From an uncultured Bacteroidales bacterium (GTDB lineage: Bacteria > Bacteroidota > Bacteroidia > Bacteroidales > P3): a stretch of DNA of 64,000 bases. Position numbers and translations under genes: made by a program. The notes under the pieces were generated by a model. It did no database searches, was not told where the DNA came from, and worked only from the letters and a program-made list of their open reading frames with translations. Location of the stretch: positions 1 to 64,000 of the forward strand of contig CAMHDJ010000004.1 of assembly GCA_946183915.1 (NCBI GenBank), given 5' to 3'. Positions 1 through 64,000 of this stretch are shown piece after piece. Positions within the stretch are counted from its first letter, which is position 1, and the number at the start of each line of letters is the position of its first letter.

Positions 1-3
1 TAA

Positions 4-49
4 GAGAGTCATCAGGGAGTCATCACGGAGCCATCAGGGAGCAGACAGG
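4..49. repeat. 11-bp tandem array, TCATCAGGGAG family
   Basis: About four 11-bp units resembling GAGTCATCAGG follow one another after a short leader TAAGAGAG. The same leader and unit recur in reverse complement at about 25069-25108. No gene overlaps this stretch; it lies just downstream of the AddB-like gene that ends at 81. The array is visible directly; its function is unknown. Confidence 0.7.
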
Positions 50-80
50 GTTTCAAGGGGGGCGAGAGGGGGGTGGAGGC

Positions 81-2849
81 TCACGGACGTCGGGGGCAGA
101 AGGTGCGCACGTCGCAGTAGCGGCAGCGGTCGCGGCGGAGCGCGGGGCTGAAGTCGACGGCGGGGTCCATCAGTTCGCGGCAGAGGTCGGTGAGCATGGC
201 GCGGAAGCGGGCCATGTGGTCGGCCGTGAGCTCGGTGGCGCCGTCCCACGAGGCCAGGCGCACACCCGACTGCAGGTTGCGCAGCGGGTAGATGCCGGCC
301 GAGAAGGTGGGCGGTGTCTCGCGCAGCGTGGTGTAGAGCAGCGCGTAGCTCATCAGTTGGAACCACTTGCCGGGTATCACCACCTCGCCGGCACGGTTGG
401 GCGTGCTGCGGTAGGCTATCTCGTTGTCTTCCAGGCCTCCGGTCTTGTAGTCGACGATGCGCAGGGTGCCGTCGAGGCGGTCCACGCGGTCCACGGTGCC
501 TTTGATGTGCACGTCGCCCTCGAGCTGCAGGGGGCCCAGTTTCTGCTCCAGCATGACGATCTCCAGGCGGTGACCCTCCTCGATGAGGGCTATCTCTTTG
601 CGGAGCAGGCTCGTGAGCTGGGTCTCGGCCACGCTGTGCATGAAGTGGTTGCGCCCCTCGGTGGCGCGGCCGTGGACGAACAGGGCGTCGAACTCGGCCT
701 TCATCAGCGCCGGCAGGTCGGCCAGGGCTTGGCGCAGGCCGGCGGCCTCGACGGTGCGGCCGGTGTAGGGCTCGTAGATGTGGTGCAGGATGTTGTGGAT
801 GGCGGTGCCGAGTTGCGAGCTGTCGAGGTCGTCGGCCAGGCTGTCGCTCGACCGGATGCCGAGCACGCGTGTGTAGTAGTACTTCAGCGGACACTCGATG
901 TAGTCGTCAAACACCGTGGGCGAGAAGCCCTTGCGCGCCAGCTCGACGAGGCGTTGCTGCACGGCTTCGCTCTTCCGTCCGGCGGGGTCGGGGGCGGCCG
1001 TGTGCGGCGGCTCGTTGTTGTTGACCACCAGGTGCTTCACCTCGATGCCGAAGCGTGGCGCCAGCTCGTGCTCCACCTGCCGGATGAAGCGGCTCGGCTC
1101 GCCCTTGCCCATGGCCTCGCTCTCCGAACTGTAGACCAGGTAGACGTCCTCGGCGCGCAGCAGCATGTGGTAGAAGTTGTAGGCGTAGACGGCGTCCTTT
1201 TCGCGGTAGGTGGGCAGGCCGAAGTGCTGCTTCAGCTGGAAGGGCACCAGCGAGCTGGCGCTGCGCGAGGCGGGCAGCACCCCCTCGCCGGCCGAGAGCA
1301 GTATCAGGTGGCGGAAGTCGATGTTGCGCGTCTCGAGCATACCCATCAACTGCAGGCCCGAGTGGGGCTTGCCCTCGAGGTCGATCTGGTGCCGTTGCGC
1401 GATGCGGAGGTAGATCTTCTCCAGCGTCTCCAGCCGGTCGATGTAGCCGTAGGCCGCCTGCAGCTGCCCCAGGTAGTCCAGTATCTCCACCAGGCTCCCG
1501 GCGGCTTGCAGCTCCTTCTTGTTGTTCTCCAGCACGCGGCTCTCGAGGAGTGCGGCCACCGTCTGGCGCATCGTGTCGAGCCATCGGTCGGGCGTCAGCT
1601 CGCCTTCGGCAAAGGCCGGGGCCAGGCGGTCGTCCCCCAGGAAGCGGATCACCTCCCCCCCCTGGCAGCGGATGATGTTGTCGCGCCGCAGGAAATCGGC
1701 CGTCTGCTTCCGCAGGTCGCGTTGTCCCAGCAGTTGGCCCACGTAGTGGTCCGACAGCAGTGCGAGGATGTCGCTGTGGTAGAAGCCGCGGCTGTCGGCG
1801 TTGCGCCAGAGGGTGAGCAGCCGGCAAGCCAGCAGGTGCATCCCCGTGTCGCAGTAGGCCAGACCCATCGATATGTTGACCGGGTAGTCGCCCTCGGGCA
1901 GTGCGCTCAGGCAGGGGGTGAGAAGTCCCTCGTCGGCCAGCACCACGGCGCACTCCTCACCCCGCTCGAGCCACTCGTGATGCTCGGTCAGCAGTTGCCC
2001 TGCCACCTTGCATTGCAGCGCGTTCTCCGGACAAGCCACCACCGTGATGTGGCGTTGGCCCTGCCCGAAGAGCGACGGTCCCTGGGGCACGATCTCCGGA
2101 AACTCCTCGCGGTGCTTGCGCAGGAAGTGCCCCGACTCCTGCTCAGGGCGCAGGAAGTAGGGGTCGCCGTCGGTCAAGAGGTGCCCCACACCCCGCCGAG
2201 CGTACTCGCCGATGATGCGGCGCTCGCACTCGCTCAGGGCGTTGAAGCCAATGAAATAGACCGCTGTCCAGGGCTGGTTGTCGACAAGCTCGCCGATATG
2301 CTCGGCCACGTGGCGGTAGGCCATGCCGCTGTAGGCCTTCTTTTCGGCCATCAGCCGCTCGCGCAGACGGCTGTAGTACTCGTAGAGCGAGCGGTAGAAG
2401 CGCAGGTAGTCGCGCTGGAAGGGCGTCAGGTCCGGGCTCTCGATGTCCCATTCGATGACCTCCTTCAGGTCGTGCAGGTTGACAAACAGGTCGCGCGCCG
2501 GCACGCAGTACTGGTCGATCTCCAAGAAGTCGCCCATCATCAGGTCGCCGAACGAGATGAACTCGTCGAAGGTCTTGTACTTGGCCTCCTCGCCCTCGAG
2601 CTCCAAGTGGATGCGGTAGAGCTCGAAGAGCAGGAACTCGTTGGGCACGATCTCCAGGCCGCCCAGCTCGGACACCAGGGCGTCGATGGCCGTCATGTGC
2701 GGCAGGAACATGGTGCGGCCGAACTCTTTGAAGGCCTGTTTGAGGAAGCGCAGCGAGCGCATGTTGTTCAGAACCACCAGTGTGCGGTCTATGTCGTGGG
2801 GGTGCTCGTCGGCAATGCGGCGGGCCACCTGTTTCAGGAAGCTGTCCAT
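81..2849 (-). CDS. AddB-like PD-(D/E)XK nuclease/helicase-like repair protein
   Basis: A 922-residue protein that looks like the AddB/RexB subunit type of RecBCD-like exonuclease, which processes double-strand breaks for recombination. Visible in the C-terminal third is the RecB-type nuclease core: a GTAIH helix, an acidic VDRVDR segment and VDYKTG, the D...(D/E)xK signature. Cysteines in ECPLKYYY before the nuclease, and in CRYCDVRTFC at the very end, match the four-Cys iron-sulfur staple of AddB nucleases. The N-terminal half lacks an obvious Walker A, as is usual for the inactive helicase of AddB. The start MDSFLKQ at 2849 was chosen because upstream residues in this frame look like out-of-frame translation of the neighbouring nucleotidyltransferase; this start overlaps that gene by 16 bp. 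The AddA partner is not in the window. Confidence 0.85.
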   Translation of the reverse strand: MDSFLKQVARRIADEHPHDIDRTLVVLNNMRSLRFLKQAFKEFGRTMFLPHMTAIDALVSELGGLEIVPNEFLLFELYRIHLELEGEEAKYKTFDEFISFGDLMMGDFLEIDQYCVPARDLFVNLHDLKEVIEWDIESPDLTPFQRDYLRFYRSLYEYYSRLRERLMAEKKAYSGMAYRHVAEHIGELVDNQPWTAVYFIGFNALSECERRIIGEYARRGVGHLLTDGDPYFLRPEQESGHFLRKHREEFPEIVPQGPSLFGQGQRHITVVACPENALQCKVAGQLLTEHHEWLERGEECAVVLADEGLLTPCLSALPEGDYPVNISMGLAYCDTGMHLLACRLLTLWRNADSRGFYHSDILALLSDHYVGQLLGQRDLRKQTADFLRRDNIIRCQGGEVIRFLGDDRLAPAFAEGELTPDRWLDTMRQTVAALLESRVLENNKKELQAAGSLVEILDYLGQLQAAYGYIDRLETLEKIYLRIAQRHQIDLEGKPHSGLQLMGMLETRNIDFRHLILLSAGEGVLPASRSASSLVPFQLKQHFGLPTYREKDAVYAYNFYHMLLRAEDVYLVYSSESEAMGKGEPSRFIRQVEHELAPRFGIEVKHLVVNNNEPPHTAAPDPAGRKSEAVQQRLVELARKGFSPTVFDDYIECPLKYYYTRVLGIRSSDSLADDLDSSQLGTAIHNILHHIYEPYTGRTVEAAGLRQALADLPALMKAEFDALFVHGRATEGRNHFMHSVAETQLTSLLRKEIALIEEGHRLEIVMLEQKLGPLQLEGDVHIKGTVDRVDRLDGTLRIVDYKTGGLEDNEIAYRSTPNRAGEVVIPGKWFQLMSYALLYTTLRETPPTFSAGIYPLRNLQSGVRLASWDGATELTADHMARFRAMLTDLCRELMDPAVDFSPALRRDRCRYCDVRTFCPRRP

Positions 2850-3511
2850 TGGCGTGCTTTTTCGAGGGTTTCGGGTTTGCCGACGTCGAGCCATCGGTCG
2901 GCCGCGTGCTCGTAGGCGCCGATGCGATGCCCTTCGTGGGCCAGACGGACGTATTGGTCGATGATGGGGTAGGGGTGGTCGTCCTCGGGCAGGAGGGCGA
3001 AGAGGGCGGGCGCAACCACCGAGATGCCGCTGAAGGCCAGCCCCTCGTCGGCGCGCCCCTCGAGGCATCCCGCGGCGTTGAAGGCCAGCAGGCGCCGCGT
3101 CGGCCGGCGGCTGACGCAGAGGGTGGCCAGGTTGCCGTCGGCGATATGGCGCCGTTCCACGTCCCGAAGGTCGACGTCGGAGAGGATGTCCACGTTGTGG
3201 ATCAGGATGTTTTCGCGCCCCGAGAAGAGGCTTGCGGCGTGCTTGAGGCCGCCCCCGGTGTCGAGCAGCAGCGAGCGCTCGTCGCTGATGTCGACCCGGG
3301 CCTGCCAGTCGTGCCGGCGCACGAAGGCGGTGACCATGTCGGCGAAGTGGTGTACGTTGATGACGATGTGGCCGATGCCGACCCCTTCGAGGCGTCGGAT
3401 GGCGCGCTCGAGCAGTGTCGTTCCGCCCACTTCGACCAGCGCTTTGGGCCGGTCGTCGGTCAGCGGCCGGAGCCGTGTGCCGAGTCCTGCAGCAAGAATG
3501 AATCCTTCCAT
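2834..3511 (-). CDS. sugar-phosphate nucleotidyltransferase (MurNAc-1-P uridylyltransferase/GMP-type)
   Basis: A 225-residue NTP transferase of the glucose/mannose-1-phosphate type. The N-terminus MEGFILAAGLGTRLRPLT carries the nucleotide-binding GxGxRxxPLT loop, followed by DRPKALVEVGG, the substrate-binding lysine region. HNVDIL supplies the metal-binding Asp. Length is close to MurU (MurNAc-1-phosphate uridylyltransferase of the cell-wall recycling bypass), and Bacteroidota often pair this protein with an AmgK-like sugar kinase; that partner is not visible here, so the substrate is uncertain. It precedes the AddB-like gene and overlaps it by 16 bp, implying cotranscription. Confidence 0.85.
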   Translation of the reverse strand: MEGFILAAGLGTRLRPLTDDRPKALVEVGGTTLLERAIRRLEGVGIGHIVINVHHFADMVTAFVRRHDWQARVDISDERSLLLDTGGGLKHAASLFSGRENILIHNVDILSDVDLRDVERRHIADGNLATLCVSRRPTRRLLAFNAAGCLEGRADEGLAFSGISVVAPALFALLPEDDHPYPIIDQYVRLAHEGHRIGAYEHAADRWLDVGKPETLEKARQWTAS

Positions 3512-3572
3512 GCCAATGATAACGCCGCGCGTCGTGATTTATTGTGTGCAGACCCGAGCCGCTCTCGTGGAA

Positions 3573-3602
3573 CCAAAAAGAGACCCTCAAAGGTCTCTCT
3601 TT
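3573..3602 (-). terminator. rho-independent terminator downstream of tmRNA
   Basis: Read on the minus strand, AGAGACC-TTTGAG-GGTCTCT forms a 7-bp stem followed directly by TTTT. It lies about 95 bases downstream of the mature tmRNA 3' end and upstream of the nucleotidyltransferase gene, so it probably ends the tmRNA transcript. Confidence 0.75.
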
Positions 3603-3605
3603 CTG

Positions 3606-3624
3606 GTGGAGCTGGGCGGAGTCG
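3606..3624 (-). repeat. second copy of the tmRNA 3' terminus
   Basis: This 19-bp stretch (GTGGAGCTGGGCGGAGTCG on the plus strand) repeats 3694-3712, the acceptor/T-arm end of tmRNA, 88 bp away. On the minus strand this downstream copy continues CAGCTCCACCA, so it carries an encoded CCA, while the 3' end attached to the intact tmRNA continues with CTC. The pattern resembles a target-site copy left by an element that integrated at the ssrA 3' end. Confidence 0.6.
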
Positions 3625-3694
3625 TGGCAACGCCCAGCGAGCTTGTCGAGCTAACCCCGTCCGTTTGGACGGCGGTGAGACTCGTGCGTGGGAG

Positions 3695-4086
3695 TGGAGC
3701 TGGGCGGAGTCGAACCGCCGTCCAAACAGTTAACAAGTGTGCTTTCTACATGCTTATCCGATGGTTGGTTGTAGGGGCGGCACCGGACATCGGCACCCAA
3801 GGCAGCCCTTAGCCTCTAAATCTTCACCGGCGCTCCGAGGCACCACACCGGCTATCCCGTCTTTACCTGCACCTCCGGGTCAGCAGCCGACGGTCGGGGC
3901 GGCTGGGAGATGTCTCGTTCCCTCGCCTTGCGGGGGAATTAAGCCGAACTTACTGTTCTTCGGTTAGGCAGCGAGAGCGTAGTTGTTTTCGCCAATTATT
4001 GTTCTGCATCTGTTTTCAAGGCTTCTGGCGCGTCAGCCTGCATGCTTACAAACCCATTATCCCTGCTGTCAAAACCAAGCAGCCCC
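3695..4086 (-). ncRNA. ssrA: transfer-messenger RNA (tmRNA)
   Basis: One-piece tmRNA that rescues ribosomes stalled on broken mRNA. The 5' end GGGGCTGCTTGGTTTTGACA at 4086 is the conserved tRNA-like start; the 3' end, with a T-arm GGTTCGACTCC, pairs GGGGCTG with CAGCTCC and leaves discriminator A at 3695, with no CCA encoded there. The resume frame at 3993-3964 reads GENNYALAA then TAA, the Bacteroidota-type degradation tag. tRNA-Asp lies 85 bp upstream on the same strand; no clear separate -7 box is seen, so the two may be cotranscribed. Confidence 0.97.
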
Positions 4087-4103
4087 AGGATAAGCGGAAG
4101 GTT

Positions 4104-4152
4104 TAAAACCGAAAGTGGAAAGTGGCGTTTGTCTTTCCACTTTCCACTCTCA
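4104..4152. repeat. palindromic heptamer element between tRNA-Asp and tmRNA
   Basis: The left arm is GAAAGTGGAAAGTGG and the right arm is TTTCCACTTTCCACT, separated by a loop of about 8 bases. The arms are tandem 7-bp units (ACTTTCC on one strand) in inverted orientation. The element belongs to the heptamer ACTnnnC class seen at 38397, 47240 and 50568. It could form a hairpin in a tRNA-Asp/tmRNA cotranscript. Confidence 0.7.
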
Positions 4153-4171
4153 GCTTTTCTCTCTCCTTGTT

Positions 4172-4249
4172 TGGCGGTCCGGACGAGACTCGAACTCGCG
4201 ACCCCATGCGTGACAGGCATGTATTCTAACCAAACTGAACTACCGGACC
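4172..4249 (-). tRNA. tRNA-Asp (anticodon GTC)
   Basis: The acceptor GGTCCGG pairs with CCGGACC, the discriminator is G and CCA is encoded (78 nt in all). The anticodon loop CTGTCACG has anticodon GTC, and the T-loop GTTCGAGTC is canonical. It is preceded by a -7 box at 4304-4311. Confidence 0.95.
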
Positions 4250-4303
4250 GTTTTTATAACCCTTCAAAAACTACCATTGTGCTTTTTCTCTCAAAAGCGG
4301 GTG

Positions 4304-4311
4304 CAAAGATA
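4304..4311 (-). promoter_or_regulatory. Bacteroidota -7 box for tRNA-Asp
   Basis: On the minus strand TATCTTTG precedes tRNA-Asp by about 55 bp, with a TTTG -33 element about 20 bp further upstream (CAGTTTGAAA). This matches the primary sigma consensus TTTG-N19-TAnnTTTG known in Bacteroidota. Confidence 0.7.
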
Positions 4312-4565
4312 CGCACATTTTTCAAACTGGCAAAAAAAAATTGCTTTTTTGATGAAAAAAACTTGCAACTGCCTAGAAATCAAATGTACTTTTTGAACTC
4401 GAAAACCGCCTTCCGGCCCCTTTGGCGGGGTGAAAGGGAGGGTGCGCGACTCGTTTTTCCACCCTTTTTCGCCTACTGGCTGTGGATGAAAATGGGATGG
4501 TTTTGTGTAATCGATGTAATATCAATGTTTTATGTGTGTATATGGTAGGCGCCATCTTTGCATAT

Positions 4566-4630
4566 ATGCAGAGATGATGCAGAGGGGATGCCTAGTTGAT
4601 GCCTGGAGGATGCCTGGTTGATGCCTGGCG
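4566..4630. repeat. 11-bp tandem array, GATGCCTGG family
   Basis: After the leader GCAGAGATGATGCAGAGG come four 11-bp units ending in GATGCCT (for example AGTTGATGCCT). The same leader and units recur at 11312 (plus) and, inverted, at 19346 and 41062. The array lies in the 440-bp gap between tRNA-Asp and tRNA-His, in which I see no gene; the rest of the gap is AT-rich upstream sequence. Confidence 0.8.
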
Positions 4631-4689
4631 GGTGGGGCAGAAAAAGGGAGGAGACGGCCACCATGTCGGTCACCGTCTCCTCTTACCCG

Positions 4690-4764
4690 GGTGGGAGGTG
4701 GGGCTCGAACCCACGACCTCCAGATCCACAATCTGGCGCTCTAACCAGCTGAACTACGCCCACC
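4690..4764 (-). tRNA. tRNA-His (anticodon GTG)
   Basis: The anticodon stem-loop CCAGA-TTGTGGA-TCTGG carries GTG, and the T-arm GTGGGTTCGAGCCCCAC is perfect. The 5' G at 4764 is the extra G-1 typical of tRNA-His, pairing with the C73 discriminator at 4690. CCA is not encoded. One C/U mismatch appears in the acceptor stem. Confidence 0.95.
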
Positions 4765-4794
4765 GTGTGCGATTTCGCTCTCGAAAATCGGGTG

Positions 4795-4802
4795 CAAAAG
4801 TA
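4795..4802 (-). promoter_or_regulatory. -7 box for tRNA-His
   Basis: TACTTTTG on the minus strand lies about 30 bp upstream of tRNA-His, with TTTGCAAA about 20 bp upstream of that as a -33 element. Confidence 0.65.
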
Positions 4803-4898
4803 CAAACATTTTGCAAACCGACCAAATGTTTTTTTGTTTTTCTTTATAGATGGCTGATTGTCAGTGTGGTTTTTCTTTGTACCACGAGCCTGAAACAA

Positions 4899-4937
4899 CT
4901 GCGGGTTGCCCCGGGAAAGGACAGCCCGCAGCGTTTT
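4899..4937. terminator. possible terminator hairpin after the sodium symporter
   Basis: CTGCGGGTT and AGCCCGCAG form a 9-bp stem around a 14-bp loop. On the plus strand it is followed by CGTTTTTT, on the minus strand by TTGTTT. It lies between the end of the minus-strand symporter gene and the tRNA-His promoter, so termination of the symporter transcript is the likely role. Confidence 0.45.
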
Positions 4938-4976
4938 TTCGTTGTCCGCATGGCACTCTTCTGGCTCCGGCGCACC

Positions 4977-6464
4977 CTACCGTCTGCGGCCGAAGGCCAG
5001 CGCGAGGGCCGAGGCGGCGAGGCCGTAGTACATCGGGTCGGCCGGGAGGCCGAGGAGGCCGGCGGCCAGCATGGCGACGGTGCCGGCCACCATGGCGGCC
5101 GTCACGGCGCGGGGGCCGAAGCGCCCCGGCAGCCAGAGGGCGGCGCTCAGCGGCAGCAGCAGGGCGGCGGCCCGCAGGCCGAGCGAGAGGAAGCCCAGGT
5201 CGTTGATGAACGATCCCTGCATGAAGTGGGCCGCCATGGCGCCGAGCACCAGCAGGAGGAGGATGCTCAGGCGCGTCTGGGCCAGCGCATCGAGGCGCGA
5301 CTGTCGGCGCAGGAGGGCCAGGAGGTTGCCGTACACGTCGCGCGTCAGTATGGTGGCGGCGCCGAGCACCAGGCCGCTGCCGCAGCCCAGGATGTTGATC
5401 AGCAGGGTGCCGAGGGCGATGCCGCCCAGCCAGGCGGGCAGGTGGGCCAGGATGAAGGTGGGGAAGGCCTGCAGCGAGTTCTCGATGACGCCGATGCCGT
5501 CGGGCAGCCGTTCGCCGGCCTGCTGCAGGGCGGCCAGCTCGGCGCTGGTGACGTAGTGGCCCCTCATGTACATGCCCACCAGGGTGCAGGCGGCGCCGAT
5601 GAGCGGGATGAGGGCGGCGCAGAGGAGCGCTCCCTGGCGGGCTTTGCGTGTGGTGGCGGCCGACCAGATGGCCTGGGCGTAGGTCTGGGTGCACACCACG
5701 CCGAGGGTGAGCGAGAGGCATCCGCCGAGGTCCTTCAGCGGGCCGCGGGCCAGGAAGGTGCCGTAGCGGCGGTGGATGTCTTCGGCACCGCCGATGTCGT
5801 TCATCGCGGCCAGCTGGGGACTGTCGTAGAGGGTGGCGATGCTTTCGCGTATTCCGGTCAGTCCGTGCCCGATATGCCACACGGCGATGCCGGCTGCCAG
5901 CGAGCTGATGTATAATAGTATCAGTTTAATAATGCCCCCGCTGCCGGCGCTCCGTATGCCGCCGAAGAAGACCAGGGCCGCTATCAGCGCCGCGCCCACC
6001 GCCAGGGCTGCGGCCGTGGGCAGGCCGAAGAGGCTGGTGATCATGGCCGACGAGGAGAGGAGCTGCGAGGTGATGCTGATGAAGATGCCGACGAGGAAGA
6101 GGATGCTGCCCACGGTCTCGGCGCGGCGGCCGTACTGCTGCCGCACCACCTCCATGACGGTCGTGCAGCCGCTGCGGCGCAGGGGGCCGGCGTAGACCAG
6201 GCCAAGCACGAGGGCCCCCAGGGCGGCGCCGATGGTGAACCACCAGGCCGAGAGGCCGAACGAGAAGGCTAGCTGGGCGGTGCCGATGGTGCTCTGGCCG
6301 CCGACGAGGGTGCCCAGGATGGCGCCGCAGACCATCCACGAGCCCGCACGGCCGCCGGTGGTGAAGCTGTGGGCGTCCTTCACCTTGCGGCCCGAGAGGA
6401 CGCTCACCGCCACCAGCAGCCCGACGGTGAGCACGATGCCAACGATGTGAATGGGTGTGAGCAT
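4977..6464 (-). CDS. sodium:solute symporter (SSS family)
   Basis: A 495-residue inner-membrane protein with about 13 hydrophobic segments along its whole length, typical of the solute:sodium symporter family. Near the N-terminus is SFTTGGRAGSWMVCG followed by GGQSTIGTAQLAFSFG, the usual TM1-TM2 region of SSS transporters with the Gly-rich TGGR and QSTIG signatures. Substrate cannot be read from sequence. It starts 3 bp downstream of the lipoprotein gene stop at 6468, so the two form an operon. Confidence 0.9.
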   Translation of the reverse strand: MLTPIHIVGIVLTVGLLVAVSVLSGRKVKDAHSFTTGGRAGSWMVCGAILGTLVGGQSTIGTAQLAFSFGLSAWWFTIGAALGALVLGLVYAGPLRRSGCTTVMEVVRQQYGRRAETVGSILFLVGIFISITSQLLSSSAMITSLFGLPTAAALAVGAALIAALVFFGGIRSAGSGGIIKLILLYISSLAAGIAVWHIGHGLTGIRESIATLYDSPQLAAMNDIGGAEDIHRRYGTFLARGPLKDLGGCLSLTLGVVCTQTYAQAIWSAATTRKARQGALLCAALIPLIGAACTLVGMYMRGHYVTSAELAALQQAGERLPDGIGVIENSLQAFPTFILAHLPAWLGGIALGTLLINILGCGSGLVLGAATILTRDVYGNLLALLRRQSRLDALAQTRLSILLLLVLGAMAAHFMQGSFINDLGFLSLGLRAAALLLPLSAALWLPGRFGPRAVTAAMVAGTVAMLAAGLLGLPADPMYYGLAASALALAFGRRR

Positions 6465-6467
6465 GGT

Positions 6468-6920
6468 TTAAGGATGAACGATCAGCCGGGGGATGTCTTG
6501 CAGCGTGGGCGTGTCGCCGGGCACCTTGAGGAGGCACCAGGGCCCGTCGGGGTCGCCGGTGCGGTAGGGGTGGACGAGGTACCACACCTCGGCGCCGTAG
6601 GTCGACGAGCGGTCGAAGGTGCGGACGATGTATTGCGTCGTGGTATCGCCGTCGAGGTGCACGGTGTCGAGCGCGATCTGGCCCGCCTCGGTGCGGAGGT
6701 AGTCGGTGTTGGCGGTGGCGATGAGTTCTTGCAGCTCGCCGCTGTAGTAGAGTTCCAGTTGGGAGAGGTTGCCGTCGGAGAGCAGATGCAGTTCGGCAGC
6801 GGCGCCCAGCGGGTAGGAGGCCACCAGGTTCAGTGGGGTGATTCCGGTCGGCTGTTGCCTGTGGCCGCACGAGGCCAGGGTCAGCAGCAGCGCAAGTCCG
6901 AGTGTGAGTTTCTTTGCCAT
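6468..6920 (-). CDS. hypothetical lipoprotein
   Basis: A 150-residue protein with a lipoprotein signal: MAKKLTLGLALLLTLASC, with cysteine as the lipidation site. No known domain is recognised in the remainder; it is rich in beta-type sequence with a conserved-looking EVWYLVHPYR segment. The start at 6920 was preferred over a longer one at 6953 because it begins directly with the signal peptide. It lies immediately upstream of the symporter gene and may assist it or simply be cotranscribed. Confidence 0.75.
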   Translation of the reverse strand: MAKKLTLGLALLLTLASCGHRQQPTGITPLNLVASYPLGAAAELHLLSDGNLSQLELYYSGELQELIATANTDYLRTEAGQIALDTVHLDGDTTTQYIVRTFDRSSTYGAEVWYLVHPYRTGDPDGPWCLLKVPGDTPTLQDIPRLIVHP

Positions 6921-6983
6921 AGTTAAAAAATTGTCCACAGAAAACGCGATCAACCGGGGATTATTGTGTCTGCGAAGGGGAAA

Positions 6984-7025
6984 AAACGAAGCGAGACCCC
7001 ACCGGAGTGCGGTCTCGCTTCGTTT
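6984..7025 (-). terminator. strong rho-independent terminator after iorB
   Basis: A 15-bp stem (AAACGAAGCGAGACC with its complement) and 12-base loop; on the minus strand it is followed by TTTTTT. It ends the iorA-iorB transcript. Confidence 0.9.
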
Positions 7026-7051
7026 GTTTATTTAGGCTTGTGGCGCCGTCT

Positions 7052-7615
7052 TTACTTGGCGTCGCGGCCGGCGCGGATGGCCTTGATGTTGGTCTCCACC
7101 ACGGCGTCGCCCTTGCGGCCGAAGATGGCCTTGATGGCTTTCTCCAGCTCGTCGAAGGCAATCTCCAGGTAGGGGGCTGCAGCGCCGAGGAGCACCATGT
7201 TGCCGCGGGCGTTGATTTCCTTGGCGATGGCGTTGGCGTTGAAGCAGACCAGCTTGGGCAGCTTCTTCAGCTCGGCATAGACCTTCTCGATGTCGGGGTA
7301 GTTGCTGATGTTGACGAAGGGGTCGCTGTTGGTGATGACCACGCCGTCGGGGGCCAGGAAGGTGAGGTAGCGCAGGGCCTCCATGGGCTCGGAGCTGAGG
7401 ATGATGTCGGCCTTGCCTTCGGGGATGACGTCGGCGAAGATGGGGTCGCTGCTGACGCGGAGGTGGCTGAACACCGAGCCGCCGCGCTGGCTCATGCCGT
7501 GGATTTCGCTCTGCTTGACGTTGAGGCCCAGGTTGAGGGCGGCGTCGCTGATGATCTTGGCCACGGAGACGATGCCGTCGCCGCCTACGCCGCAAAGTAT
7601 GATGTCTTTCTTCAT
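7052..7615 (-). CDS. iorB: indolepyruvate:ferredoxin oxidoreductase, beta subunit
   Basis: A 187-residue gamma-type subunit of a 2-oxoacid:ferredoxin oxidoreductase. The N-terminus MKKDIILCGVGGDGIVSVAKII is the Gly-rich start typical of IorB and PorG, and SEIHGMSQRGGSV is the signature of the IorB group. With IorA it decarboxylates aryl pyruvates such as indolepyruvate to aryl-acyl-CoA and reduced ferredoxin, either in amino-acid fermentation or, in reverse, in aromatic amino-acid synthesis. It follows iorA with a 12-bp gap and is followed by a strong terminator. Confidence 0.93.
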   Translation of the reverse strand: MKKDIILCGVGGDGIVSVAKIISDAALNLGLNVKQSEIHGMSQRGGSVFSHLRVSSDPIFADVIPEGKADIILSSEPMEALRYLTFLAPDGVVITNSDPFVNISNYPDIEKVYAELKKLPKLVCFNANAIAKEINARGNMVLLGAAAPYLEIAFDELEKAIKAIFGRKGDAVVETNIKAIRAGRDAK

Positions 7616-7627
7616 TGTTTCTTCGTT

Positions 7628-9214
7628 TTATTTGTTAGCAGCAATACGTTTCTTGTTCTCGACGATGCAGACGCGCTGCGGGATGATGACGCTCACGCCC
7701 TCGTAGGCGATCTCTTCTTCGAGGATCTTCATGAACTCGTCGTGGTTCTTGGGCAGCGGCACGATGTGGCGGATGTGCTTCTCGTCGACGCCGAGGCCCT
7801 TGCAGATGTTGAAGAGCTTCATGTTGGCGCTCGAGGGCTGGCCGCCGGTCATGGCGGTGATGTCGTTGTCGAGGATCATGATGACGACGTTGGCCTTCTC
7901 GTTGACGCAGTCCAGCAGACCGGTCATGCCGCTGTGGCCGAACGTGCCGTCGCCGATGACGCCGATGGCGGGGAAGATGCCCATCTCGGCGGCACCCTTG
8001 GCCATGGTGATCGAGGCACCCATGCAGACGGTGGTGTCGATGGCACCCATGTTGAAGCCCAGGGTGTAGCATCCGATGTCGCCGAAGACGCGGCCGTTGG
8101 GGTACTTCTTCATCACGTCGATGACGGCCTGGTAGCTGTCGATGTGGGGGCAACCCTGGCAGAGGGCCGGCGGGCGGTTGGTGACCACCTCGGGCACCGA
8201 CGGGCCTTTGGGCATGGGCTTGCCGAGGGCGGCAGCCACCTTCTCGGCGTTCAGCTCGCCGTCGCGGCGGATGGTCTCGTCCAAGCGGCCGTGCACGGGC
8301 TTGCCTTTGCCCAGGAAGCCTTTGATGTGCTCCTCGACGAAGGGCTGGCCGTCCTCGAGCACGAGGATTTCCTGCACCTCGTCATAGAGCTTGTTGAGCA
8401 TATTGAAGGGGAGCGGGTATTGGGTTATCTTGACAACAGGGTAGGGGCACTTGCCATTAGGAAAATTCTCCTGCAGGTAGTTGAAGGCGATGCCGGTGGT
8501 GATGATGCCGCGGCTCTTGTCCTCGCCGGGGATGTACTGGTTGAAGCCGCACTCCTCGCTCATCTTGGTGAACTTGGGCTGCTTGTCGATCAGGTCGCGG
8601 TAGAGGCGCTTGGCGTTCACCGGGAGCAGCACGTAGCTCTTGGGGTCGCTGGGGCTGCTGAGGGGGTTCTGGGCGCGGACGGGCTTGCGCTCGACGCCGG
8701 CGCGGCTGTGGGCCAGACGCGTGGGGATGCGCATCAGGATGGGGGTGCCCAGCTGCTCGCTGAGGTCATAGCCGGCGAAGACCATGTCGTAGGCCTCCTG
8801 CTGGTTGCTGGGCTCGAGCATGGGGATCATGGCCCAGTGGCCGTAGTAGCGGCTGTCCTGCTCGTCCTGGCTGGAGAACATGCTGGGGTCGTCGGCCACC
8901 ACGATGATGACACCCTTGGTGCCGATGATGGAGGCGTTCATGAAGGGGTCGCCGCAGACGTTGAGGCCCACGTGCTTCATGCAGGTCATGGCGCGCTTGC
9001 CGCTGTAGGCCACGCCGATCGAGGCCTCGAGGGCGGTCTTCTCGTTGGCGCACCAGTTGGCCACCACGCCCTGTTCCTTGGCCTGTTTGCTCTTCATCAC
9101 ATATTCGGTAATCTGGGTCGAGGGCGTACCGGGGTAGCTGTTGATGGCGCTACCGCCAGCGTCGATAAAGGCTTGTGCTATTGCCTCGTCGCCCAGTAAA
9201 AGGAGTTTTGACAT
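7628..9214 (-). CDS. iorA: indolepyruvate:ferredoxin oxidoreductase, alpha subunit
   Basis: A 528-residue thiamine-diphosphate enzyme subunit. The N-terminal pyrimidine-binding domain has GGSAINSYPGTPSTQI; the C-terminal part has CQGCPHIDSY and the ThDP motif GDGTFGHSG...DN. Archaeal IorA carries a C-terminal two-cluster ferredoxin domain; here the protein ends soon after SVIIPQRVC with no CxxCxxC repeats, so electrons must reach ferredoxin by a cluster elsewhere. The start at 9214 (MSKLLLLGDEA) was chosen because it opens the conserved domain; upstream lies a -7 box at 9256-9263. Confidence 0.92.
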   Translation of the reverse strand: MSKLLLLGDEAIAQAFIDAGGSAINSYPGTPSTQITEYVMKSKQAKEQGVVANWCANEKTALEASIGVAYSGKRAMTCMKHVGLNVCGDPFMNASIIGTKGVIIVVADDPSMFSSQDEQDSRYYGHWAMIPMLEPSNQQEAYDMVFAGYDLSEQLGTPILMRIPTRLAHSRAGVERKPVRAQNPLSSPSDPKSYVLLPVNAKRLYRDLIDKQPKFTKMSEECGFNQYIPGEDKSRGIITTGIAFNYLQENFPNGKCPYPVVKITQYPLPFNMLNKLYDEVQEILVLEDGQPFVEEHIKGFLGKGKPVHGRLDETIRRDGELNAEKVAAALGKPMPKGPSVPEVVTNRPPALCQGCPHIDSYQAVIDVMKKYPNGRVFGDIGCYTLGFNMGAIDTTVCMGASITMAKGAAEMGIFPAIGVIGDGTFGHSGMTGLLDCVNEKANVVIMILDNDITAMTGGQPSSANMKLFNICKGLGVDEKHIRHIVPLPKNHDEFMKILEEEIAYEGVSVIIPQRVCIVENKKRIAANK

Positions 9215-9255
9215 AATGCTATATTTTTTGTTATTAATTAATTCAATAATGTTTG

Positions 9256-9263
9256 CAAAGGTA
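9256..9263 (-). promoter_or_regulatory. -7 box for iorAB
   Basis: TACCTTTG on the minus strand, with TTTG at 9284-9287 as the -33 element, 42 bp upstream of the iorA start. Confidence 0.7.
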
Positions 9264-9310
9264 AGAATAAAAATCGATACAGCCAAATGTTTTTCTCAAC
9301 TGGCTGTAAA

Positions 9311-10084
9311 TCATACACGTGTACTTCTTTTGGCCAGCAGCACGGCCACCCAGCCAAGGGTGACGCCGAGGCTATTGGCGATGAGGTCGTTGATGTCGAA
9401 GCCGCGGTAGGGCAGCAGGTACTGCACCCCTTCGGTGAGCAGGCCGACGCCAACGGCGGCAAGCCATGTGGCGGGCGGCTTGTGCCGGTCGAAGAGGTCC
9501 ATCAAGAACAGCGGACAGACCAGGTAGACCGAGGCGTGGAGCAGGTGGTCGAGCCGCAGACCGAGGATGTAGTTGTCGAGCGGCACGCCGAGTCCGTTGA
9601 GCGGGGCCCACATCAGGACGGCCAGCAGGCCGAAGTACCACGGCCGCAGGCGGCGGCGCCCCTCGCGGCCAAGCCAGTAGAGGAGGCCGTTCTTGACCCT
9701 CTTGCGGGCCAGCGAGCACCGGCTGACGCGGCGCCAGCGGGCTCCGTCGGTCGGCAGCCGGCGGCCGCTGCGCCGGTCGACGGAGGCCACCCGCGCCAGG
9801 ATGTCGGCCCGTCCGACCTGTTCGGTGCCGTAGTTGTTGTCGCCCTGCAGGATGTAGAGGTCGCCGTCGCGCCCCACGAGGCGGTGCACCACGCGGCGTC
9901 CGTCGTGGTGGAACAGCAGCACGTCGCCCACCGCCGGCTCGCCGCTCAGGGGGACGAGCAGCAGGGTGTCGCTCTCGCGGATGGTGGGCCACATGCTCCG
10001 GCCGCGGAATTGCAGCCTGACGGGTTGCCCGTCGGCCAGCTGCTCTTCGGCCAGTTGATAGATGAGTTTGCTGTCCAGCGTCAT
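9311..10084 (-). CDS. S24/S26-type signal peptidase fused to VanZ-like membrane domain
   Basis: A 257-residue fusion. Residues 20-75 look like a signal-peptidase (S26) fold: GRSMWPTI contains the catalytic Ser30, and VVHRLVG places a His at about 67 where bacterial enzymes carry Lys, resembling archaeal/ER-type Ser-His signal peptidases. Residues 145-250 form four hydrophobic segments with the VanZ-type pattern, including LDHLLHASVYLV and GFDINDLIANSLG. It overlaps the kinase gene by ATGA, so translation is coupled. It may cleave or release a product of the PqqD/HprK operon; the substrate is not known. Confidence 0.75.
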   Translation of the reverse strand: MTLDSKLIYQLAEEQLADGQPVRLQFRGRSMWPTIRESDTLLLVPLSGEPAVGDVLLFHHDGRRVVHRLVGRDGDLYILQGDNNYGTEQVGRADILARVASVDRRSGRRLPTDGARWRRVSRCSLARKRVKNGLLYWLGREGRRRLRPWYFGLLAVLMWAPLNGLGVPLDNYILGLRLDHLLHASVYLVCPLFLMDLFDRHKPPATWLAAVGVGLLTEGVQYLLPYRGFDINDLIANSLGVTLGWVAVLLAKRSTRV

Positions 10085-10950
10085 GATTGGCAGTTGAATA
10101 CGGTGTTGTGGCACAGGCGCGCGGCGTCGGCGTCGGGCAGGCAGCCGAGGCGGTAGACCGGAGTGCGCTCGATGACGCTGCCCACGAAGTCCAGCAGCCG
10201 GTCCATCGTGTGCTCCTCTTTGGCCAGCGAGGGGGGGCAGCTGGGCTGCAGCGCCAAGAGGGCTTCGACGGTGCCGAGCCGGCGGATGCGGTTCTCCGGG
10301 CGCTGTTCGAGGCGCACCAGGGCGGCCACCGGCACCCGCTCGGGGCGGAAACAGGGGGCCTTGCCGCTCCACGGCGAGCCGTAGACCACGGTCTCTCCGC
10401 CTTCGACCCGAACGATCGGGCTGTCGTCGTTGAGCAGATAGGTGTCGGCTATGTGGTTGAGCCAGAGGCGGGTGTGGGTGCTCTTGCCGGTGCCGCTCTC
10501 GCCGAGGCAGAGAAGGGCGCGCCCGCGGCAGACCACGGTCGACGAGTGCACCGGCACGGCGCCGCGCCAGAGGCCGGCCATCGAGTAGGCCACCCACAGG
10601 GCAAAGCGCAGCAGGGTGGTGTCGCGCAGGGGGCTGATTTCGACCAGCTCGGGCCGGCGCGGGTCGAAGCGCAGCCAGCCGCTGCCGCCGAAGTCGTAGT
10701 GGTACACCCCCTCGGCATCGAGGCCGAAGCGGCAGTCGGCTCCGGTGGCGATGAGCTCGAAGCGGTGGACCCACGTGCAGTCGGCGGGCGTCAGCCCGCT
10801 GTCGAGCCCGATGTGGATCGGGTCGGCGGCCGGCGTGGCGCTGCGGAAGGTGAGCATGCCGGGCAGGCGGCTGGCGATCGCCAGGTCGTCGCCGCCGTGG
10901 AGCACGGTGTCGATGCCGCCGATGCGGAGGCTGAGTGTGGCGGACGGCAT
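10081..10950 (-). CDS. HPr kinase-like P-loop protein of a PqqD operon
   Basis: A 289-residue protein with a HprK-type kinase core. The Walker A motif GESGTGKST lies at about 150-158, preceded by VPVHSSTVV (the HSS segment characteristic of HprK-like proteins), and a Walker B-like NDDSP is near 174. It lacks the N-terminal domain of true HPr kinase. Relatives occur next to PqqD-like proteins, and in lasso-peptide clusters such kinases phosphorylate the peptide tail. It sits 4 bp downstream of pqqD and overlaps the peptidase-VanZ gene by 4 bp. Its target here is unknown. Confidence 0.75.
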   Translation of the reverse strand: MPSATLSLRIGGIDTVLHGGDDLAIASRLPGMLTFRSATPAADPIHIGLDSGLTPADCTWVHRFELIATGADCRFGLDAEGVYHYDFGGSGWLRFDPRRPELVEISPLRDTTLLRFALWVAYSMAGLWRGAVPVHSSTVVCRGRALLCLGESGTGKSTHTRLWLNHIADTYLLNDDSPIVRVEGGETVVYGSPWSGKAPCFRPERVPVAALVRLEQRPENRIRRLGTVEALLALQPSCPPSLAKEEHTMDRLLDFVGSVIERTPVYRLGCLPDADAARLCHNTVFNCQS

Positions 10951-10954
10951 GGGG

Positions 10955-11224
10955 TCAGTCGGTGAGCAGTCTTTGTTTGCGCATCTGGCCCAGCCAGGTC
11001 TCGGCGTCGTTGCGGGCGGTGTCGGCGTCCACCTCGTAGGTGTCGACGAGCCATTGCACCACCTCGTCGAGCGTGAAGTCGCGCCCTATGAAGGTGTTGT
11101 AGATGTCCAGTGCGGTCTCGTTGAGGGCCATCACGGTGGTCATGTCGTCGGCGCCGCCGGCCACGCGGATGATGATGTTCTCACCGGCCACCTGGCGCAC
11201 TTTGGTATCGGGATTGATTCTCAT
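10955..11224 (-). CDS. PqqD family peptide-chaperone-like protein
   Basis: An 89-residue protein with a PqqD/RRE fold signature: VRQVAGENIIIR, then VMALNETALDIYNTFIGRDFTLDEVVQWL, and a helical end. PqqD domains bind leader peptides of ribosomally made, post-translationally modified peptides. It is the first gene of a three-gene operon with an HprK-like kinase and a peptidase-VanZ fusion. No precursor peptide or radical SAM enzyme was found adjacent; the 340 bp upstream hold only a repeat array and the pyrH promoter region. Confidence 0.8.
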   Translation of the reverse strand: MRINPDTKVRQVAGENIIIRVAGGADDMTTVMALNETALDIYNTFIGRDFTLDEVVQWLVDTYEVDADTARNDAETWLGQMRKQRLLTD

Positions 11225-11311
11225 TGTTGATGTTTTGATTTAGTCAAGTAACGTGGCGGGAGCTTTTTTAGTATGTCGGATGTATTTTTACTGCTTCGGG
11301 ACCGCTCGTAA

Positions 11312-11405
11312 GCAGAGATGATGCAGAGGGGATGCCTAGATGATGCCTAGATGATGCCTGGATGATGCCTGGATGATGCCTAGATGATGCCTGGATGATG
11401 CCTGG
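11312..11405. repeat. 11-bp tandem array, GATGCCTGG family
   Basis: Leader GCAGAGATGATGCAGAGG followed by seven 11-bp units alternating AGATGATGCCT and GGATGATGCCT. Located in the 343-bp divergent gap between pqqD and pyrH; no gene is visible in that gap. Same family as 4566, 19346 and 41062. Confidence 0.85.
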
Positions 11406-11567
11406 AGGGTGGGGGCGCGGAGGACGGTCAAGCGGGTGATGCTGTGGGGGATAGGTGGAAAGGGAGCATTTTTTTCTTGCACGGGTGAAATATTTTTCCT
11501 ATTTTCGCATGGTTGAACACCGTTGGAAAAACGGTGCAACGATATGTGTGACAAAAAGTTAAACCGT

Positions 11568-12275
11568 ATGAAATACAATCGAGTCTTATTGAAATTGAGC
11601 GGCGAGTCGCTCATGGGCAGTCAAAGCTACGGCATCGATCCGCAGATGCTGACGCAGTATGCCGCCGACATCAAGGCCGTGGTCGACCGCGGCTGCCAGG
11701 TGGGCATCGTCATCGGCGGTGGCAACATCTTCCGCGGTCTGAGCGGTGCTTCGAAGGGCATGGACCGCGTGCAGGGCGACTACATGGGCATGATGGCCAC
11801 GCTGATCAACAGCATGGCCCTCCAGGCCGAGCTGGAGAAGCAGGGCCTCCGCACCGAGCTCCTCGGCGGTCTGGCCATCGAACCCATCTGCAAGGCCATG
11901 AGCCGCCGCCGTGCGGTGGAGGCCATGCAGGAGGGCCGCGTCGTCATCATCGGCGGCGGCACCGGCAATCCCTTCTTCACCACCGACACCGCCTCGACCC
12001 TCCGCGCCGTGGAGGTGCAGGCCGACGTCATACTGAAGGGCACGCGCGTGGACGGCGTCTACACCGCCGATCCCGAGAAGGACCCCACGGCCACCAAGTA
12101 TCAGCGCCTGAGCTACAGCGAGGCCCTCGAGAAGAAGCTCAAGATCATGGATCTCACCGCCTTCGCCCTGGCCGAGGACAACAACCTGCCCATCTATGTC
12201 TTCGACATGAACCGCCCGGGCAACCTGCTCCGCGTGGTCGAGGGCGAGGAGATCGGCACCCTGGTAAGCAAGTAA
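11568..12275 (+). CDS. pyrH: UMP kinase
   Basis: A 235-residue amino-acid-kinase-family enzyme that converts UMP to UDP with ATP. Recognisable segments are the start [33 protein letters not shown] and the UDP/UMP site [15 protein letters not shown]. The start ATG at 11568 gives the usual family length; alternatives at 11523 and 11544 would add unconserved residues. frr follows 23 bp later, the common pyrH-frr pairing of translation and nucleotide genes. Confidence 0.97.
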
Positions 12276-12298
12276 AAAAACAAATACATAGTACAGCA

Positions 12299-12862
12299 AT
12301 GAACGACCTATCGAAAGCCTGCCTCGAAGAGGCAAAGAACAGTATGAAGAGTTCGCTCAGCTTCCTGGACAAGGAACTGGCAAAGATCCGCGCCGGCAAG
12401 GCCAACCCCGGCATGCTCGACGGTGTGAAGGTGGACTACTATGGCACCATGACCGAGATCAGCCAGGTGGCCAACATCAATACCCCCGACGCCCGCTCGA
12501 TCGTCATCCAGCCCTGGGAGAAGACCCTCGTGGGCGCCATCAACAAGGCCATCCTCGACGCCAACCTGGGCTTCACGCCCCGCCATGAGGGCGACATCCT
12601 CCGCATCGTCATCCCGCCGCTCACCGAAGAGCGCCGCCGCGAGCTGAGCAAGGCCGCCAAGACCGAGGTGGAGAACGCCAAGGTCAACGTGCGCAACGTG
12701 CGCCGCAAGGTGATGGACGAGGTGAAGAAACTGAAGGACAAGGCTGTGCCCGAGGACGAGGTGAAGCAGGTGGAGAAAGAGCTGCAGGACATCACCGACA
12801 AGAACATTGCCGAGTGCGACAAGATCTACGCCGCCAAGGAGAAGGAAATCATGTCGATCTAA
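12299..12862 (+). CDS. frr: ribosome-recycling factor
   Basis: A 187-residue protein that splits post-termination ribosomes with EF-G. The sequence matches the family from end to end: LAKIRAGKANPGMLDGVKVDYYG near residue 30, IQPWEKTLVGAINKAI, and the conserved ERRRELSKAAK in the long helical arm. It lies 23 bp after pyrH and is closely followed by birA. Confidence 0.97.
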   Translation: MNDLSKACLEEAKNSMKSSLSFLDKELAKIRAGKANPGMLDGVKVDYYGTMTEISQVANINTPDARSIVIQPWEKTLVGAINKAILDANLGFTPRHEGDILRIVIPPLTEERRRELSKAAKTEVENAKVNVRNVRRKVMDEVKKLKDKAVPEDEVKQVEKELQDITDKNIAECDKIYAAKEKEIMSI

Positions 12863-12876
12863 TCGAGCATCGAGCC

Positions 12877-13599
12877 TTGATAATTGAGAAGTTCGACTCG
12901 TTGGAGTCAACCAACCGCTATTGTGAAGCCCTCGACCTGGACCAGGTGGAGGACTTCACTTGCTATTGGGCCCTGGCGCAGACCGCCGGCATCGGCCAGC
13001 GGGGCAACCACTGGGAGGCCGCTCCCGGCCAGAATCTCACCTTCAGCCTGGTGCTGCACCCCGCCTTCCTGCCCGCCAACCGCCAGTTCCGGCTCACCCA
13101 GGCCCTCTCGCTGGCCTTGGTCGACCTGCTCGCCGCTCTCCACTCGCCGCTCTCCGCTCTCATCAAGTGGCCCAACGATATCTACGTCGGGGGCAAGAAG
13201 ATCTGCGGCACCCTGGTGAGCACCCGCCTGACGGGTAGCCGTATCTCCTCGGCGGTCTGCGGCATAGGCCTCAACGTCAACCAGACCGCTTTCCCCGACT
13301 GGGTGCCCAACCCCACCTCGCTCGGCCTGCTGACGGGTCGGCAGTACGAGTTGGATCCCCTGCTGCGCCGGTTGCTTGCCTGCATCGAGGCGCGGTACAA
13401 TGCCTTGAAGTCCGGCCTTGATCCCGAGCCGGAGTACCTCGCACACCTGATGAACCTCCACGTTCCCGCGCGGTACATATATAATAGTGAGGAGGTCACC
13501 GCCACCATCACCGGCGTCGATCCCCACGGGCGTCTGCTGCTCGTAGCCGCCGACGGCCGCCGCCTCTCCTGCGGCATGAAGGAAATCCAGTTTCTTTAG
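12877..13599 (+). CDS. birA: biotin--[acetyl-CoA-carboxylase] ligase
   Basis: A 240-residue biotin protein ligase without the DNA-binding domain of E. coli BirA, so it attaches biotin but should not regulate transcription. Motifs: DSLESTNRY, the biotin site QTAGIGQRGNHW (GRGRxGR variant), IKWPNDIYVGGKKICG and GIGLNVNQ. No ATG precedes the conserved start; TTG at 12877 gives a normal N-terminus, while an ATG at 12814 would overlap frr by 49 bp. Bases 13135-13162 are four tandem heptamers (GCTCTCC/ACTCGCC) encoding residues just before IKWPND. The 3' end overlaps the convergent adhesin gene by 4 bp. Confidence 0.88.
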   Translation: MIIEKFDSLESTNRYCEALDLDQVEDFTCYWALAQTAGIGQRGNHWEAAPGQNLTFSLVLHPAFLPANRQFRLTQALSLALVDLLAALHSPLSALIKWPNDIYVGGKKICGTLVSTRLTGSRISSAVCGIGLNVNQTAFPDWVPNPTSLGLLTGRQYELDPLLRRLLACIEARYNALKSGLDPEPEYLAHLMNLHVPARYIYNSEEVTATITGVDPHGRLLLVAADGRRLSCGMKEIQFL

Positions 13600-15026
13600 C
13601 GTAGCAATGTCACCGTGCCCTTGCCGTTGTACACGCGGTTGTCCGACATTCGCAGGCGATAGGTGTAGACGTAGGCCCCCTGCGGCCAGTGGCCACCGTC
13701 CCAGGTGGTGTGGAGGTCGTGGCTGGAGAAGAGGCGTGTGCCCCACCGGTTGAAGATGTGCATCTCGAACTCAAGCAGCGGCACCGACGTGATGCAGCCG
13801 AAGCGGTTGTTGTCCTCGCGCCCGGGGGTGAAGACGTTGGGGAACCAAAAGACAAGGGTGTCGGTGTTGACCGGTGGTAGTGGACTCCAGCGCAGGTGCA
13901 TCACCACCAGCGAGTCGCAGCCGTCCGAGGCCACGGTGTCGTGGGTGTAGATACCGCCCGAGGTCAGGGTCTGCCCTTCGAAGAGCAACGTGTCGCCCTC
14001 CTGGATGGAGTCGTAGAGGTGTGTGACCCAAGCTTGGTGGATGGTGAGCACCACCAGTGAGTCGCAGCCATGGCGGTCGCTGAGGTGGAAGTAGTGGGTG
14101 CCTTCCCCGAGCACCGTGTCGGGTGCGTAAGGGCTGGGTTGGCCGCAGGGTACTGTGTCGACGATGGTGGTGGTGTGGGTGCCGATTACAGTAAGGTTTA
14201 GGTCGATGAAGCAGCCCGTCTGGTTGACATATCTGTAGCGCCGTGTGCCTGGCTTGTCGGTGCTTTGTGGCGATATTTTGAATCCGTGCTGGTAGTAGCC
14301 TGAGCCTTGACATATGGTGTCGTTATAGTACTCGATGCAGTCAAATTCAGACAAATCGTTGCTGATACGGATGTTATCGATTACGATGTGGAGATCTTCC
14401 GACTCGGTCAGGTTTCCTTGGAAACCGATGCGCCAGGGTTGAGGGAATGTATCGAAGTAGCGCCCCAGGTCGACGTCGAACGATTGAAAAGTCCAAGTGT
14501 TATATGTGGTTGAATCTATCCGTAGTGTGTCAAAGGGCACGAATGTGTTGATACAATCATTTTCATCGGAAACAAAGCCTAGAATCAGCTGAGCCCCATT
14601 GTTGAGGATTATGTAGGACAAATCGGAGTAATTAAAAGCCCTATAGCTGGCCTCGAACTGTAGTCGACGAGGCGCCGTGGCCATTTGGGGTGATATCGCA
14701 AACTTATGATAGACCCTACCGGTATAGCCGCTTTGGACATGATCAACTAAGGATCTGATACTCAAAAAATTATTCGGAACCCCGTTTTGATATTCAAAGG
14801 AAATAAGGCTGGTCCATTCAAATGAGTTTACCCAGCAGACTGTCCAGCAGTTGTCATTCTCTTGGTAGGTCTCGTTCCACCAGGATGCTGATTGGCCGTT
14901 GTTGAAAACAAAACCCGACTGGAAGTCCTCGAAATAGGGCAGTGGTTCGGGCGTGCAGTCCTCTTGTCCGCGGGCCACGAAGGTCAGCGTCAGCAGTAGG
15001 TAGGCTATGATCCGACGGAAAGACAT
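13596..15026 (-). CDS. T9SS type B sorting-domain surface protein, copy 1
   Basis: A 476-residue secreted protein: signal peptide MSFRRIIAYLLLTLTFVARG, a beta-rich body with paired cysteines, and a C-terminal gliding-motility-associated (type B) sorting domain with FWFPNVFTPGREDNNRFG and IFNRWGTRLF, which directs export through the type IX system and attachment to the surface. It is a paralogue of 15916-17349; the last 275 bp or so are identical in both while the rest has diverged. In the same frame the upstream DNA continues open into a truncated sigma factor (to 15299) because of a deletion, so a fused product is formally possible; the start at 15026 restores the signal peptide. Confidence 0.85.
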   Translation of the reverse strand: MSFRRIIAYLLLTLTFVARGQEDCTPEPLPYFEDFQSGFVFNNGQSASWWNETYQENDNCWTVCWVNSFEWTSLISFEYQNGVPNNFLSIRSLVDHVQSGYTGRVYHKFAISPQMATAPRRLQFEASYRAFNYSDLSYIILNNGAQLILGFVSDENDCINTFVPFDTLRIDSTTYNTWTFQSFDVDLGRYFDTFPQPWRIGFQGNLTESEDLHIVIDNIRISNDLSEFDCIEYYNDTICQGSGYYQHGFKISPQSTDKPGTRRYRYVNQTGCFIDLNLTVIGTHTTTIVDTVPCGQPSPYAPDTVLGEGTHYFHLSDRHGCDSLVVLTIHQAWVTHLYDSIQEGDTLLFEGQTLTSGGIYTHDTVASDGCDSLVVMHLRWSPLPPVNTDTLVFWFPNVFTPGREDNNRFGCITSVPLLEFEMHIFNRWGTRLFSSHDLHTTWDGGHWPQGAYVYTYRLRMSDNRVYNGKGTVTLLR

Positions 15027-15100
15027 CAGCGGCTCTGGTGCATGATTTTCTTGACGAGGCGTGTGACGACGGCGTCGTATTCCTCTTCGGTGTCGGCGCA
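15024..15100 (-). pseudogene. 3' remnant of the exported-protein gene (copy 1)
   Basis: In a frame different from the open reading frame through this region, the bases encode DTEEEYDAVV...KKIMHQSR and then stop at the adhesin start, matching the C-terminal 22 residues of the intact gene at 17346-17849. Everything upstream of this in that gene, all of the anti-sigma gene and the end of the sigma gene are missing from copy 1. Confidence 0.75.
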
Positions 15101-15299
15101 GGATGTTGATGCACTCGTTCTCCGTGGCACGGAAGCAGTAGCCTACCTCATCGCGCAAGCCTATGCGTGTCAACGTCTTCACCACGGCCTCTTGTGCAGC
15201 GTCCTTGGCATCGTCCTCGTCATTGAGGATAGCGACTGCCCGACTGTAGAAGTCGAGGTAGTGCTCTTCTAGGGTATAACGTTTGCGTGCCGCTTTCAT
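15094..15299 (-). pseudogene. truncated ECF sigma factor (copy 1)
   Basis: About the first 68 residues of an ECF sigma factor, from the start to NECINILRR, closely matching the intact paralogue at 18343-18798 (EEHYLDFYSRAV, EDDAKDAAQEAVVKTL). It breaks at TGCGCCG, a 7-bp sequence also present in the exported-protein gene, and continues in frame through the remnant into the adhesin. Region 4, which binds the -35 element, is lost, so it cannot work as a normal sigma factor. Confidence 0.8.
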
Positions 15300-15344
15300 G
15301 CCCTATAGACGAAAAAGTGAGCCCGTTTGGCTCATCTGTTAACA

Positions 15345-15794
15345 TTATTTAACAATAAAGTGCGGCAACTGTTGCTGTTGTCGGACCGCCCGGAGCTCGA
15401 AGTCGACCTCAAGCACCACCTGCTGCGCGCCGTTGGTGAGCAGCAGCAGGGGCACATGCAGCACCGTGTTGTAGCGGCAGGCCTGGTCGCACACCTTCTG
15501 GGTGATAGGCACTTCGGGCCGCTTGCACTCGACGATGATGCGGGGCTGCCCATCGGTGCCGTAGACCACGATGTCGCAGCGGCGCGACTGGCCGTTGACG
15601 GTGATGGCGCTTTCGACCTGCATCAGCTCCAGCGGATAGCCGTAGTGGACGTGGAGTTGCTGCAGGGTCTGCTGCCGCACCACCTCCTCAGGCGTCAGGG
15701 CCACCCAACGCCGCCGCACGGGGTCGAGCACTTCGACCCGTCCGTTCTCGAGCTGGCGTACAGCGGGTTCAGTACACGGTGCTTTCGTCGCCAC
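15345..15794 (-). CDS. HsdR_N-type PD-(D/E)XK nuclease-like protein, copy 1
   Basis: A 149-residue protein like the N-terminal nuclease domain of type I restriction HsdR, here free-standing as is common in Bacteroidota. It has EVLDPVRRRWVALTPEE, and the D...ECK signature in CDIVVYG...VECKRPEV. It is about 75% identical to the copy at 18848-19282, but its first 15-20 residues differ because the start region is joined to the 3' end of the barrel-protein remnant; the start is a GTG at 15794 inside that remnant. Expression of this copy is doubtful. Confidence 0.7.
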   Translation of the reverse strand: MATKAPCTEPAVRQLENGRVEVLDPVRRRWVALTPEEVVRQQTLQQLHVHYGYPLELMQVESAITVNGQSRRCDIVVYGTDGQPRIIVECKRPEVPITQKVCDQACRYNTVLHVPLLLLTNGAQQVVLEVDFELRAVRQQQQLPHFIVK

Positions 15795-15872
15795 CTTCTT
15801 CCGCCATTTGTTGCGGGCGCTGCTTGAGGCCGTTGTTGATCTTCCACGAGAATCCCACGGTGATCACCGGCG
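15769..15872 (-). pseudogene. 3' fragment of the outer membrane barrel gene
   Basis: The bases encode VITVGFSWKINNGLKQRPQQ and onward to ESTVY and a stop, matching the last 34 residues of the TonB-type barrel protein at 19485-22055. It marks the junction of a tandem duplication: upstream on the minus strand it changes directly into the birA 3' end. Confidence 0.9.
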
Positions 15873-15919
15873 ACGGCCACCGCCTCAACTGCGGCATGAA
15901 GGAAATCCAGTTTCTTTAG
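15870..15919 (+). pseudogene. 3' fragment of birA
   Basis: Encodes DGHRLNCGMKEIQFL and a TAG stop, the last 15 or so residues of the biotin ligase that ends at 13599. It is the left border of the duplicated segment and shows that the duplication began within birA. Confidence 0.9.
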
Positions 15920-17349
15920 CGTAGCAATGTCACCGTGCCCTTGCCGTTGTACACGCGGTTGTCCGACATTCGCAGGCGATAGGTGTAGACGTAGGCCCCC
16001 TGCGGCCAGTGGCCACCGTCCCAGGTGGTGTGGAGGTCGTGGCTGGAGAAGAGGCGTGTGCCCCACCGGTTGAAGATGTGCATCTCGAACTCAAGCAGCG
16101 GCACCGACGTGATGCAGCCGAAGCGGTTGTTGTCCTCGCGCCCGGGGGTGAAGACGTTGGGGAACCAGAAGGTGAGGGTGTCGGTGTTGACCGCCGGCAA
16201 GGGCTGGCAGCGCAGGTGCATCACTACCAGCGAGTCGCACCCGTCGCTGGCCACGGTGTCGTGGCTATAGATGCCGCTTTCGGTCAACGTCTGCCCCTCG
16301 AAGAACAGCGTTTCTCCCTGCTGGATGGTATCGTAGAGGTGTGTCACCCAGGCCAGATGGATGGTGAGCACCACCAGCGAGTCGCAGCCGTATTGGTCGC
16401 TGAGGTAGAAGTAGTGGGTGCCGGCGGTGAGCACTGTGTCGGGTGCGAGGGTGCTGGGGGCACCACAAGGCACCGTGTCGGCGACGACGGTGGTGTGTGA
16501 AGGCATCGTTGTGAGGCTCAAGTTGACGAGGCATCCTGTGGTGTCGACGTAGTTGAAGTGCAGCGTGCCGGGACGGTTGGTCTGGGCAGGTGGGATCTGA
16601 AAGCCGTGGCGGCGGTAGCCTGAGCCGAGGCAGATGGTGTCTGCATAGTCCACGGTGCAGTGGTATTCCGGCACCTCGTCGCTGATGCGCACGTCGTCCA
16701 CCAGCATGGTGACGTCGTATATGTCCTCCTGCCGCTCGGGCCGGAATGCGATGCGCCAGGGTTGGGGGAAGGTGTCGAAGTAGCGTCCCAGGTCGATGTC
16801 GAACGTCTGTATGGCCTCTCCCTCTTCCCAGTCGGCCATCACCCGGATGGTGTCGAAGGGCACGTAGCTGTTGATGCAGTCGCTTTCGTTGGTGACATAG
16901 CCCAGTGCCAGCCAGGCACCCTCGTCGAGGTGCAAGGGGTTCCAGGGGTACCAGTCGGTACATTGGTAGCTTGCCTTGAACTGCAGCCGCCGCGGGGCCG
17001 TGGCCATCCGGGGCGAGACGGCGTAGGGCATGTAGGCTTTCTTGGGTGAGCCCACTTGGTAGTCGTTGGCGTTGGCGCGGAGCATCATCACCTTCCTGTT
17101 TTGGCTTCCATACAAGCCCAGCAGGCTGCGCCATACCCACGAATGCACCCAGCACACGGTCCAGCAGTTGTCGTTCTCCTGGTAGGTATAGTCGCCGAAC
17201 TGCTCCCCCCAGCCGTTGTCGTGGGTGAAGTCGGAGTTGAAGTTCTCGAAGTAGGGGAATGGTTCGGGAGCACATGTGTCGGCCTGACCGCGGGCTGCGG
17301 TGGCCAGCGTCAGCAGCAGAAGCAGTGCTATGAGCCGCCGCAGACTCAT
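15916..17349 (-). CDS. T9SS type B sorting-domain surface protein, copy 2
   Basis: A 477-residue paralogue of the protein at 13596-15026, with signal peptide MSLRRLIALLLLLTLATAARG, conserved blocks TYQENDNCWTVCWV, PRMATAPRRLQF and FDIDLGRYFDTFPQPWRIAF, two repeats with GCDSLVVLTIH / GCDSLVVMHL, and the type B sorting domain at the C-terminus. It overlaps the exported-protein gene upstream by ATGA, so it is the last gene of the sigma/anti-sigma operon and may be the surface protein that operon controls. Confidence 0.9.
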   Translation of the reverse strand: MSLRRLIALLLLLTLATAARGQADTCAPEPFPYFENFNSDFTHDNGWGEQFGDYTYQENDNCWTVCWVHSWVWRSLLGLYGSQNRKVMMLRANANDYQVGSPKKAYMPYAVSPRMATAPRRLQFKASYQCTDWYPWNPLHLDEGAWLALGYVTNESDCINSYVPFDTIRVMADWEEGEAIQTFDIDLGRYFDTFPQPWRIAFRPERQEDIYDVTMLVDDVRISDEVPEYHCTVDYADTICLGSGYRRHGFQIPPAQTNRPGTLHFNYVDTTGCLVNLSLTTMPSHTTVVADTVPCGAPSTLAPDTVLTAGTHYFYLSDQYGCDSLVVLTIHLAWVTHLYDTIQQGETLFFEGQTLTESGIYSHDTVASDGCDSLVVMHLRCQPLPAVNTDTLTFWFPNVFTPGREDNNRFGCITSVPLLEFEMHIFNRWGTRLFSSHDLHTTWDGGHWPQGAYVYTYRLRMSDNRVYNGKGTVTLLR

Positions 17350-17849
17350 CGGCTGTGGTGCATGATCTTCTTGATGAGCAGGGCCACCACGGCGTCGTAC
17401 TGCTCTTCGGTGTCGGCGCAGAAGACGTAGACGGCGCGGCTGAGGTAGGAGATGCCCATGTAGCAGCTGGCAGCCACGTCGATCTGCTCGCCCTCGATGG
17501 GAGCGTTTTCGCGCGGATTGCTGCGGTTGCGGCGGGCGAAGAGCACCACGTCGCTCCCCTCGCGCAGGTTGGCCTGCTGCTCGGGCGCCAGGTCGCCGAT
17601 GAGGAACTCGCGCTTCATCCACTCCCAGCCCGCGTCGTCCTCGGCGGCGATGACGGTCACGTCCACCCGCGAGTTGCTGTCGAGGGCGAAGTTGGAGACC
17701 GACGCCACCTTGACGTCGGGCTGCGAGGCGTAGCGCTGGTAGAGGTCGGTCTGGGCCTGCACCTGTTGGAACAGGGGGCATGCCAGCAGGAAGAGGAGCG
17801 CCATGCAAGCCCCCTTGAGCCTTAAGCCGTAATCCTTAAACCACTTCAT
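17346..17849 (-). CDS. hypothetical exported protein of sigma operon
   Basis: A 167-residue protein with an N-terminal hydrophobic signal (GACMALLFLLACPLFQQVQAQ) and no recognised domain; the body is mixed alpha/beta with GDLAPEQQANLREGSDVVLFARR. Small exported proteins of this size (for example DUF4252) sit beside ECF sigma/anti-sigma pairs in Bacteroidota; I cannot confirm that membership. Both ends overlap neighbours by 4 bp. Confidence 0.7.
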   Translation of the reverse strand: MKWFKDYGLRLKGACMALLFLLACPLFQQVQAQTDLYQRYASQPDVKVASVSNFALDSNSRVDVTVIAAEDDAGWEWMKREFLIGDLAPEQQANLREGSDVVLFARRNRSNPRENAPIEGEQIDVAASCYMGISYLSRAVYVFCADTEEQYDAVVALLIKKIMHHSR

Positions 17850-18334
17850 ACCGTGAGGAATTTCCAGATGTCGTTGATCACCGAGTCGGCCTCGCACTGG
17901 TTGTTGCACACCACGACGGGCTCTTCCGCCCGGGGTGCCGTGCGGGCGGCGGTGGTTGCGGGCGCGGCCTTTTTGGTGCCGACGGGGGCCGTCCGCACCG
18001 CTGCGCGCTGCACTGTTGCGGGAGTGGTCGGCGCCAGGTGCTCCACGGCGGCGGGCTGCGGGGCGACGACGGCGGGCACCGAGGCCTCGGCCACCATCGG
18101 CGCCTCGGCGTGCCGGGGCCCGAGGAGCGACCACGCGGCCAGGCCGGCCACCATCAGGCCTGCCGCCGAGAAGAGTGCCGACCGCCGCCGCCGCACGATG
18201 CCGCCGGCCTGCCGTTCGGCCTGGGCCATCACTTCGTCGCGGTGCGTCAGCCGGTTCAGTTCGGCCAGTTCGCTGTCGCTGAGCGTCCCTTCGCGGTAGC
18301 GCTCCAGCAGGTGTTGTATGATGTCGTTTTTCAT
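17846..18334 (-). CDS. anti-sigma factor-like membrane protein
   Basis: A 162-residue protein: residues 1-45 resemble the cytoplasmic anti-sigma segment (ERYREGTLSDSELAELNRLTHRDEV), residues about 52-71 form one transmembrane helix (FSAAGLMVAGLAAWSLLG), and the rest is an Ala/Pro/Thr-rich periplasmic linker ending in VVCNNQCEADSVINDIW. Position 8 bp after the ECF sigma gene and topology support an anti-sigma role that senses the envelope. Confidence 0.75.
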   Translation of the reverse strand: MKNDIIQHLLERYREGTLSDSELAELNRLTHRDEVMAQAERQAGGIVRRRRSALFSAAGLMVAGLAAWSLLGPRHAEAPMVAEASVPAVVAPQPAAVEHLAPTTPATVQRAAVRTAPVGTKKAAPATTAARTAPRAEEPVVVCNNQCEADSVINDIWKFLTV

Positions 18335-18342
18335 TTCGGGTG

Positions 18343-18798
18343 TTATATCTCGTGTGTCATTATATACTTCAGTTTCTTCTCGGCCGAGGCCTGCAGCCGC
18401 TTGACTGTGGAGGGGCTGACGCCGGTGAGGCGCGAGGTCTCTTCGATCGTGTAGCCGTGGTCGTGCCTCAGGTCCAGCACCTTCCTCTCCAGGGGGAGCA
18501 GCAGCGAGCGGCTCTCCTTCAGCTCGTTGCCGAGGCGGCGATCCTCGGCCGCCGGCTCCTCGCTGGCGTCGAGTCGCATCAGGCGGCGCCGGCGGCGCAT
18601 GATGTTGATGCACTCGTTCTCCGTGGTGCGGAAGCAGTAGCCCACCACGTCGCGCAGCCCCACCCGCACCAAGGTCTTCACCACGGCCTCCTGCACGGCA
18701 TCCTTGGCGTCATCCTCGTCGTCGAGGATGCTCACCGCCCGGCTGTAGAAGTCGAGGTAGTGCTCTTCGAGGATGTGCCGCTTGTGTGCCGTTTTCAT
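18343..18798 (-). CDS. ECF RNA polymerase sigma factor
   Basis: A 151-residue sigma-70 family protein. Region 2 includes DFYSRAVSILDDEDDAKDAVQEAVVKTL, region 4 is LPLERKVLDLRHDHGYTIEETSRLTGVSPSTVKRL with a clear helix-turn-helix. It heads an operon with the anti-sigma gene, an exported protein and a T9SS surface protein. A truncated paralogue lies at 15094-15299. Confidence 0.92.
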   Translation of the reverse strand: MKTAHKRHILEEHYLDFYSRAVSILDDEDDAKDAVQEAVVKTLVRVGLRDVVGYCFRTTENECINIMRRRRRLMRLDASEEPAAEDRRLGNELKESRSLLLPLERKVLDLRHDHGYTIEETSRLTGVSPSTVKRLQASAEKKLKYIMTHEI

Positions 18799-18847
18799 GC
18801 CCTATAGACGAAAAAGGAGCCCCGTTTGGCTCACGGTTTAACATTTT

Positions 18848-19282
18848 TTATGAAAATAGTGGCAGGTCGTGCAGCTGGCGGATGGCCCGGCGCTCGAAGT
18901 CGACCTCGACCACCACCTGCTGGCGGCCGTTGGTGAGCAGCAGCAGCGGCACGTGCAGCACCGTGTTGTAGCGGCAGGCCTGGTCGCAGACCCGCTGGGT
19001 GATGGCCACCTCGGGCCGCTTGCACTCGACGATGATGCGCGGCCGACCGTCGGTGCCGTAGACCACGATGTCGCACCGGCGCGACTGCCCGTTGACCGTG
19101 ATGGCGCCCTCCACCTGCATCAGTTCCAGCGGGTAACGGTAGTGTGTGTGCAGCATGTGGAGGGTTTGCTGGCGCACCTCCTCCTCGGGCGTCAGGGCCA
19201 CCCATCGGCGGCGCACGGGGTCGAGCACTTCGCGCCGGCCGTCGGCCTCGCGCACCTCTATCTCGTCGTGTATCAGGTTCAT
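18848..19282 (-). CDS. HsdR_N-type PD-(D/E)XK nuclease-like protein, copy 2
   Basis: A 144-residue free-standing HsdR N-terminal-like domain, with the nuclease signature CDIVVYGTDGRPRIIVECKRPEV and the family's EVLDPVRRRWVALTPEEEVRQ. The helicase and other HsdR parts are absent and no HsdM/HsdS is nearby, so it is not a restriction system by itself. A -7 box lies 32 bp upstream. It precedes the sigma gene by 49 bp. Confidence 0.85.
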   Translation of the reverse strand: MNLIHDEIEVREADGRREVLDPVRRRWVALTPEEEVRQQTLHMLHTHYRYPLELMQVEGAITVNGQSRRCDIVVYGTDGRPRIIVECKRPEVAITQRVCDQACRYNTVLHVPLLLLTNGRQQVVVEVDFERRAIRQLHDLPLFS

Positions 19283-19313
19283 GGCTTACGTTTCGGGGTT
19301 GTCGTTACATGTG

Positions 19314-19321
19314 CAAAGATA
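19314..19321 (-). promoter_or_regulatory. -7 box for the HsdR_N/sigma operon
   Basis: TATCTTTG on the minus strand, 32 bp upstream of the HsdR_N start. The -33 position is T-rich (GATTTTTTTG). Confidence 0.65.
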
Positions 19322-19345
19322 CAAAAAAATCCCCAATCGCATCCG

Positions 19346-19431
19346 CCAGGCATCATCCAGGCATCATCCAGGCATCAACTAGGCATCAACTAGGCATCAA
19401 CCATGCATCCCCTCTGCATCATCTCTGCATG
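19346..19431. repeat. 11-bp tandem array, GATGCCTGG family (inverted)
   Basis: On the minus strand the leader GCAGAGATGATGCAGAGG is followed by seven 11-bp units (GGTTGATGCCT/AGTTGATGCCT/GGATGATGCCT). Located in the 202-bp gap between the barrel gene and HsdR_N promoter. Confidence 0.85.
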
Positions 19432-19484
19432 TTTCCCTTGTCGAAGCATCCCACGGACGGGGATGGGGGCAGGCCGACGGGGCG

Positions 19485-22055
19485 TCAATAGACGGTGCTC
19501 TCGTCGCCGCCCTCTTCCTCCATCTGCTGCGGGCGCTGCTTGAGGCCGTTGTTGATCTTCCATGAGAAGCCCACGGTGATCACCGGCGACAGCCGGCGGC
19601 CCTTCATCACGCGGTTGAAGGTCTGGCTGTAGGTGGTGTGGCCCCAGCCGCCGGTGCAGAAGACGTCGCTCACGCGCAGGTTGATGGTGCCGCGCCGGTC
19701 GAAGACGTCCTTCTTCACCGCCAGATCGACCCAGTAGGAGGGGTCCATCTGCGTCTGCAGGTCGAGCCACGGGGCCCAGTACTGGCCGCTGAGCTGCACG
19801 GTCCAGTCCTTGGGCAGGGTCATGAACGAGCTGAACTTGCCGCTGGCCTGGAACGACGAGGTGCTCTGGTTGTAGAGCAGCTCCGTGCCCTCGATGTGGC
19901 TCTGGTAGAGGTTGAGGCTGACGTTGATCTTCCACCACTGGAATATCTGCCAGTCGAAGATGAACTCCATGCCGTAGTTGTAGCCGGTGCTGAGGTTGAG
20001 GCGCGTCGAGGCGCGGTAGCCGTCGTACTGGCTGTTGTAGGGCTCCCACCAGGCGTAGCGGGCCACGCTGTCGGCGCACCACGTGAAGCCGTAGTGGGTG
20101 ATCATGTTGTTCGTCTGGCGGTAGTAGACCGAGGTGAAGAGGTTCACCTTCTTGATGCCGAGGTTGTAGCTCAGCTCGAAGGCGTTGGTGTATTCGGGGT
20201 CGAGGTCGGGATTGCCGAAGCTCATCTGGTTGTCTTCGCGGATGTCCATGAAGGGGTTGAGATCCCACATGTGGGGGCGGTGCACGCGACGGCTGTAGCT
20301 GAGCTGGGCGCTCTGCAGGTCGCTGATCTTGTAGGAGAGGTGCAGGGTGGGGTAGATCTGCCAGTAGGTCTTGTCGACCGGCACCGTGTCGGCCGGGCGG
20401 TAGAGGTCGCGGCCGTAGATGCTGGCGTACTCGCCGCGCAGGCCCGCCTGCAGCGAGAGGGCGTCGGTGAGGCTGCCGCCCAGGGTGGCGTAGACGGCGT
20501 GCACGTGCTGGCGGTAGTCGAAGTGGGTCGAGGAGAGCGAGTCGTAGTAGCGCTCCAGGCCGTAGCCCGAGGCCGTTCCCGTCGAGGGGAAGTACTCGGT
20601 GCGGTAGTAGTCGGCGCGCTGGTCGGGCCAGTCCATGCGACCCTCGTAGCCCGTCTCCAGCCGCCAGCCTTCGCGGCCCAGGAACGAGTCGAGCGGCCGC
20701 AGCCAGTTGGCCTTCAGGTTCAGGGCCTGGTGGTGGTTCTCGGTCAGGTTCTCGCGCAGGTAGTAGTTGTCCCACAGGGCGGCGTCGCCGAAGTAGGTCT
20801 GCTCCTGGTCGCCCTCGCCCTGCACGTGGCGCATGCTGAAGGTGGCGTCGAGGGTCAGCTCCTCGTCCTTGCGGTCGAATTTTTTGGTGTAGAGAAGGTT
20901 GAACGAGTGGTTGACGTTCCGGTTGCTGCTGGTGGTGTGCTGGTGGTAGCCGAGCGAGTCGCCGAAGAGGAGGTCGGTGGCATAGCTGTCGCTCTGGCGC
21001 CGACGGTTGCCGCCACGCAGCTGGTAGCTCAGCAGCAGGCTGTTCTTGTCGTCGAAGTAGTACTCGCCGCCCAGCTTGACGCTCCCCATGGTGCCGGGGT
21101 TGAGGCTGTACTGTTCGATGCTGTTGTGCGAGATGGGCGAGCCCGTGTTGTCGAGGTACTCGATGTCCGACTCGGCCCGGTTGCCGCGCTGGCGCAGGCC
21201 CGCGTCGGCGCTGAAGAAGAGGTTGTACTTCTCCGTGGTGTAGTTCAGGCTGATGTTGCCCATGGCTGTGGGGATGAACGAGGGCAGCGAGTCTGGCACT
21301 GCGAAGGGCAGCGGGGCGCCCACGTTGACGTTCACCACGCCGTTGAGGCCCAGGGCACCGGCGGTGCGGTCCTTGAGCTTGATGTTGATGATGCCGCTCA
21401 TGCCCTCGGGGTCGTACTTGGCCGAGGGGTTGGTGATGACCTCCACGTTCTCCACCGTCGAGGCGGGGATCTGCTCCAAGAGGGTGCTCAGGTCGGAGGC
21501 CAGCAGTTCGCTCGGGCGCCCGTTGACGAGCACCTTGACATTCGACGAGCCGCGCAGCGTCACGTTGCCGTCGTTGTCCACGGCCACACTCGGCACCTGC
21601 TCCAGCACGTCGGTCGCCGTGCCGCCGCCGGCCACGATGTTCTTGTCCACGTTCACCACCCGCTTGTCCAGCTGGTACTCCACCATGCTCCGCTCGGCGG
21701 TGATCTCCACGGCCTCCATCAGGGTGGCCTGCGGGCTGATGGGCAGCTTGCCCAGGTTCATTGTCGGCCGGTCGGCGCTGAGGGAAACCAGACTTTTGTG
21801 GTACTGCGGCTCGTAGCCGATGAAGGTGATGCGCAGCAGGTAGCGCCCGTAGGGAGCCTCCAGGCGGAAGCTGCCGTTGCTCTCGGTCACCGTGCCCCCC
21901 TTCAGGGTGCTGTCGTTGGGCGAGAGCAGCGCCACGGTGGCGTACTCGATATTCTCACCCGTGCGGGCATCGACCACGCGGCCCCGCACCGTCCCTTTCT
22001 GCGCAGCCGCCGTGAGCGACAGGGCGCAGACCATCAACACCAGTATCCGTTTCAT
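19485..22055 (-). CDS. outer membrane beta-barrel (TonB-dependent-like) protein
   Basis: An 856-residue outer-membrane protein. After the signal peptide comes a carboxypeptidase-like/CNA-type domain (GRVVDARTGENIEYATVALL), then a plug-like domain (VSIVDNDGN-type segment with GSSNVKVLVNGRP, IEVITNPSAKYDPEGMSGIINI), then a long series of beta strands ending in an aromatic-containing tail with extra residues KQRPQQM...STVY. It resembles the 'outer membrane beta-barrel family' linked to TonB-dependent receptors; ligand unknown. It overlaps the PAS gene by ATGA. A copy of its last 100 bp occurs at 15769-15872. Confidence 0.88.
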   Translation of the reverse strand: MKRILVLMVCALSLTAAAQKGTVRGRVVDARTGENIEYATVALLSPNDSTLKGGTVTESNGSFRLEAPYGRYLLRITFIGYEPQYHKSLVSLSADRPTMNLGKLPISPQATLMEAVEITAERSMVEYQLDKRVVNVDKNIVAGGGTATDVLEQVPSVAVDNDGNVTLRGSSNVKVLVNGRPSELLASDLSTLLEQIPASTVENVEVITNPSAKYDPEGMSGIINIKLKDRTAGALGLNGVVNVNVGAPLPFAVPDSLPSFIPTAMGNISLNYTTEKYNLFFSADAGLRQRGNRAESDIEYLDNTGSPISHNSIEQYSLNPGTMGSVKLGGEYYFDDKNSLLLSYQLRGGNRRRQSDSYATDLLFGDSLGYHQHTTSSNRNVNHSFNLLYTKKFDRKDEELTLDATFSMRHVQGEGDQEQTYFGDAALWDNYYLRENLTENHHQALNLKANWLRPLDSFLGREGWRLETGYEGRMDWPDQRADYYRTEYFPSTGTASGYGLERYYDSLSSTHFDYRQHVHAVYATLGGSLTDALSLQAGLRGEYASIYGRDLYRPADTVPVDKTYWQIYPTLHLSYKISDLQSAQLSYSRRVHRPHMWDLNPFMDIREDNQMSFGNPDLDPEYTNAFELSYNLGIKKVNLFTSVYYRQTNNMITHYGFTWCADSVARYAWWEPYNSQYDGYRASTRLNLSTGYNYGMEFIFDWQIFQWWKINVSLNLYQSHIEGTELLYNQSTSSFQASGKFSSFMTLPKDWTVQLSGQYWAPWLDLQTQMDPSYWVDLAVKKDVFDRRGTINLRVSDVFCTGGWGHTTYSQTFNRVMKGRRLSPVITVGFSWKINNGLKQRPQQMEEEGGDESTVY

Positions 22056-22417
22056 TGCTGGGGCTTGGGTTGGCGCACGTAGTGCGGCATCTCGAAGGGG
22101 ATCTCGATCGAGTACTCGATCAGTCCGCCGAACTCTCCGTTCTCTTTCCACCAGGGGGTCTGGTAGATCAGTTTCTTCACCTTCGAGCCGTCGGCCAGGG
22201 TTTTCTCGATGGTGTAGGCGTTCATCTGCTGGTGCTCGAGCAGGCCTTTGAGCTTGGTCTTGGCGGGCTCGGGGTGGCAGTCCATCAGGTTGTGGCCGAT
22301 GATCTTGTGGCCGTGGCTGTTGACGTCGGCGCTGTGCTGGTTCATGTCGACGACGTAGCCGTCGGCGTCGCACACCGTGATGGCGATATTCTTCAGTCCT
22401 TCAAAATAACTATCCAT
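22052..22417 (-). CDS. PAS-domain protein
   Basis: A 121-residue protein that is essentially one PAS domain: NIAITVCDADGYVVDMN, GHKIIGHNLMDCHPEPA, then KLIYQTPWWKENGEFGGLIEYSIEIP. No output domain is attached. It sits upstream of, and overlaps, the barrel gene, behind a -7 box at 22475-22482. Confidence 0.82.
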   Translation of the reverse strand: MDSYFEGLKNIAITVCDADGYVVDMNQHSADVNSHGHKIIGHNLMDCHPEPAKTKLKGLLEHQQMNAYTIEKTLADGSKVKKLIYQTPWWKENGEFGGLIEYSIEIPFEMPHYVRQPKPQQ

Positions 22418-22474
22418 ATCTATTCTGTTTTATTTCAATCAAATAAACAATAAGCTCCATTGCTTTTCAGAAAG

Positions 22475-22482
22475 CAAAGGTA
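22475..22482 (-). promoter_or_regulatory. -7 box for the PAS/barrel operon
   Basis: TACCTTTG on the minus strand, about 58 bp upstream of the PAS start. Confidence 0.6.
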
Positions 22483-22700
22483 CTAAAAATATTACTCTTT
22501 TTGACGGGTCGGGGAAATTATTTTCGCCAATTGGAATAAAAGTCGCACTTTTGCAGTCGCAAACAATCTATGTGCATCTGCCAAACGGCGGCACCCTCGG
22601 AATGAAAAAAAGTTAATAACACCTGTAAGATTTGCCCTTTTATGCGACTACTATGTGTGAAAGGACAAAATATGTTTAATCCGATAAAACCAACAATACA

Positions 22701-23204
22701 ATGAAGAGGCTCCTTTTTAAACTCGTACTGGTGTTCTGTGCACTTGCGACATTCGCTGCCTGCAGTGCCAGCCGCCCTCTTGAGAAACAACTTGCCAAGA
22801 TGCCGCAGAAGGCGATGCTTCTCTCGGAAGTCACCGAAATGGGCATCACGCTCGACACGTTGGAAACCATCTATCCCAGCGGCATGTTCATCCTTGGAGA
22901 CAGTGTACCGCAAGAGTATATGCAGTCGTGGATGGCTTTCGTACAGGGATTGAGTGAAGCAATGAGGGAAGCAGGCATGAACTGGACGGAGCCTTACCGC
23001 CTGTGGGGTCGCGCCTACTTCTCCCCTGACGGTACAGTGGAACATTACTTTTACACATGGTCAGGCGACAGGAAACCAACAAATGAATGGCAAGTGCAGT
23101 TTCGCGAAGTGCTGGAGCGTTATCTTGCCACCTACCGCTTCGCCTACCCGATGAACCGTAGATTTGCCCAATGCGGAGGAATCAGGCTAACGCCAGCTGA
23201 ATAG
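22701..23204 (+). CDS. hypothetical lipoprotein
   Basis: A 167-residue protein with a lipoprotein signal (LVFCALATFAAC, Cys the lipidation site). The rest shows no known domain but has a DGTVEHYFYTW strand region and ends with RFAYPMNRRFAQCGG, reminiscent of small secreted alpha/beta proteins. A promoter-like ACTTTTG lies at about 22548-22554. The 283 bp upstream contain no other gene. Confidence 0.7.
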   Translation: MKRLLFKLVLVFCALATFAACSASRPLEKQLAKMPQKAMLLSEVTEMGITLDTLETIYPSGMFILGDSVPQEYMQSWMAFVQGLSEAMREAGMNWTEPYRLWGRAYFSPDGTVEHYFYTWSGDRKPTNEWQVQFREVLERYLATYRFAYPMNRRFAQCGGIRLTPAE

Positions 23205-23266
23205 TTATATTCTATATAGTTCTACGAATAATCAAAATAATTCTTGTTAAATAAAAATCAATCATA

Positions 23267-23713
23267 ATGAAAAGAAACATCAAGAAAATCACAAGCATTC
23301 TGTTTGTGGCAGCCACAATGACGATGGCTGCATGCGACCCTGACGAGATTGTCTCTCCAAATCCGGAACACCCGGCAAATCCGATAAGCGATGTGTACCA
23401 CACCGCATGGATTAACGAGGAAACCGACACCTATGAAGACGAGTACGGCAACCAGCACGAGTCGGTCGAGACCAACATCCTCAGGTTCGAGACCGAGACA
23501 ACGGGACAAATGGAATACAAGTACGTGACGGCCACGCAAAACGAGGACGAGAGCTATCCGTTCACCTACACCTATTCCACGCCCAACGGTACAATCACGA
23601 TTAGCGAAGGCGGCAGCACCGAGACGTTCAACTTCTCGTACAACGCCAGCAACAACACGCTCGCGATTTACGACGGTGCGTACTATAGAATGTTCTCCCG
23701 TCTACAGGAATAA
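23267..23713 (+). CDS. hypothetical lipoprotein, lipocalin-like
   Basis: A 148-residue protein with signal peptide and lipobox ending TMAAC, followed by a beta-rich body of about 120 residues (TETTGQMEYKYV, TFNFSYNASNNTLAIYDG) that resembles small lipocalin-like lipoproteins of Bacteroidota. It follows the previous lipoprotein after 62 bp and is ended by a terminator. Confidence 0.75.
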   Translation: MKRNIKKITSILFVAATMTMAACDPDEIVSPNPEHPANPISDVYHTAWINEETDTYEDEYGNQHESVETNILRFETETTGQMEYKYVTATQNEDESYPFTYTYSTPNGTITISEGGSTETFNFSYNASNNTLAIYDGAYYRMFSRLQE

Positions 23714-23734
23714 TAGGATGAGATTCTCTCCAAG

Positions 23735-23766
23735 GGTGTCCGCATCGCCGCGGGCACCTTTTTTTT
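23735..23766 (+). terminator. rho-independent terminator
   Basis: GGTGTCCGC / GCGGGCACC stem with a 6-base loop and an 8-T tract, 20 bp after the lipoprotein stop. Confidence 0.9.
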
Positions 23767-23866
23767 ATGTGCCTACATTTGGTGGCACGTCACGAAATGG
23801 GAAATGGCGCTGTAAAACGACCGCCGACACATCGCCGAGGGATCACCGAGAGGTCGTGGGACAAAA

Positions 23867-23925
23867 AAAAGCTTGCGCAGGTGCAATTGGAGCGGTGGAC
23901 TCCAAATTGACCTGCGCAAGCTTTT
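23867..23925 (-). terminator. long hairpin terminator after ptb
   Basis: An imperfect inverted repeat of about 26 bp per arm (core AAGCTTGCGCAGGT) with a 7-base loop; on the minus strand it is followed by eight T. Much longer than a usual terminator, but position and T tract fit. Confidence 0.8.
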
Positions 23926-23954
23926 CAGTGGTTTGGCTTAATTTGCCGTAATGT

Positions 23955-24863
23955 TTATTTGCACTGCAGGGCGGCCAGGGCGATGCTGTAGAGCTTGGTC
24001 TTGGCGCTGTCGCCGCGGCTGGTGAGGACGCAGGGTACGCGGGCACCCATCACCATGCAAGCCAGCTCGGCGTGGGCAAACTTGGTGCAGGCCTTGTAGA
24101 AGATGTTGCCGCTCTCGATGTTGGGGAACAGCAGGCAGTCGGCGTCGCCGGCCACCTCGCTGGTGAGCTTCTTGGTCTGGGCGCTCTCCTTGTCGATGGC
24201 GCAGTCGAGGCTCAGGGGGCCGTCGACCACGGCGCCGGGGATCTGGCCACGCTGGCTCTGCATGCCAAGCCATGCGGCTTCGGCGCAGGCGGGCATACCC
24301 ACGGAGACCTGCTCGGTGGCGGCGAGGACGGCCACCTTGGGTTTCGGGTTCTCGAGGCTCTTGGAGACCTGGATCAGGAAGTTCATGATGGCGGTCTTCT
24401 GCTTGAAGTCGGGGGCGGGGATGATGGCCATGTCCGAGCAGCAGAGCAGCTTGTGGTAGGCGGGCACCTCCATGACGGCCATGTGGGTCAGCATGTCGTT
24501 CTTCTTGCCGGGCATCAGACCGCTCTCCTTGTTGAGGATGGCGCGCATGTACTTGTCGGTCGAGAGCAGACCCTTCATCAGGAAGTCGCCCTTGCCTTCG
24601 TTGATCAGGGCCACGGCCTTGGCACCGGCCTTGTTGTCGTTGGCTTCCTGCACCAGCTCGAACTTGTTCACGTCGATGCCTTCTTCGGCACAGACTTTCT
24701 TGATCGTCTCGATGTCGCCCACGAGGGTGGCCTCGACGATACCGCGGTCGATGGCGGCGCTCACGGCGCTGATGGTGTGGCTGTCGTTGGCATAAGCAGC
24801 GACGAGACGTTTCTTACCTTTCGATTTGACCAGCTCAAGCAGGTCGTCAAGTTTCGTAATCAT
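23955..24863 (-). CDS. phosphate butyryltransferase/acetyltransferase family
   Basis: A 302-residue enzyme of the Ptb/Pta family, which exchanges CoA for phosphate on short acyl groups, normally paired with butyrate kinase to make ATP. Visible family blocks include KGLLSTDKYMRAILN, MEVPAYHKLL (phosphate/CoA region) and the C-terminal GARVPCVLTSRGDSAKTKLYSIALA typical of Ptb. No kinase gene lies beside it, and it has its own promoter and terminator, so it is monocistronic here. Confidence 0.87.
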   Translation of the reverse strand: MITKLDDLLELVKSKGKKRLVAAYANDSHTISAVSAAIDRGIVEATLVGDIETIKKVCAEEGIDVNKFELVQEANDNKAGAKAVALINEGKGDFLMKGLLSTDKYMRAILNKESGLMPGKKNDMLTHMAVMEVPAYHKLLCCSDMAIIPAPDFKQKTAIMNFLIQVSKSLENPKPKVAVLAATEQVSVGMPACAEAAWLGMQSQRGQIPGAVVDGPLSLDCAIDKESAQTKKLTSEVAGDADCLLFPNIESGNIFYKACTKFAHAELACMVMGARVPCVLTSRGDSAKTKLYSIALAALQCK

Positions 24864-24911
24864 ATTGATAATTAATTATTTGTAGTTAAACTTTCTTCCC
24901 ATTCGGGACTG

Positions 24912-24919
24912 CAAATATA
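24912..24919 (-). promoter_or_regulatory. -7 box for the phosphotransacylase gene
   Basis: TATATTTG on the minus strand, 49 bp upstream of the start, with TTGCAAAT about 20 bp upstream. Confidence 0.7.
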
Positions 24920-25068
24920 TAAAATAATTTGCAATCCGCGAAATACTTTTTCGCCCCGAAGGCATAATTCTCCCAATCGAGGAAAATATTGCCGCCCAGC
25001 ACCCCGGTTGAACACCCTGCGACGAGGGTGGAGTCGACCCCTCCGAAATGCCCATGGTTCCTAGTCTT

Positions 25069-25108
25069 CTCCCTGATGACTCCCTGATGACTCCCTGATG
25101 ACTCTCTT
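25069..25108. repeat. 11-bp tandem array, CTCCCTGATGA family
   Basis: Three perfect CTCCCTGATGA units followed by CTCTCTTAA. Its reverse complement matches the array at 4-49 including the TTAAGAGAG leader. It lies in a 549-bp gap (24864-25412) in which no gene is visible. Confidence 0.85.
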
Positions 25109-25214
25109 AAAACCAGGGCAAAATCCTTGCCCTGTCAGCGTTTTGCGAGTTTTCCAGCATGGTTTGCACACTTCCGGAAGGCCAAACGTCTCGTTTAGAA
25201 CGGTTTAAATGTGC

Positions 25215-25240
25215 AAATTAGATCGTGCACGATCTAATTT
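25215..25240. promoter_or_regulatory. 26-bp perfect palindrome with AGATCGTGCACGATCT core
   Basis: A perfect dyad centred between 25227 and 25228; the 16-bp core AGATCGTGCACGATCT occurs again at 49526-49541 and, with three mismatches, at 49814-49829. It lies 140-165 bp upstream of the -7 box of the mannosyltransferase gene. It could be an operator for a dimeric regulator; on RNA it would form a hairpin followed by T6, so a terminator is the alternative. Confidence 0.55.
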
Positions 25241-25379
25241 TTTAACTTAATTTAGTATAATTTTCAGAAGCGGCGACCGTCGCTGTTATATACCTCGCTC
25301 GGCGGCGACCATTCCCGGCGTCTCTGACGAAAAATCGGTTTTTTTTTCGATTGTCCCCTCGCGAATTGTTTTTTTTGTG

Positions 25380-25387
25380 TATCTTTG
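25380..25387 (+). promoter_or_regulatory. -7 box for the polyprenol-mannose synthase gene
   Basis: TATCTTTG, with TTG about 20 bp upstream, 26 bp before the ATG at 25413. This box makes the earlier GTG at 25377 an unlikely start. Confidence 0.75.
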
Positions 25388-25412
25388 CAATTTGATTAAA
25401 AAGGTAAAAGTT

Positions 25413-26138
25413 ATGTCAGACACACTGGTTATCACGCCTACTTACAACGAGAAAGAGAACATCGAGGCCATCATCCGCAAGGTCTTTTCGCTCCCCAAGG
25501 AGTTCGATATGCTCATCGTCGAGGACAATTCGCCCGACGGCACGGCCGACATCGTCAAGCGACTGATGCAGGAATTCCCCGAGCGCCTGCACATCGTCGA
25601 GCGCAAGGGCAAGCTGGGCCTCGGCACCGCCTACCTGGACGGCATGCGCTGGGGCGCCGATCACGGCTACGACTACATGATCGAGATGGACGCCGACTTC
25701 AGCCACAACCCCGACGACCTCGTGCGCCTCTACGACGCCTGCTCGACGGGCAAGGGCGACGTGGTGGTCGGTTCGCGCTACGTCGACGGCAAGATCAGCG
25801 TGGTCAACTGGCCCATGACGCGCCTGCTGATGAGCTACTTTGCCTCGAAGTACGTCAAGTGCGTCACCGGCATGCGGGTGGCCGACGCCACGGCCGGCTT
25901 TGTCTGCTGGAGCCGCCGTGTGCTGGAGCGGATGAAGTTCGACAAGGTGAAGTTCGTAGGCTATGCCTTCCAGATCGAGATGAAGTATACCGCCACGCGC
26001 CTGGGCTTCAAGGTCTACGAGGTGCCCATCATCTTCACCGACCGCGTCCTCGGCACCTCGAAGATGAGCATGAAGATCTTTAAGGAGGCCTTCTTCGGGG
26101 TCTTCAACCTCAAGTTCCGCAACTGGAAGAACTACTGA
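25413..26138 (+). CDS. polyprenol monophosphomannose synthase (GT2)
   Basis: A 241-residue family-2 glycosyltransferase of the dolichyl/polyprenyl-phosphate mannose synthase kind, which moves mannose from GDP-mannose to a lipid carrier. Motifs: VITPTYNEKENI, MLIVEDNSPDGTAD, the metal-binding EMDADFSHNP, and AFQIEMKYTATRLGFKVYEVPI. It has no C-terminal membrane helices, like the short form. Its stop is followed by a GxxExxY cassette. Confidence 0.92.
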   Translation: MSDTLVITPTYNEKENIEAIIRKVFSLPKEFDMLIVEDNSPDGTADIVKRLMQEFPERLHIVERKGKLGLGTAYLDGMRWGADHGYDYMIEMDADFSHNPDDLVRLYDACSTGKGDVVVGSRYVDGKISVVNWPMTRLLMSYFASKYVKCVTGMRVADATAGFVCWSRRVLERMKFDKVKFVGYAFQIEMKYTATRLGFKVYEVPIIFTDRVLGTSKMSMKIFKEAFFGVFNLKFRNWKNY

Positions 26139-26184
26139 TCTCACTCTCCGAGGAACCTTTAGCTCCTTGCCGCTGGCGCGGCAG

Positions 26185-26209
26185 AAATCTCGTAAATCTT
26201 GTAAATTAT
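26185..26209. repeat. left arm of inverted repeat around GxxExxY gene
   Basis: This 25-bp arm contains 9-bp-spaced AAATCTCGT/AAATCTTGT/AAATTAT units and reaches into the ATG of the GxxExxY gene. Its reverse complement matches 26626-26650 at 23 of 25 positions. Confidence 0.9.
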
Positions 26210-26609
26210 GCTGACGCAGCAAGAAATGTATGGTTTGATGTATGAGGTCCGTGGTGCGGCTATGGAAGTGTATAACCACTTCGGACCGGGATTGTTGGAG
26301 TCGGTGTATGAGAAGGCGATGATTCAGGAGTTGGTTTTGCGAGGGTTGCAGGTTGTATCTCAAGCACCTGTCTCCATTATGTACAAAGGTGCTTCTATAG
26401 GAGACGATTTGCGCTTGGATCTACTTGTCGAGAATGAACTGATTGTCGAGCTGAAGTCGGTGGAGGAAATAAAAGACGTTCATTATAAACAGTTAAGGAC
26501 ATATTTGAAACTGCTTGACAAGCCGGAAGGATTGCTGATAAACTTTGGGGAGTATGATTTGAAAAAGGGAATGAGAAGAGTAACGCTAAACGAATATAGG
26601 ACTGCGTAG
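26208..26609 (+). CDS. GxxExxY family protein
   Basis: A 133-residue small protein with the family signature GPGLLESVYEKAM (GxxExxY), EVYNHFGPGL before it, and KGASIGDDLRLDLLVENELIVELKSVEEI, whose D...ELK pattern resembles a PD-(D/E)XK nuclease core. Function is unknown; the family is scattered in Bacteroidota and others. It is AT-richer than its neighbours and is enclosed by a near-perfect 25-bp inverted repeat, so it looks like an inserted cassette between the mannosyltransferase and the peptidase genes. Confidence 0.88.
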   Translation: MLTQQEMYGLMYEVRGAAMEVYNHFGPGLLESVYEKAMIQELVLRGLQVVSQAPVSIMYKGASIGDDLRLDLLVENELIVELKSVEEIKDVHYKQLRTYLKLLDKPEGLLINFGEYDLKKGMRRVTLNEYRTA

Positions 26610-26625
26610 CTTCCCGCGAAGCGGA

Positions 26626-26650
26626 ATAATTTACAAGATTTACAGGATTT
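26626..26650. repeat. right arm of inverted repeat around GxxExxY gene
   Basis: The partner of 26185-26209. Past it, CGCGAGCGAAGCGAGCAGGAG continues to show weak inverted similarity to the sequence before the left arm. Confidence 0.9.
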
Positions 26651-26709
26651 CGCGAGCGAAGCGAGCAGGAGAAAAGAATAAAGATTAATAGAGATTAACA
26701 GAGAAAAAA

Positions 26710-28698
26710 ATGAAGAAGATACTTTTGACACTGGCGGTGCTGCTGATGGCGGGCGCCGCGTTTGCACAAGGCAAGCTGCTCGAGTGGGACCAGCTGATGG
26801 ACCGCAACCTGTATCCACAGCGCGAGGCGATGAGCTTCATCTTCGCCCCCGACGGCAAGACGGTCACCTACTACAAGGCTGGCGAGGCCTACGGCTTCGA
26901 CGGCAAGAAGGAGTTTAAGCTCACCGAGGCCCAGCAGGACCTCCGCAAACCCCGCAACAATGACCCCAAACTGGAGGAGCGCGTGGAGAAAAAGGAAGGC
27001 AACCTCTATGTCGACGGCAAGCTGGTGGAGCGCGGCGACGGCTACAATGTCGTCCTCGGCGAGAGTGTGCACCGCAACGAGTTCGGCATCAACGGCGGCC
27101 TCTTCTGGTCGCCTAAGCAGTCGCGCCTGGCCTTCTACCGCATGGACCAGAGCATGGTGGTGGACTATCCGCTGGTGAACACCAAGGCCCGCGAGGCCGA
27201 GGTGATGCCCATCAAGTACCCCATGGCCGGCATGCAGAGCCACTGGGTGACGGTGGGGGTCTACGAGCCTGCCACCGGGAAGCTCGTCTACCTCAACACC
27301 GCCCGCGACACCTCCGTCCACGAGCGCGAGATGTACCTCACCAACGTGGCCTGGAGCCCCGACGAGAAGTCGGTCTACATTGCCAAGGTGAACCGCGAAC
27401 AGAACCACATGTGGCTTGAGCAGTACGATGCCGCTACGGGCGCTTTCGTGAAGGTCCTCTTCGAGGAGACCAACCCCCGCTACGTAGAGCCCTGCGAGCC
27501 CATGATTTTCACCCCCAAGGGCGACCAGTTCCTCTGGTTTTCGATGCGCGACGGCTACAAGCATCTCTATCTCTACAACCTCGACGGTAGCCTGGTGAAG
27601 CAGGTGACCAAGGGCGAGTATGAGGTCGAAGGCTTCATCCAGTTCGACAAGAAGGGCGAAAACATCTTCGTCTACGCCAACAAGGACAACCTTGCCGGTC
27701 GCGACGCCTACCGCGTGAACCTCAAGAAGGGTACCATGGAGTGCCTCACCATGCAGGAGAACGGTCTGCACGGCACCCACAGCGTGGTGATTAACGAGGC
27801 GGGTACCATGTGGGTCGATGTGTGGAGCAGTGTCCAGGTGCCCCTGCGTGCCGACCTGCGCGATTGGAAGCATAAGGATCCCGTCAAGACCTTCTATGAG
27901 GCTAAGAATCCCCTGGAAGGCTACGCCATGCCCGACATTACCCTCGGCACCATCAAGGCTGCTGACGGCAAGACCGACCTCTACTACCGCCTTATTACCC
28001 CTCCCAATATGGAGAAGAGCAAGAAGTACCCCACGCTGGTCTATGTCTATGGCGGCCCGCACTCGCAGCTGGTCACCGACAGCTGGCTGGGAGGCGGAAA
28101 CCTCTACTTCCTCCGCCTCGCCCAGCAGGGCTATGTGGTCTTCACCCTCGACAACCGCGGCACCGACAACCGTGGCTTCGAGTTCGAGAGCTGCACGCAC
28201 CGCCGCCTTGGCGAGATCGAGTTGGCCGACCAGATGGAGGGTGTCAAGTTCCTGCAGTCGCTGCCTTACGTCGACAAGGACCGCATGGGCGTGGAGGGCT
28301 GGAGCTTCGGCGGCTTCATGACCATCACCATGAAGCTGGCTCATCCCGAGGTCTTCAAGGTGGGCTGCGCCGGTGGTCCCGTTATCGACTGGAAGTGGTA
28401 CGAGATCATGTACGGTGAGCGCTACATGGACACCCCGCAGGAGAACCCCGAGGGCTACGAGGCCACCAGCCTGCTGAACAAGGCCAAGAACCTCGAAGGC
28501 CGCCTGCTCGTCATCCAGGGCGCCGAAGACAACACCGTTGTGCCGCAGCACAGCACCGAGTTCATCGAGCGCTGCATCAACAACTTCAAGCAGGTCGACT
28601 ACTTCGCCTACCCCCACCACGAGCACAATGTCCTTGGCCGCGAACGCCTCCACCTCTACCAAAAGATGTTCCAGTACTACGAGGACTTCCTGAAATAA
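26710..28698 (+). CDS. S9 family prolyl dipeptidyl peptidase (DPP-IV type)
   Basis: A 662-residue exported serine peptidase that removes X-Pro or X-Ala dipeptides from peptide N-termini. Signal peptide MKKILLTLAVLLMAGAAFAQ; residues 30-430 form the beta-propeller (DPP_IV N-terminal domain) and the C-terminal 220 residues the alpha/beta-hydrolase with Ser532 in GWSFGG, Asp607 in GAEDNTV and His639 in HHEHNV. GWSFGG replaces the common GWSYGG. It is somewhat shorter than typical Bacteroides DPP-IV. Role: peptide use in the periplasm. Confidence 0.92.
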   Translation: MKKILLTLAVLLMAGAAFAQGKLLEWDQLMDRNLYPQREAMSFIFAPDGKTVTYYKAGEAYGFDGKKEFKLTEAQQDLRKPRNNDPKLEERVEKKEGNLYVDGKLVERGDGYNVVLGESVHRNEFGINGGLFWSPKQSRLAFYRMDQSMVVDYPLVNTKAREAEVMPIKYPMAGMQSHWVTVGVYEPATGKLVYLNTARDTSVHEREMYLTNVAWSPDEKSVYIAKVNREQNHMWLEQYDAATGAFVKVLFEETNPRYVEPCEPMIFTPKGDQFLWFSMRDGYKHLYLYNLDGSLVKQVTKGEYEVEGFIQFDKKGENIFVYANKDNLAGRDAYRVNLKKGTMECLTMQENGLHGTHSVVINEAGTMWVDVWSSVQVPLRADLRDWKHKDPVKTFYEAKNPLEGYAMPDITLGTIKAADGKTDLYYRLITPPNMEKSKKYPTLVYVYGGPHSQLVTDSWLGGGNLYFLRLAQQGYVVFTLDNRGTDNRGFEFESCTHRRLGEIELADQMEGVKFLQSLPYVDKDRMGVEGWSFGGFMTITMKLAHPEVFKVGCAGGPVIDWKWYEIMYGERYMDTPQENPEGYEATSLLNKAKNLEGRLLVIQGAEDNTVVPQHSTEFIERCINNFKQVDYFAYPHHEHNVLGRERLHLYQKMFQYYEDFLK

Positions 28699-28710
28699 GC
28701 TTCTGCTGCC

Positions 28711-28741
28711 TTAAACCTTAAACTTTAAACCTTAAACCTTA
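28711..28741. repeat. heptamer CTTAAAC array before ribE
   Basis: Four to five tandem heptamers (CTTAAAC, TTTAAAC) end 2 bp before the riboflavin synthase ATG. A near-identical run lies at about 46734-46760, just before the ATG of hrb. Confidence 0.85.
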
Positions 28742-28743
28742 CC

Positions 28744-29355
28744 ATGTTTACAGGAATAATAGAGACCACTGCCCGCGTGGTCAACATCGAGAAAGAAAAC
28801 ACCAACTACCACTTCACGCTGGAGGTGCCCTTCGGCGACGAGCTGGCCATTGACCAGAGCATGGCCCACGATGGCTGCTGCTTGACGGTGGTGAAAGTGG
28901 ACAAGGCGAAGAAGCAGTACGTCGTCACCGCCATGGACGAGACGATGCTGAAGACCAACCTCTCCACCTGGAAGGTGGGCACCGAGGTGAACGTGGAGCG
29001 CTCGATGCGCATGGACGGCCGCTTCGACGGCCACATCGTGCAGGGCCATGTGGATCAGACGGCCACTTGCACCAAGGTGGTGGACGACAACGGCAGCTGG
29101 CGCTTCTACTTCAGCTATGACGCCAAGAACGCTCCCAGCATCACCGTCCCCAAGGGCAGCATCAGCATCAACGGCGTGAGCCTGACGGTGGTGGACAGCG
29201 AGCCCGGCATGTTCAGCGTGGCCATCATCCCCTACACCTACCAGGTGACCAATTTCCACAACTTCCAGCCCGGCACGGTGGTCAACATCGAGTTCGACGT
29301 CTTCGGCAAGTACGTCCAGCGCCTGCTGGAGCAGTATATGGCCGCGCAGAAATGA
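28744..29355 (+). CDS. ribE: riboflavin synthase alpha chain
   Basis: A 203-residue enzyme that dismutates two molecules of 6,7-dimethyl-8-ribityllumazine to riboflavin. It has the two tandem lumazine-binding repeats: MFTGIIETTARV at the start of the first and RFDGHIVQGHVDQTA opening the second, with SISINGVSLTVV. Its ATG directly follows a heptamer array. Its stop overlaps the HAD gene by 4 bp. Confidence 0.96.
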   Translation: MFTGIIETTARVVNIEKENTNYHFTLEVPFGDELAIDQSMAHDGCCLTVVKVDKAKKQYVVTAMDETMLKTNLSTWKVGTEVNVERSMRMDGRFDGHIVQGHVDQTATCTKVVDDNGSWRFYFSYDAKNAPSITVPKGSISINGVSLTVVDSEPGMFSVAIIPYTYQVTNFHNFQPGTVVNIEFDVFGKYVQRLLEQYMAAQK

Positions 29356-29993
29356 CGCGACTGGTCATCCTCGACTTCGACGGCACGCTGGCCGACACAC
29401 AGCCCATCATCATCGCCTCCATCCAGCACGCGCTGCGCGAGTTGGGGCTGCCGGAGCGCACCGATGACGAGTGCCGTTCCATCATAGGGCTGCCGCTTCG
29501 GGAGTGTTTTACCACGCTCTGCGGTATTGACGACGACCGTGCCGAGCACTGTGCCGACGTCTACCGCCGCGTCTTCGACGAGTTGAACACCGACGGCACC
29601 GTCCGCCTCTTCCCCCATGTGCTCGAGACCCTCCACACGCTGCACGACCGTGGCCTGCAACTAGCCATCTGCAGCAGTCGCGGTCGTCCCACGTTGGAGG
29701 GCTTTGTGAAGACCTTTCAGCTGGAGTCTTACGTCGGCATGGTGGTCAGCGCCAACGACGTCGAGCACCACAAGCCCCACCCCGAGCCGGTGCAGAAGAT
29801 ACTCTCTGCCCTCGGGGTCGCCCCCGAGGAGGCCGTCGTGGTGGGCGATGCCAACTATGACATCCTCATGGGGCGTGCCGCCGGCTGCCGCACGGTGGGC
29901 GTCACCTACGGCAACCAGTCGGCCGCCGACCTTCGAGCGGCCGGTGCCGACTGGCTGATAGATGATTTCTCCGATCTTATTTCTTGTCTGTAG
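29352..29993 (+). CDS. HAD superfamily phosphatase
   Basis: A 213-residue haloacid-dehalogenase hydrolase of the phosphoglycolate-phosphatase group. Motif I is ILDFDGTLADT, motif II LAICSSRG, motif III at HHKPHPEPVQKIL, motif IV VVVGDANYDILMGRAAG. The substrate cannot be told; coupling to ribE suggests it might dephosphorylate a riboflavin-pathway intermediate, which is inference. Confidence 0.88.
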   Translation: MTRLVILDFDGTLADTQPIIIASIQHALRELGLPERTDDECRSIIGLPLRECFTTLCGIDDDRAEHCADVYRRVFDELNTDGTVRLFPHVLETLHTLHDRGLQLAICSSRGRPTLEGFVKTFQLESYVGMVVSANDVEHHKPHPEPVQKILSALGVAPEEAVVVGDANYDILMGRAAGCRTVGVTYGNQSAADLRAAGADWLIDDFSDLISCL

Positions 29994-30002
29994 TACAACA
30001 GA

Positions 30003-31202
30003 TCAACCCTTTGCCAGACACTCGTCGAGGGCGGCGGTGATGGCTTGGCGATCCATGTGCTGGCCGATGAAGACGAGTTTCTGCATGCGGTCGCCGTAGG
30101 TGTCGTCCCAGTCGCGCTGCAGGTCGGGGTTGCGACGCATGAAGTCGAGCAGCTCGTCGTCAGGCATGGTGGCGTACCATTGGCCGGTGTCGCGCAGGGA
30201 GACCTGCTTGCCGGCCTGCTCGAAGAGGTAGCAGGTGTCGGGTTCGGAGAGGAACCAGCAGATGCCTTTGGCGCGGATGACGCCCTCGGGCCAGTGGCGG
30301 GCCACGAATTCGTCGAAGCGCGAGATGTTCATCGGCTCGCGGCGATAGTAGACGAAGGTGCTGATGCCGTACTCCTCGGCCTCGCCCTCGTCGTGGTGAT
30401 GATGGTGTTCGTGGTGGTGATGCTCGTGCTCGTGGTGATGGTGCTCATGCTCCTCTTCGTCGTCATCCTCGTCGTGGTGACCCTCGATCTCGTTGATCCA
30501 GGTGGCCGATGTCGCCACCTTGTCGAAGTCGAACATGCCGGTGTGGAGGATCTTGTCGAAGTCGAAGTCGCAGTAGTCGCAGGGGATGATCTCGGCCTTG
30601 GGCTGGATGGCGCGGATGATCTCGCGGATGCGGCCCAGCTCGTCGGCGCTGACTTCGGAGGCTTTGTTGAGCAGGATGATGTTGCAGAACTCGATCTGCT
30701 GGATGACGAGGTTCTCGATGTCGTCCTCGGCGAGGCCGGGCTTCAGGAGGTTCTTGCCGCTGCCGAACTCGTCGCGCATGCGCAGGGCGTCGACAACGGT
30801 GACGATGCTGTCCACCACCGGCACGCCGTCGCGGATGTACTCGGGCCCCATGGTGGGCATGGAGCAGATGGTCTGCGCGATAGGGGCGGGCTCGCAGATG
30901 CCGCTGGCTTCGATGACGATGTAGTCGAAGCGCTGTTGCGACGTGATGTCGCGCAGCTGTTCGACGAGGTCCATCTTCAGCGTGCAGCAGATGCAGCCGT
31001 TCTGCAGGGCCACGAGGTTGTCGTCCTTCTGGCCCACGATGCCGCCTTTCTCGATGAGGTCGGCGTCGATGTTCACCTCGCCGAGGTCGTTGACGATGAC
31101 GGCAAAGCGGATGCCGCGGCGGTTGTTGAGGATGCGGTTCAGCAGTGTGGTCTTGCCGCTGCCGAGGTAACCGGTGAGTAACAGTACGGGTATTGTATTC
31201 AT
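30003..31202 (-). CDS. CobW/COG0523 GTPase, putative metallochaperone
   Basis: A 399-residue G3E GTPase. Walker A GYLGSGKTTL, the metal-binding CxCC motif in NGCICCTLKMDLV and the C-terminal CobW domain (GVIRAKGICWFL) are clear. Between the domains lies a His/Asp/Glu-rich stretch of more than 30 residues (roughly 245-283), a likely metal buffer. Such proteins deliver zinc or cobalt to target enzymes, often under zinc limitation. The start at 31202 (MNTIPVLLLTGY) is the conserved one. Confidence 0.9.
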   Translation of the reverse strand: MNTIPVLLLTGYLGSGKTTLLNRILNNRRGIRFAVIVNDLGEVNIDADLIEKGGIVGQKDDNLVALQNGCICCTLKMDLVEQLRDITSQQRFDYIVIEASGICEPAPIAQTICSMPTMGPEYIRDGVPVVDSIVTVVDALRMRDEFGSGKNLLKPGLAEDDIENLVIQQIEFCNIILLNKASEVSADELGRIREIIRAIQPKAEIIPCDYCDFDFDKILHTGMFDFDKVATSATWINEIEGHHDEDDDEEEHEHHHHEHEHHHHEHHHHHDEGEAEEYGISTFVYYRREPMNISRFDEFVARHWPEGVIRAKGICWFLSEPDTCYLFEQAGKQVSLRDTGQWYATMPDDELLDFMRRNPDLQRDWDDTYGDRMQKLVFIGQHMDRQAITAALDECLAKG

Positions 31203-31254
31203 CTCTTTTCGGGGGCGCCGGCATCTTGCCGGCATTTAATGTTGTTTTATTGTA

Positions 31255-32076
31255 TTATTCTTTGATGTAGCTGTCGGGGCCGAAGAGGCGCTTGGCGTAG
31301 GGGGTGAGCTCCACGTGCTTGGAGAGCCAGAAGACGGGCAGCACCACCGAGGGGATGCCGCAGGCGTAGGGCTGGATGTGGTAGAGGTTGTAGCTGACGG
31401 TGATGCCGTTGCGCGCGCTGTCGATGAAGAAGTCGGCCGGCATGGGCATCCGGTCGGCGCCCTGGTACTCGTCGAAGAGGCACTCGCGCACGTCGCGGTT
31501 GGCCTCGAGGTCGAAGACGGCACGGGCTATAGCCTCGCAGAGGCCGTTGGTGTCGGCGACGAGATCCGTCAGGTGGACCACCTCGCCGCTCTCCAGGTCG
31601 ACGGTCAGCGTGTGCGACGAGTAGAAGCCGTGGGCGGCGCCGGCGCCGTAGCTCTCGGTGTTGACGGTGAAGGTGGCCAGCGCGCTGTCGGTCCGGCAGG
31701 TGGACTGCAGGTGCACGTAGCTGTGCTCGATGGTGTCGGCGATAGCGCCGATCACCTCGCCCTGCAGGCTCTCGTCGTCGGTGAACCAGATGCGCCGCAG
31801 CCATCGCTGCGCGGCATCCTCCACGCTGGCGGCCGCGCTGTCGTCGAAGCAGAGCCCCATCAGCTCGCGCTGCGCCGCCGCCGAGAGCGTACCCGCGGCG
31901 GGCCATGCCACCGAGTAGCTGTTCTTTTCGTAGATGGGCCACGGGTCGTCCGGGCCGTCGCTGTAGTAGAGGCACAGGCTGTCGGCCATGGTGCGGGTGG
32001 AGAATTCGGGGTTGTCGTGGCGGCATCCTGCCATGAGCAGGGCCGCGAGGGCTAGGGCCAGTGTCAGTCGTTTCAT
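31255..32076 (-). CDS. DUF3298/RsiV-like lipoprotein
   Basis: A 273-residue lipoprotein: signal MKRLTLALALAALLMAGC, a DUF4163-like middle with TESYGAGAAHGFYSSHTLTVDLESGEVV, and a DUF3298-type C-terminus (PYACGIPSVVLPVFWLSKHVE). The AHG..Y pattern is characteristic of the family, of which RsiV binds lysozyme. Role here unknown. It lies 52 bp upstream of the GTPase gene. Confidence 0.8.
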   Translation of the reverse strand: MKRLTLALALAALLMAGCRHDNPEFSTRTMADSLCLYYSDGPDDPWPIYEKNSYSVAWPAAGTLSAAAQRELMGLCFDDSAAASVEDAAQRWLRRIWFTDDESLQGEVIGAIADTIEHSYVHLQSTCRTDSALATFTVNTESYGAGAAHGFYSSHTLTVDLESGEVVHLTDLVADTNGLCEAIARAVFDLEANRDVRECLFDEYQGADRMPMPADFFIDSARNGITVSYNLYHIQPYACGIPSVVLPVFWLSKHVELTPYAKRLFGPDSYIKE

Positions 32077-32198
32077 AGTGGTAGCTTATGTTTTTTTCAG
32101 TTTCAGTTCTCCTTTTGCCGGGGCGGTTGGCGGTGTCCGACCGCGCTTTCGCCTCGATCCCCGGCCTCCTTGTTCCTGCAATTTCCGTGCCGAATGCC

Positions 32199-32242
32199 GC
32201 CGGGGGAATATAATTTATTTATAAATTATATTGCTCTCCCGG
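32199..32242. repeat. long AT-rich perfect hairpin
   Basis: AATATAATTTAT and ATAAATTATATT form a 12-bp AT stem with a 2-base loop, extended outward by GC pairs (CCGGGGG/CTCCCGG). It lies 123-166 bp upstream of the lipoprotein start. It could be a cruciform or a regulatory hairpin. Confidence 0.6.
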
Positions 32243-32269
32243 GGTTCGGTTGCCTGTCCGGTCCGGGTA

Positions 32270-32379
32270 GTGCTAGGGTAGCGCTAGGGTAAGCCTAGGG
32301 TAATTCTAGGGTAACTATAGGATGACTCCCTGATAACACCCTGATAACACTCTGATGACGCCCTGATGCGGCCCTGATG
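32270..32379. repeat. composite 11-bp array of ten units
   Basis: Ten consecutive units of exactly 11 bp: four of the type nnnCTAGGGTA, a transitional ACTATAGGATG, then five of the type ACnCCCTGATn related to the 4-49 and 25069 arrays. The whole gap 32077-32453 contains no gene; besides this it holds the hairpin at 32199. Confidence 0.9.
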
Positions 32380-32453
32380 GCGGCTCCGTTTTCAGCAGGA
32401 AACCACGGACTTGGTACGGTTTTGTAGGCATGTCGGCACGGTTCCGGTACGGC

Positions 32454-33092
32454 TTATCTGCGCCAAGCGCCGATCACCTCGCCGATGTAGACGGTGTGGA
32501 TGCCGGCCTCGAAGCCGTCGTACCACTGGCGCGGGGTGTCGCTGCGGAAGTCGCTCTCTGTCTGGTGCCAGGCGGTCATGGTCGAGCATTCGATGACGAG
32601 GCTGGCCTCTTCGTAGTAGGGGGTGCCGTGGTCGGTGTAGGCCACGTGGAGGCCGAGGGCGGCAGCCTTGGGGTCGGCCGCGGTGCTGTCGGCGAATTCG
32701 CGCCCGCTGCGCTTGCCGAAGAACTGCCACACCGCGGGGTCGTCGAACTCCATGATGGTGAACCGCGGGTGCCGCTCCATGAACTCGTAGGTGTAGCGCC
32801 CGGGCGCCACGTAGACCGTCACCGCCGGACGCTCGTGGCCCAGGTAGTTGCCGATGGCGCCCCAGCCGATGGTCATGGCGTTGCTCTCCGTGCTGTCGCC
32901 CGCGCAGAGGACGAGGTTGCGCGTGAAGAGGGTGAAGCCGTTGTCGGCAAAGTCCTTCTGCACGTCGATGGGTTTCAGTTGCGTGTTCATTGTGGTGTCT
33001 TGTTTGTCGTCCGCGTGTTGCTGGCGGTTGGCGCATCCGGCCAGCAGGGCCAGCAGCAGCGCGGGGAGGATGAATCTGCAGGTTTGGGTCAT
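32454..33092 (-). CDS. flavin reductase-like domain lipoprotein
   Basis: A 212-residue protein with a lipobox (LLLALLAGC) followed by a domain like the flavin reductase/FMN-binding split barrel: TLCAGDSTESNAMTIGWGAIGNY resembles the NAMTIGW motif of these reductases, with a later GLHVAYTDHGTPYYEEASLVIEC. Flavin reductases are normally cytoplasmic, so a lipidated version is odd; another reading is that the true start is the internal Met at residue 35 (MNTQLKPI), giving a cytoplasmic enzyme. Gene order: 11 bp after the GNAT gene. Confidence 0.75.
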   Translation of the reverse strand: MTQTCRFILPALLLALLAGCANRQQHADDKQDTTMNTQLKPIDVQKDFADNGFTLFTRNLVLCAGDSTESNAMTIGWGAIGNYLGHERPAVTVYVAPGRYTYEFMERHPRFTIMEFDDPAVWQFFGKRSGREFADSTAADPKAAALGLHVAYTDHGTPYYEEASLVIECSTMTAWHQTESDFRSDTPRQWYDGFEAGIHTVYIGEVIGAWRR

Positions 33093-33103
33093 AAGGGTGG
33101 TTT

Positions 33104-33739
33104 TTATAATTCTTTCACAAGGCTCCAGCTGCCCATCGTCTGCCCCTGGCAGTCGAGCTCCTGGTAGTCGGCCACCGCGAAGCCGAGGTGCTGGTAGAAG
33201 CGGAGGTTGCTCTCGCTGTTGGTGAAGAGGCAGAGCCGCGTGCCGCCCAGCTGGCGGATGTGGCTGACGACGTGCTCCATCAGCATCTCGCGTCCGTAGC
33301 CTTTGCCCTGCTGATGGGGGTCGACGGTGAGCGAGCTGAGGTACCAGGTGGTGCCGCCAAGCAGCGTGTGGCAGTAGTGTCCGGCGCGGGTGTCCATGTC
33401 CAGCCATGCCTTCACGGTGTCTTGCTTCGGCAGCCGCAGCACGCGTCCCCAGCCGTGGAGCAGGTATTGCAGGTCGGACGGCTTGCGCCACTCCGGCGCG
33501 AAGAGGTCGGCCACCGCCACGGGTTGCCCTTCGTGCCGGCCGACGAGGAAGTGCGCCCGGCGGCGGGTGGTGCGGTATTCGCTGCGGATCATGGCCCGCA
33601 TGAACTGCAGGCACTCGTCGCGGTCGGGGTAGAAGTGGGTGAAATACTCGTAGTCGGCGAAGGCCTGCACCGACAGTTCGGCGCACTCGTCGACGTCGTG
33701 CCGCCGCATGGGGGTGACGATCAGGTGTTGGGTGTTCAT
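33104..33739 (-). CDS. GNAT family N-acetyltransferase
   Basis: A 211-residue acetyltransferase. The acetyl-CoA loop is in LSSLTVDPHQQGKGYGREML (Q/RxxGxG/A), followed by TNSESNLRFYQHLGFAV, the usual end of the GNAT fold. Substrate unknown. Part of a minus-strand run of small genes from 36455 to 32454. Confidence 0.88.
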   Translation of the reverse strand: MNTQHLIVTPMRRHDVDECAELSVQAFADYEYFTHFYPDRDECLQFMRAMIRSEYRTTRRRAHFLVGRHEGQPVAVADLFAPEWRKPSDLQYLLHGWGRVLRLPKQDTVKAWLDMDTRAGHYCHTLLGGTTWYLSSLTVDPHQQGKGYGREMLMEHVVSHIRQLGGTRLCLFTNSESNLRFYQHLGFAVADYQELDCQGQTMGSWSLVKEL

Positions 33740-33767
33740 ATCTCGTGTACTCGTGGTGTCGCGTCAA

Positions 33768-34559
33768 CTATAGTTTCCGGGCAAGTGTCTCGGCAATGTC
33801 GGGAATGACGGTGGCCGTCTGCCAGCGGGTCAGGAGCTCGCATACGGGGGCGCCGTCGGGGCCGGTGATGGTGTGCAGGCATTGCTCCTCGTCGCCTGCG
33901 ACGGGGCAGGTGCGGCAGCGCAGCCGGTCGCCCAAGTGCGACTCGCGCAGCCAGTGGACCGTCATCTGCGCCAGACGCTTGGTGCGCAGCTGCTGCTCGG
34001 GCAGCGTCAGCAGGGCGAGGTCGACGTAGCTGCGGTTGCCCATGTGGCCGTTGAAGTCGACGTCGAGCCGCGTCACCGTGTGTTCCATCTCCGCCATGGC
34101 GGTTTCGCCCTTGGGGAAGCGCTGCTTCTTGTGGCTCGGCGTCATCAGCTCGGGCACCACGGCGAAGCGGCCTTGCAGGAAGTCGGTCGGCTCCAGCCGG
34201 TGGCTCTCGGTGTTGAGTATGTTCATCTGGAAGGAGCCTGTGGCCACGGTCGTCCCGTTGTCGGCCCTCGCAATGCGGAAGTCGGCGAAGATTCGGAGCA
34301 AGGACAACTCGCTGACCCACAGCTCCACGTCGACCTCCTCCGACCAGAAAGCCACCGCCGACCCCATGTCGGCCGTGTATTCGCTGATGACCCACATGCG
34401 GTGATCCTTCTCCACGTCGAACGCCGCCACGCGGCAGAGGGTCATCATTCGGGCAAAACAGTCCTGGGCATACATCAGTATGGCGTTGGGGGTCAGTGTG
34501 TAGTTGGCAGCCATATCGGCGGCTGTGACGGTGTAGCGGTGTTTGTATCGGTCCATCAT
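33768..34559 (-). CDS. acyl-ACP thioesterase
   Basis: A 263-residue protein with two hot-dog halves, of the acyl-ACP thioesterase type that releases fatty acids from ACP. RYTVTAADMAANYTLTPNAILMYAQDCFA opens the first half and TRLDVDFNGHMGNRSYVDLALLTLP the second, with the catalytic-type N.H pattern (NGHMGN). The start at 34559 (or the adjacent Met at 34556) follows the stop of the preceding gene by 16 bp. Confidence 0.88.
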   Translation of the reverse strand: MMDRYKHRYTVTAADMAANYTLTPNAILMYAQDCFARMMTLCRVAAFDVEKDHRMWVISEYTADMGSAVAFWSEEVDVELWVSELSLLRIFADFRIARADNGTTVATGSFQMNILNTESHRLEPTDFLQGRFAVVPELMTPSHKKQRFPKGETAMAEMEHTVTRLDVDFNGHMGNRSYVDLALLTLPEQQLRTKRLAQMTVHWLRESHLGDRLRCRTCPVAGDEEQCLHTITGPDGAPVCELLTRWQTATVIPDIAETLARKL

Positions 34560-34575
34560 GGGGAGTCTGTTTGGG

Positions 34576-35331
34576 TTATTTCTCGCGGACATGTTTGCCG
34601 CTGAGGTGTTCAATCTGCATTTCGAGCACGTAGGCCCGGGGGGCGTTCCGCCGCATGTCGTCCTCGAGGTCGTAGCCCTGCGGGAAGTATTTGGCCCCCA
34701 GCTGGCGCAGGAGTGCGTCGGCGCGGGTGTCGTCGACGATGCCGATGCGGCCGAAGCAGACGACGCTCTCGAAGTGATACCACCAGCTGTCGGGTTCCTT
34801 CACGCCCTCGCCGAGCACGCAGAACGAGGCTTTGTCGCAGCGGCGGATGGCGTCGAGCTTGTGCCCCTCGCGGGCGCAGTGGAAGTAGAGGCGGCCGTCG
34901 GCGTAGAGGAAGTCGAGCGGAACGGTGTAGGGGTAGCCGCCGTCGCCCAGCACGGCCAGGATGCCGCGCGGGGCCCGCTGGAGGAGGCTGGCGCACTCCT
35001 CGGGGCTCATCTGCTGCTTGAAGCGCCGCATGGGGCGGAACGTGGTGTCGGCCTCGGCCAGGCAGGCGTGCTTCTCCAGCTCGCGGTGGCGCTCGAGGAG
35101 GTTCCACACGGCGTCCTCGCTGAGCACGCCCCGCTTGAGACCGTCGGGCAGACGCCCGGCCTCGTCGTCGGCGCGGTCGGCGTGCCATTCGGCGCTGCCG
35201 AGGTAGGTGTCGAGGGATGCCAGATCGTCGCGTACGGCTTGGTATTGTTCAAGGGCTGCTTCCAGCGCCTCGACGGCCGCCGTCGTGCGCTCGAGCCGTT
35301 GCTCCATCTGGCTGATTCTATTGGTGTTCAT
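34576..35331 (-). CDS. DUF4298 - pyridoxamine phosphate oxidase-like fusion
   Basis: A 251-residue fusion. Residues 1-88 are a helical DUF4298-like domain (ISQMEQRLERTTAAV...LASLDTYLGSAEW), usually a separate small protein. Residues 98-245 are a PNPOx-like split barrel of the NimA type, with MRRFKQQMSPEECASLL, GYPYTVPLDFLYADGRLYFHCAREGHKLD. It probably binds a flavin and may reduce nitro or oxidised compounds. The stop of the next gene abuts its start (TAGATG). Confidence 0.82.
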   Translation of the reverse strand: MNTNRISQMEQRLERTTAAVEALEAALEQYQAVRDDLASLDTYLGSAEWHADRADDEAGRLPDGLKRGVLSEDAVWNLLERHRELEKHACLAEADTTFRPMRRFKQQMSPEECASLLQRAPRGILAVLGDGGYPYTVPLDFLYADGRLYFHCAREGHKLDAIRRCDKASFCVLGEGVKEPDSWWYHFESVVCFGRIGIVDDTRADALLRQLGAKYFPQGYDLEDDMRRNAPRAYVLEMQIEHLSGKHVREK

Positions 35332-36165
35332 CTATTGTTTCAGTTTTTTTATCAGGTCTCGGTCGGCCGGTAGCCAGTCGACGCTCTCCAGTTCGCTTGG
35401 CGTCAGCCATCGGGCCGCCTCGTGCTCCTTCAGCTCCAGCCGGCCGCTCTCCACGTGGCAGCGGTAGCAGTGCATCGTCAGGTGGAAGGCAGGATAGTCC
35501 CATTCCACCGTCTCTACCAGTCGCTCCACGGCGATATATGTCGCCAACTCCTCCCATATCTCGCGCCGCAGGGCCTCCTCGGGCGTCTCGCCGGCTTCCA
35601 TCTTGCCGCCGGGAAACTCCCACCAGTCCTTCCACTCGCCGTAGCCTCGCTGGGTGGCGAAGATGCGGCCCTCGGCGTCGTGGATGATGGCGGCCACCAC
35701 CTCGATGTGCTTTCGCTGTTCGAGGTCCAGCAGACGCTGTTTGATGTCGGGGCCGTAGGCGTAGCCGCCGAGTCCGTTGGCGGCTATGAGACGGTGGCAG
35801 GGGATGATGAGGGCGATGGGGTTGCGGCCCGCGGCCTGGCCCACAGCCTGCGGCGAGCGGCAGCCGAGGCGGCGCGCAAGGTCGCCGTAGGTGGCGGTGT
35901 GGCCGTAGGGTATCTTCAGCAGCTCTTGCCATACTCGCAGTTGGAAGGGGGTGCCCTGGGGGGCGAGGGGCGGGATGAAGCCCGGGTCGCGGCTGGCGAA
36001 GTAGAGGTCGAGCCAGCGGAGGGTGTCGATCTGTGGCGCCTGAATGCCCCGACGGGTCTGGCACGACGGGCCGCCTGCAAGTTGCAGGGCTGTCAGTCGG
36101 GTGCCGTAGAAGGTCAGCGATAGGTTGCCCAGGGGCGAGGTGTAGAGGACCGAAGCTTCCGTCAT
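35332..36165 (-). CDS. methylated-DNA-cysteine methyltransferase - MutT fusion
   Basis: A 277-residue fusion of two DNA-protection enzymes. Residues 1-150 are an Ogt-like O6-methylguanine-DNA methyltransferase with PFQLRVWQELLKIPYG and the acceptor Cys123 in IPCHR. Residues 153-277 are a Nudix domain with the box at about 186-207 (GGKMEAGET...REIWEEL), of the MutT/8-oxo-dGTP pyrophosphohydrolase sort. One protein would remove alkylated guanine in DNA and oxidised nucleotides in the pool. Its start overlaps the TfoX-like gene by ATGA. Confidence 0.88.
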   Translation of the reverse strand: MTEASVLYTSPLGNLSLTFYGTRLTALQLAGGPSCQTRRGIQAPQIDTLRWLDLYFASRDPGFIPPLAPQGTPFQLRVWQELLKIPYGHTATYGDLARRLGCRSPQAVGQAAGRNPIALIIPCHRLIAANGLGGYAYGPDIKQRLLDLEQRKHIEVVAAIIHDAEGRIFATQRGYGEWKDWWEFPGGKMEAGETPEEALRREIWEELATYIAVERLVETVEWDYPAFHLTMHCYRCHVESGRLELKEHEAARWLTPSELESVDWLPADRDLIKKLKQ

Positions 36166-36455
36166 AGTGCTGAGCAGGTGGCTTTGACCAGAGCCGTGAG
36201 GTAGTGGCGGTCGTCCACCTCTTCGATGTAGAAGTATGGCTTGGCACCGGGATAGGGTGGCCGCATGGCTACGCTTTGCAGCAAGGCTCGTCCCGCTTCG
36301 GTGGGTTTGATGTAAAAGCCATTGTCGCTGATGAGGCCGAAGAGCTTGCCGTTGCAGTAGGCACAGTAGTCGCCGAACATCTTGCGGGCCGTTACCTCGC
36401 CCGCACCGCTGCACTGGTCGACAATATATTGTACAAAGTCAGGGTTGCTGGCCAT
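36162..36455 (-). CDS. TfoX/Sxy N-terminal domain protein
   Basis: A 97-residue protein matching the TfoX N-terminal domain: TARKMFGDYCAYCNGKLFGLI and YFYIEEVDDRHYL. In gamma-proteobacteria TfoX controls competence; in Bacteroidota the isolated domain has unknown role. First gene of a compact minus-strand series with the MGMT-MutT fusion. Confidence 0.85.
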   Translation of the reverse strand: MASNPDFVQYIVDQCSGAGEVTARKMFGDYCAYCNGKLFGLISDNGFYIKPTEAGRALLQSVAMRPPYPGAKPYFYIEEVDDRHYLTALVKATCSAL

Positions 36456-36550
36456 GGACTCTAGGTGTTAATGGGAGCCTCCACCGACGCCAAAGTCTCT
36501 TTTGCGCGGTGGAGGCGTGTTTCCATTTCTGTGTTTTTGCCGAGGCCCAT

Positions 36551-39500
36551 TTATTTGAAGTACTGCACGCCGGACTCGAAGATCTGCTGGTCGTCGTCGC
36601 CGTAGATGTTCAGGGCGGAGCCCTTGCTGCGGCGCTCGCTGTGGCCCATCTTGCCGAAGACGCGCCCGTCGGGGCTGGTGATGCCCTCGATGGCCATGTA
36701 GGAACCGTTCATGTTGTACTCCTCGTCCATGGTGGGGTTGCCCTGCAGGTCGACATACTGGGTGGCCACCTGGCCGTTCTTGAAGAGGCGGTCGATCCAC
36801 TCCTGCGGTGCCACGAAGCGGCCTTCGCCGTGCGAGATGGGGATGACGTAGGTCTTGCCCAGCTCGGCGCGCTGCAGCCACGGGCTGAGGTTCGAGCTGA
36901 CGCGCGTGTAGGCCATCTTGCTCTGGTGGCGTCCGATGGTGTTGAAGGTCAGCGTGGGGGCATCGGCGGCCTGCGGACGTATCTCGCCGTAGGGCACCAG
37001 GCCCAGCTTCACCAAGGCCTGGAAGCCGTTGCAGATGCCCAGCATCAGGCCGTCGCGCTTGCCCAGGAGCTCCATCACGGCATCGGCGATCCGCGGGTTG
37101 CGGAAGACGCTGGTGATGAACTTGGCGCTGCCCTCCGGCTCGTCGCCGGCCGAGAAGCCGCCGGGGATCATGATGATCTGGCTGCGACGGATGGCGTCGA
37201 CGTAGGCGTCCACGCTTTCGCGGATCTGCTGGCCGTTCTGGTTGCGGAAGACGATGATCTCGCTCTCGGCGCCGGCGCGGTTGAAGGCGCGGGCCGAGTC
37301 GTACTCGCAGTTGGTGCCCGGGAAGGCGGGAATGAAGACGTGCGGCTTGGCAGAATGCGTTAATGTGTTAATGTGTGAATGCGTTAGTGGAGTGGAGGCC
37401 TTGAAGAGCGGGCTTTCCACTTTCATCTTTCCGCTTTCCACTTGGTTGGTGCGGGTGGGGAAGACCCCTTCGAGGGGCTTTTGCCAGGCGGCGAGGGCAT
37501 CCTCGATGCTGATGCGCTCGCCCTTGTACTCGAAGAAGGGCTTGTCGGTGACCACGCCGATCTCGCGGCAGCGGAAGGGCAGCTCGCCCACTTCGGCGGC
37601 GGTCTCGACGATGATGTGGCCGTAGTTGATCTTGCTCAGGTCGTCGAGGGCGATACCGTCGCTGAGGGTCACGCCCAGCTTGTTGCCGAAGGCCATCTTG
37701 CTGATGGCTTCGACCAGTGCGCCGCGACCGATGCAATAGGTCGACAGCACCTGCCCCTGCTCGATGCTGCGACGCAGGGCGGCGTACTGGCTGAGGGCGT
37801 CCTCGTAGTCGGGCATGTCGTAGTCCTTCTGCTTCACGTCGAGCAGCACCAGACGGCTGCCGGCTTTCTTCAGTTCGGGGGTGACGACATGCTGCAGGTC
37901 GCTGATGCCGACGGCGAAGGAGCAGAAGGTGGGCGGCACGTCGATATCGTTGAAGGTGCCGGACATGGAGTCCTTGCCGCCGATGGCGGGCAGGTGGAGG
38001 CCCATCTGGGCGTTGTAGGCACCCAGCAGGGCGCTGAAGGGCTCGCCCCAGCGGTAGGGGTCGTTGCCCAGTTTCTTGAAGTATTCCTGGAAGGTGAGGC
38101 GCACCCGGCTGGCATCGCCACCGGCGGCGGCGATCTTGGCCACCGAGTCGAGCACGGCATAGACGGCGCCGTGGAACGGGCTCCAGCTGAGCTTGTAGGG
38201 GTCGAGACCATAGGACATGATGGTCACCGTGTCGCACTTGCCGTCCAGCAGGGGCAGCTTGCCGATCATGCTCTGCGTGGGCGTCAGCTGATATTTGCCG
38301 CCGAAGGGCATCACCACGCTGCCGGCGCCGATCGAGCTGTCGAACATCTCGACCAGTCCTTTCTGCGAGCAGACGTTGAGGTCAGAAAGAACTTTAAGCC
38401 AAAGTTCTTTAGTGTTCAGTGGGCAGTGTTCAGCGTTCAGTGAGGTGGGGCCGTTTGCGTCAGCCAACTGACCACTGACCACTGACCACTGACCACTCTT
38501 CTCCGGCATGGTCACCGAGACGGTGGTCTCCTGGTGGGCGCCGTTGGTGTCGATGAAGCGGCGGCTGAGGTTGACGATCTCCTTGCCACGCCAGCTGATC
38601 ACCATGCGGGGCTCCTCAGTGACGGTGGCTACCACCGTGGCCTCGAGGTTCTCCTCATCGGCATAGCGCAGCATCTGGTCCACGTCCTTCGGGTCGACCA
38701 CCACGGCCATGCGCTCTTGGCTCTCGCTGATGGCCAGCTCGGTGCCGTCGAGGCCGGCGTACTTCTTGGGCACGCGATCCAGGTTGATCTGCAGGCCGTC
38801 GGCCAACTCGCCGATGGCCACACTGACGCCGCCGGCGCCGAAGTCGTTGCACTTCTTGATGAGCGACGACACCTCTTCGCGGCGGAAGAGGCGCTGTATC
38901 TTGCGTTCGGTGGGGGCATTGCCCTTCTGCACCTCGGCACCGCAGGTGGTGAGGCTCTTGGTGGTGTGGCTCTTCGAGGCGCCCGTGGCACCACCGATGC
39001 CGTCGCGGCCCGTGCGGCCACCCAGAAGGATGATGACGTCGCCCGGGTCGGAGGTGAGGCGCTTCACGGCGCGGCGCGGCGCAGCGGCAATGACGGCGCC
39101 GATCTCCATGCGCTTGGCCACATAGCCCGGATGGTAGATCTCGTTGACCAGGCCGGTGGCCAGGCCGATCTGATTGCCGTAGCTGCTGTAGCCGCGGGCG
39201 GCGGTGGTGACGATCTTGCGCTGCGGCAGCTTGCCGGGCAGGGTCTCGCTGAGGGGCTTGGTGGGATCGGCGGCGCCGGTGACGCGCATGGCCTGGTACA
39301 CGTAGGTGCGGCCGCTCAGCGGGTCGCGGATGCAGCCGCCCAGGCAGGTGGCCGCGCCGCCGAAGGGCTCGATCTCGGTCGGATGGTTGTGGGTCTCGTT
39401 CTTGAAGTTGATGAGCCACTCCTCGCGGTTGCCGTCGATCGTGACGGGCACCACGATCGAGCAGGCATTGATCTCGTCGCTCGGCTCCTGGTCGTCCAGG

Positions 39501-40381
39501 TAGCCGGCTTTCTTCAGCCGTTTGCCGGCCAGGGTGCCGATGTCCATCAGACAGACGTACTTGTCGGTGCGGCCGGCGTACTGCTCCTGGTGGTCGGCCA
39601 GATATTGATTGAAAGCACCCTCGATCAGCGGACGGTAGTAGCCGTCGTCGAACGTCACATCCTTCAGCTCGGTGGCGAAGGTGGTGTGGCGGCAGTGGTC
39701 GCTCCAGTAGGTGTCCAGCACGCGGATCTCGGTCATGGTGGGGTTGCGCTTTTCTTCGTCGTGGAAGTAGCGCTGTATGTGCTTGAAGTCGGCCAGGGTC
39801 ATGGCCAGGCCCAGCGAGCCGTAGAGCTCCTTCAGCTGCGGTTCGGCCATGTCTTTGAAGCCGTCGAAGACGATGACGTCGGCCGGCTCGTCGAAGTGGT
39901 CCTCCAGGGTGGCGGGCTTCTCCTCGTCGGTCAGGCGGCTGTCCACGGGGTTCACGCAGTGCTTCACCACCGCTTCCTGCCACTCGCTCGCCGCTTTCCA
40001 CTTGCCACTCTTCACGCCCGAGATGACATACGTCGTGGCGCTCTTGATGATTGGATGCTCGGCGTCGTTGAGCAGGCAGACGCACTGCTCGGCGCTGTCG
40101 GCCCGCTGGTCGAACTGGCCGGGCAGGTACTCCACCGTGAAGCAGAAGTCTCCGGCCTGGTGCGGGAACTCCTCGAGGTAGACGTCGTCGACCGGCGGCT
40201 CGCTGAAGACGGTGGTCAGGGCCGTCTGGAAGGTGGCGTCGCCGACGTTCTCCACGTCGTAGCGCACCAGCACACGCACCCCTTCGGCCTCGATGCCGAG
40301 GTATTGGCTCATTTCTTCCTTCAGCTCCTTGGCGCGCACGGCGTAGGGAGCCTTCTTTTCTACGTAGATTCTTCTTACCAT
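36551..40381 (-). CDS. purL: phosphoribosylformylglycinamidine synthase
   Basis: A 1276-residue single-chain FGAM synthase (purine synthesis, step 4): N-terminal PurS-like part, two ATP-grasp-like AIRS halves with FNDFGAGGVSVAIGELADG, and a C-terminal glutaminase with FPGTNCEYDSARAF (nucleophile Cys) and HGEGRF. Two stretches do not look like the family: one around 38397-38505 (SGQWSVVSGQLADANG...) and one at 37354-37445 (NQVESGKMKVESP...THSHINTLTHSAK), both encoded by heptamer/octamer repeat DNA in frame, in a loop and in the linker before the glutaminase domain. They explain a length some 40 residues above the common 1230-1240. Confidence 0.97.
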   Translation of the reverse strand: MVRRIYVEKKAPYAVRAKELKEEMSQYLGIEAEGVRVLVRYDVENVGDATFQTALTTVFSEPPVDDVYLEEFPHQAGDFCFTVEYLPGQFDQRADSAEQCVCLLNDAEHPIIKSATTYVISGVKSGKWKAASEWQEAVVKHCVNPVDSRLTDEEKPATLEDHFDEPADVIVFDGFKDMAEPQLKELYGSLGLAMTLADFKHIQRYFHDEEKRNPTMTEIRVLDTYWSDHCRHTTFATELKDVTFDDGYYRPLIEGAFNQYLADHQEQYAGRTDKYVCLMDIGTLAGKRLKKAGYLDDQEPSDEINACSIVVPVTIDGNREEWLINFKNETHNHPTEIEPFGGAATCLGGCIRDPLSGRTYVYQAMRVTGAADPTKPLSETLPGKLPQRKIVTTAARGYSSYGNQIGLATGLVNEIYHPGYVAKRMEIGAVIAAAPRRAVKRLTSDPGDVIILLGGRTGRDGIGGATGASKSHTTKSLTTCGAEVQKGNAPTERKIQRLFRREEVSSLIKKCNDFGAGGVSVAIGELADGLQINLDRVPKKYAGLDGTELAISESQERMAVVVDPKDVDQMLRYADEENLEATVVATVTEEPRMVISWRGKEIVNLSRRFIDTNGAHQETTVSVTMPEKSGQWSVVSGQLADANGPTSLNAEHCPLNTKELWLKVLSDLNVCSQKGLVEMFDSSIGAGSVVMPFGGKYQLTPTQSMIGKLPLLDGKCDTVTIMSYGLDPYKLSWSPFHGAVYAVLDSVAKIAAAGGDASRVRLTFQEYFKKLGNDPYRWGEPFSALLGAYNAQMGLHLPAIGGKDSMSGTFNDIDVPPTFCSFAVGISDLQHVVTPELKKAGSRLVLLDVKQKDYDMPDYEDALSQYAALRRSIEQGQVLSTYCIGRGALVEAISKMAFGNKLGVTLSDGIALDDLSKINYGHIIVETAAEVGELPFRCREIGVVTDKPFFEYKGERISIEDALAAWQKPLEGVFPTRTNQVESGKMKVESPLFKASTPLTHSHINTLTHSAKPHVFIPAFPGTNCEYDSARAFNRAGAESEIIVFRNQNGQQIRESVDAYVDAIRRSQIIMIPGGFSAGDEPEGSAKFITSVFRNPRIADAVMELLGKRDGLMLGICNGFQALVKLGLVPYGEIRPQAADAPTLTFNTIGRHQSKMAYTRVSSNLSPWLQRAELGKTYVIPISHGEGRFVAPQEWIDRLFKNGQVATQYVDLQGNPTMDEEYNMNGSYMAIEGITSPDGRVFGKMGHSERRSKGSALNIYGDDDQQIFESGVQYFK
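37354..37445. repeat. in-frame repeat element in purL, interdomain linker
   Basis: The left side has 8-bp units (GTTAATGT, GTGAATGC), the right side 7-bp units of the ACTTTCC type (ACTTTCA, TCTTTCC, GCTTTCC, ACTTGG). The reading frame stays open across it and adds about 35 residues just before the glutaminase domain. Confidence 0.8.
38397..38505. repeat. in-frame palindromic heptamer element in purL
   Basis: Left arm: five heptamers AGTGTTC/AGTGGGC/AGCGTTC/AGTGAGG. Right arm: four to five ACTGACC heptamers in inverted sense. Loop of about 20 bp. Encodes about 35 residues not expected in PurL. Confidence 0.85.
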
Positions 40382-40394
40382 ATTGTGTGTTGTT

Positions 40395-40967
40395 TTATTT
40401 CGTGAGGTCGTTCAGTTCGACGAACTGGTCGGGCCGCTTGGCCATGTCGGCGCGGTAGAGGCGGTGGATGGCGGCGCGGTCGGCCTCGTAGTCGTCGGTG
40501 GGCATCACGGAGTCGAAGAGGCCGATCTCCTTGCGTCCGAAGTCGATGTAGGCCGGCACCAGCGGCACCTGGGCCTGGTGGGCGATCTCCCAGAAGCCGC
40601 GCTTCCAGCGGCGTACGGGCTTGCGGGTGCCCTCGGGGGTGATCACCACGGCGAAGGGCTCGCCGGTGGCAAAGCGGCGCACGGCGGCACCCATCATGTC
40701 GTTGTGCCGGTTGCCGCGGTCGATGGCCACGCAGCCCAGCCGACGCAGCAGCCCGCCGACCGGCCAGCGGAAGAATTCTTTTTTGATAAACACGTGCCCG
40801 TCGACGTTCAATGCCCACAGATAGGCGGCCCCGATCAGGAAATCGGACACCGCCGTGTGCGGCGCCACGACGAACACACAGCGCTGCAACTCAGGCCGTT
40901 CGCCCTCGGCCGGCAGGTTGAACTTCCAGCCCAGCAGTTTCACTATTGCAATCCAGATTCGCTTCAT
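40395..40967 (-). CDS. 1-acyl-sn-glycerol-3-phosphate acyltransferase-like protein
   Basis: A 190-residue PlsC-family protein with the HxxxxD motif HTAVSD, the FIKKEFFRWPVGG block, GCVAIDRGNRHN and the PEGTRKP motif. It probably acylates lysophosphatidate or another lipid at the membrane. Start at 40967 (MKRIWIAI) chosen as it gives the usual short N-terminus; a -7 box lies at 40979-40986. purL follows 14 bp later. Confidence 0.88.
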   Translation of the reverse strand: MKRIWIAIVKLLGWKFNLPAEGERPELQRCVFVVAPHTAVSDFLIGAAYLWALNVDGHVFIKKEFFRWPVGGLLRRLGCVAIDRGNRHNDMMGAAVRRFATGEPFAVVITPEGTRKPVRRWKRGFWEIAHQAQVPLVPAYIDFGRKEIGLFDSVMPTDDYEADRAAIHRLYRADMAKRPDQFVELNDLTK

Positions 40968-40978
40968 AAATCGAACTG

Positions 40979-40986
40979 CAAAGATA
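40979..40986 (-). promoter_or_regulatory. -7 box for the acyltransferase-purL unit
   Basis: TATCTTTG on the minus strand, 12 bp upstream of the chosen start, giving a very short leader. The -33 region is AT-rich. Confidence 0.65.
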
Positions 40987-41061
40987 CGAATAATATTTAA
41001 TACCAAAAAAAATACTTTTCAACCGCTCCTCCAAAGCGCCCTCCGGCCCCCGACGACCCCT

Positions 41062-41185
41062 GTCATCCAGGCATCATCCAGGCATCATCTAGGCATCAAC
41101 TAGGCATCAACTAGGCATCAACTAGGCATCAACTAGGCATCAACTAGGCATCCTCCAAGCATCCCCTCTGCATCATCTCTGCATG
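41062..41185. repeat. 11-bp tandem array, GATGCCTGG family (inverted, longest copy)
   Basis: On the minus strand the leader GCAGAGATGATGCAGAGG is followed by about nine to ten 11-bp units, mostly AGTTGATGCCT. It occupies much of the 410-bp divergent gap between the acyltransferase and the lipoprotein gene, in which no ORF with coding character is seen. Confidence 0.9.
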
Positions 41186-41325
41186 TTTCCCTGCAAAATG
41201 CTTTGTTTCACCCTGTTTTCGGTAGGGCAGGCCGCAACTTGGCGGCGAGTCGGGCCGGTGGAGGATGTTTTTTGTTAAAAATATTTAAATGAGAGTCCGC
41301 TGCCGGTCGGTAGGGGAATTTTTCG

Positions 41326-41333
41326 TATATTTG
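41326..41333 (+). promoter_or_regulatory. -7 box for lipoprotein gene at 41378
   Basis: TATATTTG, 44 bp upstream of the ATG. Confidence 0.7.
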
Positions 41334-41377
41334 CAGTCTCAATTAACGGAATTATAAACTAAAAACTCTGATCTACA

Positions 41378-42301
41378 ATGAAGAAAACCACTACTGTTTT
41401 GATGCTCGCCGTCTGTGCCGTCGCGATGATGGGCCTCAGCGGCTGCTACCGCGACCATCCGCTCAAGGGCGACCGCGCCAAGCGCCTGGTCAAGAAAGAG
41501 ATGGCTCGCACCTTCGAGAACGAGCAGTCCACCACCCTGGCCGTGGGCTACTACGAGTGCAACGATGACGACGCGCGCTACAAGCTGCGCCAGCTGGCCG
41601 CCAACGAGCTGGTCACCTACAGCTGCGACCGCGTGCAGCGCACCCAGAACGTCCGCAAGTCGCGCCGCGTGCAGAAGGTCATCTACGGCTACTCCTACTA
41701 TGACACGCAGTACTACTACGACACCGAGGAGGTGACCACCTACTTCGTCAACGTGGCACTCACCGAGAAGGGCAAGAAACTGTTGTTCGAGCAGCTCGAC
41801 GCGGTGCCTACGCCCGAGGAGAAGGAGCTGCGCGAGGACTTCGAGCCCGACCTGAGCCAGTATCCCGAAGCGGCGGTCGACTACGACGAGTTCTCCTCCG
41901 GCGCCGCGCCTGCGGCCGAGGATGCCGTGCTGAGCGACGAGGTGGACATCGACGAGGGCGAGGAGGATCACAACTTCGAGGACGAGTTCCAGCCCGACGA
42001 GCCCATGGTGGACGGCGAGGTCGACGGCTACGATGCCTACGCCGCGGCCAAGAGCAAGGAGAAGATCGAGACGGTGCGCGTCAAGACCTTCGACCTCAAG
42101 GTGGTCAAGGTGCGCAACATACGCCAGAACAACAGCGGTGTGCCCACGGCCACGGCCGAGGTGCTCCTCGAGGCTAGCAACGTGACCCCCTTCGGTCGCA
42201 TCCTCAGCAAGGTCTACGACGGCCAGCGCGAACTGATGGACGAGGTGTCGTTCGCCTACTTCCAGGACAAGGGATGGCGCCTGGTCGACCTCGACTTCTG
42301 A
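41378..42301 (+). CDS. hypothetical lipoprotein with acidic linker
   Basis: A 307-residue protein: lipobox ending MMGLSGC; residues 25-150 predict beta/alpha with YSYYDTQYYYDTEEVTTYFVNVALTEKG; residues about 155-225 are strongly acidic (Asp/Glu, few hydrophobics); then a C-terminal domain TVRVKTFDLKVVKVRNI...GWRLVDLDF. No known family recognised. The codons are almost all GC-ending, as in highly expressed genes here. A strong terminator follows. Confidence 0.8.
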   Translation: MKKTTTVLMLAVCAVAMMGLSGCYRDHPLKGDRAKRLVKKEMARTFENEQSTTLAVGYYECNDDDARYKLRQLAANELVTYSCDRVQRTQNVRKSRRVQKVIYGYSYYDTQYYYDTEEVTTYFVNVALTEKGKKLLFEQLDAVPTPEEKELREDFEPDLSQYPEAAVDYDEFSSGAAPAAEDAVLSDEVDIDEGEEDHNFEDEFQPDEPMVDGEVDGYDAYAAAKSKEKIETVRVKTFDLKVVKVRNIRQNNSGVPTATAEVLLEASNVTPFGRILSKVYDGQRELMDEVSFAYFQDKGWRLVDLDF

Positions 42302-42315
42302 CCCGCCTTCCAGCC

Positions 42316-42350
42316 AACGGGGGCGCCGCACGGCGCCCCCGTTGCTTTTG
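42316..42350 (+). terminator. rho-independent terminator
   Basis: A perfect 12-bp stem AACGGGGGCGCC/GGCGCCCCCGTT with a 4-base loop, followed by GCTTTTG. Confidence 0.85.
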
Positions 42351-42459
42351 CCCTCCGGCAGGGGAGGCCGACCTCCGGCGCAAAGGCTGGAAGCGGTGTA
42401 CTACGACGCTGACCGACAGAGGGTTGAAAATAATATTTGGCTATGTCGAAAAATGGGCG

Positions 42460-42467
42460 TATCTTTG
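42460..42467 (+). promoter_or_regulatory. -7 box for tRNA-Ser
   Basis: TATCTTTG, 13 bp before the tRNA 5' end, with TTTGG about 20 bp upstream. Confidence 0.75.
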
Positions 42468-42479
42468 CACATCAATTCA

Positions 42480-42567
<88 letters not shown>

Positions 42568-42597
42568 AAAAGTACTAACCAATTAAACTACAAACAC

Positions 42598-43056
42598 ATG
42601 AAAAAAGCAATGAAATTTCTGACGGTGGCTTTTGTGGCCGCCATGACGCTGGCTGTCACTGGCTGCCAGAAAGACCCCGAAGACCTGATTATCGGCACCT
42701 GGAACGGCACCACGGCCTATTCTACTTTCACCATCACCGGCTTCGGTGAGGAGATCGACGGCACGACGGCCGACACCATCACCATGGCAGAGGGCGATTA
42801 CGTCTACACCTTCAACAAGGACAACACCATGACGATCCACTCCGTGGACGAGGAAAGTGGTACGGCAACGGACAGCCAAGCCACCTACACTATCAACGAC
42901 AAGACGCTCACCATCACCATGGAAGGCGAGCCGCAGGAGATGACCATTGTCGAGATCAGCAAGAAAGATCTCGTCCTCTCCTACACCGTCAGCATGGCGC
43001 AAGGCGAGGGGTCGATGACTTTGGGTACGGAGATCCACTTCAAGAAAGCCAAGTAA
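42598..43056 (+). CDS. lipocalin-like lipoprotein
   Basis: A 152-residue lipoprotein: MKKAMKFLTVAFVAAMTLAVTGC signal with lipobox, then KDPEDLIIGTWNGT, the typical start of Bacteroidota lipocalin-like domains, and repeated beta strands ending IHFKKAK. The next gene encodes a diverged paralogue. Function unknown. Confidence 0.82.
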   Translation: MKKAMKFLTVAFVAAMTLAVTGCQKDPEDLIIGTWNGTTAYSTFTITGFGEEIDGTTADTITMAEGDYVYTFNKDNTMTIHSVDEESGTATDSQATYTINDKTLTITMEGEPQEMTIVEISKKDLVLSYTVSMAQGEGSMTLGTEIHFKKAK

Positions 43057-43091
43057 AAACCCCTTAAATTAAAAACGTTATAAAGAATTTA

Positions 43092-43544
43092 TTGAAAACG
43101 GTGGCGGTGGCCCTCTGCACCGCCTTGACGCTGGGCCTGGTGGGCTGCCAGCCCGACAACGAGGACCTCATCATCGGCTCGTGGCAGGTCGTGGGCTGTA
43201 CCATTACCGAGACTGTTGACGGTCAAAGCAGTACAAGAACGGAGGCTCTTCCGGTTGGGTACAGTGAGACTTGTACGTTCAACAAGGATAACACTTTTGT
43301 CGGCAAACGGACTGGAGGGGGCGGTAGCGATACCTATCAGGGTACCTATTCGCTCAGCGACGACCAGCTTACCATTGCTGTCAACTCCGACTGGCAGGAC
43401 GACGAGGGCGAGTGGCACAGCACGGTCGATACCAAAACCGCTACCATTAAGAATCTCGACAAGAAGGAGTTGGTGATGGTGTGGACCGAGACGGAGGGCT
43501 CGAATTATACCTATTCGGTGGAATACAAGCTCAAGAAGATGTGA
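43092..43544 (+). CDS. lipocalin-like lipoprotein, paralogue without ATG start
   Basis: A 150-residue paralogue of the preceding protein: hydrophobic signal TVAVALCTALTLGLVGC, then QPDNEDLIIGSWQVVG and YSVEYKLKKM at the end. No ATG is available; TTG at 43092 is the likely start. Upstream in frame ATA AAG AAT TTA TTG AAA mirrors the paralogue's start, suggesting an ATG changed to ATA at 43080. A terminator follows. Confidence 0.75.
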   Translation: MKTVAVALCTALTLGLVGCQPDNEDLIIGSWQVVGCTITETVDGQSSTRTEALPVGYSETCTFNKDNTFVGKRTGGGGSDTYQGTYSLSDDQLTIAVNSDWQDDEGEWHSTVDTKTATIKNLDKKELVMVWTETEGSNYTYSVEYKLKKM

Positions 43545-43569
43545 TTCGACGCTGACTGGAAAACAATGG

Positions 43570-43610
43570 CCTGGGCGGCGCTCGCTGAGCGCCGCCCAGG
43601 TTTTTATTTT
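43570..43610 (+). terminator. rho-independent terminator
   Basis: A 14-bp perfect stem CCTGGGCGGCGCTC and complement, 3-base loop, followed by TTTTTATTTT. Confidence 0.93.
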
Positions 43611-43674
43611 ATTCGTCGCCCACGCACAATAAACCCATGGCGGTGGCGTTATATATGCTAAAATTTATATCAAG

Positions 43675-44949
43675 ATGTTACAACTGCAATACATAAAAGA
43701 CCATCGTGAGGAGTGTATCTCCCGCTTGAAAATCAAGAATGTGAAGGATGTCGAGGCCCGCCTGGCCGAGATCCTGGAACTCGACGCCCAGCGCCGCGCC
43801 CTGCAGGTGAAGGCCGACGCCGTCAAGGCCGAGCAGAACCGCATGGCCAAGGAGATCGGCATGCTGATGAAACAGGGCAAGAAGGAGGAGGCCGAGGCCG
43901 CCAAGGCCCGCACCGCCGAGCTGAAGGGCGAGGAGAAAGCCCTCAGCGAGGAGCAGGCCGCCACCGAGAAGACCCTCAACGAGAAGCTCATCTCGCTGCC
44001 CAACGCGCCGCATCCCTCGGTGCCGTGCGGCACCAGCGAGGCCGACAATGTGGTGGTGGGCGAGTTCGGCACGAAGCCCGACCTGCCCGCCGATGCCTTG
44101 CCCCACTGGGACCTCTGCGCCAAGTACGACATCATCGACTTCGAGTTGGGCAACAAGGTGACCGGCGCCGGCTTCCCCTTCTACAAGGGCAAGGGTGCCC
44201 GTCTGCAGCGTGCCCTGATCAACTTCTTCCTCAACGAGGCCGCCGACGCGGGCTTCGTGGAGGTTCAGCCCCCGCTGATGGTCAACGAAGCCTCGGGTCT
44301 CGGCACCGGCCAGCTGCCCGACAAGGAGGGTCAGATGTACGCCATCCCGCTCGACGGCTTCTACATGATCCCCACGGCCGAAGTGCCTATCACCAACATC
44401 TTCCGTGGCGAGGTGGTCGACGCCAAGCAGTTCCCCATCAAGCGAGTGGGCTACAGCGAGTGCTTCCGCCGCGAGGCCGGCAGCTACGGCAAGGACGTCC
44501 GCGGCCTGAACCGTCTGCACGAGTTCTCGAAGGTTGAGATTGTTGTCATCGAGCACCCCGACCGCTCCTACGACATGCTGGAGGAGATGAAGCGCCACGT
44601 GGGCGGCCTGCTCGACAAGCTGGGTTTGCCCTACCACATCCTCAAGCTCTGCGGAGGCGACATCAGCTTCACCTCGGCCATGACCTTCGACTTCGAGGTG
44701 TGGAGCGCCGCACAGAAACGCTGGCTCGAGGTGAGCTCGGTATCCAACTTCGAGACCTTCCAGGCCAACCGCATGAAGCTCCGCTTCAAGGACGAGAACG
44801 GCAAGATGCAGCTCTGCCACACGCTGAACGGCTCGGCCCTGGCCCTACCGCGCATCGTCGCCGCCCTGCTGGAGAACAACCAGACGCCCGACGGAATCGT
44901 CATGCCCGAGTGCCTGAGACCCTATCTTGGATTTGATGTTATTGATTAG
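43675..44949 (+). CDS. serS: seryl-tRNA synthetase
   Basis: A 424-residue class II aminoacyl-tRNA synthetase. The N-terminal coiled-coil tRNA arm runs to about residue 105 (Lys/Glu/Ala-rich heptads). Motif 2 is CFRREAGSYGKDVRGLNRLHEF and motif 3 ALALPRIVAALLENNQ. It is followed by 9-bp repeats and the four-helix-bundle ORF. Confidence 0.97.
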   Translation: MLQLQYIKDHREECISRLKIKNVKDVEARLAEILELDAQRRALQVKADAVKAEQNRMAKEIGMLMKQGKKEEAEAAKARTAELKGEEKALSEEQAATEKTLNEKLISLPNAPHPSVPCGTSEADNVVVGEFGTKPDLPADALPHWDLCAKYDIIDFELGNKVTGAGFPFYKGKGARLQRALINFFLNEAADAGFVEVQPPLMVNEASGLGTGQLPDKEGQMYAIPLDGFYMIPTAEVPITNIFRGEVVDAKQFPIKRVGYSECFRREAGSYGKDVRGLNRLHEFSKVEIVVIEHPDRSYDMLEEMKRHVGGLLDKLGLPYHILKLCGGDISFTSAMTFDFEVWSAAQKRWLEVSSVSNFETFQANRMKLRFKDENGKMQLCHTLNGSALALPRIVAALLENNQTPDGIVMPECLRPYLGFDVID

Positions 44950-44950
44950 T

Positions 44951-45003
44951 AGTGAGAGAAGTGAGGGAAGTGAAAGAAGTGAAAGAAGTGAAAGAAGTGA
45001 AAG
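44951..45003. repeat. 9-bp tandem repeat AGTGAAAGA, left of four-helix-bundle gene
   Basis: Six units: AGTGAGAGA, AGTGAGGGA and four AGTGAAAGA, starting 1-2 bp after the serS stop. Complementary units in inverted order lie at 45493-45528, on the other side of the gene at 45040. Confidence 0.9.
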
Positions 45004-45039
45004 ACGATAGCGGTTTCTCTCACATATACTAAGAAAAAT

Positions 45040-45432
45040 ATGGATGCCAGATATGGTTTTCAACGGGTAGTGGCGTGGCAAAAAGCGCATGCTTTTGTAG
45101 TGCTTGTCTACAAAGTCACTCGAACATTCCCTGACGACGAACGATTTGGACTGACATCTCAGTTCAGACGAGCAGCGGTTTCGATAGAAGCAAATATTGC
45201 TGAGGGTTACAAGAAGATTAGCAAGGCCGACAAGTTGCGCTTCTATAATATATCGCAAGGCAGTCTTGAAGAATGCAGGAATTATGTTATCCTTTCATAC
45301 GATCTAAACTATATAGACGAAAGATTGTTTGACCAATTATGTGACGCGTTGGAGGATGCCAGCCGGTTGATTAACGCCTATTGTGAAAGTATTGTAAGAG
45401 ATGTGGCGATGAGGAACGATGATTTAAAGTGA
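45040..45432 (+). CDS. four helix bundle protein (23S rRNA intervening-sequence ORF family)
   Basis: A 130-residue helical protein of the four-helix-bundle/S23 family, with the usual QRVVAWQKAHAFVVLVY, FGLTSQFRRAAVSIEANIAEGY and FYNISQGSLEECRNYVILSYDL. Members were first seen as ORFs within intervening sequences of 23S rRNA genes, and the diversity-generating-retroelement protein Avd is related. It is AT-richer than its neighbours and flanked by 9-bp repeats in inverted orientation, so it looks like a cassette inserted between serS and fprA. Confidence 0.9.
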   Translation: MDARYGFQRVVAWQKAHAFVVLVYKVTRTFPDDERFGLTSQFRRAAVSIEANIAEGYKKISKADKLRFYNISQGSLEECRNYVILSYDLNYIDERLFDQLCDALEDASRLINAYCESIVRDVAMRNDDLK

Positions 45433-45492
45433 ATTAAAAAAACAATATAAAGAAGGAAAGAATGCATAAGACTAAGGAAGGCGAGGTATTGT

Positions 45493-45528
45493 CTTTCACT
45501 TCTGTCACTTCTCTCCCTTCTTTCAATT
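45493..45528. repeat. 9-bp tandem repeat TTTCACTTC, right of four-helix-bundle gene
   Basis: Four units TTTCACTTC, TGTCACTTC, TCTCCCTTC, TTTCAATTC, complementary to those at 44951. They end 10 bp before the fprA ATG. Confidence 0.9.
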
Positions 45529-45538
45529 CTTAAAGAAA

Positions 45539-46735
45539 ATGCAAAACATACAGAAAATACACGAAAACCTGATCTATGTCGGTGCCAGCGACCGTCGCCT
45601 GGCCCTGTTTGAGAATGTGTACCCCATTCCGCGTGGGGTGAGCTATAACAGCTATGTGTTGCTGGACGAGAAGACGGTGCTCTTCGACACCGTCGACGCC
45701 TCGGTGGCCCAGCAGTTCTACGAGAACGTCGAGGCCGCCCTCGCCTGCCGCAAACTGGACTACGTGGTGGTGCACCACATGGAGCCCGACCACGCCGCCA
45801 CGCTGATGGATCTCCTGCTGCGTCATCCTGAGGCCACGGTGGTCACCACCGCCAAGGCCGCCCAGATGATCGAGCAGTTCTTCGGTGCCAAGCCTGCCAA
45901 TGTGCAGGCTGTCAAAGAGGGCGATACCCTCGCCACCGGCACCCACACGCTTGTCTTCACCATGGCCCCCATGGTGCACTGGCCCGAGGTGATGATGACC
46001 TACGACAGCACCAGCAAGACCCTCTTCTCCGCCGACGCCTTCGGCACCTTTGGCGCCCTCAGCGGCAACCTCTTCGCCGACGAGGTGAACTTCGAGCACG
46101 AGTGGCTCAACGACGCCCGCCGCTACTACATCAATATCGTGGGCAAGTACGGTCTGCAGGTGCAGAACGTTCTGAAGAAGGCCGCCACGCTCGACATCCA
46201 GATGATCTGTCCGCTGCACGGTCCGGTGTGGCGCGAGAACCTCGGTTGGTTCATTGGCAAGCACGACACTTGGAGTAAGTACGAGCCCGAGGATAGGGGA
46301 GTGGTCATCATCTATAGCAGCATCTACGGCCACACCGAAGCCGCCGCCCTGCGTCTGGGCACGCTGCTCTCGGAGCGTGGTGTGCGTGGCATCAAGGCCT
46401 ACGACGCCAGCCACACGCACGCCAGCAAGCTGGTGGCCGAGTGCTTCCGCGCCAGCCATGTGGTCCTGGCTTCCAGCACCTACAACAATGGCATCTTTAC
46501 CCCCATGGAGAGCCTCCTGGCCGACCTCAAGGCCCATGCCTGGCAGAAGCGCACCGTTGCTCTCATCGAAAACGGCAGCTGGGCCGCGCAGAGCGGCAAA
46601 CTGATGCGCGCCGAGCTGGAGCAGATGAAGGACATCGCCATCGTCGGCGATACGGTATCGCTCAAGAGCGCCGCCACCCCCGCCCAGGAGGAGCAGCTCG
46701 CCGCCCTGGCCGACGCGATTGTCGCCACTCTTTAA
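45539..46735 (+). CDS. fprA: FprA-type flavo-diiron protein (O2/NO reductase)
   Basis: A 398-residue A-type flavoprotein: an N-terminal metallo-beta-lactamase-like diiron domain with HHMEPDH (His80, Glu82, Asp84, His85) and HGPVWREN, and a C-terminal flavodoxin domain starting GVVIIYSSIYGHTEAAAL. It reduces O2 to water or NO to N2O. The next gene encodes its usual electron donor, a flavin reductase-rubredoxin fusion. Role: protection of an anaerobe. Confidence 0.95.
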   Translation: MQNIQKIHENLIYVGASDRRLALFENVYPIPRGVSYNSYVLLDEKTVLFDTVDASVAQQFYENVEAALACRKLDYVVVHHMEPDHAATLMDLLLRHPEATVVTTAKAAQMIEQFFGAKPANVQAVKEGDTLATGTHTLVFTMAPMVHWPEVMMTYDSTSKTLFSADAFGTFGALSGNLFADEVNFEHEWLNDARRYYINIVGKYGLQVQNVLKKAATLDIQMICPLHGPVWRENLGWFIGKHDTWSKYEPEDRGVVIIYSSIYGHTEAAALRLGTLLSERGVRGIKAYDASHTHASKLVAECFRASHVVLASSTYNNGIFTPMESLLADLKAHAWQKRTVALIENGSWAAQSGKLMRAELEQMKDIAIVGDTVSLKSAATPAQEEQLAALADAIVATL

Positions 46736-46760
46736 ACCTTAAACTTTAAACCATAAACCA
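46734..46760. repeat. heptamer CTTAAAC array before hrb
   Basis: TTAAACCTTAAACTTTAAAC run ending 6 bp before the ATG; matches 28711-28741. Confidence 0.8.
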
Positions 46761-46766
46761 ATAATC

Positions 46767-47435
46767 ATGATTGACAACAAAGCCCTTTTCACCATTGGTT
46801 ACGGCCTATATGTCCTTGTCGCCCGGCAGGGCGACAAGGACAACGCCTGTATCATCAACGTGGCCCAGCAGGTCAGCAGCGACCCGCTGCAGCTGATGAT
46901 CTGCGTCAATAAGGCGAACCTCACGCACGACATGGTGCTGCGCACGCTGAAGTTCAACCTCTGTCCCCTCAGCGAGGAGGCCACCATGAAGCCCTTCCAG
47001 CACTTCGGCTTCCAGAGCGGCCGCGATGTAGACAAGTTCGCCGGCTGCGAGCAGGAGCTGCGTACGGAGAACGGCCTGCTGTACCTGCCGAAGTTCATCA
47101 ATGCCGTCATCAGCTGCGTCGTCACCAAGAGCATCGACCTCGGCAGCCACACCATGTTCATCGCCATGCCGCTGGAGGCCCGTATCCTCAGCGACAGCCC
47201 GTCCATCACCTACGCCTACTACCAGCAGCACATCAAACAAGTGGGTGGTGGGCAGTTGAAAGTGGATAGCAATAGTGGTCAGGTGCCACCCACTACCCAC
47301 TCCACACTACCCACTCAAAAGAAGTGGGTCTGCGACGTCTGCGGCTACGTCTACGAAGGCGACTCTCTGCCACCCGACTTCATCTGCCCCTGGTGCAAGC
47401 ACCCTGCCAGCGACTTCCGCTTGATGGAACAATAA
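46767..47435 (+). CDS. hrb: high-molecular-weight rubredoxin (flavin reductase-rubredoxin fusion)
   Basis: A 222-residue fusion: residues 1-155 are a flavin reductase domain (FTIGYGLYVLVARQGDKDNACIINVAQQV), residues 184-222 a rubredoxin with [10 protein letters not shown] and ICPWCKHPAS. Such Hrb proteins pass electrons from NAD(P)H to FprA, as known in Moorella. The linker (about 157-182, GGGQLKVDSNSGQVPPTTHS...) is encoded by a heptamer repeat element at 47238-47315. Its 3' end is duplicated at 48326-48384 beyond the DinD-like gene. Confidence 0.93.
   Translation: MIDNKALFTIGYGLYVLVARQGDKDNACIINVAQQVSSDPLQLMICVNKANLTHDMVLRTLKFNLCPLSEEATMKPFQHFGFQSGRDVDKFAGCEQELRTENGLLYLPKFINAVISCVVTKSIDLGSHTMFIAMPLEARILSDSPSITYAYYQQHIKQVGGGQLKVDSNSGQVPPTTHSTLPTQKKWVCDVCGYVYEGDSLPPDFICPWCKHPASDFRLMEQ
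47238..47315. repeat. in-frame palindromic heptamer element in hrb linker
   Basis: Left arm units AGTGGGT, GGTGGGC, AGTTGAA, AGTGGAT; right arm ACCCACT, ACCCACTCC, ACTACCC, ACTC, inverted. It lies exactly between the flavin reductase and rubredoxin domains and keeps the frame. Confidence 0.82.
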
Positions 47436-47448
47436 TATAGTACTTACT

Positions 47449-48312
47449 GTGACACAGAGACAAGCATTACAGCTGTTCGAAGAGAAGAAGGTACGCACCG
47501 TATGGGACGACCAGGAGGAGAAATGGTATTTCTCCATTGTCGACGTCGTGGCCATTCTCTCGGAAAGCACTAATCCTCAGACTTATTGGCGTGTTCTTAA
47601 GAACCGGTTGGCCAAAGAAGGAAATGAAACCGTTACAAATTGTAACGCTTTTAAGATGCCCGCCGCCGACGGCAAGATGCGTCTGACCGATGTGGCTGAC
47701 ACAGAGCAACTCTTCCGCCTCATCCAGTCCATCCCGTCGCCCAAGGCGGAACCATTCAAGCAGTGGATGGCCGAGGTGGCTGCCCAACGGCTGGAACAGA
47801 TGCAGGACCCAGAGCTTAACTTTGACCAAGCCTACGCCGACTATCGAAGGTTGGGCTATTCCGACAAGTGGATCAACCAGCGCTTGCGTGGTATCGAGGT
47901 GCGCAAGGAACTAACAGACGAGTGGAACCGCGCCGGTGTCACCGAGCAGACGCAGTATGCCTCGCTGACCGACATCATCACACGCGGATGGAGCGGGAAG
48001 TCAACAAAACAATACAAACAATATAAAGGACTGAAGAAGGAGAAACTGCGCGACAACATGACCAACATCGAGCTGGCGCTGAACACCCTGGCCGAAGCTT
48101 CTGCCGCGGAAATCAGCAAGGCGCAGAACCCGAAAGGTTTCAAACAGAGTGCCAAAGTTGCGCAGCAGGGAGGCAAGATAGCCGGCGATGCCCGAAGGCA
48201 GTTGGAACAACGCGTAGGCCATTCCGTCATCTCCCCATCCAAGGCCGCCGACTACCTCCCGCCAGCGCAAGAGCCAGACCAGATTGACACAGGCCGAGAA
48301 GAGGAATCTTGA
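47449..48312 (+). CDS. DinD-like protein with BRO-N domain
   Basis: A 287-residue protein; residues 1-110 are a BRO-N (virus/phage antirepressor-type) domain (VRTVWDDQEEKWYFSIVDVVAILSES), and the C-terminal half (ITRGWSGKSTKQYKQYKGL, EKLRDNMTNIELALNTLAEAS, GDARRQLEQRVG) resembles DNA-damage-inducible protein D. DinD of E. coli inhibits RecA filaments; role here unknown. It begins with GTG 13 bp after hrb. It sits between hrb and a copy of the hrb 3' end, which suggests that it was inserted with target duplication. Confidence 0.85.
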   Translation: MTQRQALQLFEEKKVRTVWDDQEEKWYFSIVDVVAILSESTNPQTYWRVLKNRLAKEGNETVTNCNAFKMPAADGKMRLTDVADTEQLFRLIQSIPSPKAEPFKQWMAEVAAQRLEQMQDPELNFDQAYADYRRLGYSDKWINQRLRGIEVRKELTDEWNRAGVTEQTQYASLTDIITRGWSGKSTKQYKQYKGLKKEKLRDNMTNIELALNTLAEASAAEISKAQNPKGFKQSAKVAQQGGKIAGDARRQLEQRVGHSVISPSKAADYLPPAQEPDQIDTGREEES

Positions 48313-48325
48313 TCATCAACTTCTT

Positions 48326-48384
48326 CCGACTTCATCTGCCCCAGACGCAAGCACCCCGCCAGCGACTTCAAGCTGGTGGAATAA
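48326..48384 (+). pseudogene. duplicated rubredoxin 3' end
   Basis: Encodes SDFICPRRKHPASDFKLVE and a stop, against PDFICPWCKHPASDFRLMEQ in hrb (47374-47434). The second Cys of the metal site is changed to Arg, so it is non-functional. Confidence 0.85.
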
Positions 48385-48475
48385 TGGTACGTTGCGTTTT
48401 GACGCTCCCGTTAGCGGCACATATATGATTAAGATTGGTAATCACGCGGCAAAGAAAAAGGTGGTGATAAAATAG
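48381..48475 (+). pseudogene. fragment of a T9SS type A sorting domain
   Basis: Encodes GTLRFDAPVSGTYMIKIG and NHAAKKKVVIK then stop, the typical tail of a type A C-terminal sorting domain. The body of that protein is absent. Possibly the remainder of a former gene interrupted by the rearrangement around the DinD-like gene. Confidence 0.75.
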
Positions 48476-48502
48476 CAATCACGTCAAAGCACATATAGAA
48501 AC

Positions 48503-48543
48503 CATGCTCGTGATTCGTACATGATCATGAGCATGTTTTTTTA
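48503..48543 (+). terminator. rho-independent terminator
   Basis: CATGCTC / GAGCATG stem (19-base interior including TGAT/ATCA pairs) then seven to eight T. The remaining sequence to 48760 holds no gene, only the rubredoxin promoter. Confidence 0.8.
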
Positions 48544-48717
48544 TAATAGATACTTATGCATATTTGGATATAAATGATTTCCGGTATATTTGACAAGGCC
48601 GCAAAGAAGGCACATAGAAGCCATGAAGAAGGAGTGAAGAAAGGAACCTGTCGGCCGTTCGCTGCTCAACGGCAAATTCTTTTGCAAAATATTTTTTACC
48701 GATTGCGAAAATAGTCG

Positions 48718-48725
48718 TATCTTTG
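48718..48725 (+). promoter_or_regulatory. -7 box for the rubredoxin-ferritin unit
   Basis: TATCTTTG with TTGCGAAA about 20 bp upstream, 36 bp before the rubredoxin ATG. Confidence 0.75.
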
Positions 48726-48760
48726 CAGCCGAATTATTAACCCTTAAAATCGAAAACAAT

Positions 48761-48919
48761 ATGGAAAAGTATGTTTGCAACGTTTGCGGGTATGTGTATG
48801 ACCCCGCAGTGGGTGACCCCGACAACGGCATCGCTCCCGGCACCAAGTTCGAAGACCTGCCCGCCGACTGGGTGTGCCCGCTATGCTCGGTCGACAAGAC
48901 TCATTTTGAAAAACAATAA
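48761..48919 (+). CDS. rubredoxin
   Basis: A 52-residue rubredoxin: [20 protein letters not shown] and [10 protein letters not shown] give the two CxxC iron ligands, with the typical [11 protein letters not shown]. It carries single electrons to rubrerythrin or FprA. Ferritin follows after 20 bp, so the two are cotranscribed. Confidence 0.97.
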
Positions 48920-48939
48920 ATCAATTAATACCTATTATT

Positions 48940-49455
48940 ATGTTGAATAAGAAAGTTTCCGACCTGCTCAACGAGCAGATCAACAAGGAGCTCTACAGCG
49001 CCTATCTCTATCTGGACATGAACAACTACTTCGACAAGCGCGGCCTCAACGGCTTCGCCAACTGGTACATGATCCAGGCCCAGGAGGAGCGTGACCACGC
49101 CATGCTCATCTACAAGTACATGCAGAACAACGACTGCCCCATCACCCTCAACGCCATCGCCAAGCCCGACAAGAAATACAAGAAAGACATGGACGTGTTG
49201 AAGGCCGGACTGGAGCACGAGGAGTACGTCACCGCCAGCATCCACACCATCTATGATGCCGCTTACAAGGTGAAGGACTTCCGCACCATGCAGTTCCTCG
49301 ACTGGTTCGTCAAGGAGCAGGGCGAGGAGGAGACCAACGCGCGCGACATGATCTCGAAGATGGAACTCTTCGGCAGCGACGCCCGCAGCCTCTACATGCT
49401 CAACCAGGAGCTCGCCGGCCGCACCTACAGCGCCCCGAGTCTGGTGCTCGACTGA
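48940..49455 (+). CDS. ftn: ferritin
   Basis: A 171-residue non-heme ferritin with KELYSAYLYLDMNNYFD and QEERDHAMLIYKYM (ferroxidase Glu and His) and EQGEEETNARDMI. It stores iron and consumes peroxide or O2. Followed by a strong terminator. Confidence 0.95.
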   Translation: MLNKKVSDLLNEQINKELYSAYLYLDMNNYFDKRGLNGFANWYMIQAQEERDHAMLIYKYMQNNDCPITLNAIAKPDKKYKKDMDVLKAGLEHEEYVTASIHTIYDAAYKVKDFRTMQFLDWFVKEQGEEETNARDMISKMELFGSDARSLYMLNQELAGRTYSAPSLVLD

Positions 49456-49481
49456 GCCCCCGCTCGAGGCCCTCAACCCCG

Positions 49482-49511
49482 AAGGCCCCGCCGCACGGCG
49501 GGGCCTTTTTT
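49482..49511 (+). terminator. rho-independent terminator after ferritin
   Basis: AAGGCCCCGCCG/CGGCGGGGCCTT stem with CA loop, then T4-5. Confidence 0.93.
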
Positions 49512-49525
49512 GTTGCCCCAAAAAT

Positions 49526-49541
49526 AGATCGTGCACGATCT
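49526..49541. promoter_or_regulatory. palindrome AGATCGTGCACGATCT, second copy
   Basis: A perfect 16-bp dyad, flanked by AAAT/AATTT as at 25220-25235. Lies between ferritin and rubrerythrin genes, with a degenerate third copy at 49814-49829. A binding site for a dimeric regulator is the likely reading. Confidence 0.5.
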
Positions 49542-49720
49542 AATTTGATTTTCCGCACCTCGCCCCGCCGGCCGCTCGCATCGTCCCTCCGCCCTGTCGG
49601 CTCCGGAAGCCTGTCGATAAAAATGGCCTCTTTTTAGGAGATAACTATTTGTCAATCTGGTCGTTATGTGGTGTCAAGTGGCTTAAATAGCTGATAATCA
49701 CCTATGAAGACCCACCATGT

Positions 49721-49797
49721 CTTACTCAACTCCTACTCTTCGCCTACTCAACTCCTAGTCAACACCTACTCGAGTAGGAGAAGAGTAGGCGAAGATT
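49721..49797. repeat. seven 11-bp units with palindromic centre (CCTACTCnnnn family)
   Basis: Exactly 7 x 11 bp: four units beginning CCTACTC or CTTACTC, then CCTACTCGAGT and its complement-like AGGAGAAGAGT, AGGCGAAGATT; the centre CCTACTCGAGTAGG is a 14-bp palindrome. The same seven-unit layout is at 54565-54641. The 560-bp gap 49456-50017 has no gene. Confidence 0.9.
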
Positions 49798-49955
49798 TGG
49801 GGAGGGTAAAAATATGTCGCGCACGATCTATCTTGTCATCCCACCCCTCGTCCCGGGGTGCGTCCGCGGTCCTGCCGTGGGGGCCGGACGGGGGTGGGGG
49901 AGGGGTGTTTTCGGCCCTCGGCAAAAAAATATTTCTCCATGTCATAAAAAGTTAG

Positions 49956-49963
49956 TACTTTTG
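49956..49963 (+). promoter_or_regulatory. -7 box for rubrerythrin
   Basis: TACTTTTG, 54 bp upstream of the rubrerythrin ATG. Confidence 0.7.
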
Positions 49964-50017
49964 CATTTCGATTGGATTGAAAATAGTTATTAACCCTAAA
50001 ACAGAAAAGAGAACAAT

Positions 50018-50560
50018 ATGAGCAAAAAGTTTATCTGCCCCGTGTGCGGTTACGTCTACGAGGGCGACGAGATGCCTGAGAAGTGCCCCATCTGCGGCAA
50101 ACCGATGCAGGAAGTGAAAGAGGACATCAAGACCTGGGCCGCCGAGCACATCGTCGGCGTGGCCAAAGATGCCCCCGAAGATATCAAGATGGACCTCCGC
50201 GCCAACTTTGAGGGCGAGTGCAAGGAAGTCGGTATGTACCTGGCCATGGCCCGAGTGGCCCATCGCGAGGGCTACCCCGAAATTGGCCTCTATTGGGAGA
50301 AGGCTGCCTACGAGGAGGCTGAGCACGCCGCCAAGTTTGCCGAACTGCTGGGCGAGGTGTTGACCGACAGCACCAAAGAGAATCTGAAGATGCGTGTCGA
50401 CGCTGAGTACGGCGCCACCGCCGGCAAGACCGACCTGGCCAAGCGTGCCAAGGCCCTCAACCTCGACGCCATCCACGACACGGTCCACGAGATGGCACGC
50501 GACGAGGCCCGCCACGGCAAAGCTCTCGAAGGCCTGCTTAACCGCTACTTCAATAAGTGA
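50018..50560 (+). CDS. reverse rubrerythrin (NADH peroxidase component)
   Basis: A 180-residue protein with an N-terminal rubredoxin domain ([21 protein letters not shown]) and a C-terminal four-helix diiron domain ([34 protein letters not shown]). The domain order is the reverse of classical rubrerythrin. It reduces hydrogen peroxide. It completes the oxidative/NO stress block (FprA, Hrb, rubredoxin, ferritin). Confidence 0.93.
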
Positions 50561-50567
50561 GCAGTGG

Positions 50568-50674
50568 TAAGTGTTTAGTGTTTAGTGTGCTACGCAGAAT
50601 AATGGCGGCAACTAAACACTAAACACTGAACACTAAACACTGAACACTAAACACTAAACACTGAACACTGAACA
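50568..50674. repeat. palindromic heptamer element, ACTAAAC/ACTGAAC
   Basis: Left arm AGTGGTA-AGTGTTT-AGTGTTT-AGTGTGC; a loop of about 20 bp; right arm nine inverted heptamers ACTAAAC/ACTGAAC ending 2 bp before the lpxK ATG. It fills the rubrerythrin-lpxK gap. Confidence 0.92.
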
Positions 50675-50676
50675 CG

Positions 50677-51831
50677 ATGTCGTTCCGCACCACCATATCG
50701 TACATCCTGTGGCCACTCTCCATGTGGTACGCTGTCGGCGTGGCGGTGCGGAACCTTCTTTTCTCCCTGGGCATCAAGCGGCAGCAGGCGCCGCACATCA
50801 CCACCATCGGTGTGGGCAATCTGGCCACCGGCGGCACCGGCAAGACGCCGCACGTGGAGTACCTGCTCGAACTCTTCGGCGACCGCTACCGGACGGCCAT
50901 GCTCAGCCGGGGCTACCGCCGGCGCAGCAAGGGCTTCGTGCTCGACGACGGGCGCCACGACGCCGCCTTGCTGGGCGACGAGCCCGCCATGATGGCCCGC
51001 AAGTACCCGCAGGTGCAGGTGGCCGTGTGCGAGAAGCGCGTCGAGGGAGTCCGCCGGCTGATGGCCCTGTCGGAGCCGCCGCTGCCGTCGGACGAGTCTG
51101 TCCCGTCTGACTCGTCGGACGTGTCTGACGCCGCCGACCAGCCCGCCGCCGAGCCCATCCAGCTGGTCATCCTCGACGATGTCTTCCAGCATCGGCAGAT
51201 CAAGCCCAACATCAACATCCTCCTCACCGAGTACCAGCACCCCTACTTCCGCGACCGCATCCTGCCCTACGGCAACCTGCGCGAGTTCCGCTCGGCTCGG
51301 CGCTATGCCGGCATCGTGATCGTCACCAAGTGCCCCGCGCGGCTCAACCCCGTCGACAAGCACAATATCATCCACGACTTGCGGCTGCAGAACTATCAAA
51401 AGGTCTTCTTCTCCTACTTCCAGTATGGCGCCCTGCGCACCCTCGACGGGCAGGCGTCCGACGTCGACCTGCGGCGGATGGAGCAGGTGCTCGTCGTCAC
51501 CGGCATCGCGCACCCCGAGCCGATGCTCGACGAGGTGCGGCGTCACTGCAAGGCACAGCATCTGGCCTTCCCCGACCACCACGACTACACCCGGCGCGAC
51601 GTGGCGCGCATCGCGGACGCTTTTGATGCCCTGCCGGGCCAGCGCAAGGCCATCGTCACCACCGAGAAGGACGCCGTGCGCCTGCGCGGCCTCGCCGACC
51701 GGCTGCCTGTCTACGTGCTGCCCGTCCGCGTGGCCTTCCACAAGGACGGCGACCTCGACTTCGACCAACTCGTCGAAGCCTCAGTCCGCGAAAACATCTC
51801 TTTCCTTAGCAAGCTCAGCATCTGGAGCTGA
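50677..51831 (+). CDS. lpxK: tetraacyldisaccharide 4'-kinase
   Basis: A 384-residue lipid A kinase with the P-loop TIGVGNLATGGTGKTPHVEYL, SRGYRRRSKGFVLDDG and VILDDVFQHRQIKPN. Residues about 140-158 (LPSDESVPSDSSDVSDAADQ), encoded by 9-bp repeats at 51088-51138, are an unusual acidic/Ser insertion between the walker region and the LDD motif. Membrane-bound, makes lipid IV-A. Confidence 0.95.
   Translation: MSFRTTISYILWPLSMWYAVGVAVRNLLFSLGIKRQQAPHITTIGVGNLATGGTGKTPHVEYLLELFGDRYRTAMLSRGYRRRSKGFVLDDGRHDAALLGDEPAMMARKYPQVQVAVCEKRVEGVRRLMALSEPPLPSDESVPSDSSDVSDAADQPAAEPIQLVILDDVFQHRQIKPNINILLTEYQHPYFRDRILPYGNLREFRSARRYAGIVIVTKCPARLNPVDKHNIIHDLRLQNYQKVFFSYFQYGALRTLDGQASDVDLRRMEQVLVVTGIAHPEPMLDEVRRHCKAQHLAFPDHHDYTRRDVARIADAFDALPGQRKAIVTTEKDAVRLRGLADRLPVYVLPVRVAFHKDGDLDFDQLVEASVRENISFLSKLSIWS
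51088..51138. repeat. in-frame 9-bp repeat in lpxK
   Basis: Five to six 9-bp units GTCGGACGA, GTCTGTCCC, GTCTGACTC, GTCGGACGT, GTCTGACGC keep the frame and encode the SDES/SDSSDVSD stretch. Confidence 0.8.
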
Positions 51832-51899
51832 GGGCGATCCACTCCTGTTTGATTCTCACCGCACACGTGTCCTCTACAGCCCCTCGCCCTGCGTGAAGA

Positions 51900-52895
51900 T
51901 CATTTCTTGATGTAGGAGAGGAAGTCGAGGTCGATGCTGAGGGAGATGAAGGGTTTGAGGAGCCAGGCCTTGGCGGTGACGTCGTCGATGCTCTCACCGT
52001 AGATGAGCACGTCGGAGGCGCTGCGGCCCTCGGCCAGCACTTGGTACTCGGCCACGTTGAAGCCCGCCGTCAGGTAGAAGAAGTCGACGAAGCGGAAGCT
52101 GGCGCCGACGTAGAAGTTCTTGAACAGGTTGCTGCCGCCGAAGCCCACATAGAGGCCCAGGTCGTAGGCGAAGTCCTGGTCGAAGCGCGGTATCTCGCCG
52201 GTCTTCAGCTCGTGGGGTTTGTTGAAGTATTTGGTCATGTCCCACAGCATCACCGAGGCGCCGGTGACGTAGTCGAACTCGATGTTGCCGGCGTTGCGGT
52301 TGGAGATGCGGCGGTTGCCGTTGGCGTCGAGGCGTATCTCCCAGGCGGGAGTGCGGTAGAAGCGCATGGCGATGCCCTGGATGGGGCGCACCTTCTTCTT
52401 GCGGTTGGTGGCGGCGGCCACCTTCTCCTCGGCGGCTTTGGCCCGTTCAGCCAGGTACTTGTTGGCCTCCTCCTTGCGCACAGCCTCGATCTCCGCCACC
52501 CGCACGATGCTCCGCAGCGAGTCCACCACCCGGATGTAGTAGTTGCGCTCGGCCTCGAGTTTCTCCTTGTCGACACCGTTGGCGGTGAGGATCTCGCGGT
52601 AGAAGACCTCCTTCTCCTGCAGGGCCTTGAGGGCCGCCGTGTCGGCGATGCGGCGTATGACGGTATCGGTGCGGAGGATGTAGGTGGTGTCGACGCGCAG
52701 GAGGGTCAGGGTGTCGGTGCGGGTGATGTAGACCGTGTCGTGGATGGGCGCCGGCGGTGCCGACAGGTCGTGCCACTCGCCGACCCCGGTCTCGGTCAGG
52801 CTGTCGGCCACGGCGATGCCCACCCGCAGGGTGTCCTGCGCGCGAAGGGCCACACACGACAGCAGCAGCCACGCTATGAGCAGCAGGCGTTTCAT
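51900..52895 (-). CDS. hypothetical exported protein with coiled coil and barrel-like C-terminus
   Basis: A 331-residue protein: signal [20 protein letters not shown]; residues 40-90 have repeated [19 protein letters not shown]; residues 90-165 form a charged coiled coil ([41 protein letters not shown]); residues 170-331 are beta-rich with alternating aromatics and could be an outer-membrane beta domain ([34 protein letters not shown]). No named family recognised. It overlaps hisS by ATGA. Confidence 0.72.
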
Positions 52896-54244
52896 CTCAG
52901 GCGTTCGATCATTTGGTCCACGGTCAGGGTCTCCTGCGTGCCGTCGACCATGTTTTTGAGGGTGACGGTGCCGTCCTTCATCTCGCTCTCGCCCACGAAG
53001 GCCACGAACGGGAACCCCTTGCGGTTGGCGTAGTCCATCTGTTTCTTCATCTTGGCGGCGTCGGGATAGACCAGCGTGGCGATGCCGGCCTCGCGCAGCC
53101 GGTAGGCGCAGCGGATGCAGTGCTTGAGTTCTTCGGGGCCGAAGTTGACGAACATCACGCGGGCCGACTGGCCAAGGTCGGCCGGGAAGAGCTCGAGCTC
53201 GGTGAGCACGTCGTAGATGCGGTCGGCGCCGAACGAGATGCCCACGCCGCTGACGCCCGGCATGCCGAAGATGCCCGTCAGGTTGTCGTAGCGGCCGCCG
53301 CCGCAGATGCTGCCGATGCTGACGTTCTTGGCCTTGACTTCGAAGATGGCGCCGGTGTAGTAGTTCAGGCCGCGGGCCAGGGTGAGGTCCAGCTCCACCT
53401 CGCAGCCGAGGCTGAAGAGGCCGATGAGGTCGAACAGTTCGGAGGTCTCCTCGACGCCTTTGAGGCCCACCTCGATGCCGGCGAAGAGCTCGCGCAGGCG
53501 GGCCAGCTTCTGGCGTGCGTCGCCCTGCAGGTCGAAGACGGGGTTGAGCGCCTCGATCTGCTCCTCGCCGAGGCCGCGTTCGCGCAGCTCGGCGCGCACG
53601 TTGTCGAGGCCGATCTTGTCCAGTTTGTCGATGGCCACGGTGATGTCCACCAGCTTGTCCGGCGCCCCGATGAGCTCGGCGATGCCGGCCAGGATCTTGC
53701 GGTTGTTGATCTTCACCACCACGTTGATGTTCAGGCGGCGGAACACCTCGTCGATCATCTGCACCAGCTCCAGCTCGTTGAGCATCGAGTCGGAGCCGAT
53801 CATGTCGGCGTCGCACTGGTAGAACTCGCGGTAGCGGCCCTTCTGCGGCCGGTCGGCGCGCCAGACGGGCTGCAGCTGATAGCGGCGGAAGGGGAGCTGC
53901 ACCTGCTCGCGGTGCTGCACCACGAAGCGGGCGAAGGGCACCGTCAGGTCGTAGCGCAGGCCGCGCTCGCAGATCTGCGGCGCCACCTTGTGGTAGTCCT
54001 GCCCGAAGTCGACCCCCTCCATGAAGTTGCCGCTGTTGAGCACTTTGAAGAGCAGCTTGTCGCCCTCCTCGCCGTATTTGCCCATCAGCGTGGAGAGGTT
54101 CTCGAGCGACGGCGTCTCGATGGGTTCGAAGGCGAAGGCCTTGAACACGGAGCGGATGGTGTCGAAAATATAGTTGCGGCGCGCCATCTCGACAGGCAGG
54201 AAATCGCGCGTACCCTTTGGTATTGAACACTTAACGTTGGCCAT
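52892..54244 (-). CDS. hisS: histidyl-tRNA synthetase
   Basis: A 450-residue class II synthetase: [18 protein letters not shown] at the start, motif 2 [27 protein letters not shown], histidine-A motif [12 protein letters not shown] and motif 3 [11 protein letters not shown], and an anticodon-binding C-terminal domain. It has its own promoter at 54264-54271. Confidence 0.97.
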
Positions 54245-54263
54245 AGCACATTATTTTAGTCTG

Positions 54264-54271
54264 CAAAGATA
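54264..54271 (-). promoter_or_regulatory. -7 box for hisS
   Basis: TATCTTTG on the minus strand, 19 bp upstream of the hisS start. Confidence 0.7.
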
Positions 54272-54343
54272 CATCTTTTTTCCATAACAAGCAAATTTTA
54301 ACCGCCGAATCGCTCGAATTTGACGAACAACCGCCCTGCGCCG

Positions 54344-54453
54344 CTTCGAGTAATCAGCCCTTCCCAACCTGCGTAGCTTCGAGTAATCAGCCCATTTCAA
54401 CCTGCGCAGCTTCGAGTAATTAGCCCTACCCAACCTGCGTAGCTTCGAGTCCT
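54344..54453. repeat. 33-bp (3 x 11) tandem repeat
   Basis: Three 33-bp units, each CTTCGAGTAAT + nAGCCCnnnnn + AACCTGCGnAG, i.e. three 11-bp modules, and a partial fourth. On the minus strand it reads as repeats of 11 residues (YSKLRRL..), but there is no sign that it is coding. It lies in the 450-bp gap between hisS and the DUF6266 gene. Confidence 0.9.
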
Positions 54454-54564
54454 TCGAGTAATTCGCCGTTAAAAAACACCCACCTCGCCGTTAAAAAAAT
54501 CCCCGCCGCTGCCATTTTCGTCCCCTTGCAACCCTCTTTCGGCCAGCATGATGCGCCACCATCT

Positions 54565-54641
54565 CCTACTCATCGCCTACTATCCTCCTTGTCTTCGCCT
54601 TAAGAAAATTTACTCGAGTAGGCAATAAGTAGGCGAAGAGT
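54565..54641. repeat. seven 11-bp units, CCTACTC family, second copy
   Basis: Seven units CCTACTCATCG ... TTTACTCGAGT, AGGCAATAAGT, AGGCGAAGAGT, laid out as in 49721-49797. Ends 53 bp before the DUF6266 ATG. Confidence 0.88.
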
Positions 54642-54694
54642 ACGTTATGATCAGTGGAAAATAGATGGTAAACTCCTAATCAACCTTTAGCAAT

Positions 54695-55462
54695 ATGGCA
54701 AAACAATGGGGCAGTTACATGGGAGGCTTCAGCGGGAAGCTGGGGCCGGCCGTGGGGTACATGTGGAACGGCAAGTGGTGCCTGCGGAGCCTTCCCTCGC
54801 AGGTGCGCAACCCTCGCACGCCGAGGCAGATGGCCACGCGCGACGCCTTCCGACAGCAGGTGCAGCTGGCGGCGTCGATGCGCGACACCGTCCTGCACGG
54901 GCTGACGCCCGCGGCGCGGCAGCAGGGCATGACGGCCTACAACCTTTTCGTGTCCATCAACCAGCCGTGCTTCGCGCTGGCGGAGAGCCAGTTGGTGGTC
55001 GACTGGACGGGGCTGCAGCTGAGCGTGGGCGACGTGGCGCCGGTGCGCCTCGGGGTGCCCGCAGTGGATGCCGACGGGGTGTTGACCGTCGACTTCGACC
55101 CCTGCCGCGGCCTGCGGCGGGCGCGGGGCAACGACCTGGTGCGGCTCTACGTCTATTGCCCCGACCTCGGGCAGGGATGCCCGGCGGCGCCGGTCTACAG
55201 GCGCGACAAGCGGGTAAGCCTCTTGTTGCCAGACGCTTTCGTGGGTCGCACGCTGCAGGTCTACGCCTCGGCCGAGGATGAGCACGGCTGCGGCTCGCCG
55301 ACGGCGCACGCCGAGTGGCGCCCCGAGGCCATGGCGGCCGAGGCCGGCGACCTGCCGACGGAGGCCATGAATGAATGGCCGTCCGCGACCGCCGTGGCGG
55401 CGGCGATGGAGGGTGGGAGAGAGGCGGCGGCTGCGGCACCGCCCGGGCCGCAGTTCGGCTGA
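54695..55462 (+). CDS. DUF6266 family protein
   Basis: A 255-residue protein with the N-terminal signature of DUF6266 (GGFSGKLGPAVGYMWNGKWCLRSLP, NPRTPRQMATRDAF). The family is common in Bacteroidota and of unknown function; a phage-like or Ig-like structural role has been considered. The C-terminal 40 residues are Ala/Pro/Gly-rich. No signal peptide is seen. Confidence 0.82.
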   Translation: MAKQWGSYMGGFSGKLGPAVGYMWNGKWCLRSLPSQVRNPRTPRQMATRDAFRQQVQLAASMRDTVLHGLTPAARQQGMTAYNLFVSINQPCFALAESQLVVDWTGLQLSVGDVAPVRLGVPAVDADGVLTVDFDPCRGLRRARGNDLVRLYVYCPDLGQGCPAAPVYRRDKRVSLLLPDAFVGRTLQVYASAEDEHGCGSPTAHAEWRPEAMAAEAGDLPTEAMNEWPSATAVAAAMEGGREAAAAAPPGPQFG

Positions 55463-55522
55463 CGGCGGGGCGCTTTTTGCGGGCTTCGGAGGGTGAAGAG
55501 CGCCGATGTTAGATTTTTTTTG

Positions 55523-55530
55523 TACTTTTG
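55523..55530 (+). promoter_or_regulatory. -7 box for the C25 peptidase operon
   Basis: TACTTTTG, 21 bp before the ATG at 55552; it argues against the earlier GTG-type start at 55528, which would lie within the box. Confidence 0.7.
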
Positions 55531-55551
55531 CCGTGGTCAAATGTAGCCGCA

Positions 55552-58500
55552 ATGAAGAGTCTTCTGCAATATATAGCATTGACCCTGTGTTTGTTGCTCC
55601 CTTGCGCTGTGCGCGCGCAGGTGGGCGGAGAGGCCTCGTTTTCGCTCCGCGAAGGGCCCGAAGGCGCCTGGCGGGTGGAGTTCCGCCTGGGGCGCTGGGG
55701 GGTGGACACGGTGGCGGGTGGCTATAGCCGCCTCGTGGCCGCCGGCCTGACCGGTGCCCACGGCGCGGTGGGCTGTCCGTCGCTGCCGACGGAGAGCCGG
55801 CTGGTGGTGCTGCCGCGGGGCAGCCGCCTGGCGCTTGCTGCGGTCGAGGGGCGCGAGGTGACCCTCGACGGGGCCGTCGACGCCGGCCGGCCGCTGCATC
55901 CCGTCGCCGCGGCGCGGCCCAAGGATGCCCCGCCGGCGGCCTTCGATCCCGACGCCAAGATCTACGGCTCGGCCCAGTGGTACCGCGGCGGCGAGCCGCT
56001 GGAGCTGGAGCATGTAGGCACCATGGGGGGCAGCGAGGTGTTCCGCCTCACGGTGCGCCCGGTGGCCTACCAGCCCGCAAGCGGCGCCCTGCGCCTCTAC
56101 GAACGCCTCGAGGCCCGGCTCGAAGGCGCGGCCAGCGGCGCCGGCACGGCCCCGTCGAGGCGCTATCTCATCGTGTCGCGGCCGCAGTTTCGCGAGGGCT
56201 TGCAGCCTTTCGTGCGCTGGAAACGCCAGCAGGGCTACGAGGTGGTGGAGCGCTATGCCGTCACCAACAGCCGCGCGGTGGTCAAGGGCCTGATCGATGC
56301 CGAGTTTGCCGAGCCCGACCGCTGGCCCGGACACCTGCTGCTGGTGGGCGATGTGGCGCAGCTGCAGGCCTTCCTCGGCACCACCCGCCCCTCCGACATG
56401 GGGCAGCATATCACCGACCTCTACTACGCCGAGCACACGGGCGACTACCTGCCCGATGCGCTGGTGGGCCGCTGGCCTGTGAACGACAGCGCCGAACTGG
56501 GCGCCGTGGTGCGCAAGAGCATGGCCTACGAGCAGGGCCGGCTGGCCGACAGCGCCGCCCTGCGCCGCCTGCTGCTCGTGGCCGGCGCCGAGAGCACCGC
56601 GCCCGCCCCGACCACCACCAACGGGCAGGTGAACTACCTGGGGCGCGAGATCAAGCTGGCGCACCCCGCCTGGGACACCCTCTGCTATCGCAATCCCGCC
56701 TCGGGCTCGCAGCGCGAGGCCATCCTGACCGACCTGCGCCAGGGCGTAGCGGCGGTCAACTATACGGCCCACTGCACCGCCGCCGGCTGGTCGTCGCCGG
56801 CGGTGTCGTTCACCAGCATCGACACGCTGGGCCTCGCACAGCCGATGCTCTACGTCAACAACTGCTGCCTGAGCAACGAGTTCGGCGGCACCTGCTTCGG
56901 CGAGCAGCTGCTGCGTGCCCCCGCGGGGGGCGCCATCGGCGTTGTCGGGGCCACCAACTCGACCCTCTGGGACGAGGACTACTACTGGGCCGTGGGCCCG
57001 AAGCTGCCGCTCGCCCTCGAGCCGCTCTACGACAGTCTGCGCCCGGGCGCCTTCGACCGCTGGCTGGGCCGCGCGGCCGACATCCGCTCGCAGGGCCGGC
57101 TGCTGGCCGCGGGCAACCTGGCCGTGACGGCCGTCGGCTCGCCCTACGACAAGTTCTACTGGGAGATCTACTGCCTGCTGGGCGACCCCTCGCTGGAGCC
57201 CTGGGTGGGTGTGCCGCCGGCGGTCGACCTGCATCTGGCCGACGGCCTGCCGCGCAACGGCGCGGGCACCCTGCACCTGGGGGGCACCCCGGGCGCCACG
57301 GTCACCGCCATGCAGCACGACAGTGTGCTGGGCTGCGGCACCATCGGCGCCGACGGGCTGCTGGCGCTGCCGCTCAGCGTGTCGATCGACACCACAGCAC
57401 TCGTGCTCACCGCCACCCGCAGCGGCTACATTCCGCGCATCGACACCGTCGTGGCGCTGCCCGCCGAGGGCATGGCCGTGGCGCTGCGTGAGGTGACGGT
57501 GGGCGACAGCACCGTCGGCTGCCGGCTGGAGAACGTGGGCACCCTGCCGCTCTACGGCCTGCGGGTGGTGCTGAGCCAGCTGGAGGCCGACAGCCTGACC
57601 GACGCCCTGGTGGAGGAACGGGCGGCGACGGTCGACACCCTCATGCCGCAACACTCCAGCCCGTGGCTGACCCTGCCGCTGCACGTCTCGGCCGTGGGGC
57701 AGACGCCCGGCTGGGAGGCCGACCTCACAGTGTGGGACAGCGTCGAAGGGATGCTCTGCCACCTCGTGCTGCAGGGGCGGCTGTCGGTGGCCTATCCGTC
57801 GGCGGAGTTCCGGCTGCTCGAGGCCGACGGCAGCGAAAGCCACTCGCTGCAGCCGCAGCGGGGCTACCTTCTTGAGACCCTTCTCGCGGGCACGGCCGAC
57901 AGCCTCGCCCTCCGAGTCACCGCCCTGCCGTCGGAGGACGTGCTGATAGATACGACTCTCCACTCTCCACTCCCCGCTCTTCACTCCCCGCTCACCACTC
58001 CCGACAGCCTGACACACCTGCGCCTGCAGGCCACGCTCCGGCTGGGCAACCACCGCAGCCAGAGCGAGCACTACCTGACCGCCGGCCGGCGCGACGACAG
58101 CTTCGAGGCCGGCATGGGGTCCTACCCCTGGCTGGCGGCCGGCACCGCGGGGTGGCAGGTGGACAGCACCGTGGCTCGCAGCGGGCGCTACAGCCTGCGC
58201 AGCGGCGCCATCGGCCACCGCCAGACCTCCGATCTGGTGCTCGAGGTGTGGCTGCCGGTCGACGACACCCTCCGCTACTGGTCGCGCATCTCGAGCGAAC
58301 CCAATGCCGACAAGTTGCTCTTCACGGTCGACGGCCAGTCGCGTGCCAACGCCCGCTGGGGCAGCGGCGACTGGAAACAGCAGGTGGTGACGCTCGGCGC
58401 CGGGCGGCACACGCTGCGGTGGCGCTATGTGAAGGACGACAGCGTCGAGCAGGGAAGCGACTGCGCCTGGCTCGACGACGTGCAGCTGCCGATGGCCGTG

Positions 58501-58794
58501 TGGGATGCACCCTACGGATGGTTCGGTTCGCTGCCGGCGCTGGCCGTCGAGTCGCCAGAGGACGAGTCGTCCCGATTCCGGGTCTATCCCAATCCGACCA
58601 CCGGCCGCTTCGGGTGGAGCGGCGAGGAGGTGCGGCGCATGACCCTCCGCGACCTCTATGGACGCGAGGTTCTCACGCTCGAACAACCCCTGCCGACGAC
58701 GGTCGACCTGAGCTCGCTGCCCGACGGACTCTACCTGCTTCAGGTGGCCACCGATCATGATACCTACCACGTCAAACTGATAATACGCCATTAA
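55552..58794 (+). CDS. gingipain-like C25 cysteine peptidase with T9SS type A sorting domain
   Basis: A 1080-residue secreted peptidase-like protein. Signal peptide MKSLLQYIALTLCLLLPCAVRAQ; a beta-rich prodomain; caspase-like C25 domain at about 200-560 with AVNYTAHCTAAGW (His407) and YVNNCCLSNEF (Cys438/439); then Ig-like and jelly-roll domains, and a type A C-terminal sorting domain (FRVYPNPTTGRFGW, SSLPDGLYLLQVATD). In gingipain-group proteins His is followed by Gly; here it is Cys, which might affect activity. Bases 57957-58005 are seven in-frame ACTCTCC-type heptamers (LHSPLPALHSPL). The next gene follows after 6 bp. Confidence 0.88.
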   Translation: MKSLLQYIALTLCLLLPCAVRAQVGGEASFSLREGPEGAWRVEFRLGRWGVDTVAGGYSRLVAAGLTGAHGAVGCPSLPTESRLVVLPRGSRLALAAVEGREVTLDGAVDAGRPLHPVAAARPKDAPPAAFDPDAKIYGSAQWYRGGEPLELEHVGTMGGSEVFRLTVRPVAYQPASGALRLYERLEARLEGAASGAGTAPSRRYLIVSRPQFREGLQPFVRWKRQQGYEVVERYAVTNSRAVVKGLIDAEFAEPDRWPGHLLLVGDVAQLQAFLGTTRPSDMGQHITDLYYAEHTGDYLPDALVGRWPVNDSAELGAVVRKSMAYEQGRLADSAALRRLLLVAGAESTAPAPTTTNGQVNYLGREIKLAHPAWDTLCYRNPASGSQREAILTDLRQGVAAVNYTAHCTAAGWSSPAVSFTSIDTLGLAQPMLYVNNCCLSNEFGGTCFGEQLLRAPAGGAIGVVGATNSTLWDEDYYWAVGPKLPLALEPLYDSLRPGAFDRWLGRAADIRSQGRLLAAGNLAVTAVGSPYDKFYWEIYCLLGDPSLEPWVGVPPAVDLHLADGLPRNGAGTLHLGGTPGATVTAMQHDSVLGCGTIGADGLLALPLSVSIDTTALVLTATRSGYIPRIDTVVALPAEGMAVALREVTVGDSTVGCRLENVGTLPLYGLRVVLSQLEADSLTDALVEERAATVDTLMPQHSSPWLTLPLHVSAVGQTPGWEADLTVWDSVEGMLCHLVLQGRLSVAYPSAEFRLLEADGSESHSLQPQRGYLLETLLAGTADSLALRVTALPSEDVLIDTTLHSPLPALHSPLTTPDSLTHLRLQATLRLGNHRSQSEHYLTAGRRDDSFEAGMGSYPWLAAGTAGWQVDSTVARSGRYSLRSGAIGHRQTSDLVLEVWLPVDDTLRYWSRISSEPNADKLLFTVDGQSRANARWGSGDWKQQVVTLGAGRHTLRWRYVKDDSVEQGSDCAWLDDVQLPMAVWDAPYGWFGSLPALAVESPEDESSRFRVYPNPTTGRFGWSGEEVRRMTLRDLYGREVLTLEQPLPTTVDLSSLPDGLYLLQVATDHDTYHVKLIIRH
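57957..58005. repeat. in-frame heptamer array in C25 peptidase
   Basis: Seven heptamers: ACTCTCC, ACTCTCC, ACTCCCC, GCTCTTC, ACTCCCC, GCTCACC, ACTCCC, between beta domains. Same ACTnnnC pattern as birA 13135-13162. Confidence 0.85.
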
Positions 58795-58800
58795 ACAGCC

Positions 58801-59652
58801 ATGAATACTGCCGAAGATACCCCCGACCTCACGCAAGTGCCGTTCTACCAGTGGGACAGCATCCCCTACGACCTGGAGGTGGAAGCCCCGGAGGTGGGCG
58901 TGGCGACCGATTCGACATTCGGCGTGTACATGCTCTGCGACACCACGGCGGTGCGCGAAAGCGTCGAGCGCCCCTCGCTCTTCGCCGGCCACGAACTGCC
59001 GGTCAACCAGCCGTTGGCCGAGCGCGCTGCCACGGCGCCCCAGGCCTGGGTCTTCGTGGTGCTCGTGGCGCTGATGGCGGTCACCACCCTCTACTACCGC
59101 CAGAGCAAGATCCGCTTCGGCGAGATGCTGCGCTCGCTCTTCGACAGTCGGGCGATGGATCGCATGATGCGCAACAACAACCTGACGCGCTCGTCGCAGC
59201 TGGCCCCGATGGGACTGCTGCTGGCGGTCACCGCGGCCCTTCCGGTGCACCAGCTGGCGCTGGCCCGGACGGGCTTTGTGGGCTACCTTCTGCTGGCCGT
59301 TGGCCTGGTCTTGGCCTACTACCTCCGCAACGGCATCATACGCCTGCTGGCGGCCATCTTCGACGACACCGCCGCCACGGGCTCCTACATTGCCAGCAAC
59401 TACCTCTACCATCTGGTTCTGGCCACGGTTATGCTACCTCTGCTTCTGCCGCTACTATACATGCCCTTCGGGCGCGAAACGTTCACTTACATGCTGGCAA
59501 TCCTGGTTGTTATCGCGTTTGTGATGCGCCTCATCCGGGGCATGAAACTATTTTTAACACAATCAAGCGGCTCCTATTTCTATCTTTTTTACTATCTTTG
59601 CATCGTCGAAATTGCACCGATTTTGCTCATGGCAAAGTGGTTAATCGTGTAA
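58801..59652 (+). CDS. DUF4271 membrane protein
   Basis: A 283-residue protein with a soluble N-terminal 85 residues and six or so transmembrane helices (WVFVVLVALMAVTTLYY onwards), ending WLIV. Family DUF4271 is almost confined to Bacteroidota and lies with hemD in many genomes, as here. Function unknown; a link with type IX secretion has been suspected because the neighbours often encode T9SS cargo. Confidence 0.85.
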   Translation: MNTAEDTPDLTQVPFYQWDSIPYDLEVEAPEVGVATDSTFGVYMLCDTTAVRESVERPSLFAGHELPVNQPLAERAATAPQAWVFVVLVALMAVTTLYYRQSKIRFGEMLRSLFDSRAMDRMMRNNNLTRSSQLAPMGLLLAVTAALPVHQLALARTGFVGYLLLAVGLVLAYYLRNGIIRLLAAIFDDTAATGSYIASNYLYHLVLATVMLPLLLPLLYMPFGRETFTYMLAILVVIAFVMRLIRGMKLFLTQSSGSYFYLFYYLCIVEIAPILLMAKWLIV

Positions 59653-59685
59653 TTGATAGATAATTGTGAAAAATCAAAGTAGAGC

Positions 59686-60612
59686 ATGAAAATCAAAAAA
59701 ATCCTCATTTCGCAGCCGGCACCGGCCGATTTGGAGAAGTCTCCCTACCGAAATTTGATCAGCAAACACGGCATCGACATCACCTTCTACAAATTTTTCG
59801 AGGTGGTAGGCATCTCTGCAAGCGACTTCAGAAAGACGCGTATCCATATAGGTGAATACTCAGCCATCATCTTCAACAGCAAACAGTCGATCGATCACTT
59901 CTTCCGTATGCTCAAGGAATTGCGCGAGACGGTGGGGGAAGAGATGAAGTACTTTTGCTCCACTGAGGCCATAGCCCTTTACCTCCAGAACTACATCCAA
60001 TACCGTAAACGCAAAGTCTTCTTCGGCGCCCAGTACTTCTCCGACCTCGTTGAGATCATCGGCAAGCACCGCGACGAGAAGTACCTCTTCCCGTGTTCGG
60101 ACGAGAAGCAGACCGAGTACACCAAGGCGCTCGACAAGGCCAAGATCAAGTACACCAAGGCTCCGATGTACACGTCGGTGCCACGCGACCTGAGCCGTTT
60201 CAAACTCGAGGACTATGACGCCATCTGCCTCTTCTCGCCCGTTGGAGTACGCAGCCTTGTCAAGAACTTCCCCGACGTCAAAGACCGCAATATCACCATT
60301 GCAGCCTTCGGCGCCTCGACCCACGCGGCCCTGAAGGAGAACGGCATCAAACTCACCATCGCCGCCCCAACGCAGGTGGCACCGTCCATGGCTATGGCGC
60401 TCGAGAACTACATCCTGGGCAAGCAGCAGGGCTCTGTCATCTCGCTCAAGGGCGAGAGTAAGCGTGCCCGCGGCAGCGCATCTGTGGTAGGGGTCGGCAA
60501 ACGCACCAAGCCCGTCATCGCCAACAAGGAAGTCTACAAGCAGCGCATGGAGGAGAAGAAGGCCCAGGCAGCCGCCCGTCGCGCCCAGCGTGCCGCCGAG
60601 AAAGCCAAATGA
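59686..60612 (+). CDS. hemD: uroporphyrinogen-III synthase-like protein
   Basis: A 308-residue HemD-family protein: KILISQPAPADLEKSPYRNLI, AIIFNSKQSIDHFF, YLFPCSDEKQTEYTKAL, FSPVGVRSLVKNFP, and a lysine/alanine-rich tail of some 60 residues (GSVISLKGESKRARGS to the end) not found in classical HemD. No other haem synthesis gene is nearby, so a role other than haem synthesis cannot be excluded. Overlaps rnpA by ATGA. Confidence 0.85.
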   Translation: MKIKKILISQPAPADLEKSPYRNLISKHGIDITFYKFFEVVGISASDFRKTRIHIGEYSAIIFNSKQSIDHFFRMLKELRETVGEEMKYFCSTEAIALYLQNYIQYRKRKVFFGAQYFSDLVEIIGKHRDEKYLFPCSDEKQTEYTKALDKAKIKYTKAPMYTSVPRDLSRFKLEDYDAICLFSPVGVRSLVKNFPDVKDRNITIAAFGASTHAALKENGIKLTIAAPTQVAPSMAMALENYILGKQQGSVISLKGESKRARGSASVVGVGKRTKPVIANKEVYKQRMEEKKAQAAARRAQRAAEKAK

Positions 60613-61028
60613 ACGCCCGCTTCCCCAAAGCCGAACACCTCTGCAGCCAACGCCTCATCGAGCGGCTCCACACCGAAGGCCACCGTCTGATGGTCTTCCC
60701 CTACAGCATACACTGGCGCCAGGAGGCCGACCTTCCGGTGCCGTGCCAGGTGCTCATCGTGGCCCCCAAGCGGAAGTTGCGCCATGCCGTCGACCGCAAC
60801 CGCGTCAAGCGCCTCACGCGCGAGTGCTACCGACAGAACAAGCACCTGCTGATCCCGCAGCTGGCCGAGCAGGGACTGCGCGTCACGTTGTCGCTCGTCT
60901 ATGTCCACAACGAGCCGCTGTCCTACGACCAGCTGCAACACAAGTTCCAAAAACTGCTGCCCCAACTGGCGGCCCAAATCCTGAGCCATGAGGACTCTCT
61001 ACCGCCTGCTGAAGAGCGTCCTGAGTAA
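60609..61028 (+). CDS. rnpA: ribonuclease P protein component
   Basis: A 139-residue basic protein: [40 protein letters not shown] (the RNR signature in RNRVKRL) and a helical end. It binds the RNase P RNA for tRNA maturation. It overlaps yidD by 41 bp. Confidence 0.95.
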
Positions 61029-61230
61029 GGCCATGCTGGCCCTCATCGCCTTCTACCGGAGTTGCATCTCCCCGCTGACGCCGCCGGCTTGCCGCTACAC
61101 GCCCACCTGCTCGCAGTATGCGCAGGAGGCCATCCGCAAGTACGGCCCCTTCCGCGGCGGTTGGCTGGCCCTCAAGCGCATCTTGCGCTGCCACCCCTGG
61201 GGCGGCTCCGGCTACGATCCGGTGCCGTAA
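60988..61230 (+). CDS. yidD: membrane protein insertion efficiency factor
   Basis: An 80-residue YidD with [31 protein letters not shown] and [23 protein letters not shown], complete match of the family including the three-Cys pattern. Together with rnpA as in most bacteria. Confidence 0.97.
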
Positions 61231-61275
61231 ACCCCGCGCGGCAAAATAATATTTGGCCATCTCGCTATTTTTGTG

Positions 61276-61283
61276 TACTTTTG
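61276..61283 (+). promoter_or_regulatory. -7 box for the RecQ-like gene
   Basis: TACTTTTG, 22 bp before the ATG, with TTTGGC about 20 bp upstream. Confidence 0.75.
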
Positions 61284-61304
61284 CAGTCTCGAAATGAGAA
61301 ATAG

Positions 61305-64000
61305 ATGATAGCCTTTATCGACACTGAAGTAAACCCACAAAGCAAGAAGGCTCAGGACTATGGTGCTGTGCGTGATGACGCTGCGGCTCTGCATACGCAT
61401 AACAAGGATGAGTTCTTGGCCTTTGTTGAGCCGTGCAGTGCCATCTGCGGACATAACATCATAGGTTTTGACCTGAAGCATACTCCGATAAATGGCAATC
61501 ACATTTTCATCGACACCCTTTATCTTTCTCCGCTATTATTCCCCAACAGACCGTATCATCGGCTGGTGAAAGACGATAAACTCCAGGTGGACGAGTTCAA
61601 CAATCCGGTGAACGATGCCATGAAGGCGCGAGACCTCTTCTTCGACGAAGTGGAGGCATGGAAAAGACTGCCCCAAAGTCGCAGGGTGATATACAAGGGC
61701 TTGCTATCGATAGTCTGTGAATTTAAGGGCTTCTTTACTTACATCGATGAAAATGAACCTCTCGTCACAGGACAGCCTTTGGTTTATGCCATATGTCAGG
61801 AATACGAGGGTCGTATATGTACCCATGCAAACCTCGCGGCAGTTGTGAAGCACTACCCTGTCGAACTGGCCTATGCGCTTGCTGTCATTGGTGCCGACGA
61901 TATGATGAGCATCACCCCCGCATGGGTCATGCGCAACTTCCCGAAGGTGGCCAATGTGATGAACTTCCTGCGAAACACACCTTGTGGAGAATGCACATAC
62001 TGCAAGAAACGGCAAGATGCTCACCATGGTCTGCGCGAATTCTTCGGCTACGACGACTTCCGTCTTTTCGATGGAAAGAACATGCAGCAACAGGCGGTGG
62101 AGACTGCAGTTCGTGGCGAATCCCTGCTCTGCATATTCCCAACCGGTGGGGGCAAGAGCCTGACCTTTCAGCTGCCCGCGTTGATGGCTGGCCGCAACAC
62201 CCACGGCCTCACTGTTGTTATCTCTCCCCTGCAAAGCTTGATGAAAGACCAAGTGGATAACCTCGCTGAACGTGGCATCAGCGGTGCGGTTACTATCAAC
62301 GGCATGCTCGACCCCATCGAGCGGGCTGCTGCTGTGCAGCAGGTGGTCGATGGCAGTGCCGACCTGCTATACATCGCGCCGGAGATGCTGCGCAGCAAGA
62401 CCATCGAGCGCCTTTTGATGGGCCGCAACGTGGTGCGTTTTGTTATTGATGAGGCCCACTGTTTCTCAGCATGGGGCCAGGATTTCCGCCCCGACTATCT
62501 CTATATCGGCGACTTCATCCGTAACCTTCAGGAGCAAAAACAGCAGCAGCAATCAATCGCCGTCAGTTGCTTCACAGCCACTGCCAAGCAGAAGGTCATT
62601 AGCGACATCTGTGACTATTTCCGCACGAAGCTCGGTTTGGATCTGAAAGTCTTTGCTGCCAATGCCGAACGCAAGAATCTTCGCTACTCTGTCATACATG
62701 TCGACACTGACGAAGAGAAGTACAACCACCTCCGCTCTCTTATTCTCGGCAGGCAATGCCCGACCATCGTTTATGTCAGTCGTAAAAAACGCACACGAGA
62801 AATCTCCGCTCACCTGTGCGCCGACGGCATTCGAGCCCTACCTTTCAATGGTGGGATGGACGCAGCCGACAAAATCCGCAACCAGGAAGCGTTCATGAAT
62901 GGCGATGCACAAGTGATTGTCGCCACCTCGGCCTTTGGCATGGGAGTGGACAAGAAGGACGTGGGCTTGGTGATCCACTACGACATCAGCGATTCGCTGG
63001 AAGCCTACGTTCAGGAGGCCGGACGGGCTGGGCGCGACCCGCACATGGAAGCCGAGTGCTATGTGCTCTATTCTGACAACGACCTCGACAAACATTTCAT
63101 ACTTCTCAATCAGACCAAACTCTCCATCAGCGAAATCCAGCAGGTCTGGAAGGTTATAAAAGACCTCACACCCAAGCAACCCACCGTCAGTTGTTCGCCG
63201 CTTGAGATAGCTCGTCAGGCCGGTTGGAATGAAGAAGTCGAAGATATAGAAACCCGTGTCAAGTCTGCCATCGCGGCGCTGGAGAACGCCGGACTGGTGA
63301 CCCGAGGCAGCAACACTCCGCACATATTCGCCACCGGCATCACCGTGGCTAATATGGACGAGGCCCGCCGTCGTCTAACTCTGTCGCCGCTTTTCGACGA
63401 AACCACACGTGAAGAGGCTGCCCGTATCATCGGCTCGCTTATTAGCCGTCGAGCCACGAGCGATAACAATGACGAGGCCGAGAGCCGTATCGACTATTTG
63501 GCTGATGTCCTTGGCATGTCGAAAGAAACCGTTATCCACAACGTCAACCTCATGCGGCAGGAAGGTATCCTTACCGATAGTCGCGACATGCAGGCTTGGA
63601 CTGTTAAAAGCACCACCCGCCGCGAGCTGGACAATATCCTGCGGCTGGAGCAGTTCCTGCTGATGCATCTCGGTGAGGAAAGCCGGGATTTTTACTATAA
63701 GCAGCTAAATGAAGAGGCCCATAAGTCTGGCATGGCCTTTAGCACCGTTCGCCGTATCAAGACGCTCCTCTATTTTCTTTCCTTGAAAGGCTATGTGCGC
63801 AAGGAGGAACACACCTACAGTGATAGTGTCAGCCTGCGACTCCAGGTGTCGTTGGAGAACTCGCTCAAGCGATTCGAACAGCGTGTCGGCCTGTGCCGTT
63901 TTGTGGTGGACAGGCTCTATGCGCAGAAGAACGACGGCGAAACGACACTCGTGTCCTTCTCGCTCGTCGAACTGCTCAAGCAGTACTGCGCGCAGCTCAC
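61305..64000 (+). CDS. RecQ-family helicase with N-terminal exonuclease-like domain (partial)
   Basis: An open frame of 898 codons that continues past the right edge. Residues 1-160 resemble a DEDD 3'-5' exonuclease: FIDTE at the start, GHNIIGFDLKH near 50-60, and later acidic residues. A Cys cluster CGECTYC with nearby His is at about 227-243. The helicase core has Walker A PTGGGKS (Lys284), the DEAH box FVIDEAHCFSAWGQDF at about 380, TATAK, and motif VI QEAGRAGRDPH; helical-wing elements follow. The layout recalls the WRN exonuclease-helicase. C-terminus unseen. Likely role is DNA repair, with defence an alternative. Confidence 0.88.
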   Translation, partial: MIAFIDTEVNPQSKKAQDYGAVRDDAAALHTHNKDEFLAFVEPCSAICGHNIIGFDLKHTPINGNHIFIDTLYLSPLLFPNRPYHRLVKDDKLQVDEFNNPVNDAMKARDLFFDEVEAWKRLPQSRRVIYKGLLSIVCEFKGFFTYIDENEPLVTGQPLVYAICQEYEGRICTHANLAAVVKHYPVELAYALAVIGADDMMSITPAWVMRNFPKVANVMNFLRNTPCGECTYCKKRQDAHHGLREFFGYDDFRLFDGKNMQQQAVETAVRGESLLCIFPTGGGKSLTFQLPALMAGRNTHGLTVVISPLQSLMKDQVDNLAERGISGAVTINGMLDPIERAAAVQQVVDGSADLLYIAPEMLRSKTIERLLMGRNVVRFVIDEAHCFSAWGQDFRPDYLYIGDFIRNLQEQKQQQQSIAVSCFTATAKQKVISDICDYFRTKLGLDLKVFAANAERKNLRYSVIHVDTDEEKYNHLRSLILGRQCPTIVYVSRKKRTREISAHLCADGIRALPFNGGMDAADKIRNQEAFMNGDAQVIVATSAFGMGVDKKDVGLVIHYDISDSLEAYVQEAGRAGRDPHMEAECYVLYSDNDLDKHFILLNQTKLSISEIQQVWKVIKDLTPKQPTVSCSPLEIARQAGWNEEVEDIETRVKSAIAALENAGLVTRGSNTPHIFATGITVANMDEARRRLTLSPLFDETTREEAARIIGSLISRRATSDNNDEAESRIDYLADVLGMSKETVIHNVNLMRQEGILTDSRDMQAWTVKSTTRRELDNILRLEQFLLMHLGEESRDFYYKQLNEEAHKSGMAFSTVRRIKTLLYFLSLKGYVRKEEHTYSDSVSLRLQVSLENSLKRFEQRVGLCRFVVDRLYAQKNDGETTLVSFSLVELLKQYCAQL

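Follow-up and report, generated by a model that had tools for sequence, protein, structure and literature searches.

A GxxExxY gene between matched arrays of short words: a candidate small mobile DNA element in an uncultured Bacteroidales bacterium

A short ORF of the GxxExxY family, located between genes for a glycosyltransferase and a DPPIV peptidase of an uncultured Bacteroidales bacterium and not in rRNA, is abutted on both sides by arms that are inverted copies of each other. What kind of unit do the gene and its arms form, and does the arrangement recur elsewhere? A sequence-only reading of the window, by which we mean the whole 64,000-nucleotide stretch of DNA analysed here, had proposed that the ORF lives in the loop of a mobile RNA or DNA hairpin, similar to an intervening sequence inserted between protein genes. 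We examined the element itself, its protein, its relatives in other genomes and its gene-less copies, and weighed the explanations that could account for them.

Anatomy of the element and its protein

The features of the element are listed in Table 1 in their order along the DNA: CTCCT, a GC-rich hairpin, an arm of 9-nt period, the gene, the matching arm, a GC-rich block and AGGAG. The arms had been described as 25 bp long, matching at 23 of 25 positions and built of 9-bp units. All of this was confirmed, and the extended pair is complementary at 24 of 26 positions. The left arm consists of the tandem 9-nt words AAATCTCGT AAATCTTGT AAATT and the right arm of AAATCCTGT AAATCTTGT AAATT; the end of the left arm falls within the ATG of the ORF, as had been noticed. 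The repeat originally placed at 26185-26650 is therefore real, but the true bounds are wider, reaching from the CTCCT to the AGGAG motif. The gene has a GC content of 44% compared to 61% for the window, in agreement with the earlier description of it as AT-richer than its surroundings.

Table 1. Positions of the features discussed in the text, in window coordinates
Feature	Position	Strand	Basis
Upstream neighbour, glycosyltransferase family 2; marker for the orthologous locus	25416-26138	+	
Whole element, CTCCT ... AGGAG, 509 bp; long imperfect hairpin, the gene forming its loop	26163-26671	+	sequence, ends of gene-less copies, fold
CTCCT terminal motif, inverted partner of AGGAG at 26667-26671	26163-26167	+	sequence; also ends gene-less copies
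Left GC-rich hairpin TGCCGC-TGGC-GCGGCA	26168-26183	+	DNA fold -7.6 kcal/mol, z -2.7
Left arm, words of 9-nt period	26184-26209	+	inverted-repeat search, word count
GxxExxY gene, 133 aa, predicted Cas4/RecB-like PD-(D/E)XK nuclease	26208-26609	+	HMMs, conserved residues, model
Small inner hairpin CCGC-GAA-GCGG, immediately inside the right arm	26614-26624	+	read from sequence
Right arm, the left arm inverted, 24/26	26626-26651	+	inverted-repeat search
Right GC-rich block CGCGAGCGAAGCGAGC	26651-26666	+	sequence; alone a weak hairpin, z -0.9
AGGAG terminal motif	26667-26671	+	sequence; ends of gene-less copies
Downstream neighbour, DPPIV/S9 peptidase	26710-28698	+	
S23 element, left 9-nt array (AGTGAAAGA)	44951-45004	+	
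S23 / 23S_rRNA_IVP (PF05635) gene, in the loop of the second element	45040-45432	+	
S23 element, right inverted 9-nt array	45492-45531	+	
Gene-less inverted heptamer array (AGTGTTTAGTGTTTAGTG ... ACTAAACACTGAACACT), ACACTAA/ACACTGA words	50556-50676	+	DNA fold of 50550-50690, z -5.4

A 23-mer core of the arm, searched with up to 3 mismatches, occurred at exactly two sites in the window, in opposite orientation, with 0.00 sites expected from 100 dinucleotide shuffles. Inverted repeats matching at 24 or more of 26 positions, with arms at most 600 nt apart, numbered three in the 64 kb and none in five single-base shuffles. The other two are a box around an S23 gene (44984/45512) and a heptamer array (50562/50670). 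The S23 element as a whole (44951-45531) also lies between protein genes and has the same architecture as the GxxExxY element.

The whole unit folds as a single long hairpin whose loop holds the gene (RNA fold z -2.7). A perfect four-way junction was rejected, since both DNA and RNA folds favoured the one long hairpin and only the left GC-rich block formed a good hairpin on its own. A search of positions 25000-28000 against Rfam, a collection of RNA families, gave no relevant match.

The ORF matched only two protein families, PF13366 (PDDEXK_3; 138.7 bits, cut-off 22) and TIGR04256 (136.9 bits, cut-off 35). In 24 of 24 GxxExxY sequences from several phyla, the residues G26, E31, Y34, D71, E81, K83, Q95 and Y99 were invariant; they cover the PD-(D/E)XK residues (D..ExK), the upstream motif glutamate E31 and QxxxY, a mark of the RecB/Cas4 group. 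The AlphaFold model of the protein had a mean pLDDT of 93. Its best Foldseek rows were SSO0001, which we take to be a Cas4, and lambda exonuclease, with an E-value of 0.004 and none at or below 0.001. Structure comparison gave a Z-score of 9.3 for 4ic1 (rmsd 4.8 over 103 residues) and Z below 8 for all other structures; VIA-align retrieved archaeal Holliday-junction resolvases and XisH at Z 5.6-7, which is too weak to be relied on. The PADLOC Cas4 profiles matched the protein weakly (E 0.0006), and a sequence search of solved structures yielded no match at E 1. The similarity scores are modest, and on this basis the GxxExxY protein models as a Cas4/RecB-like PD-(D/E)XK nuclease. The nuclease fold, formerly suggested by a D...ELK pattern, thus gains support from the family matches, the invariant catalytic residues and the predicted structure.

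Among 21 gene pairs, the four that were not saturated had dN/dS ratios of 0.03-0.10 and, judged from these comparisons, the gene is under purifying selection. The family was present in 186 of 395 genomes sampled from the phylum. Within the genus it occurred in 43 of 59 genomes and was absent from 16, with 0 to 7 genes per genome and three in the source genome. Relatives were also seen on two phage records, in which the same virus is entered twice, and on eight plasmid records. No assigned function for GxxExxY was found in the literature searched, in which the family was mentioned as an entry of a virus gene table and in a comment on a mis-called cas4.

Inverted arms around GxxExxY genes in other genomes

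To score the flanks, we took the best local alignment of the upstream flank with the reverse complement of the downstream flank and called a gene boxed at a score of at least 18. Two of the 51 putative window genes, those for GxxExxY and S23, reached this score, compared to 0 of the 49 others. In the genus, 102 hits comprised 96 distinct ones, 83 of which were full length with flanks, and 64 of these 83 genes were boxed. The controls gave 0/83 with a shuffled downstream flank, 14/83 in direct orientation and 26/415 with the downstream flank of another gene. Wider flanks raised the count to 68 of 83 genes, or 33 of 40 distinct contexts. By the flank test, 19 of the 83 genes in the genus, and about a quarter elsewhere, had no arms.

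Neighbouring genes were compared directly at 23 named loci, 13 of them close relatives of the window gene. Fifteen of the 20 readable GxxExxY ORFs were boxed, as opposed to 1 of 73 neighbouring ORFs. The sole boxed control ORF was L105:357-1223, with a score of 24. RAYT genes of the genus served as a positive control, and 15 of 20 were boxed by the same test.

Outside the genus, 23 of 31 rows from other genera of the phylum were boxed (one frame-broken gene is entered twice in the 31), against 1 of 620 shuffles. Ten genomes from wider phyla were reached via loci titled Bacillota, Opitutaceae, Alphaproteobacteria, Gammaproteobacteria, Pedobacter, Granulicella, Phycisphaerae, Planctomycetaceae and Verrucomicrobia. 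They contributed 21 full-length places out of 26 listed, of which 15 were boxed, against 0 of 420 shuffles; the Granulicella and Gammaproteobacteria genes showed no inverted arms by the flank test. Relatives of the Opitutaceae genome gave 27 boxed rows of 32, against 0 of 640 shuffles, after two rows without an upstream flank had been dropped; several of the low-scoring rows are second fragments. Inverted flanks around most GxxExxY genes of relatives, as expected from the cassette idea, were thus found in the genus, the phylum and other phyla alike. For S23 genes in the phylum the count was 14 of 30, mostly with 7-nt words.

These counts bear on the notion of a mutational by-product, in which the gene families reside in array-rich intergenic DNA and the arms are made by slippage and palindrome-correcting template switches. 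Gene-less short-period arrays are indeed common in the window, which is rich in intergenic 7- and 11-nt arrays. However, boxing was confined to the two families among the window genes and nearly absent from the neighbouring ORFs, and the association with the same family recurs in several phyla. We consider this explanation very improbable.

Turnover of the cassette and its gene-less copies

If the gene and its arms form a mobile cassette, orthologous loci should vary in size, and they do. The interval between the glycosyltransferase and DPPIV genes was read in 50 genomes of the genus, and 26 were classified, the rest having no DPPIV neighbour or only a diverged one. Among these 26 were seven full cassettes, two internally deleted ones (L042 and L241, both with the two gene ends and the arms preserved), three gene-less remnants with outer ends (L050, L052 and L054), ten empty or nearly empty sites and four other short-period arrays, three inverted and one tandem. 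Nine of the empty sites had 1-5 nt between the genes, and one had 32 nt. A tree of the flanking genes requires at least six changes in the presence of the gene.

The cassette was also found in other surroundings. On the protein tree, clades with a single arm type were spread over unrelated sites. The ATTACTC-type clade, for example, occupied four context clusters whose neighbours differ and include a TonB-type receptor and an ABC transporter, the neighbours being named from a reading of their translations. Members of an ORF family of about 260 aa (L255, L256, L257, L260, L276) were intact in some genomes of the genus and interrupted by GxxExxY cassettes of another clade in others, and one genome (G048) carried both forms. 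In L254 the left cassette junction is clear, about 480 bp of the host ORF of this family have been replaced, and the right side shows rearrangement; a clean insertion point within the family was rejected for that reason. Filled sites at the glycosyltransferase-DPPIV locus had additional flanking bases, and neither there nor in the 260-aa ORF family was a clean empty/filled pair with a target-site duplication found.

Two patterns for the word class of the window element retrieved 16 and 18 sites in the source genome, mostly away from the genes. The pattern of this class was present in 33 of 59 genomes of the genus, whereas the reversed control gave one hit in total. The gene-less elements that were read, 20 rows including several read from both strands, had loops mostly of 31-54 nt and the same CTCCT-hairpin ends as the window element; their conservation stops beyond CTCCT, some 22-30 nt away from the arm. 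Where a gene of the matching clade was present, genomes had a median of 6 sites, and where it was absent 0 (14 vs 45 genomes, p 0.0002, uncorrected for relatedness). After correction for relatedness, five independent pairs were left, of which 2.4 agreed and 0.1 disagreed, which is not significant. One genome (G054) had 32 arm sites, yet no full gene of that clade.

Further arrays were seen in the window. Arrays of 11-nt words lie at 11316-11406, 19346-19430, 25069-25104, 32265-32379 and 41063-41178, and three of them have common words of the GATGCCTGG/AGGCATCA type in both orientations. An inverted 11-nt array, CCTACTCAACT / GAGTAGGAGAA, occupies 49723-49795. At 54335-54450, a 33-nt unit (CCTGCGCAGCTTCGAGTAATC...) contains words as in the arms of ATTACTC-type GxxExxY cassettes of relatives, and this array is likely a gene-less relative of those cassettes.

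The excess of gene-less hairpins with the same words over the three genes of the source genome would fit a homing process, in which a homing-type nuclease gene invades pre-existing gene-less arrays by cutting and gene conversion while the arrays spread by other means; the predicted Cas4/RecB-like fold would suit such an enzyme. At the orthologous site, however, the nine relatives with a gap of 1-5 nt contain no array at all, which implies that arms and gene come and go together, and the internally deleted copies are deletions of a filled form. Homing is thus an unlikely origin of the cassette.

Arm words, proposed mechanism and relation to known systems

The words differ between copies (AAATCTTGT, GACAACnnn, CGAATTACT, CACAGAGnn, CACGGATnn, CGCTAAAnn), and both arms of a copy share one word. 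A single Opitutaceae genome contained five boxed copies with five different words. A spacing of 9 was commonest in the genus (33 of 68 arms), spacings of 8-12 occurred in the wider phylum, and S23 arms mostly had 7 (16 of 24). Outside the class of the window element, many outer ends start with TTTTAAC, as judged by eye and not counted. Within the same word class, the arms of one copy differed from each other by 2.65 mismatches and swapped arms by 3.33 (20 distinct arm pairs, seven of them gene-bearing), a modest gain that 219 of 10000 permutations equalled. On the protein tree, the arm type changed 16 times compared to at least 32 times with shuffled labels, in a count that left out 11 of the 83 genes, which had no arms, and in which 'other' is a mixed class of 32. 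Physical linkage alone would make arms and protein clade agree, so that this result does not prove recognition of the arms by the protein.

Mismatches between the arms, read on the sense strand, were G-U rather than A-C in 115 vs 204 cases in the genus, 57 vs 47 in the phylum and 35 vs 31 for S23. As G-U showed no consistent excess over A-C, RNA-level selection on the arms was rejected. An RNA element resembling rRNA intervening sequences would have its hairpin work in the transcript, with RNase III as the cutting enzyme and the gene as a passenger. The shared architecture of S23 genes, including the copy in the window, and the folding of the transcript into a long hairpin are compatible with it. 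The mismatch pattern, the position outside rRNA and the many orthologous loci without a cassette all count against it and make it highly unlikely. The cassette in a hairpin loop, as proposed by the sequence-only reading, is supported and general, its mobility being putative; nothing was found in favour of the RNA version, and the best reading is that the element acts on DNA.

We conclude that 26163-26671 is probably one copy of a small mobile DNA element similar to REPIN/RAYT systems, with the nuclease as its enzyme, whose movement and arm recognition we infer. Its two halves would be inverted copies of a composite end, made of CTCCT, the GC-rich hairpin and the array of 9-nt words, and its single gene would supply the nuclease. 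In single-stranded or extruded DNA, the arms could pair to form a hairpin or a cruciform. The nuclease may then recognise either the words repeated in its own arms or the point where these arms join, and cut there, and host repair or replication would subsequently copy or relocate the segment; from recognition onward, we infer every step. Internal deletions would give rise to hairpins without a gene, and the enzyme may mobilise these in trans, as RAYT transposases presumably do with REPINs. The words may drift by slippage inside an arm, and template switching across the hairpin would copy the new word to the partner arm, so that each copy would have its own word and matched arms.

REPIN/RAYT systems consist of inverted hairpin doublets, many of them gene-less and located between genes, and of a single-gene enzyme flanked by them, with repeat types specific to the enzyme, according to the available parts of two papers (PMC3116915, PMC3733652). 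The class of the window element likewise has gene-less inverted doublets dispersed between genes and an enzyme gene between inverted repeats. However, its enzyme is a predicted PD-(D/E)XK nuclease, whereas RAYT is a Y1/HUH transposase; its arms are arrays of copy-variable words of 7-11 nt, whereas REP is one tagged palindrome (GTAG/CGTC); and the GxxExxY gene seems often to relocate together with the rest of its element. The Y1 transposase genes of RAYT type in the genus (L343, L344, L345-L362) were seen to have classic REP palindromes as flanks, e.g., GCCCCGTAGGGGC.

A related possibility is that the nuclease gene, useful in defence or repair, travels in a MITE-like repeat whose mover is an unrelated transposase, for instance RAYT. 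The apparently strong purifying selection, the weak Cas4 matches in PADLOC and the occurrence of RAYTs in 40 of the 59 genomes of the genus would agree with such a passenger role. Yet the RAYTs of the genus are flanked by REP palindromes of their own that differ from the GxxExxY arms, and RAYT was judged unlikely as the mover of these arms for this reason. Moreover, the gene number varies from none to seven per genome, and the arms stay matched across phyla though the words change. A passenger role is rather improbable.

In rRNA intervening sequences, a stem-loop insert with complementary bounding sequence and sporadic distribution carries an S23 ORF in its loop, as described in the accessible portion of one study (PMC4990558); S23 is also known from CRISPR loci, according to the part available of another (PMC3936711). 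The short ORF in the loop, the complementary bounds and the sporadic distribution are common to both systems, and the earlier analogy to an intervening sequence between protein genes was apt, as the S23 family has the same architecture there, once in the window. The window element differs in that it lies outside rRNA and its ORF belongs to a nuclease family, S23 occurring only in the second window element. With MITEs, the element shares terminal inverted repeats and internally deleted non-autonomous copies; it differs by having no known transposase and no established target-site duplication. Since defining features of REPIN/RAYT systems and of intervening sequences were looked for and not found, we class the element as neither, and since no clean filled/empty pair showed an insertion signature, we do not file it as a MITE. 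We file it as a new variant of small inverted-repeat mobile elements. In the literature searched, which largely excludes subscription papers and preprints, no description of S23 or GxxExxY boxed in inverted arrays was found.

Intergenic heptamers, e.g., TAACTGA, have been reported from Beggiatoaceae, Cyanobacteria and Bacteroidetes, their transfer mechanism not being evident to the author (PMC4679880). In the available parts of that article, direct repeats are treated as regulatory, and the terms S23, intervening sequence, four helix and endonuclease are not mentioned. The present arrays resemble these heptamers in being short-period, intergenic and patchy across phyla. As a tentative extension, which we hold possible but would not favour, a single class of minimal mobile elements might exist across phyla, in which a small protein (the Cas4/RecB-like nuclease or, in a sister group, S23) is both cargo and mover and reads its own short-period arm words, rewritten copy by copy. 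Such a class would be the hidden source of intergenic repeats of 7-11 nt in Bacteroidota, Verrucomicrobiota, Planctomycetota, Alphaproteobacteria and perhaps Cyanobacteria. The word length tracks the protein (9-10 nt with GxxExxY, mostly 7 nt with S23), as though every repeat were measured by its own protein.

The recurrence of the boxed arrangement at many genome sites and in several phyla suggests a small mobile element of a kind not yet described. Boxing by matched arrays gives the orphan family GxxExxY its first testable role, links S23, the protein of rRNA intervening sequences, to the same arrangement outside rRNA and offers a candidate source for short-period intergenic repeats that were described earlier without a mechanism. 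Should the nuclease indeed move the hairpins, they would have a small movement system whose enzyme lacks the transposase fold known from REPINs.

Follow-up and report, generated by a model that had tools for sequence, protein, structure and literature searches.

Genes for the IVP ("four helix bundle protein") and for GxxExxY proteins are common and unexplained in bacteria, and a gene of the first kind lies between serS and fprA in the window, the stretch of 64,000 nucleotides that we analysed from an uncultured Bacteroidales bacterium (genome G000, 2.22 Mb). Short tandem repeats stand on both sides of it, and the two arrays are complementary to each other. What kind of element is this, and how can its two ends change completely and yet still match? 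In the reading that we favor, with a probability of roughly 0.55, the locus is a mobile cassette of minimal size, whose ends are inverted tandem arrays that correct themselves and whose ORF lives on host transcription. The host genes and the parts of the cassette are as follows.

43675 to 44949, plus strand: serS, the upstream host gene, assigned as an ORF and by tblastn to congeneric serS
44951 to 45004, plus strand: 5' arm of six 9-bp AGTGAAAGA-type tandem units (TRF score 87)
45003 to 45009, plus strand: GACGATA, the inner-end motif of the 5' arm (family form GACAATA), which pairs with TATTGTC; assigned from the sequence
45040 to 45432, plus strand: ORF of 130 aa, a four-helix bundle of the 23S rRNA-intervening-sequence protein family, assigned by profile matches
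45487 to 45493, plus strand: TATTGTC, the inner-end motif of the 3' arm, from inverted-repeat and shuffle analysis
45492 to 45531, plus strand: 3' arm of 4.4 TCTTTCACT-type units, the reverse complement of the 5' arm (TRF)
45539 to 46735, plus strand: fprA-type flavodiiron protein gene, the downstream host gene, starting 8 nt past the 3' arm

The stop codon of serS is one base away from the first unit of the 5' arm, and the arms enclose the IVP ORF only. The best ungapped arms (44967-45009 and 45487-45529) are 43 nt long and 88% complementary, and their score of 30.5 was reached in 0 of 5000 shuffles of both intergenic flanks in which the dinucleotides were kept (shuffled mean 7.7, maximum 15.5). 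Together with the units found by TRF, this bears out the initial annotation, which had described six AGTGAAAGA units before the ORF and complementary units after it. Its assignment of the ORF to the four-helix-bundle family of the intervening sequences was also correct, as the protein lies above the cutoffs of both PF05635 (23S_rRNA_IVP; E 3.3e-36, 124.2 bits vs 33.8) and TIGR02436 (four helix bundle protein; E 1.3e-34, 118.7 bits vs 24); the match to PDB entry 2gsc has an E of 9.6e-19. The initial annotation did not mention the motif at the inner arm ends: in the subfamily of this ORF, GACAATA/TATTGTC or a near form stands there at many unrelated sites. Solo arms occur in the same genome: one (L081:17466-17487) resembles the 3' arm of the window cassette, including the TATTGTC end, and another (L071:6541-6567) is almost identical to the 5' arm of cassette L002.

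The same flank architecture had been claimed for a GxxExxY cassette, and such a cassette is indeed present at 26184-26651 of the window.

26184 to 26209, plus strand: 5' arm of the GxxExxY-type cassette, 9-bp AAATCTTGT units (array survey)
26208 to 26609, plus strand: GxxExxY ORF (PDDEXK_3, PF13366; E 2.3e-40)
26626 to 26651, plus strand: 3' arm of the GxxExxY-type cassette (array survey)

The window also contains array hairpins that lack an ORF. The AGTGTTY unit family has 63 pattern matches in this genome, in about a dozen clusters, one of them with an IVP.

38411 to 38497, no strand assigned: ORF-less array hairpin of 7-bp AGTGTTC/GTCAGTG units amid minus-strand genes (array survey)
50562 to 50675, no strand assigned: ORF-less array hairpin of the AGTGTTY unit family, as in the arms of an IVP cassette of the same genome (L003)

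The genome-wide comparison of four-helix-bundle ORFs that had been suggested shows inverted tandem arrays at five of the six IVP genes, with a different unit at each, and all three GxxExxY genes of this genome lie between such arrays. In the genus, 63 of 69 IVP loci have arms by the criterion that no more than 1 in 100 shuffles of one flank (dinucleotides kept) attains the observed score, and each locus has its own unit of 7-10 bp; an arm score of at least 17 is found at 57 of the 69 loci, compared with 3 of 1500 (0.2%) random pseudo-cassettes from this genome. The view that one flank design serves two unrelated ORF families, IVP and GxxExxY, thus holds for the genome and for the genus. By the same criterion, arms are present at 24 of 30 GxxExxY loci across the order, at 22 of 37 best-matching IVPs across Bacteroidota, and at 55 of 80 IVPs of named genomes from many phyla, a set that includes Desulfobacula, Syntrophaceae, Planctomycetota, SAR324, Verrucomicrobiota, and Alphaproteobacteria; the fraction of IVPs without significant arms varies by set from about 9 to 40%. 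All seven IVP copies on viral contigs have arms, no IVP was found in phage records, and plasmid IVPs amount to 31 records, mostly of cyanobacteria, whose plasmid copies carry arms. The contig profile scan for IVPs used a four-protein alignment, which favors one IVP subfamily. Among the unit lengths, a period of 7 occurs most often (39 of 68 IVP 5' arms), and the 9 bp of the window locus are therefore one case among several.

Is the cassette an insertion? The serS-fprA spacer measures 589 nt here, compared with 5 nt in G010, the closest relative in which the pair is adjacent (serS 96% identical), and 12 (G369), 41 (G012), and 75 nt (G029) in three others. Comparison with the empty-site relatives, which are too diverged for junction alignment so that a target-site duplication is not definable from them, shows the serS-fprA cassette as an insertion into a tight operon spacer. 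The second site, the spacer upstream of an lptF-type gene, was compared in 29 congeneric species. It holds six full IVP cassettes (L190, L192, L193, L198, L215, L216), a copy with arms whose IVP codons are reduced to scraps (L209), a single arm each in L206 and L211, an ORF-less hairpin of IVP type with GACAA/TTGTC ends (L205), and an ORF-less hairpin of GxxExxY type (L203), and about 17 species have a plain spacer of 5-55 nt. These states indicate that one spacer has been entered by different element types, and that full copies decay to empty hairpins. A fixed presence, which the initial annotation had named as speaking against its proposal, was not found: presence is patchy at the serS site as well as at the lptF site.

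Close IVPs at unrelated sites can have the same array unit, as in L020/L023 (90% amino acid identity) and L021/L152 (87%), and L016/L150 and L036/L163 are further pairs with a common unit. Among pairs of at least 55% amino acid identity, mean arm similarity is 0.47 at the same site and 0.29 at other sites, compared with a baseline of 0.17 for unrelated IVPs. As related ORFs at unrelated sites carry like arm units, the arms are not borrowed from the target site, and travel with the ORF. The insertion states at two sites and the units carried to new sites support the proposed mobility on an evolutionary scale. Against the favored reading, no ongoing movement was observed. In G002, the most crowded genome examined (18 IVPs, of which 11 were read), the copies read include no near-identical ones and reach at most 58% identity; therefore, either movement seldom happens, or the divergence of arms and ORFs is rapid. 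The closest pair of IVPs at different sites of the same genome has 84% protein identity.

The arms also change together. In 16 groups of orthologous copies, defined by the same flanking genes and an alignable ORF, the arms have differing units (at the lptF site, for instance, AGTGTTC, AGTGATG, and AGTGATAAGTGTGA), and the pairing of arms with their own partners amounts to 1054, compared with 876 ± 34 when the 3' arms were redealt (0 of 20000). As the 3' arms were redealt inside each ortholog group, homology at the site is controlled for. The pN/pS of the ORF is 0.11-0.35 with dS near saturation, which indicates purifying selection.

How the match is kept is the point at which the alternatives diverge. 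An mRNA version of the rRNA intervening sequence, which we consider doubtful, would have the arms pair in the serS-fprA transcript, where RNase III would cut the stem, freeing the IVP message and splitting the serS and fprA mRNAs, and the stem would be kept by selection on RNA structure. The protein family and the stem-plus-ORF anatomy are as in the 23S IVSs (PMC4990558), an RNA fold of the cassette pairs the arms (-161 kcal/mol, z -3.3), and the IVP 5' arms are C-poor and G-rich (6% vs 29%), so that self-pairing is not easy. The orientation of the ORF-bearing cassettes, determined from codon scores and checked on serS and fprA, agrees as well: where it could be resolved, the ORF has the direction of its upstream neighbor in 64 of 64 cases and that of its downstream neighbor in 61 of 62. 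However, the arm mismatches at 141 loci comprise 126 G.U and 157 A.C, with no excess of G.U in any set; the test assumes mutation without strand asymmetry, and a strand bias could blur it. The missing G.U preference points to an upkeep of the match at the DNA level and not at the RNA level. Furthermore, ORF-less hairpins are retained in both orientations: in the 459,517 bases of this genome that were surveyed for them, orientation relative to the neighbors was 11 vs 16 sides. It was read from the G-rich arm, a proxy that is correct for 62 of the 66 ORF-bearing loci in which G and C are unequal. The replacement of whole units in both arms between orthologs would also be hard to achieve by single compensatory changes. 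In two species, the ORF-less hairpins after serS (L112/L113) differ by an inverted loop, with 31 of 33 positions matching in inverted and 19 of 33 in direct orientation; this is the one loop inversion that was found. Random orientation and loop inversion are consistent with a hairpin of DNA across which templates are switched or recombination takes place. The mechanism acting on stem-loops that the initial annotation had proposed is, if taken as an RNA-level process, so far unsupported by the mismatch counts, the random orientation of the ORF-less hairpins, and the inverted loop. The sense-only pattern of the ORF-bearing copies is read as retention, in which an ORF that is not transcribed by the host operon would be lost while the hairpin stays.

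It is improbable, in our view, that the array hairpins are an independent intergenic repeat family, like the heptamers of cyanobacteria and Bacteroidota, into whose loops IVP and GxxExxY genes insert by target preference. In its favor, ORF-less hairpins of the same unit families, such as AGTGTTY, are common in this genome, and three hairpin types occur at the lptF site in different species. In contrast, an ORF lineage keeps its arm units when it appears at new sites, the GACAATA inner-end motif tracks one IVP subfamily across sites, L209 indicates the direction from full to empty, and a hairpin is absent altogether from close relatives that lack the insert. Still less likely is a retro-element relative in which IVP would act like the Avd of diversity-generating retroelements (DGRs), and a reverse transcriptase in trans would copy the stem-loop RNA to new sites. 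Avd is a related four-helix bundle with a pentameric ring fold, IVP is related to bAvd in sequence (bAvd E 3e-4, DivGenRetAVD E 7e-7) and in structure (PMC10053308), and the uniform sense orientation would suit this idea, whereas the genome has a single reverse transcriptase gene (RVT_1), the genus has no bAvd above the Pfam cutoff, and the ORF-less hairpins in both orientations misfit an mRNA intermediate. A DGR or reverse transcriptase was rejected as the explanation on the same two gene counts, and the surroundings of the cassette gave no indication of a DGR. That these are ordinary operon genes with an odd terminator-like spacer and nothing mobile is hardly credible: old copies passed on vertically at a single site are numerous, and purifying selection acts on the ORF, but presence is patchy at the serS and lptF sites, sites are reused by different types, the same cassette stands at unrelated sites, and insertions are found in cmr and cas operons of plasmids.

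The mobile cassette with self-correcting ends agrees with what the comparisons show at the level of sequence, namely that arms and ORF move together, that the arms co-vary, that decay leaves ORF-less hairpins and solo arms behind, and that ORF-bearing copies persist in sense only. Each cassette is about 0.4-0.6 kb long and consists of one short ORF (IVP or GxxExxY) between inverted arrays of a 7-10 bp unit. We propose that slippage alters units in one arm, and that template switching across the foldback would then copy the changed unit to the other arm, a hairpin-templated correction at the DNA level. Movement, too, probably has the hairpin DNA as its substrate. As no transposase is encoded in the cassette, the enzyme that cuts and moves it would be supplied in trans. 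The IVP is of a ring-forming four-helix-bundle family and is likely to bind the arms or the hairpin of its own cassette and to aid movement or maintenance, and the ORF probably relies on the serS-fprA transcript. The arm units of this genome's cassettes and units from other genomes had no clear difference in abundance (about 2.9 vs 1.9 clusters), and a mobilization of ORF-less hairpins in trans by IVP is therefore not supported. More tentatively, the cassettes may represent a class of mobile elements in many phyla, whose hypervariable tandem-array ends would regenerate their complementarity at the DNA level, whose copies would be recognized by shape and not by sequence, and for which IVP and GxxExxY would be their own hairpin-handling factors. 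If recognition does go by the shape of the hairpin, an element would have another means of preserving its ends. For the IVP and GxxExxY genes, we thus offer a context, in which they are carried by a very small cassette that inserts into operons in the gap from a stop codon to the next start codon, and decayed cassettes are a possible origin for many short tandem-array hairpins of these genomes.

Several known systems resemble the cassette in part. The 23S IVSs of Coxiella, Leptospira, and Salmonella likewise have a long inverted-repeat stem whose loop holds a member of this protein family, and they are patchy insertions that are held to be selfish (PMC4990558); in Coxiella, a 28-bp stem is cut by RNase III (PMC4990558). 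The IVSs of the literature are located in rRNA (PMC4990558, PMC11270868), whereas the cassettes lie between protein genes of operons, and their arms are co-varying tandem arrays with a unit of their own at each locus. As it is outside rRNA (an Rfam search of window 43500-47000 gave zero matches), the serS-fprA cassette does not qualify as an IVS as the term is normally used. REPIN/RAYT systems (REPINs: PMC3116915) and MITEs are likewise small intergenic hairpin elements with one gene between hairpins of the same type and ORF-less relatives elsewhere, but the cassette has no Y1 or other transposase, and its arms are simple, hypervariable tandem arrays. RAYTs were rejected as carriers of the arms, as the two Y1_Tnp genes of this genome lie elsewhere and are flanked by their own GC-rich REPs; since the RAYTs here carry other hairpins, the cassette is not a REPIN/RAYT pair. 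As in DNA transposons and MITEs, the terminal inverted repeats travel with the element; in contrast to MITEs, each copy has ends of its own that consist of tandem arrays. The heptamer (TAACTGA) tandem repeats of Cyanobacteria, Beggiatoaceae, and Bacteroidota are also intergenic 7-bp arrays by stop and start codons, and they are direct repeats with one indirect repeat reported, whereas the parts of that report available to us describe no tie to inverted pairs or to IVP and GxxExxY genes (PMC4679880).

IVP has been listed as CRISPR-associated by deep clustering (PMC10910872), and the same family does occur in cas operons. Two cyanobacterial plasmid loci that we examined carry cassette arms: in Picosynechococcus PCC 7003, the cassette lies between cmr2 and cmr3 (L308), and in Pseudanabaena galeata between cas6 and cas4 (L310). 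As these copies have arms, the CRISPR link looks like hitchhiking. IVP is probably a passenger in CRISPR operons, at least some IVP genes within them are accounted for in this way, and the cmr and cas insertions may explain the listing. We found no earlier description of this architecture in a search confined to the open-access literature, and priority is therefore uncertain.

Other repeats of the window and the genome differ from the cassettes in several respects. Arrays of an 11-bp unit, TGATGCCTGGA / AGGCATCAACT, occur at four places in the window (4566-4628, 11316-11406, 19346-19430, and 41063-41184) and form a repeat family that is distinct from the cassette arms. Inverted pairs of 11-bp arrays with a small or absent loop (TACTCAACTCC / GAGTAGGAGAA and others) lie at window positions 49723-49795, 54560-54642, and 32265-32379, and in the one such pair that was scored, the 5' side is C-rich, unlike in the IVP arms. 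A dispersed hairpin repeat of 150-200 nt, with arms of the type AACGGCGAATTACTCGAA..., has similar copies genome-wide (L074:662-859, L075:3962-4150, L080:14489-14642, L083:6367-6516, L084:4018-4167, L087:11623-11772) and is probably a MITE-like family. Paired AAATAGATCGTGCACGATCTA elements with a spacing of 146 or about 260-290 nt are recurrent in the genome as well (L075:2937-3265, L076:16102-16404, L080:14670-14849, L082:6533-6712, L086:11272-11597). Finally, an array hairpin at L076:15479-15558 lies within the coding sequence of an EamA-type transporter and is translated as a Ser/Pro-rich linker; as the coding sequence reads through the hairpin, arrays are able to enter genes in frame.
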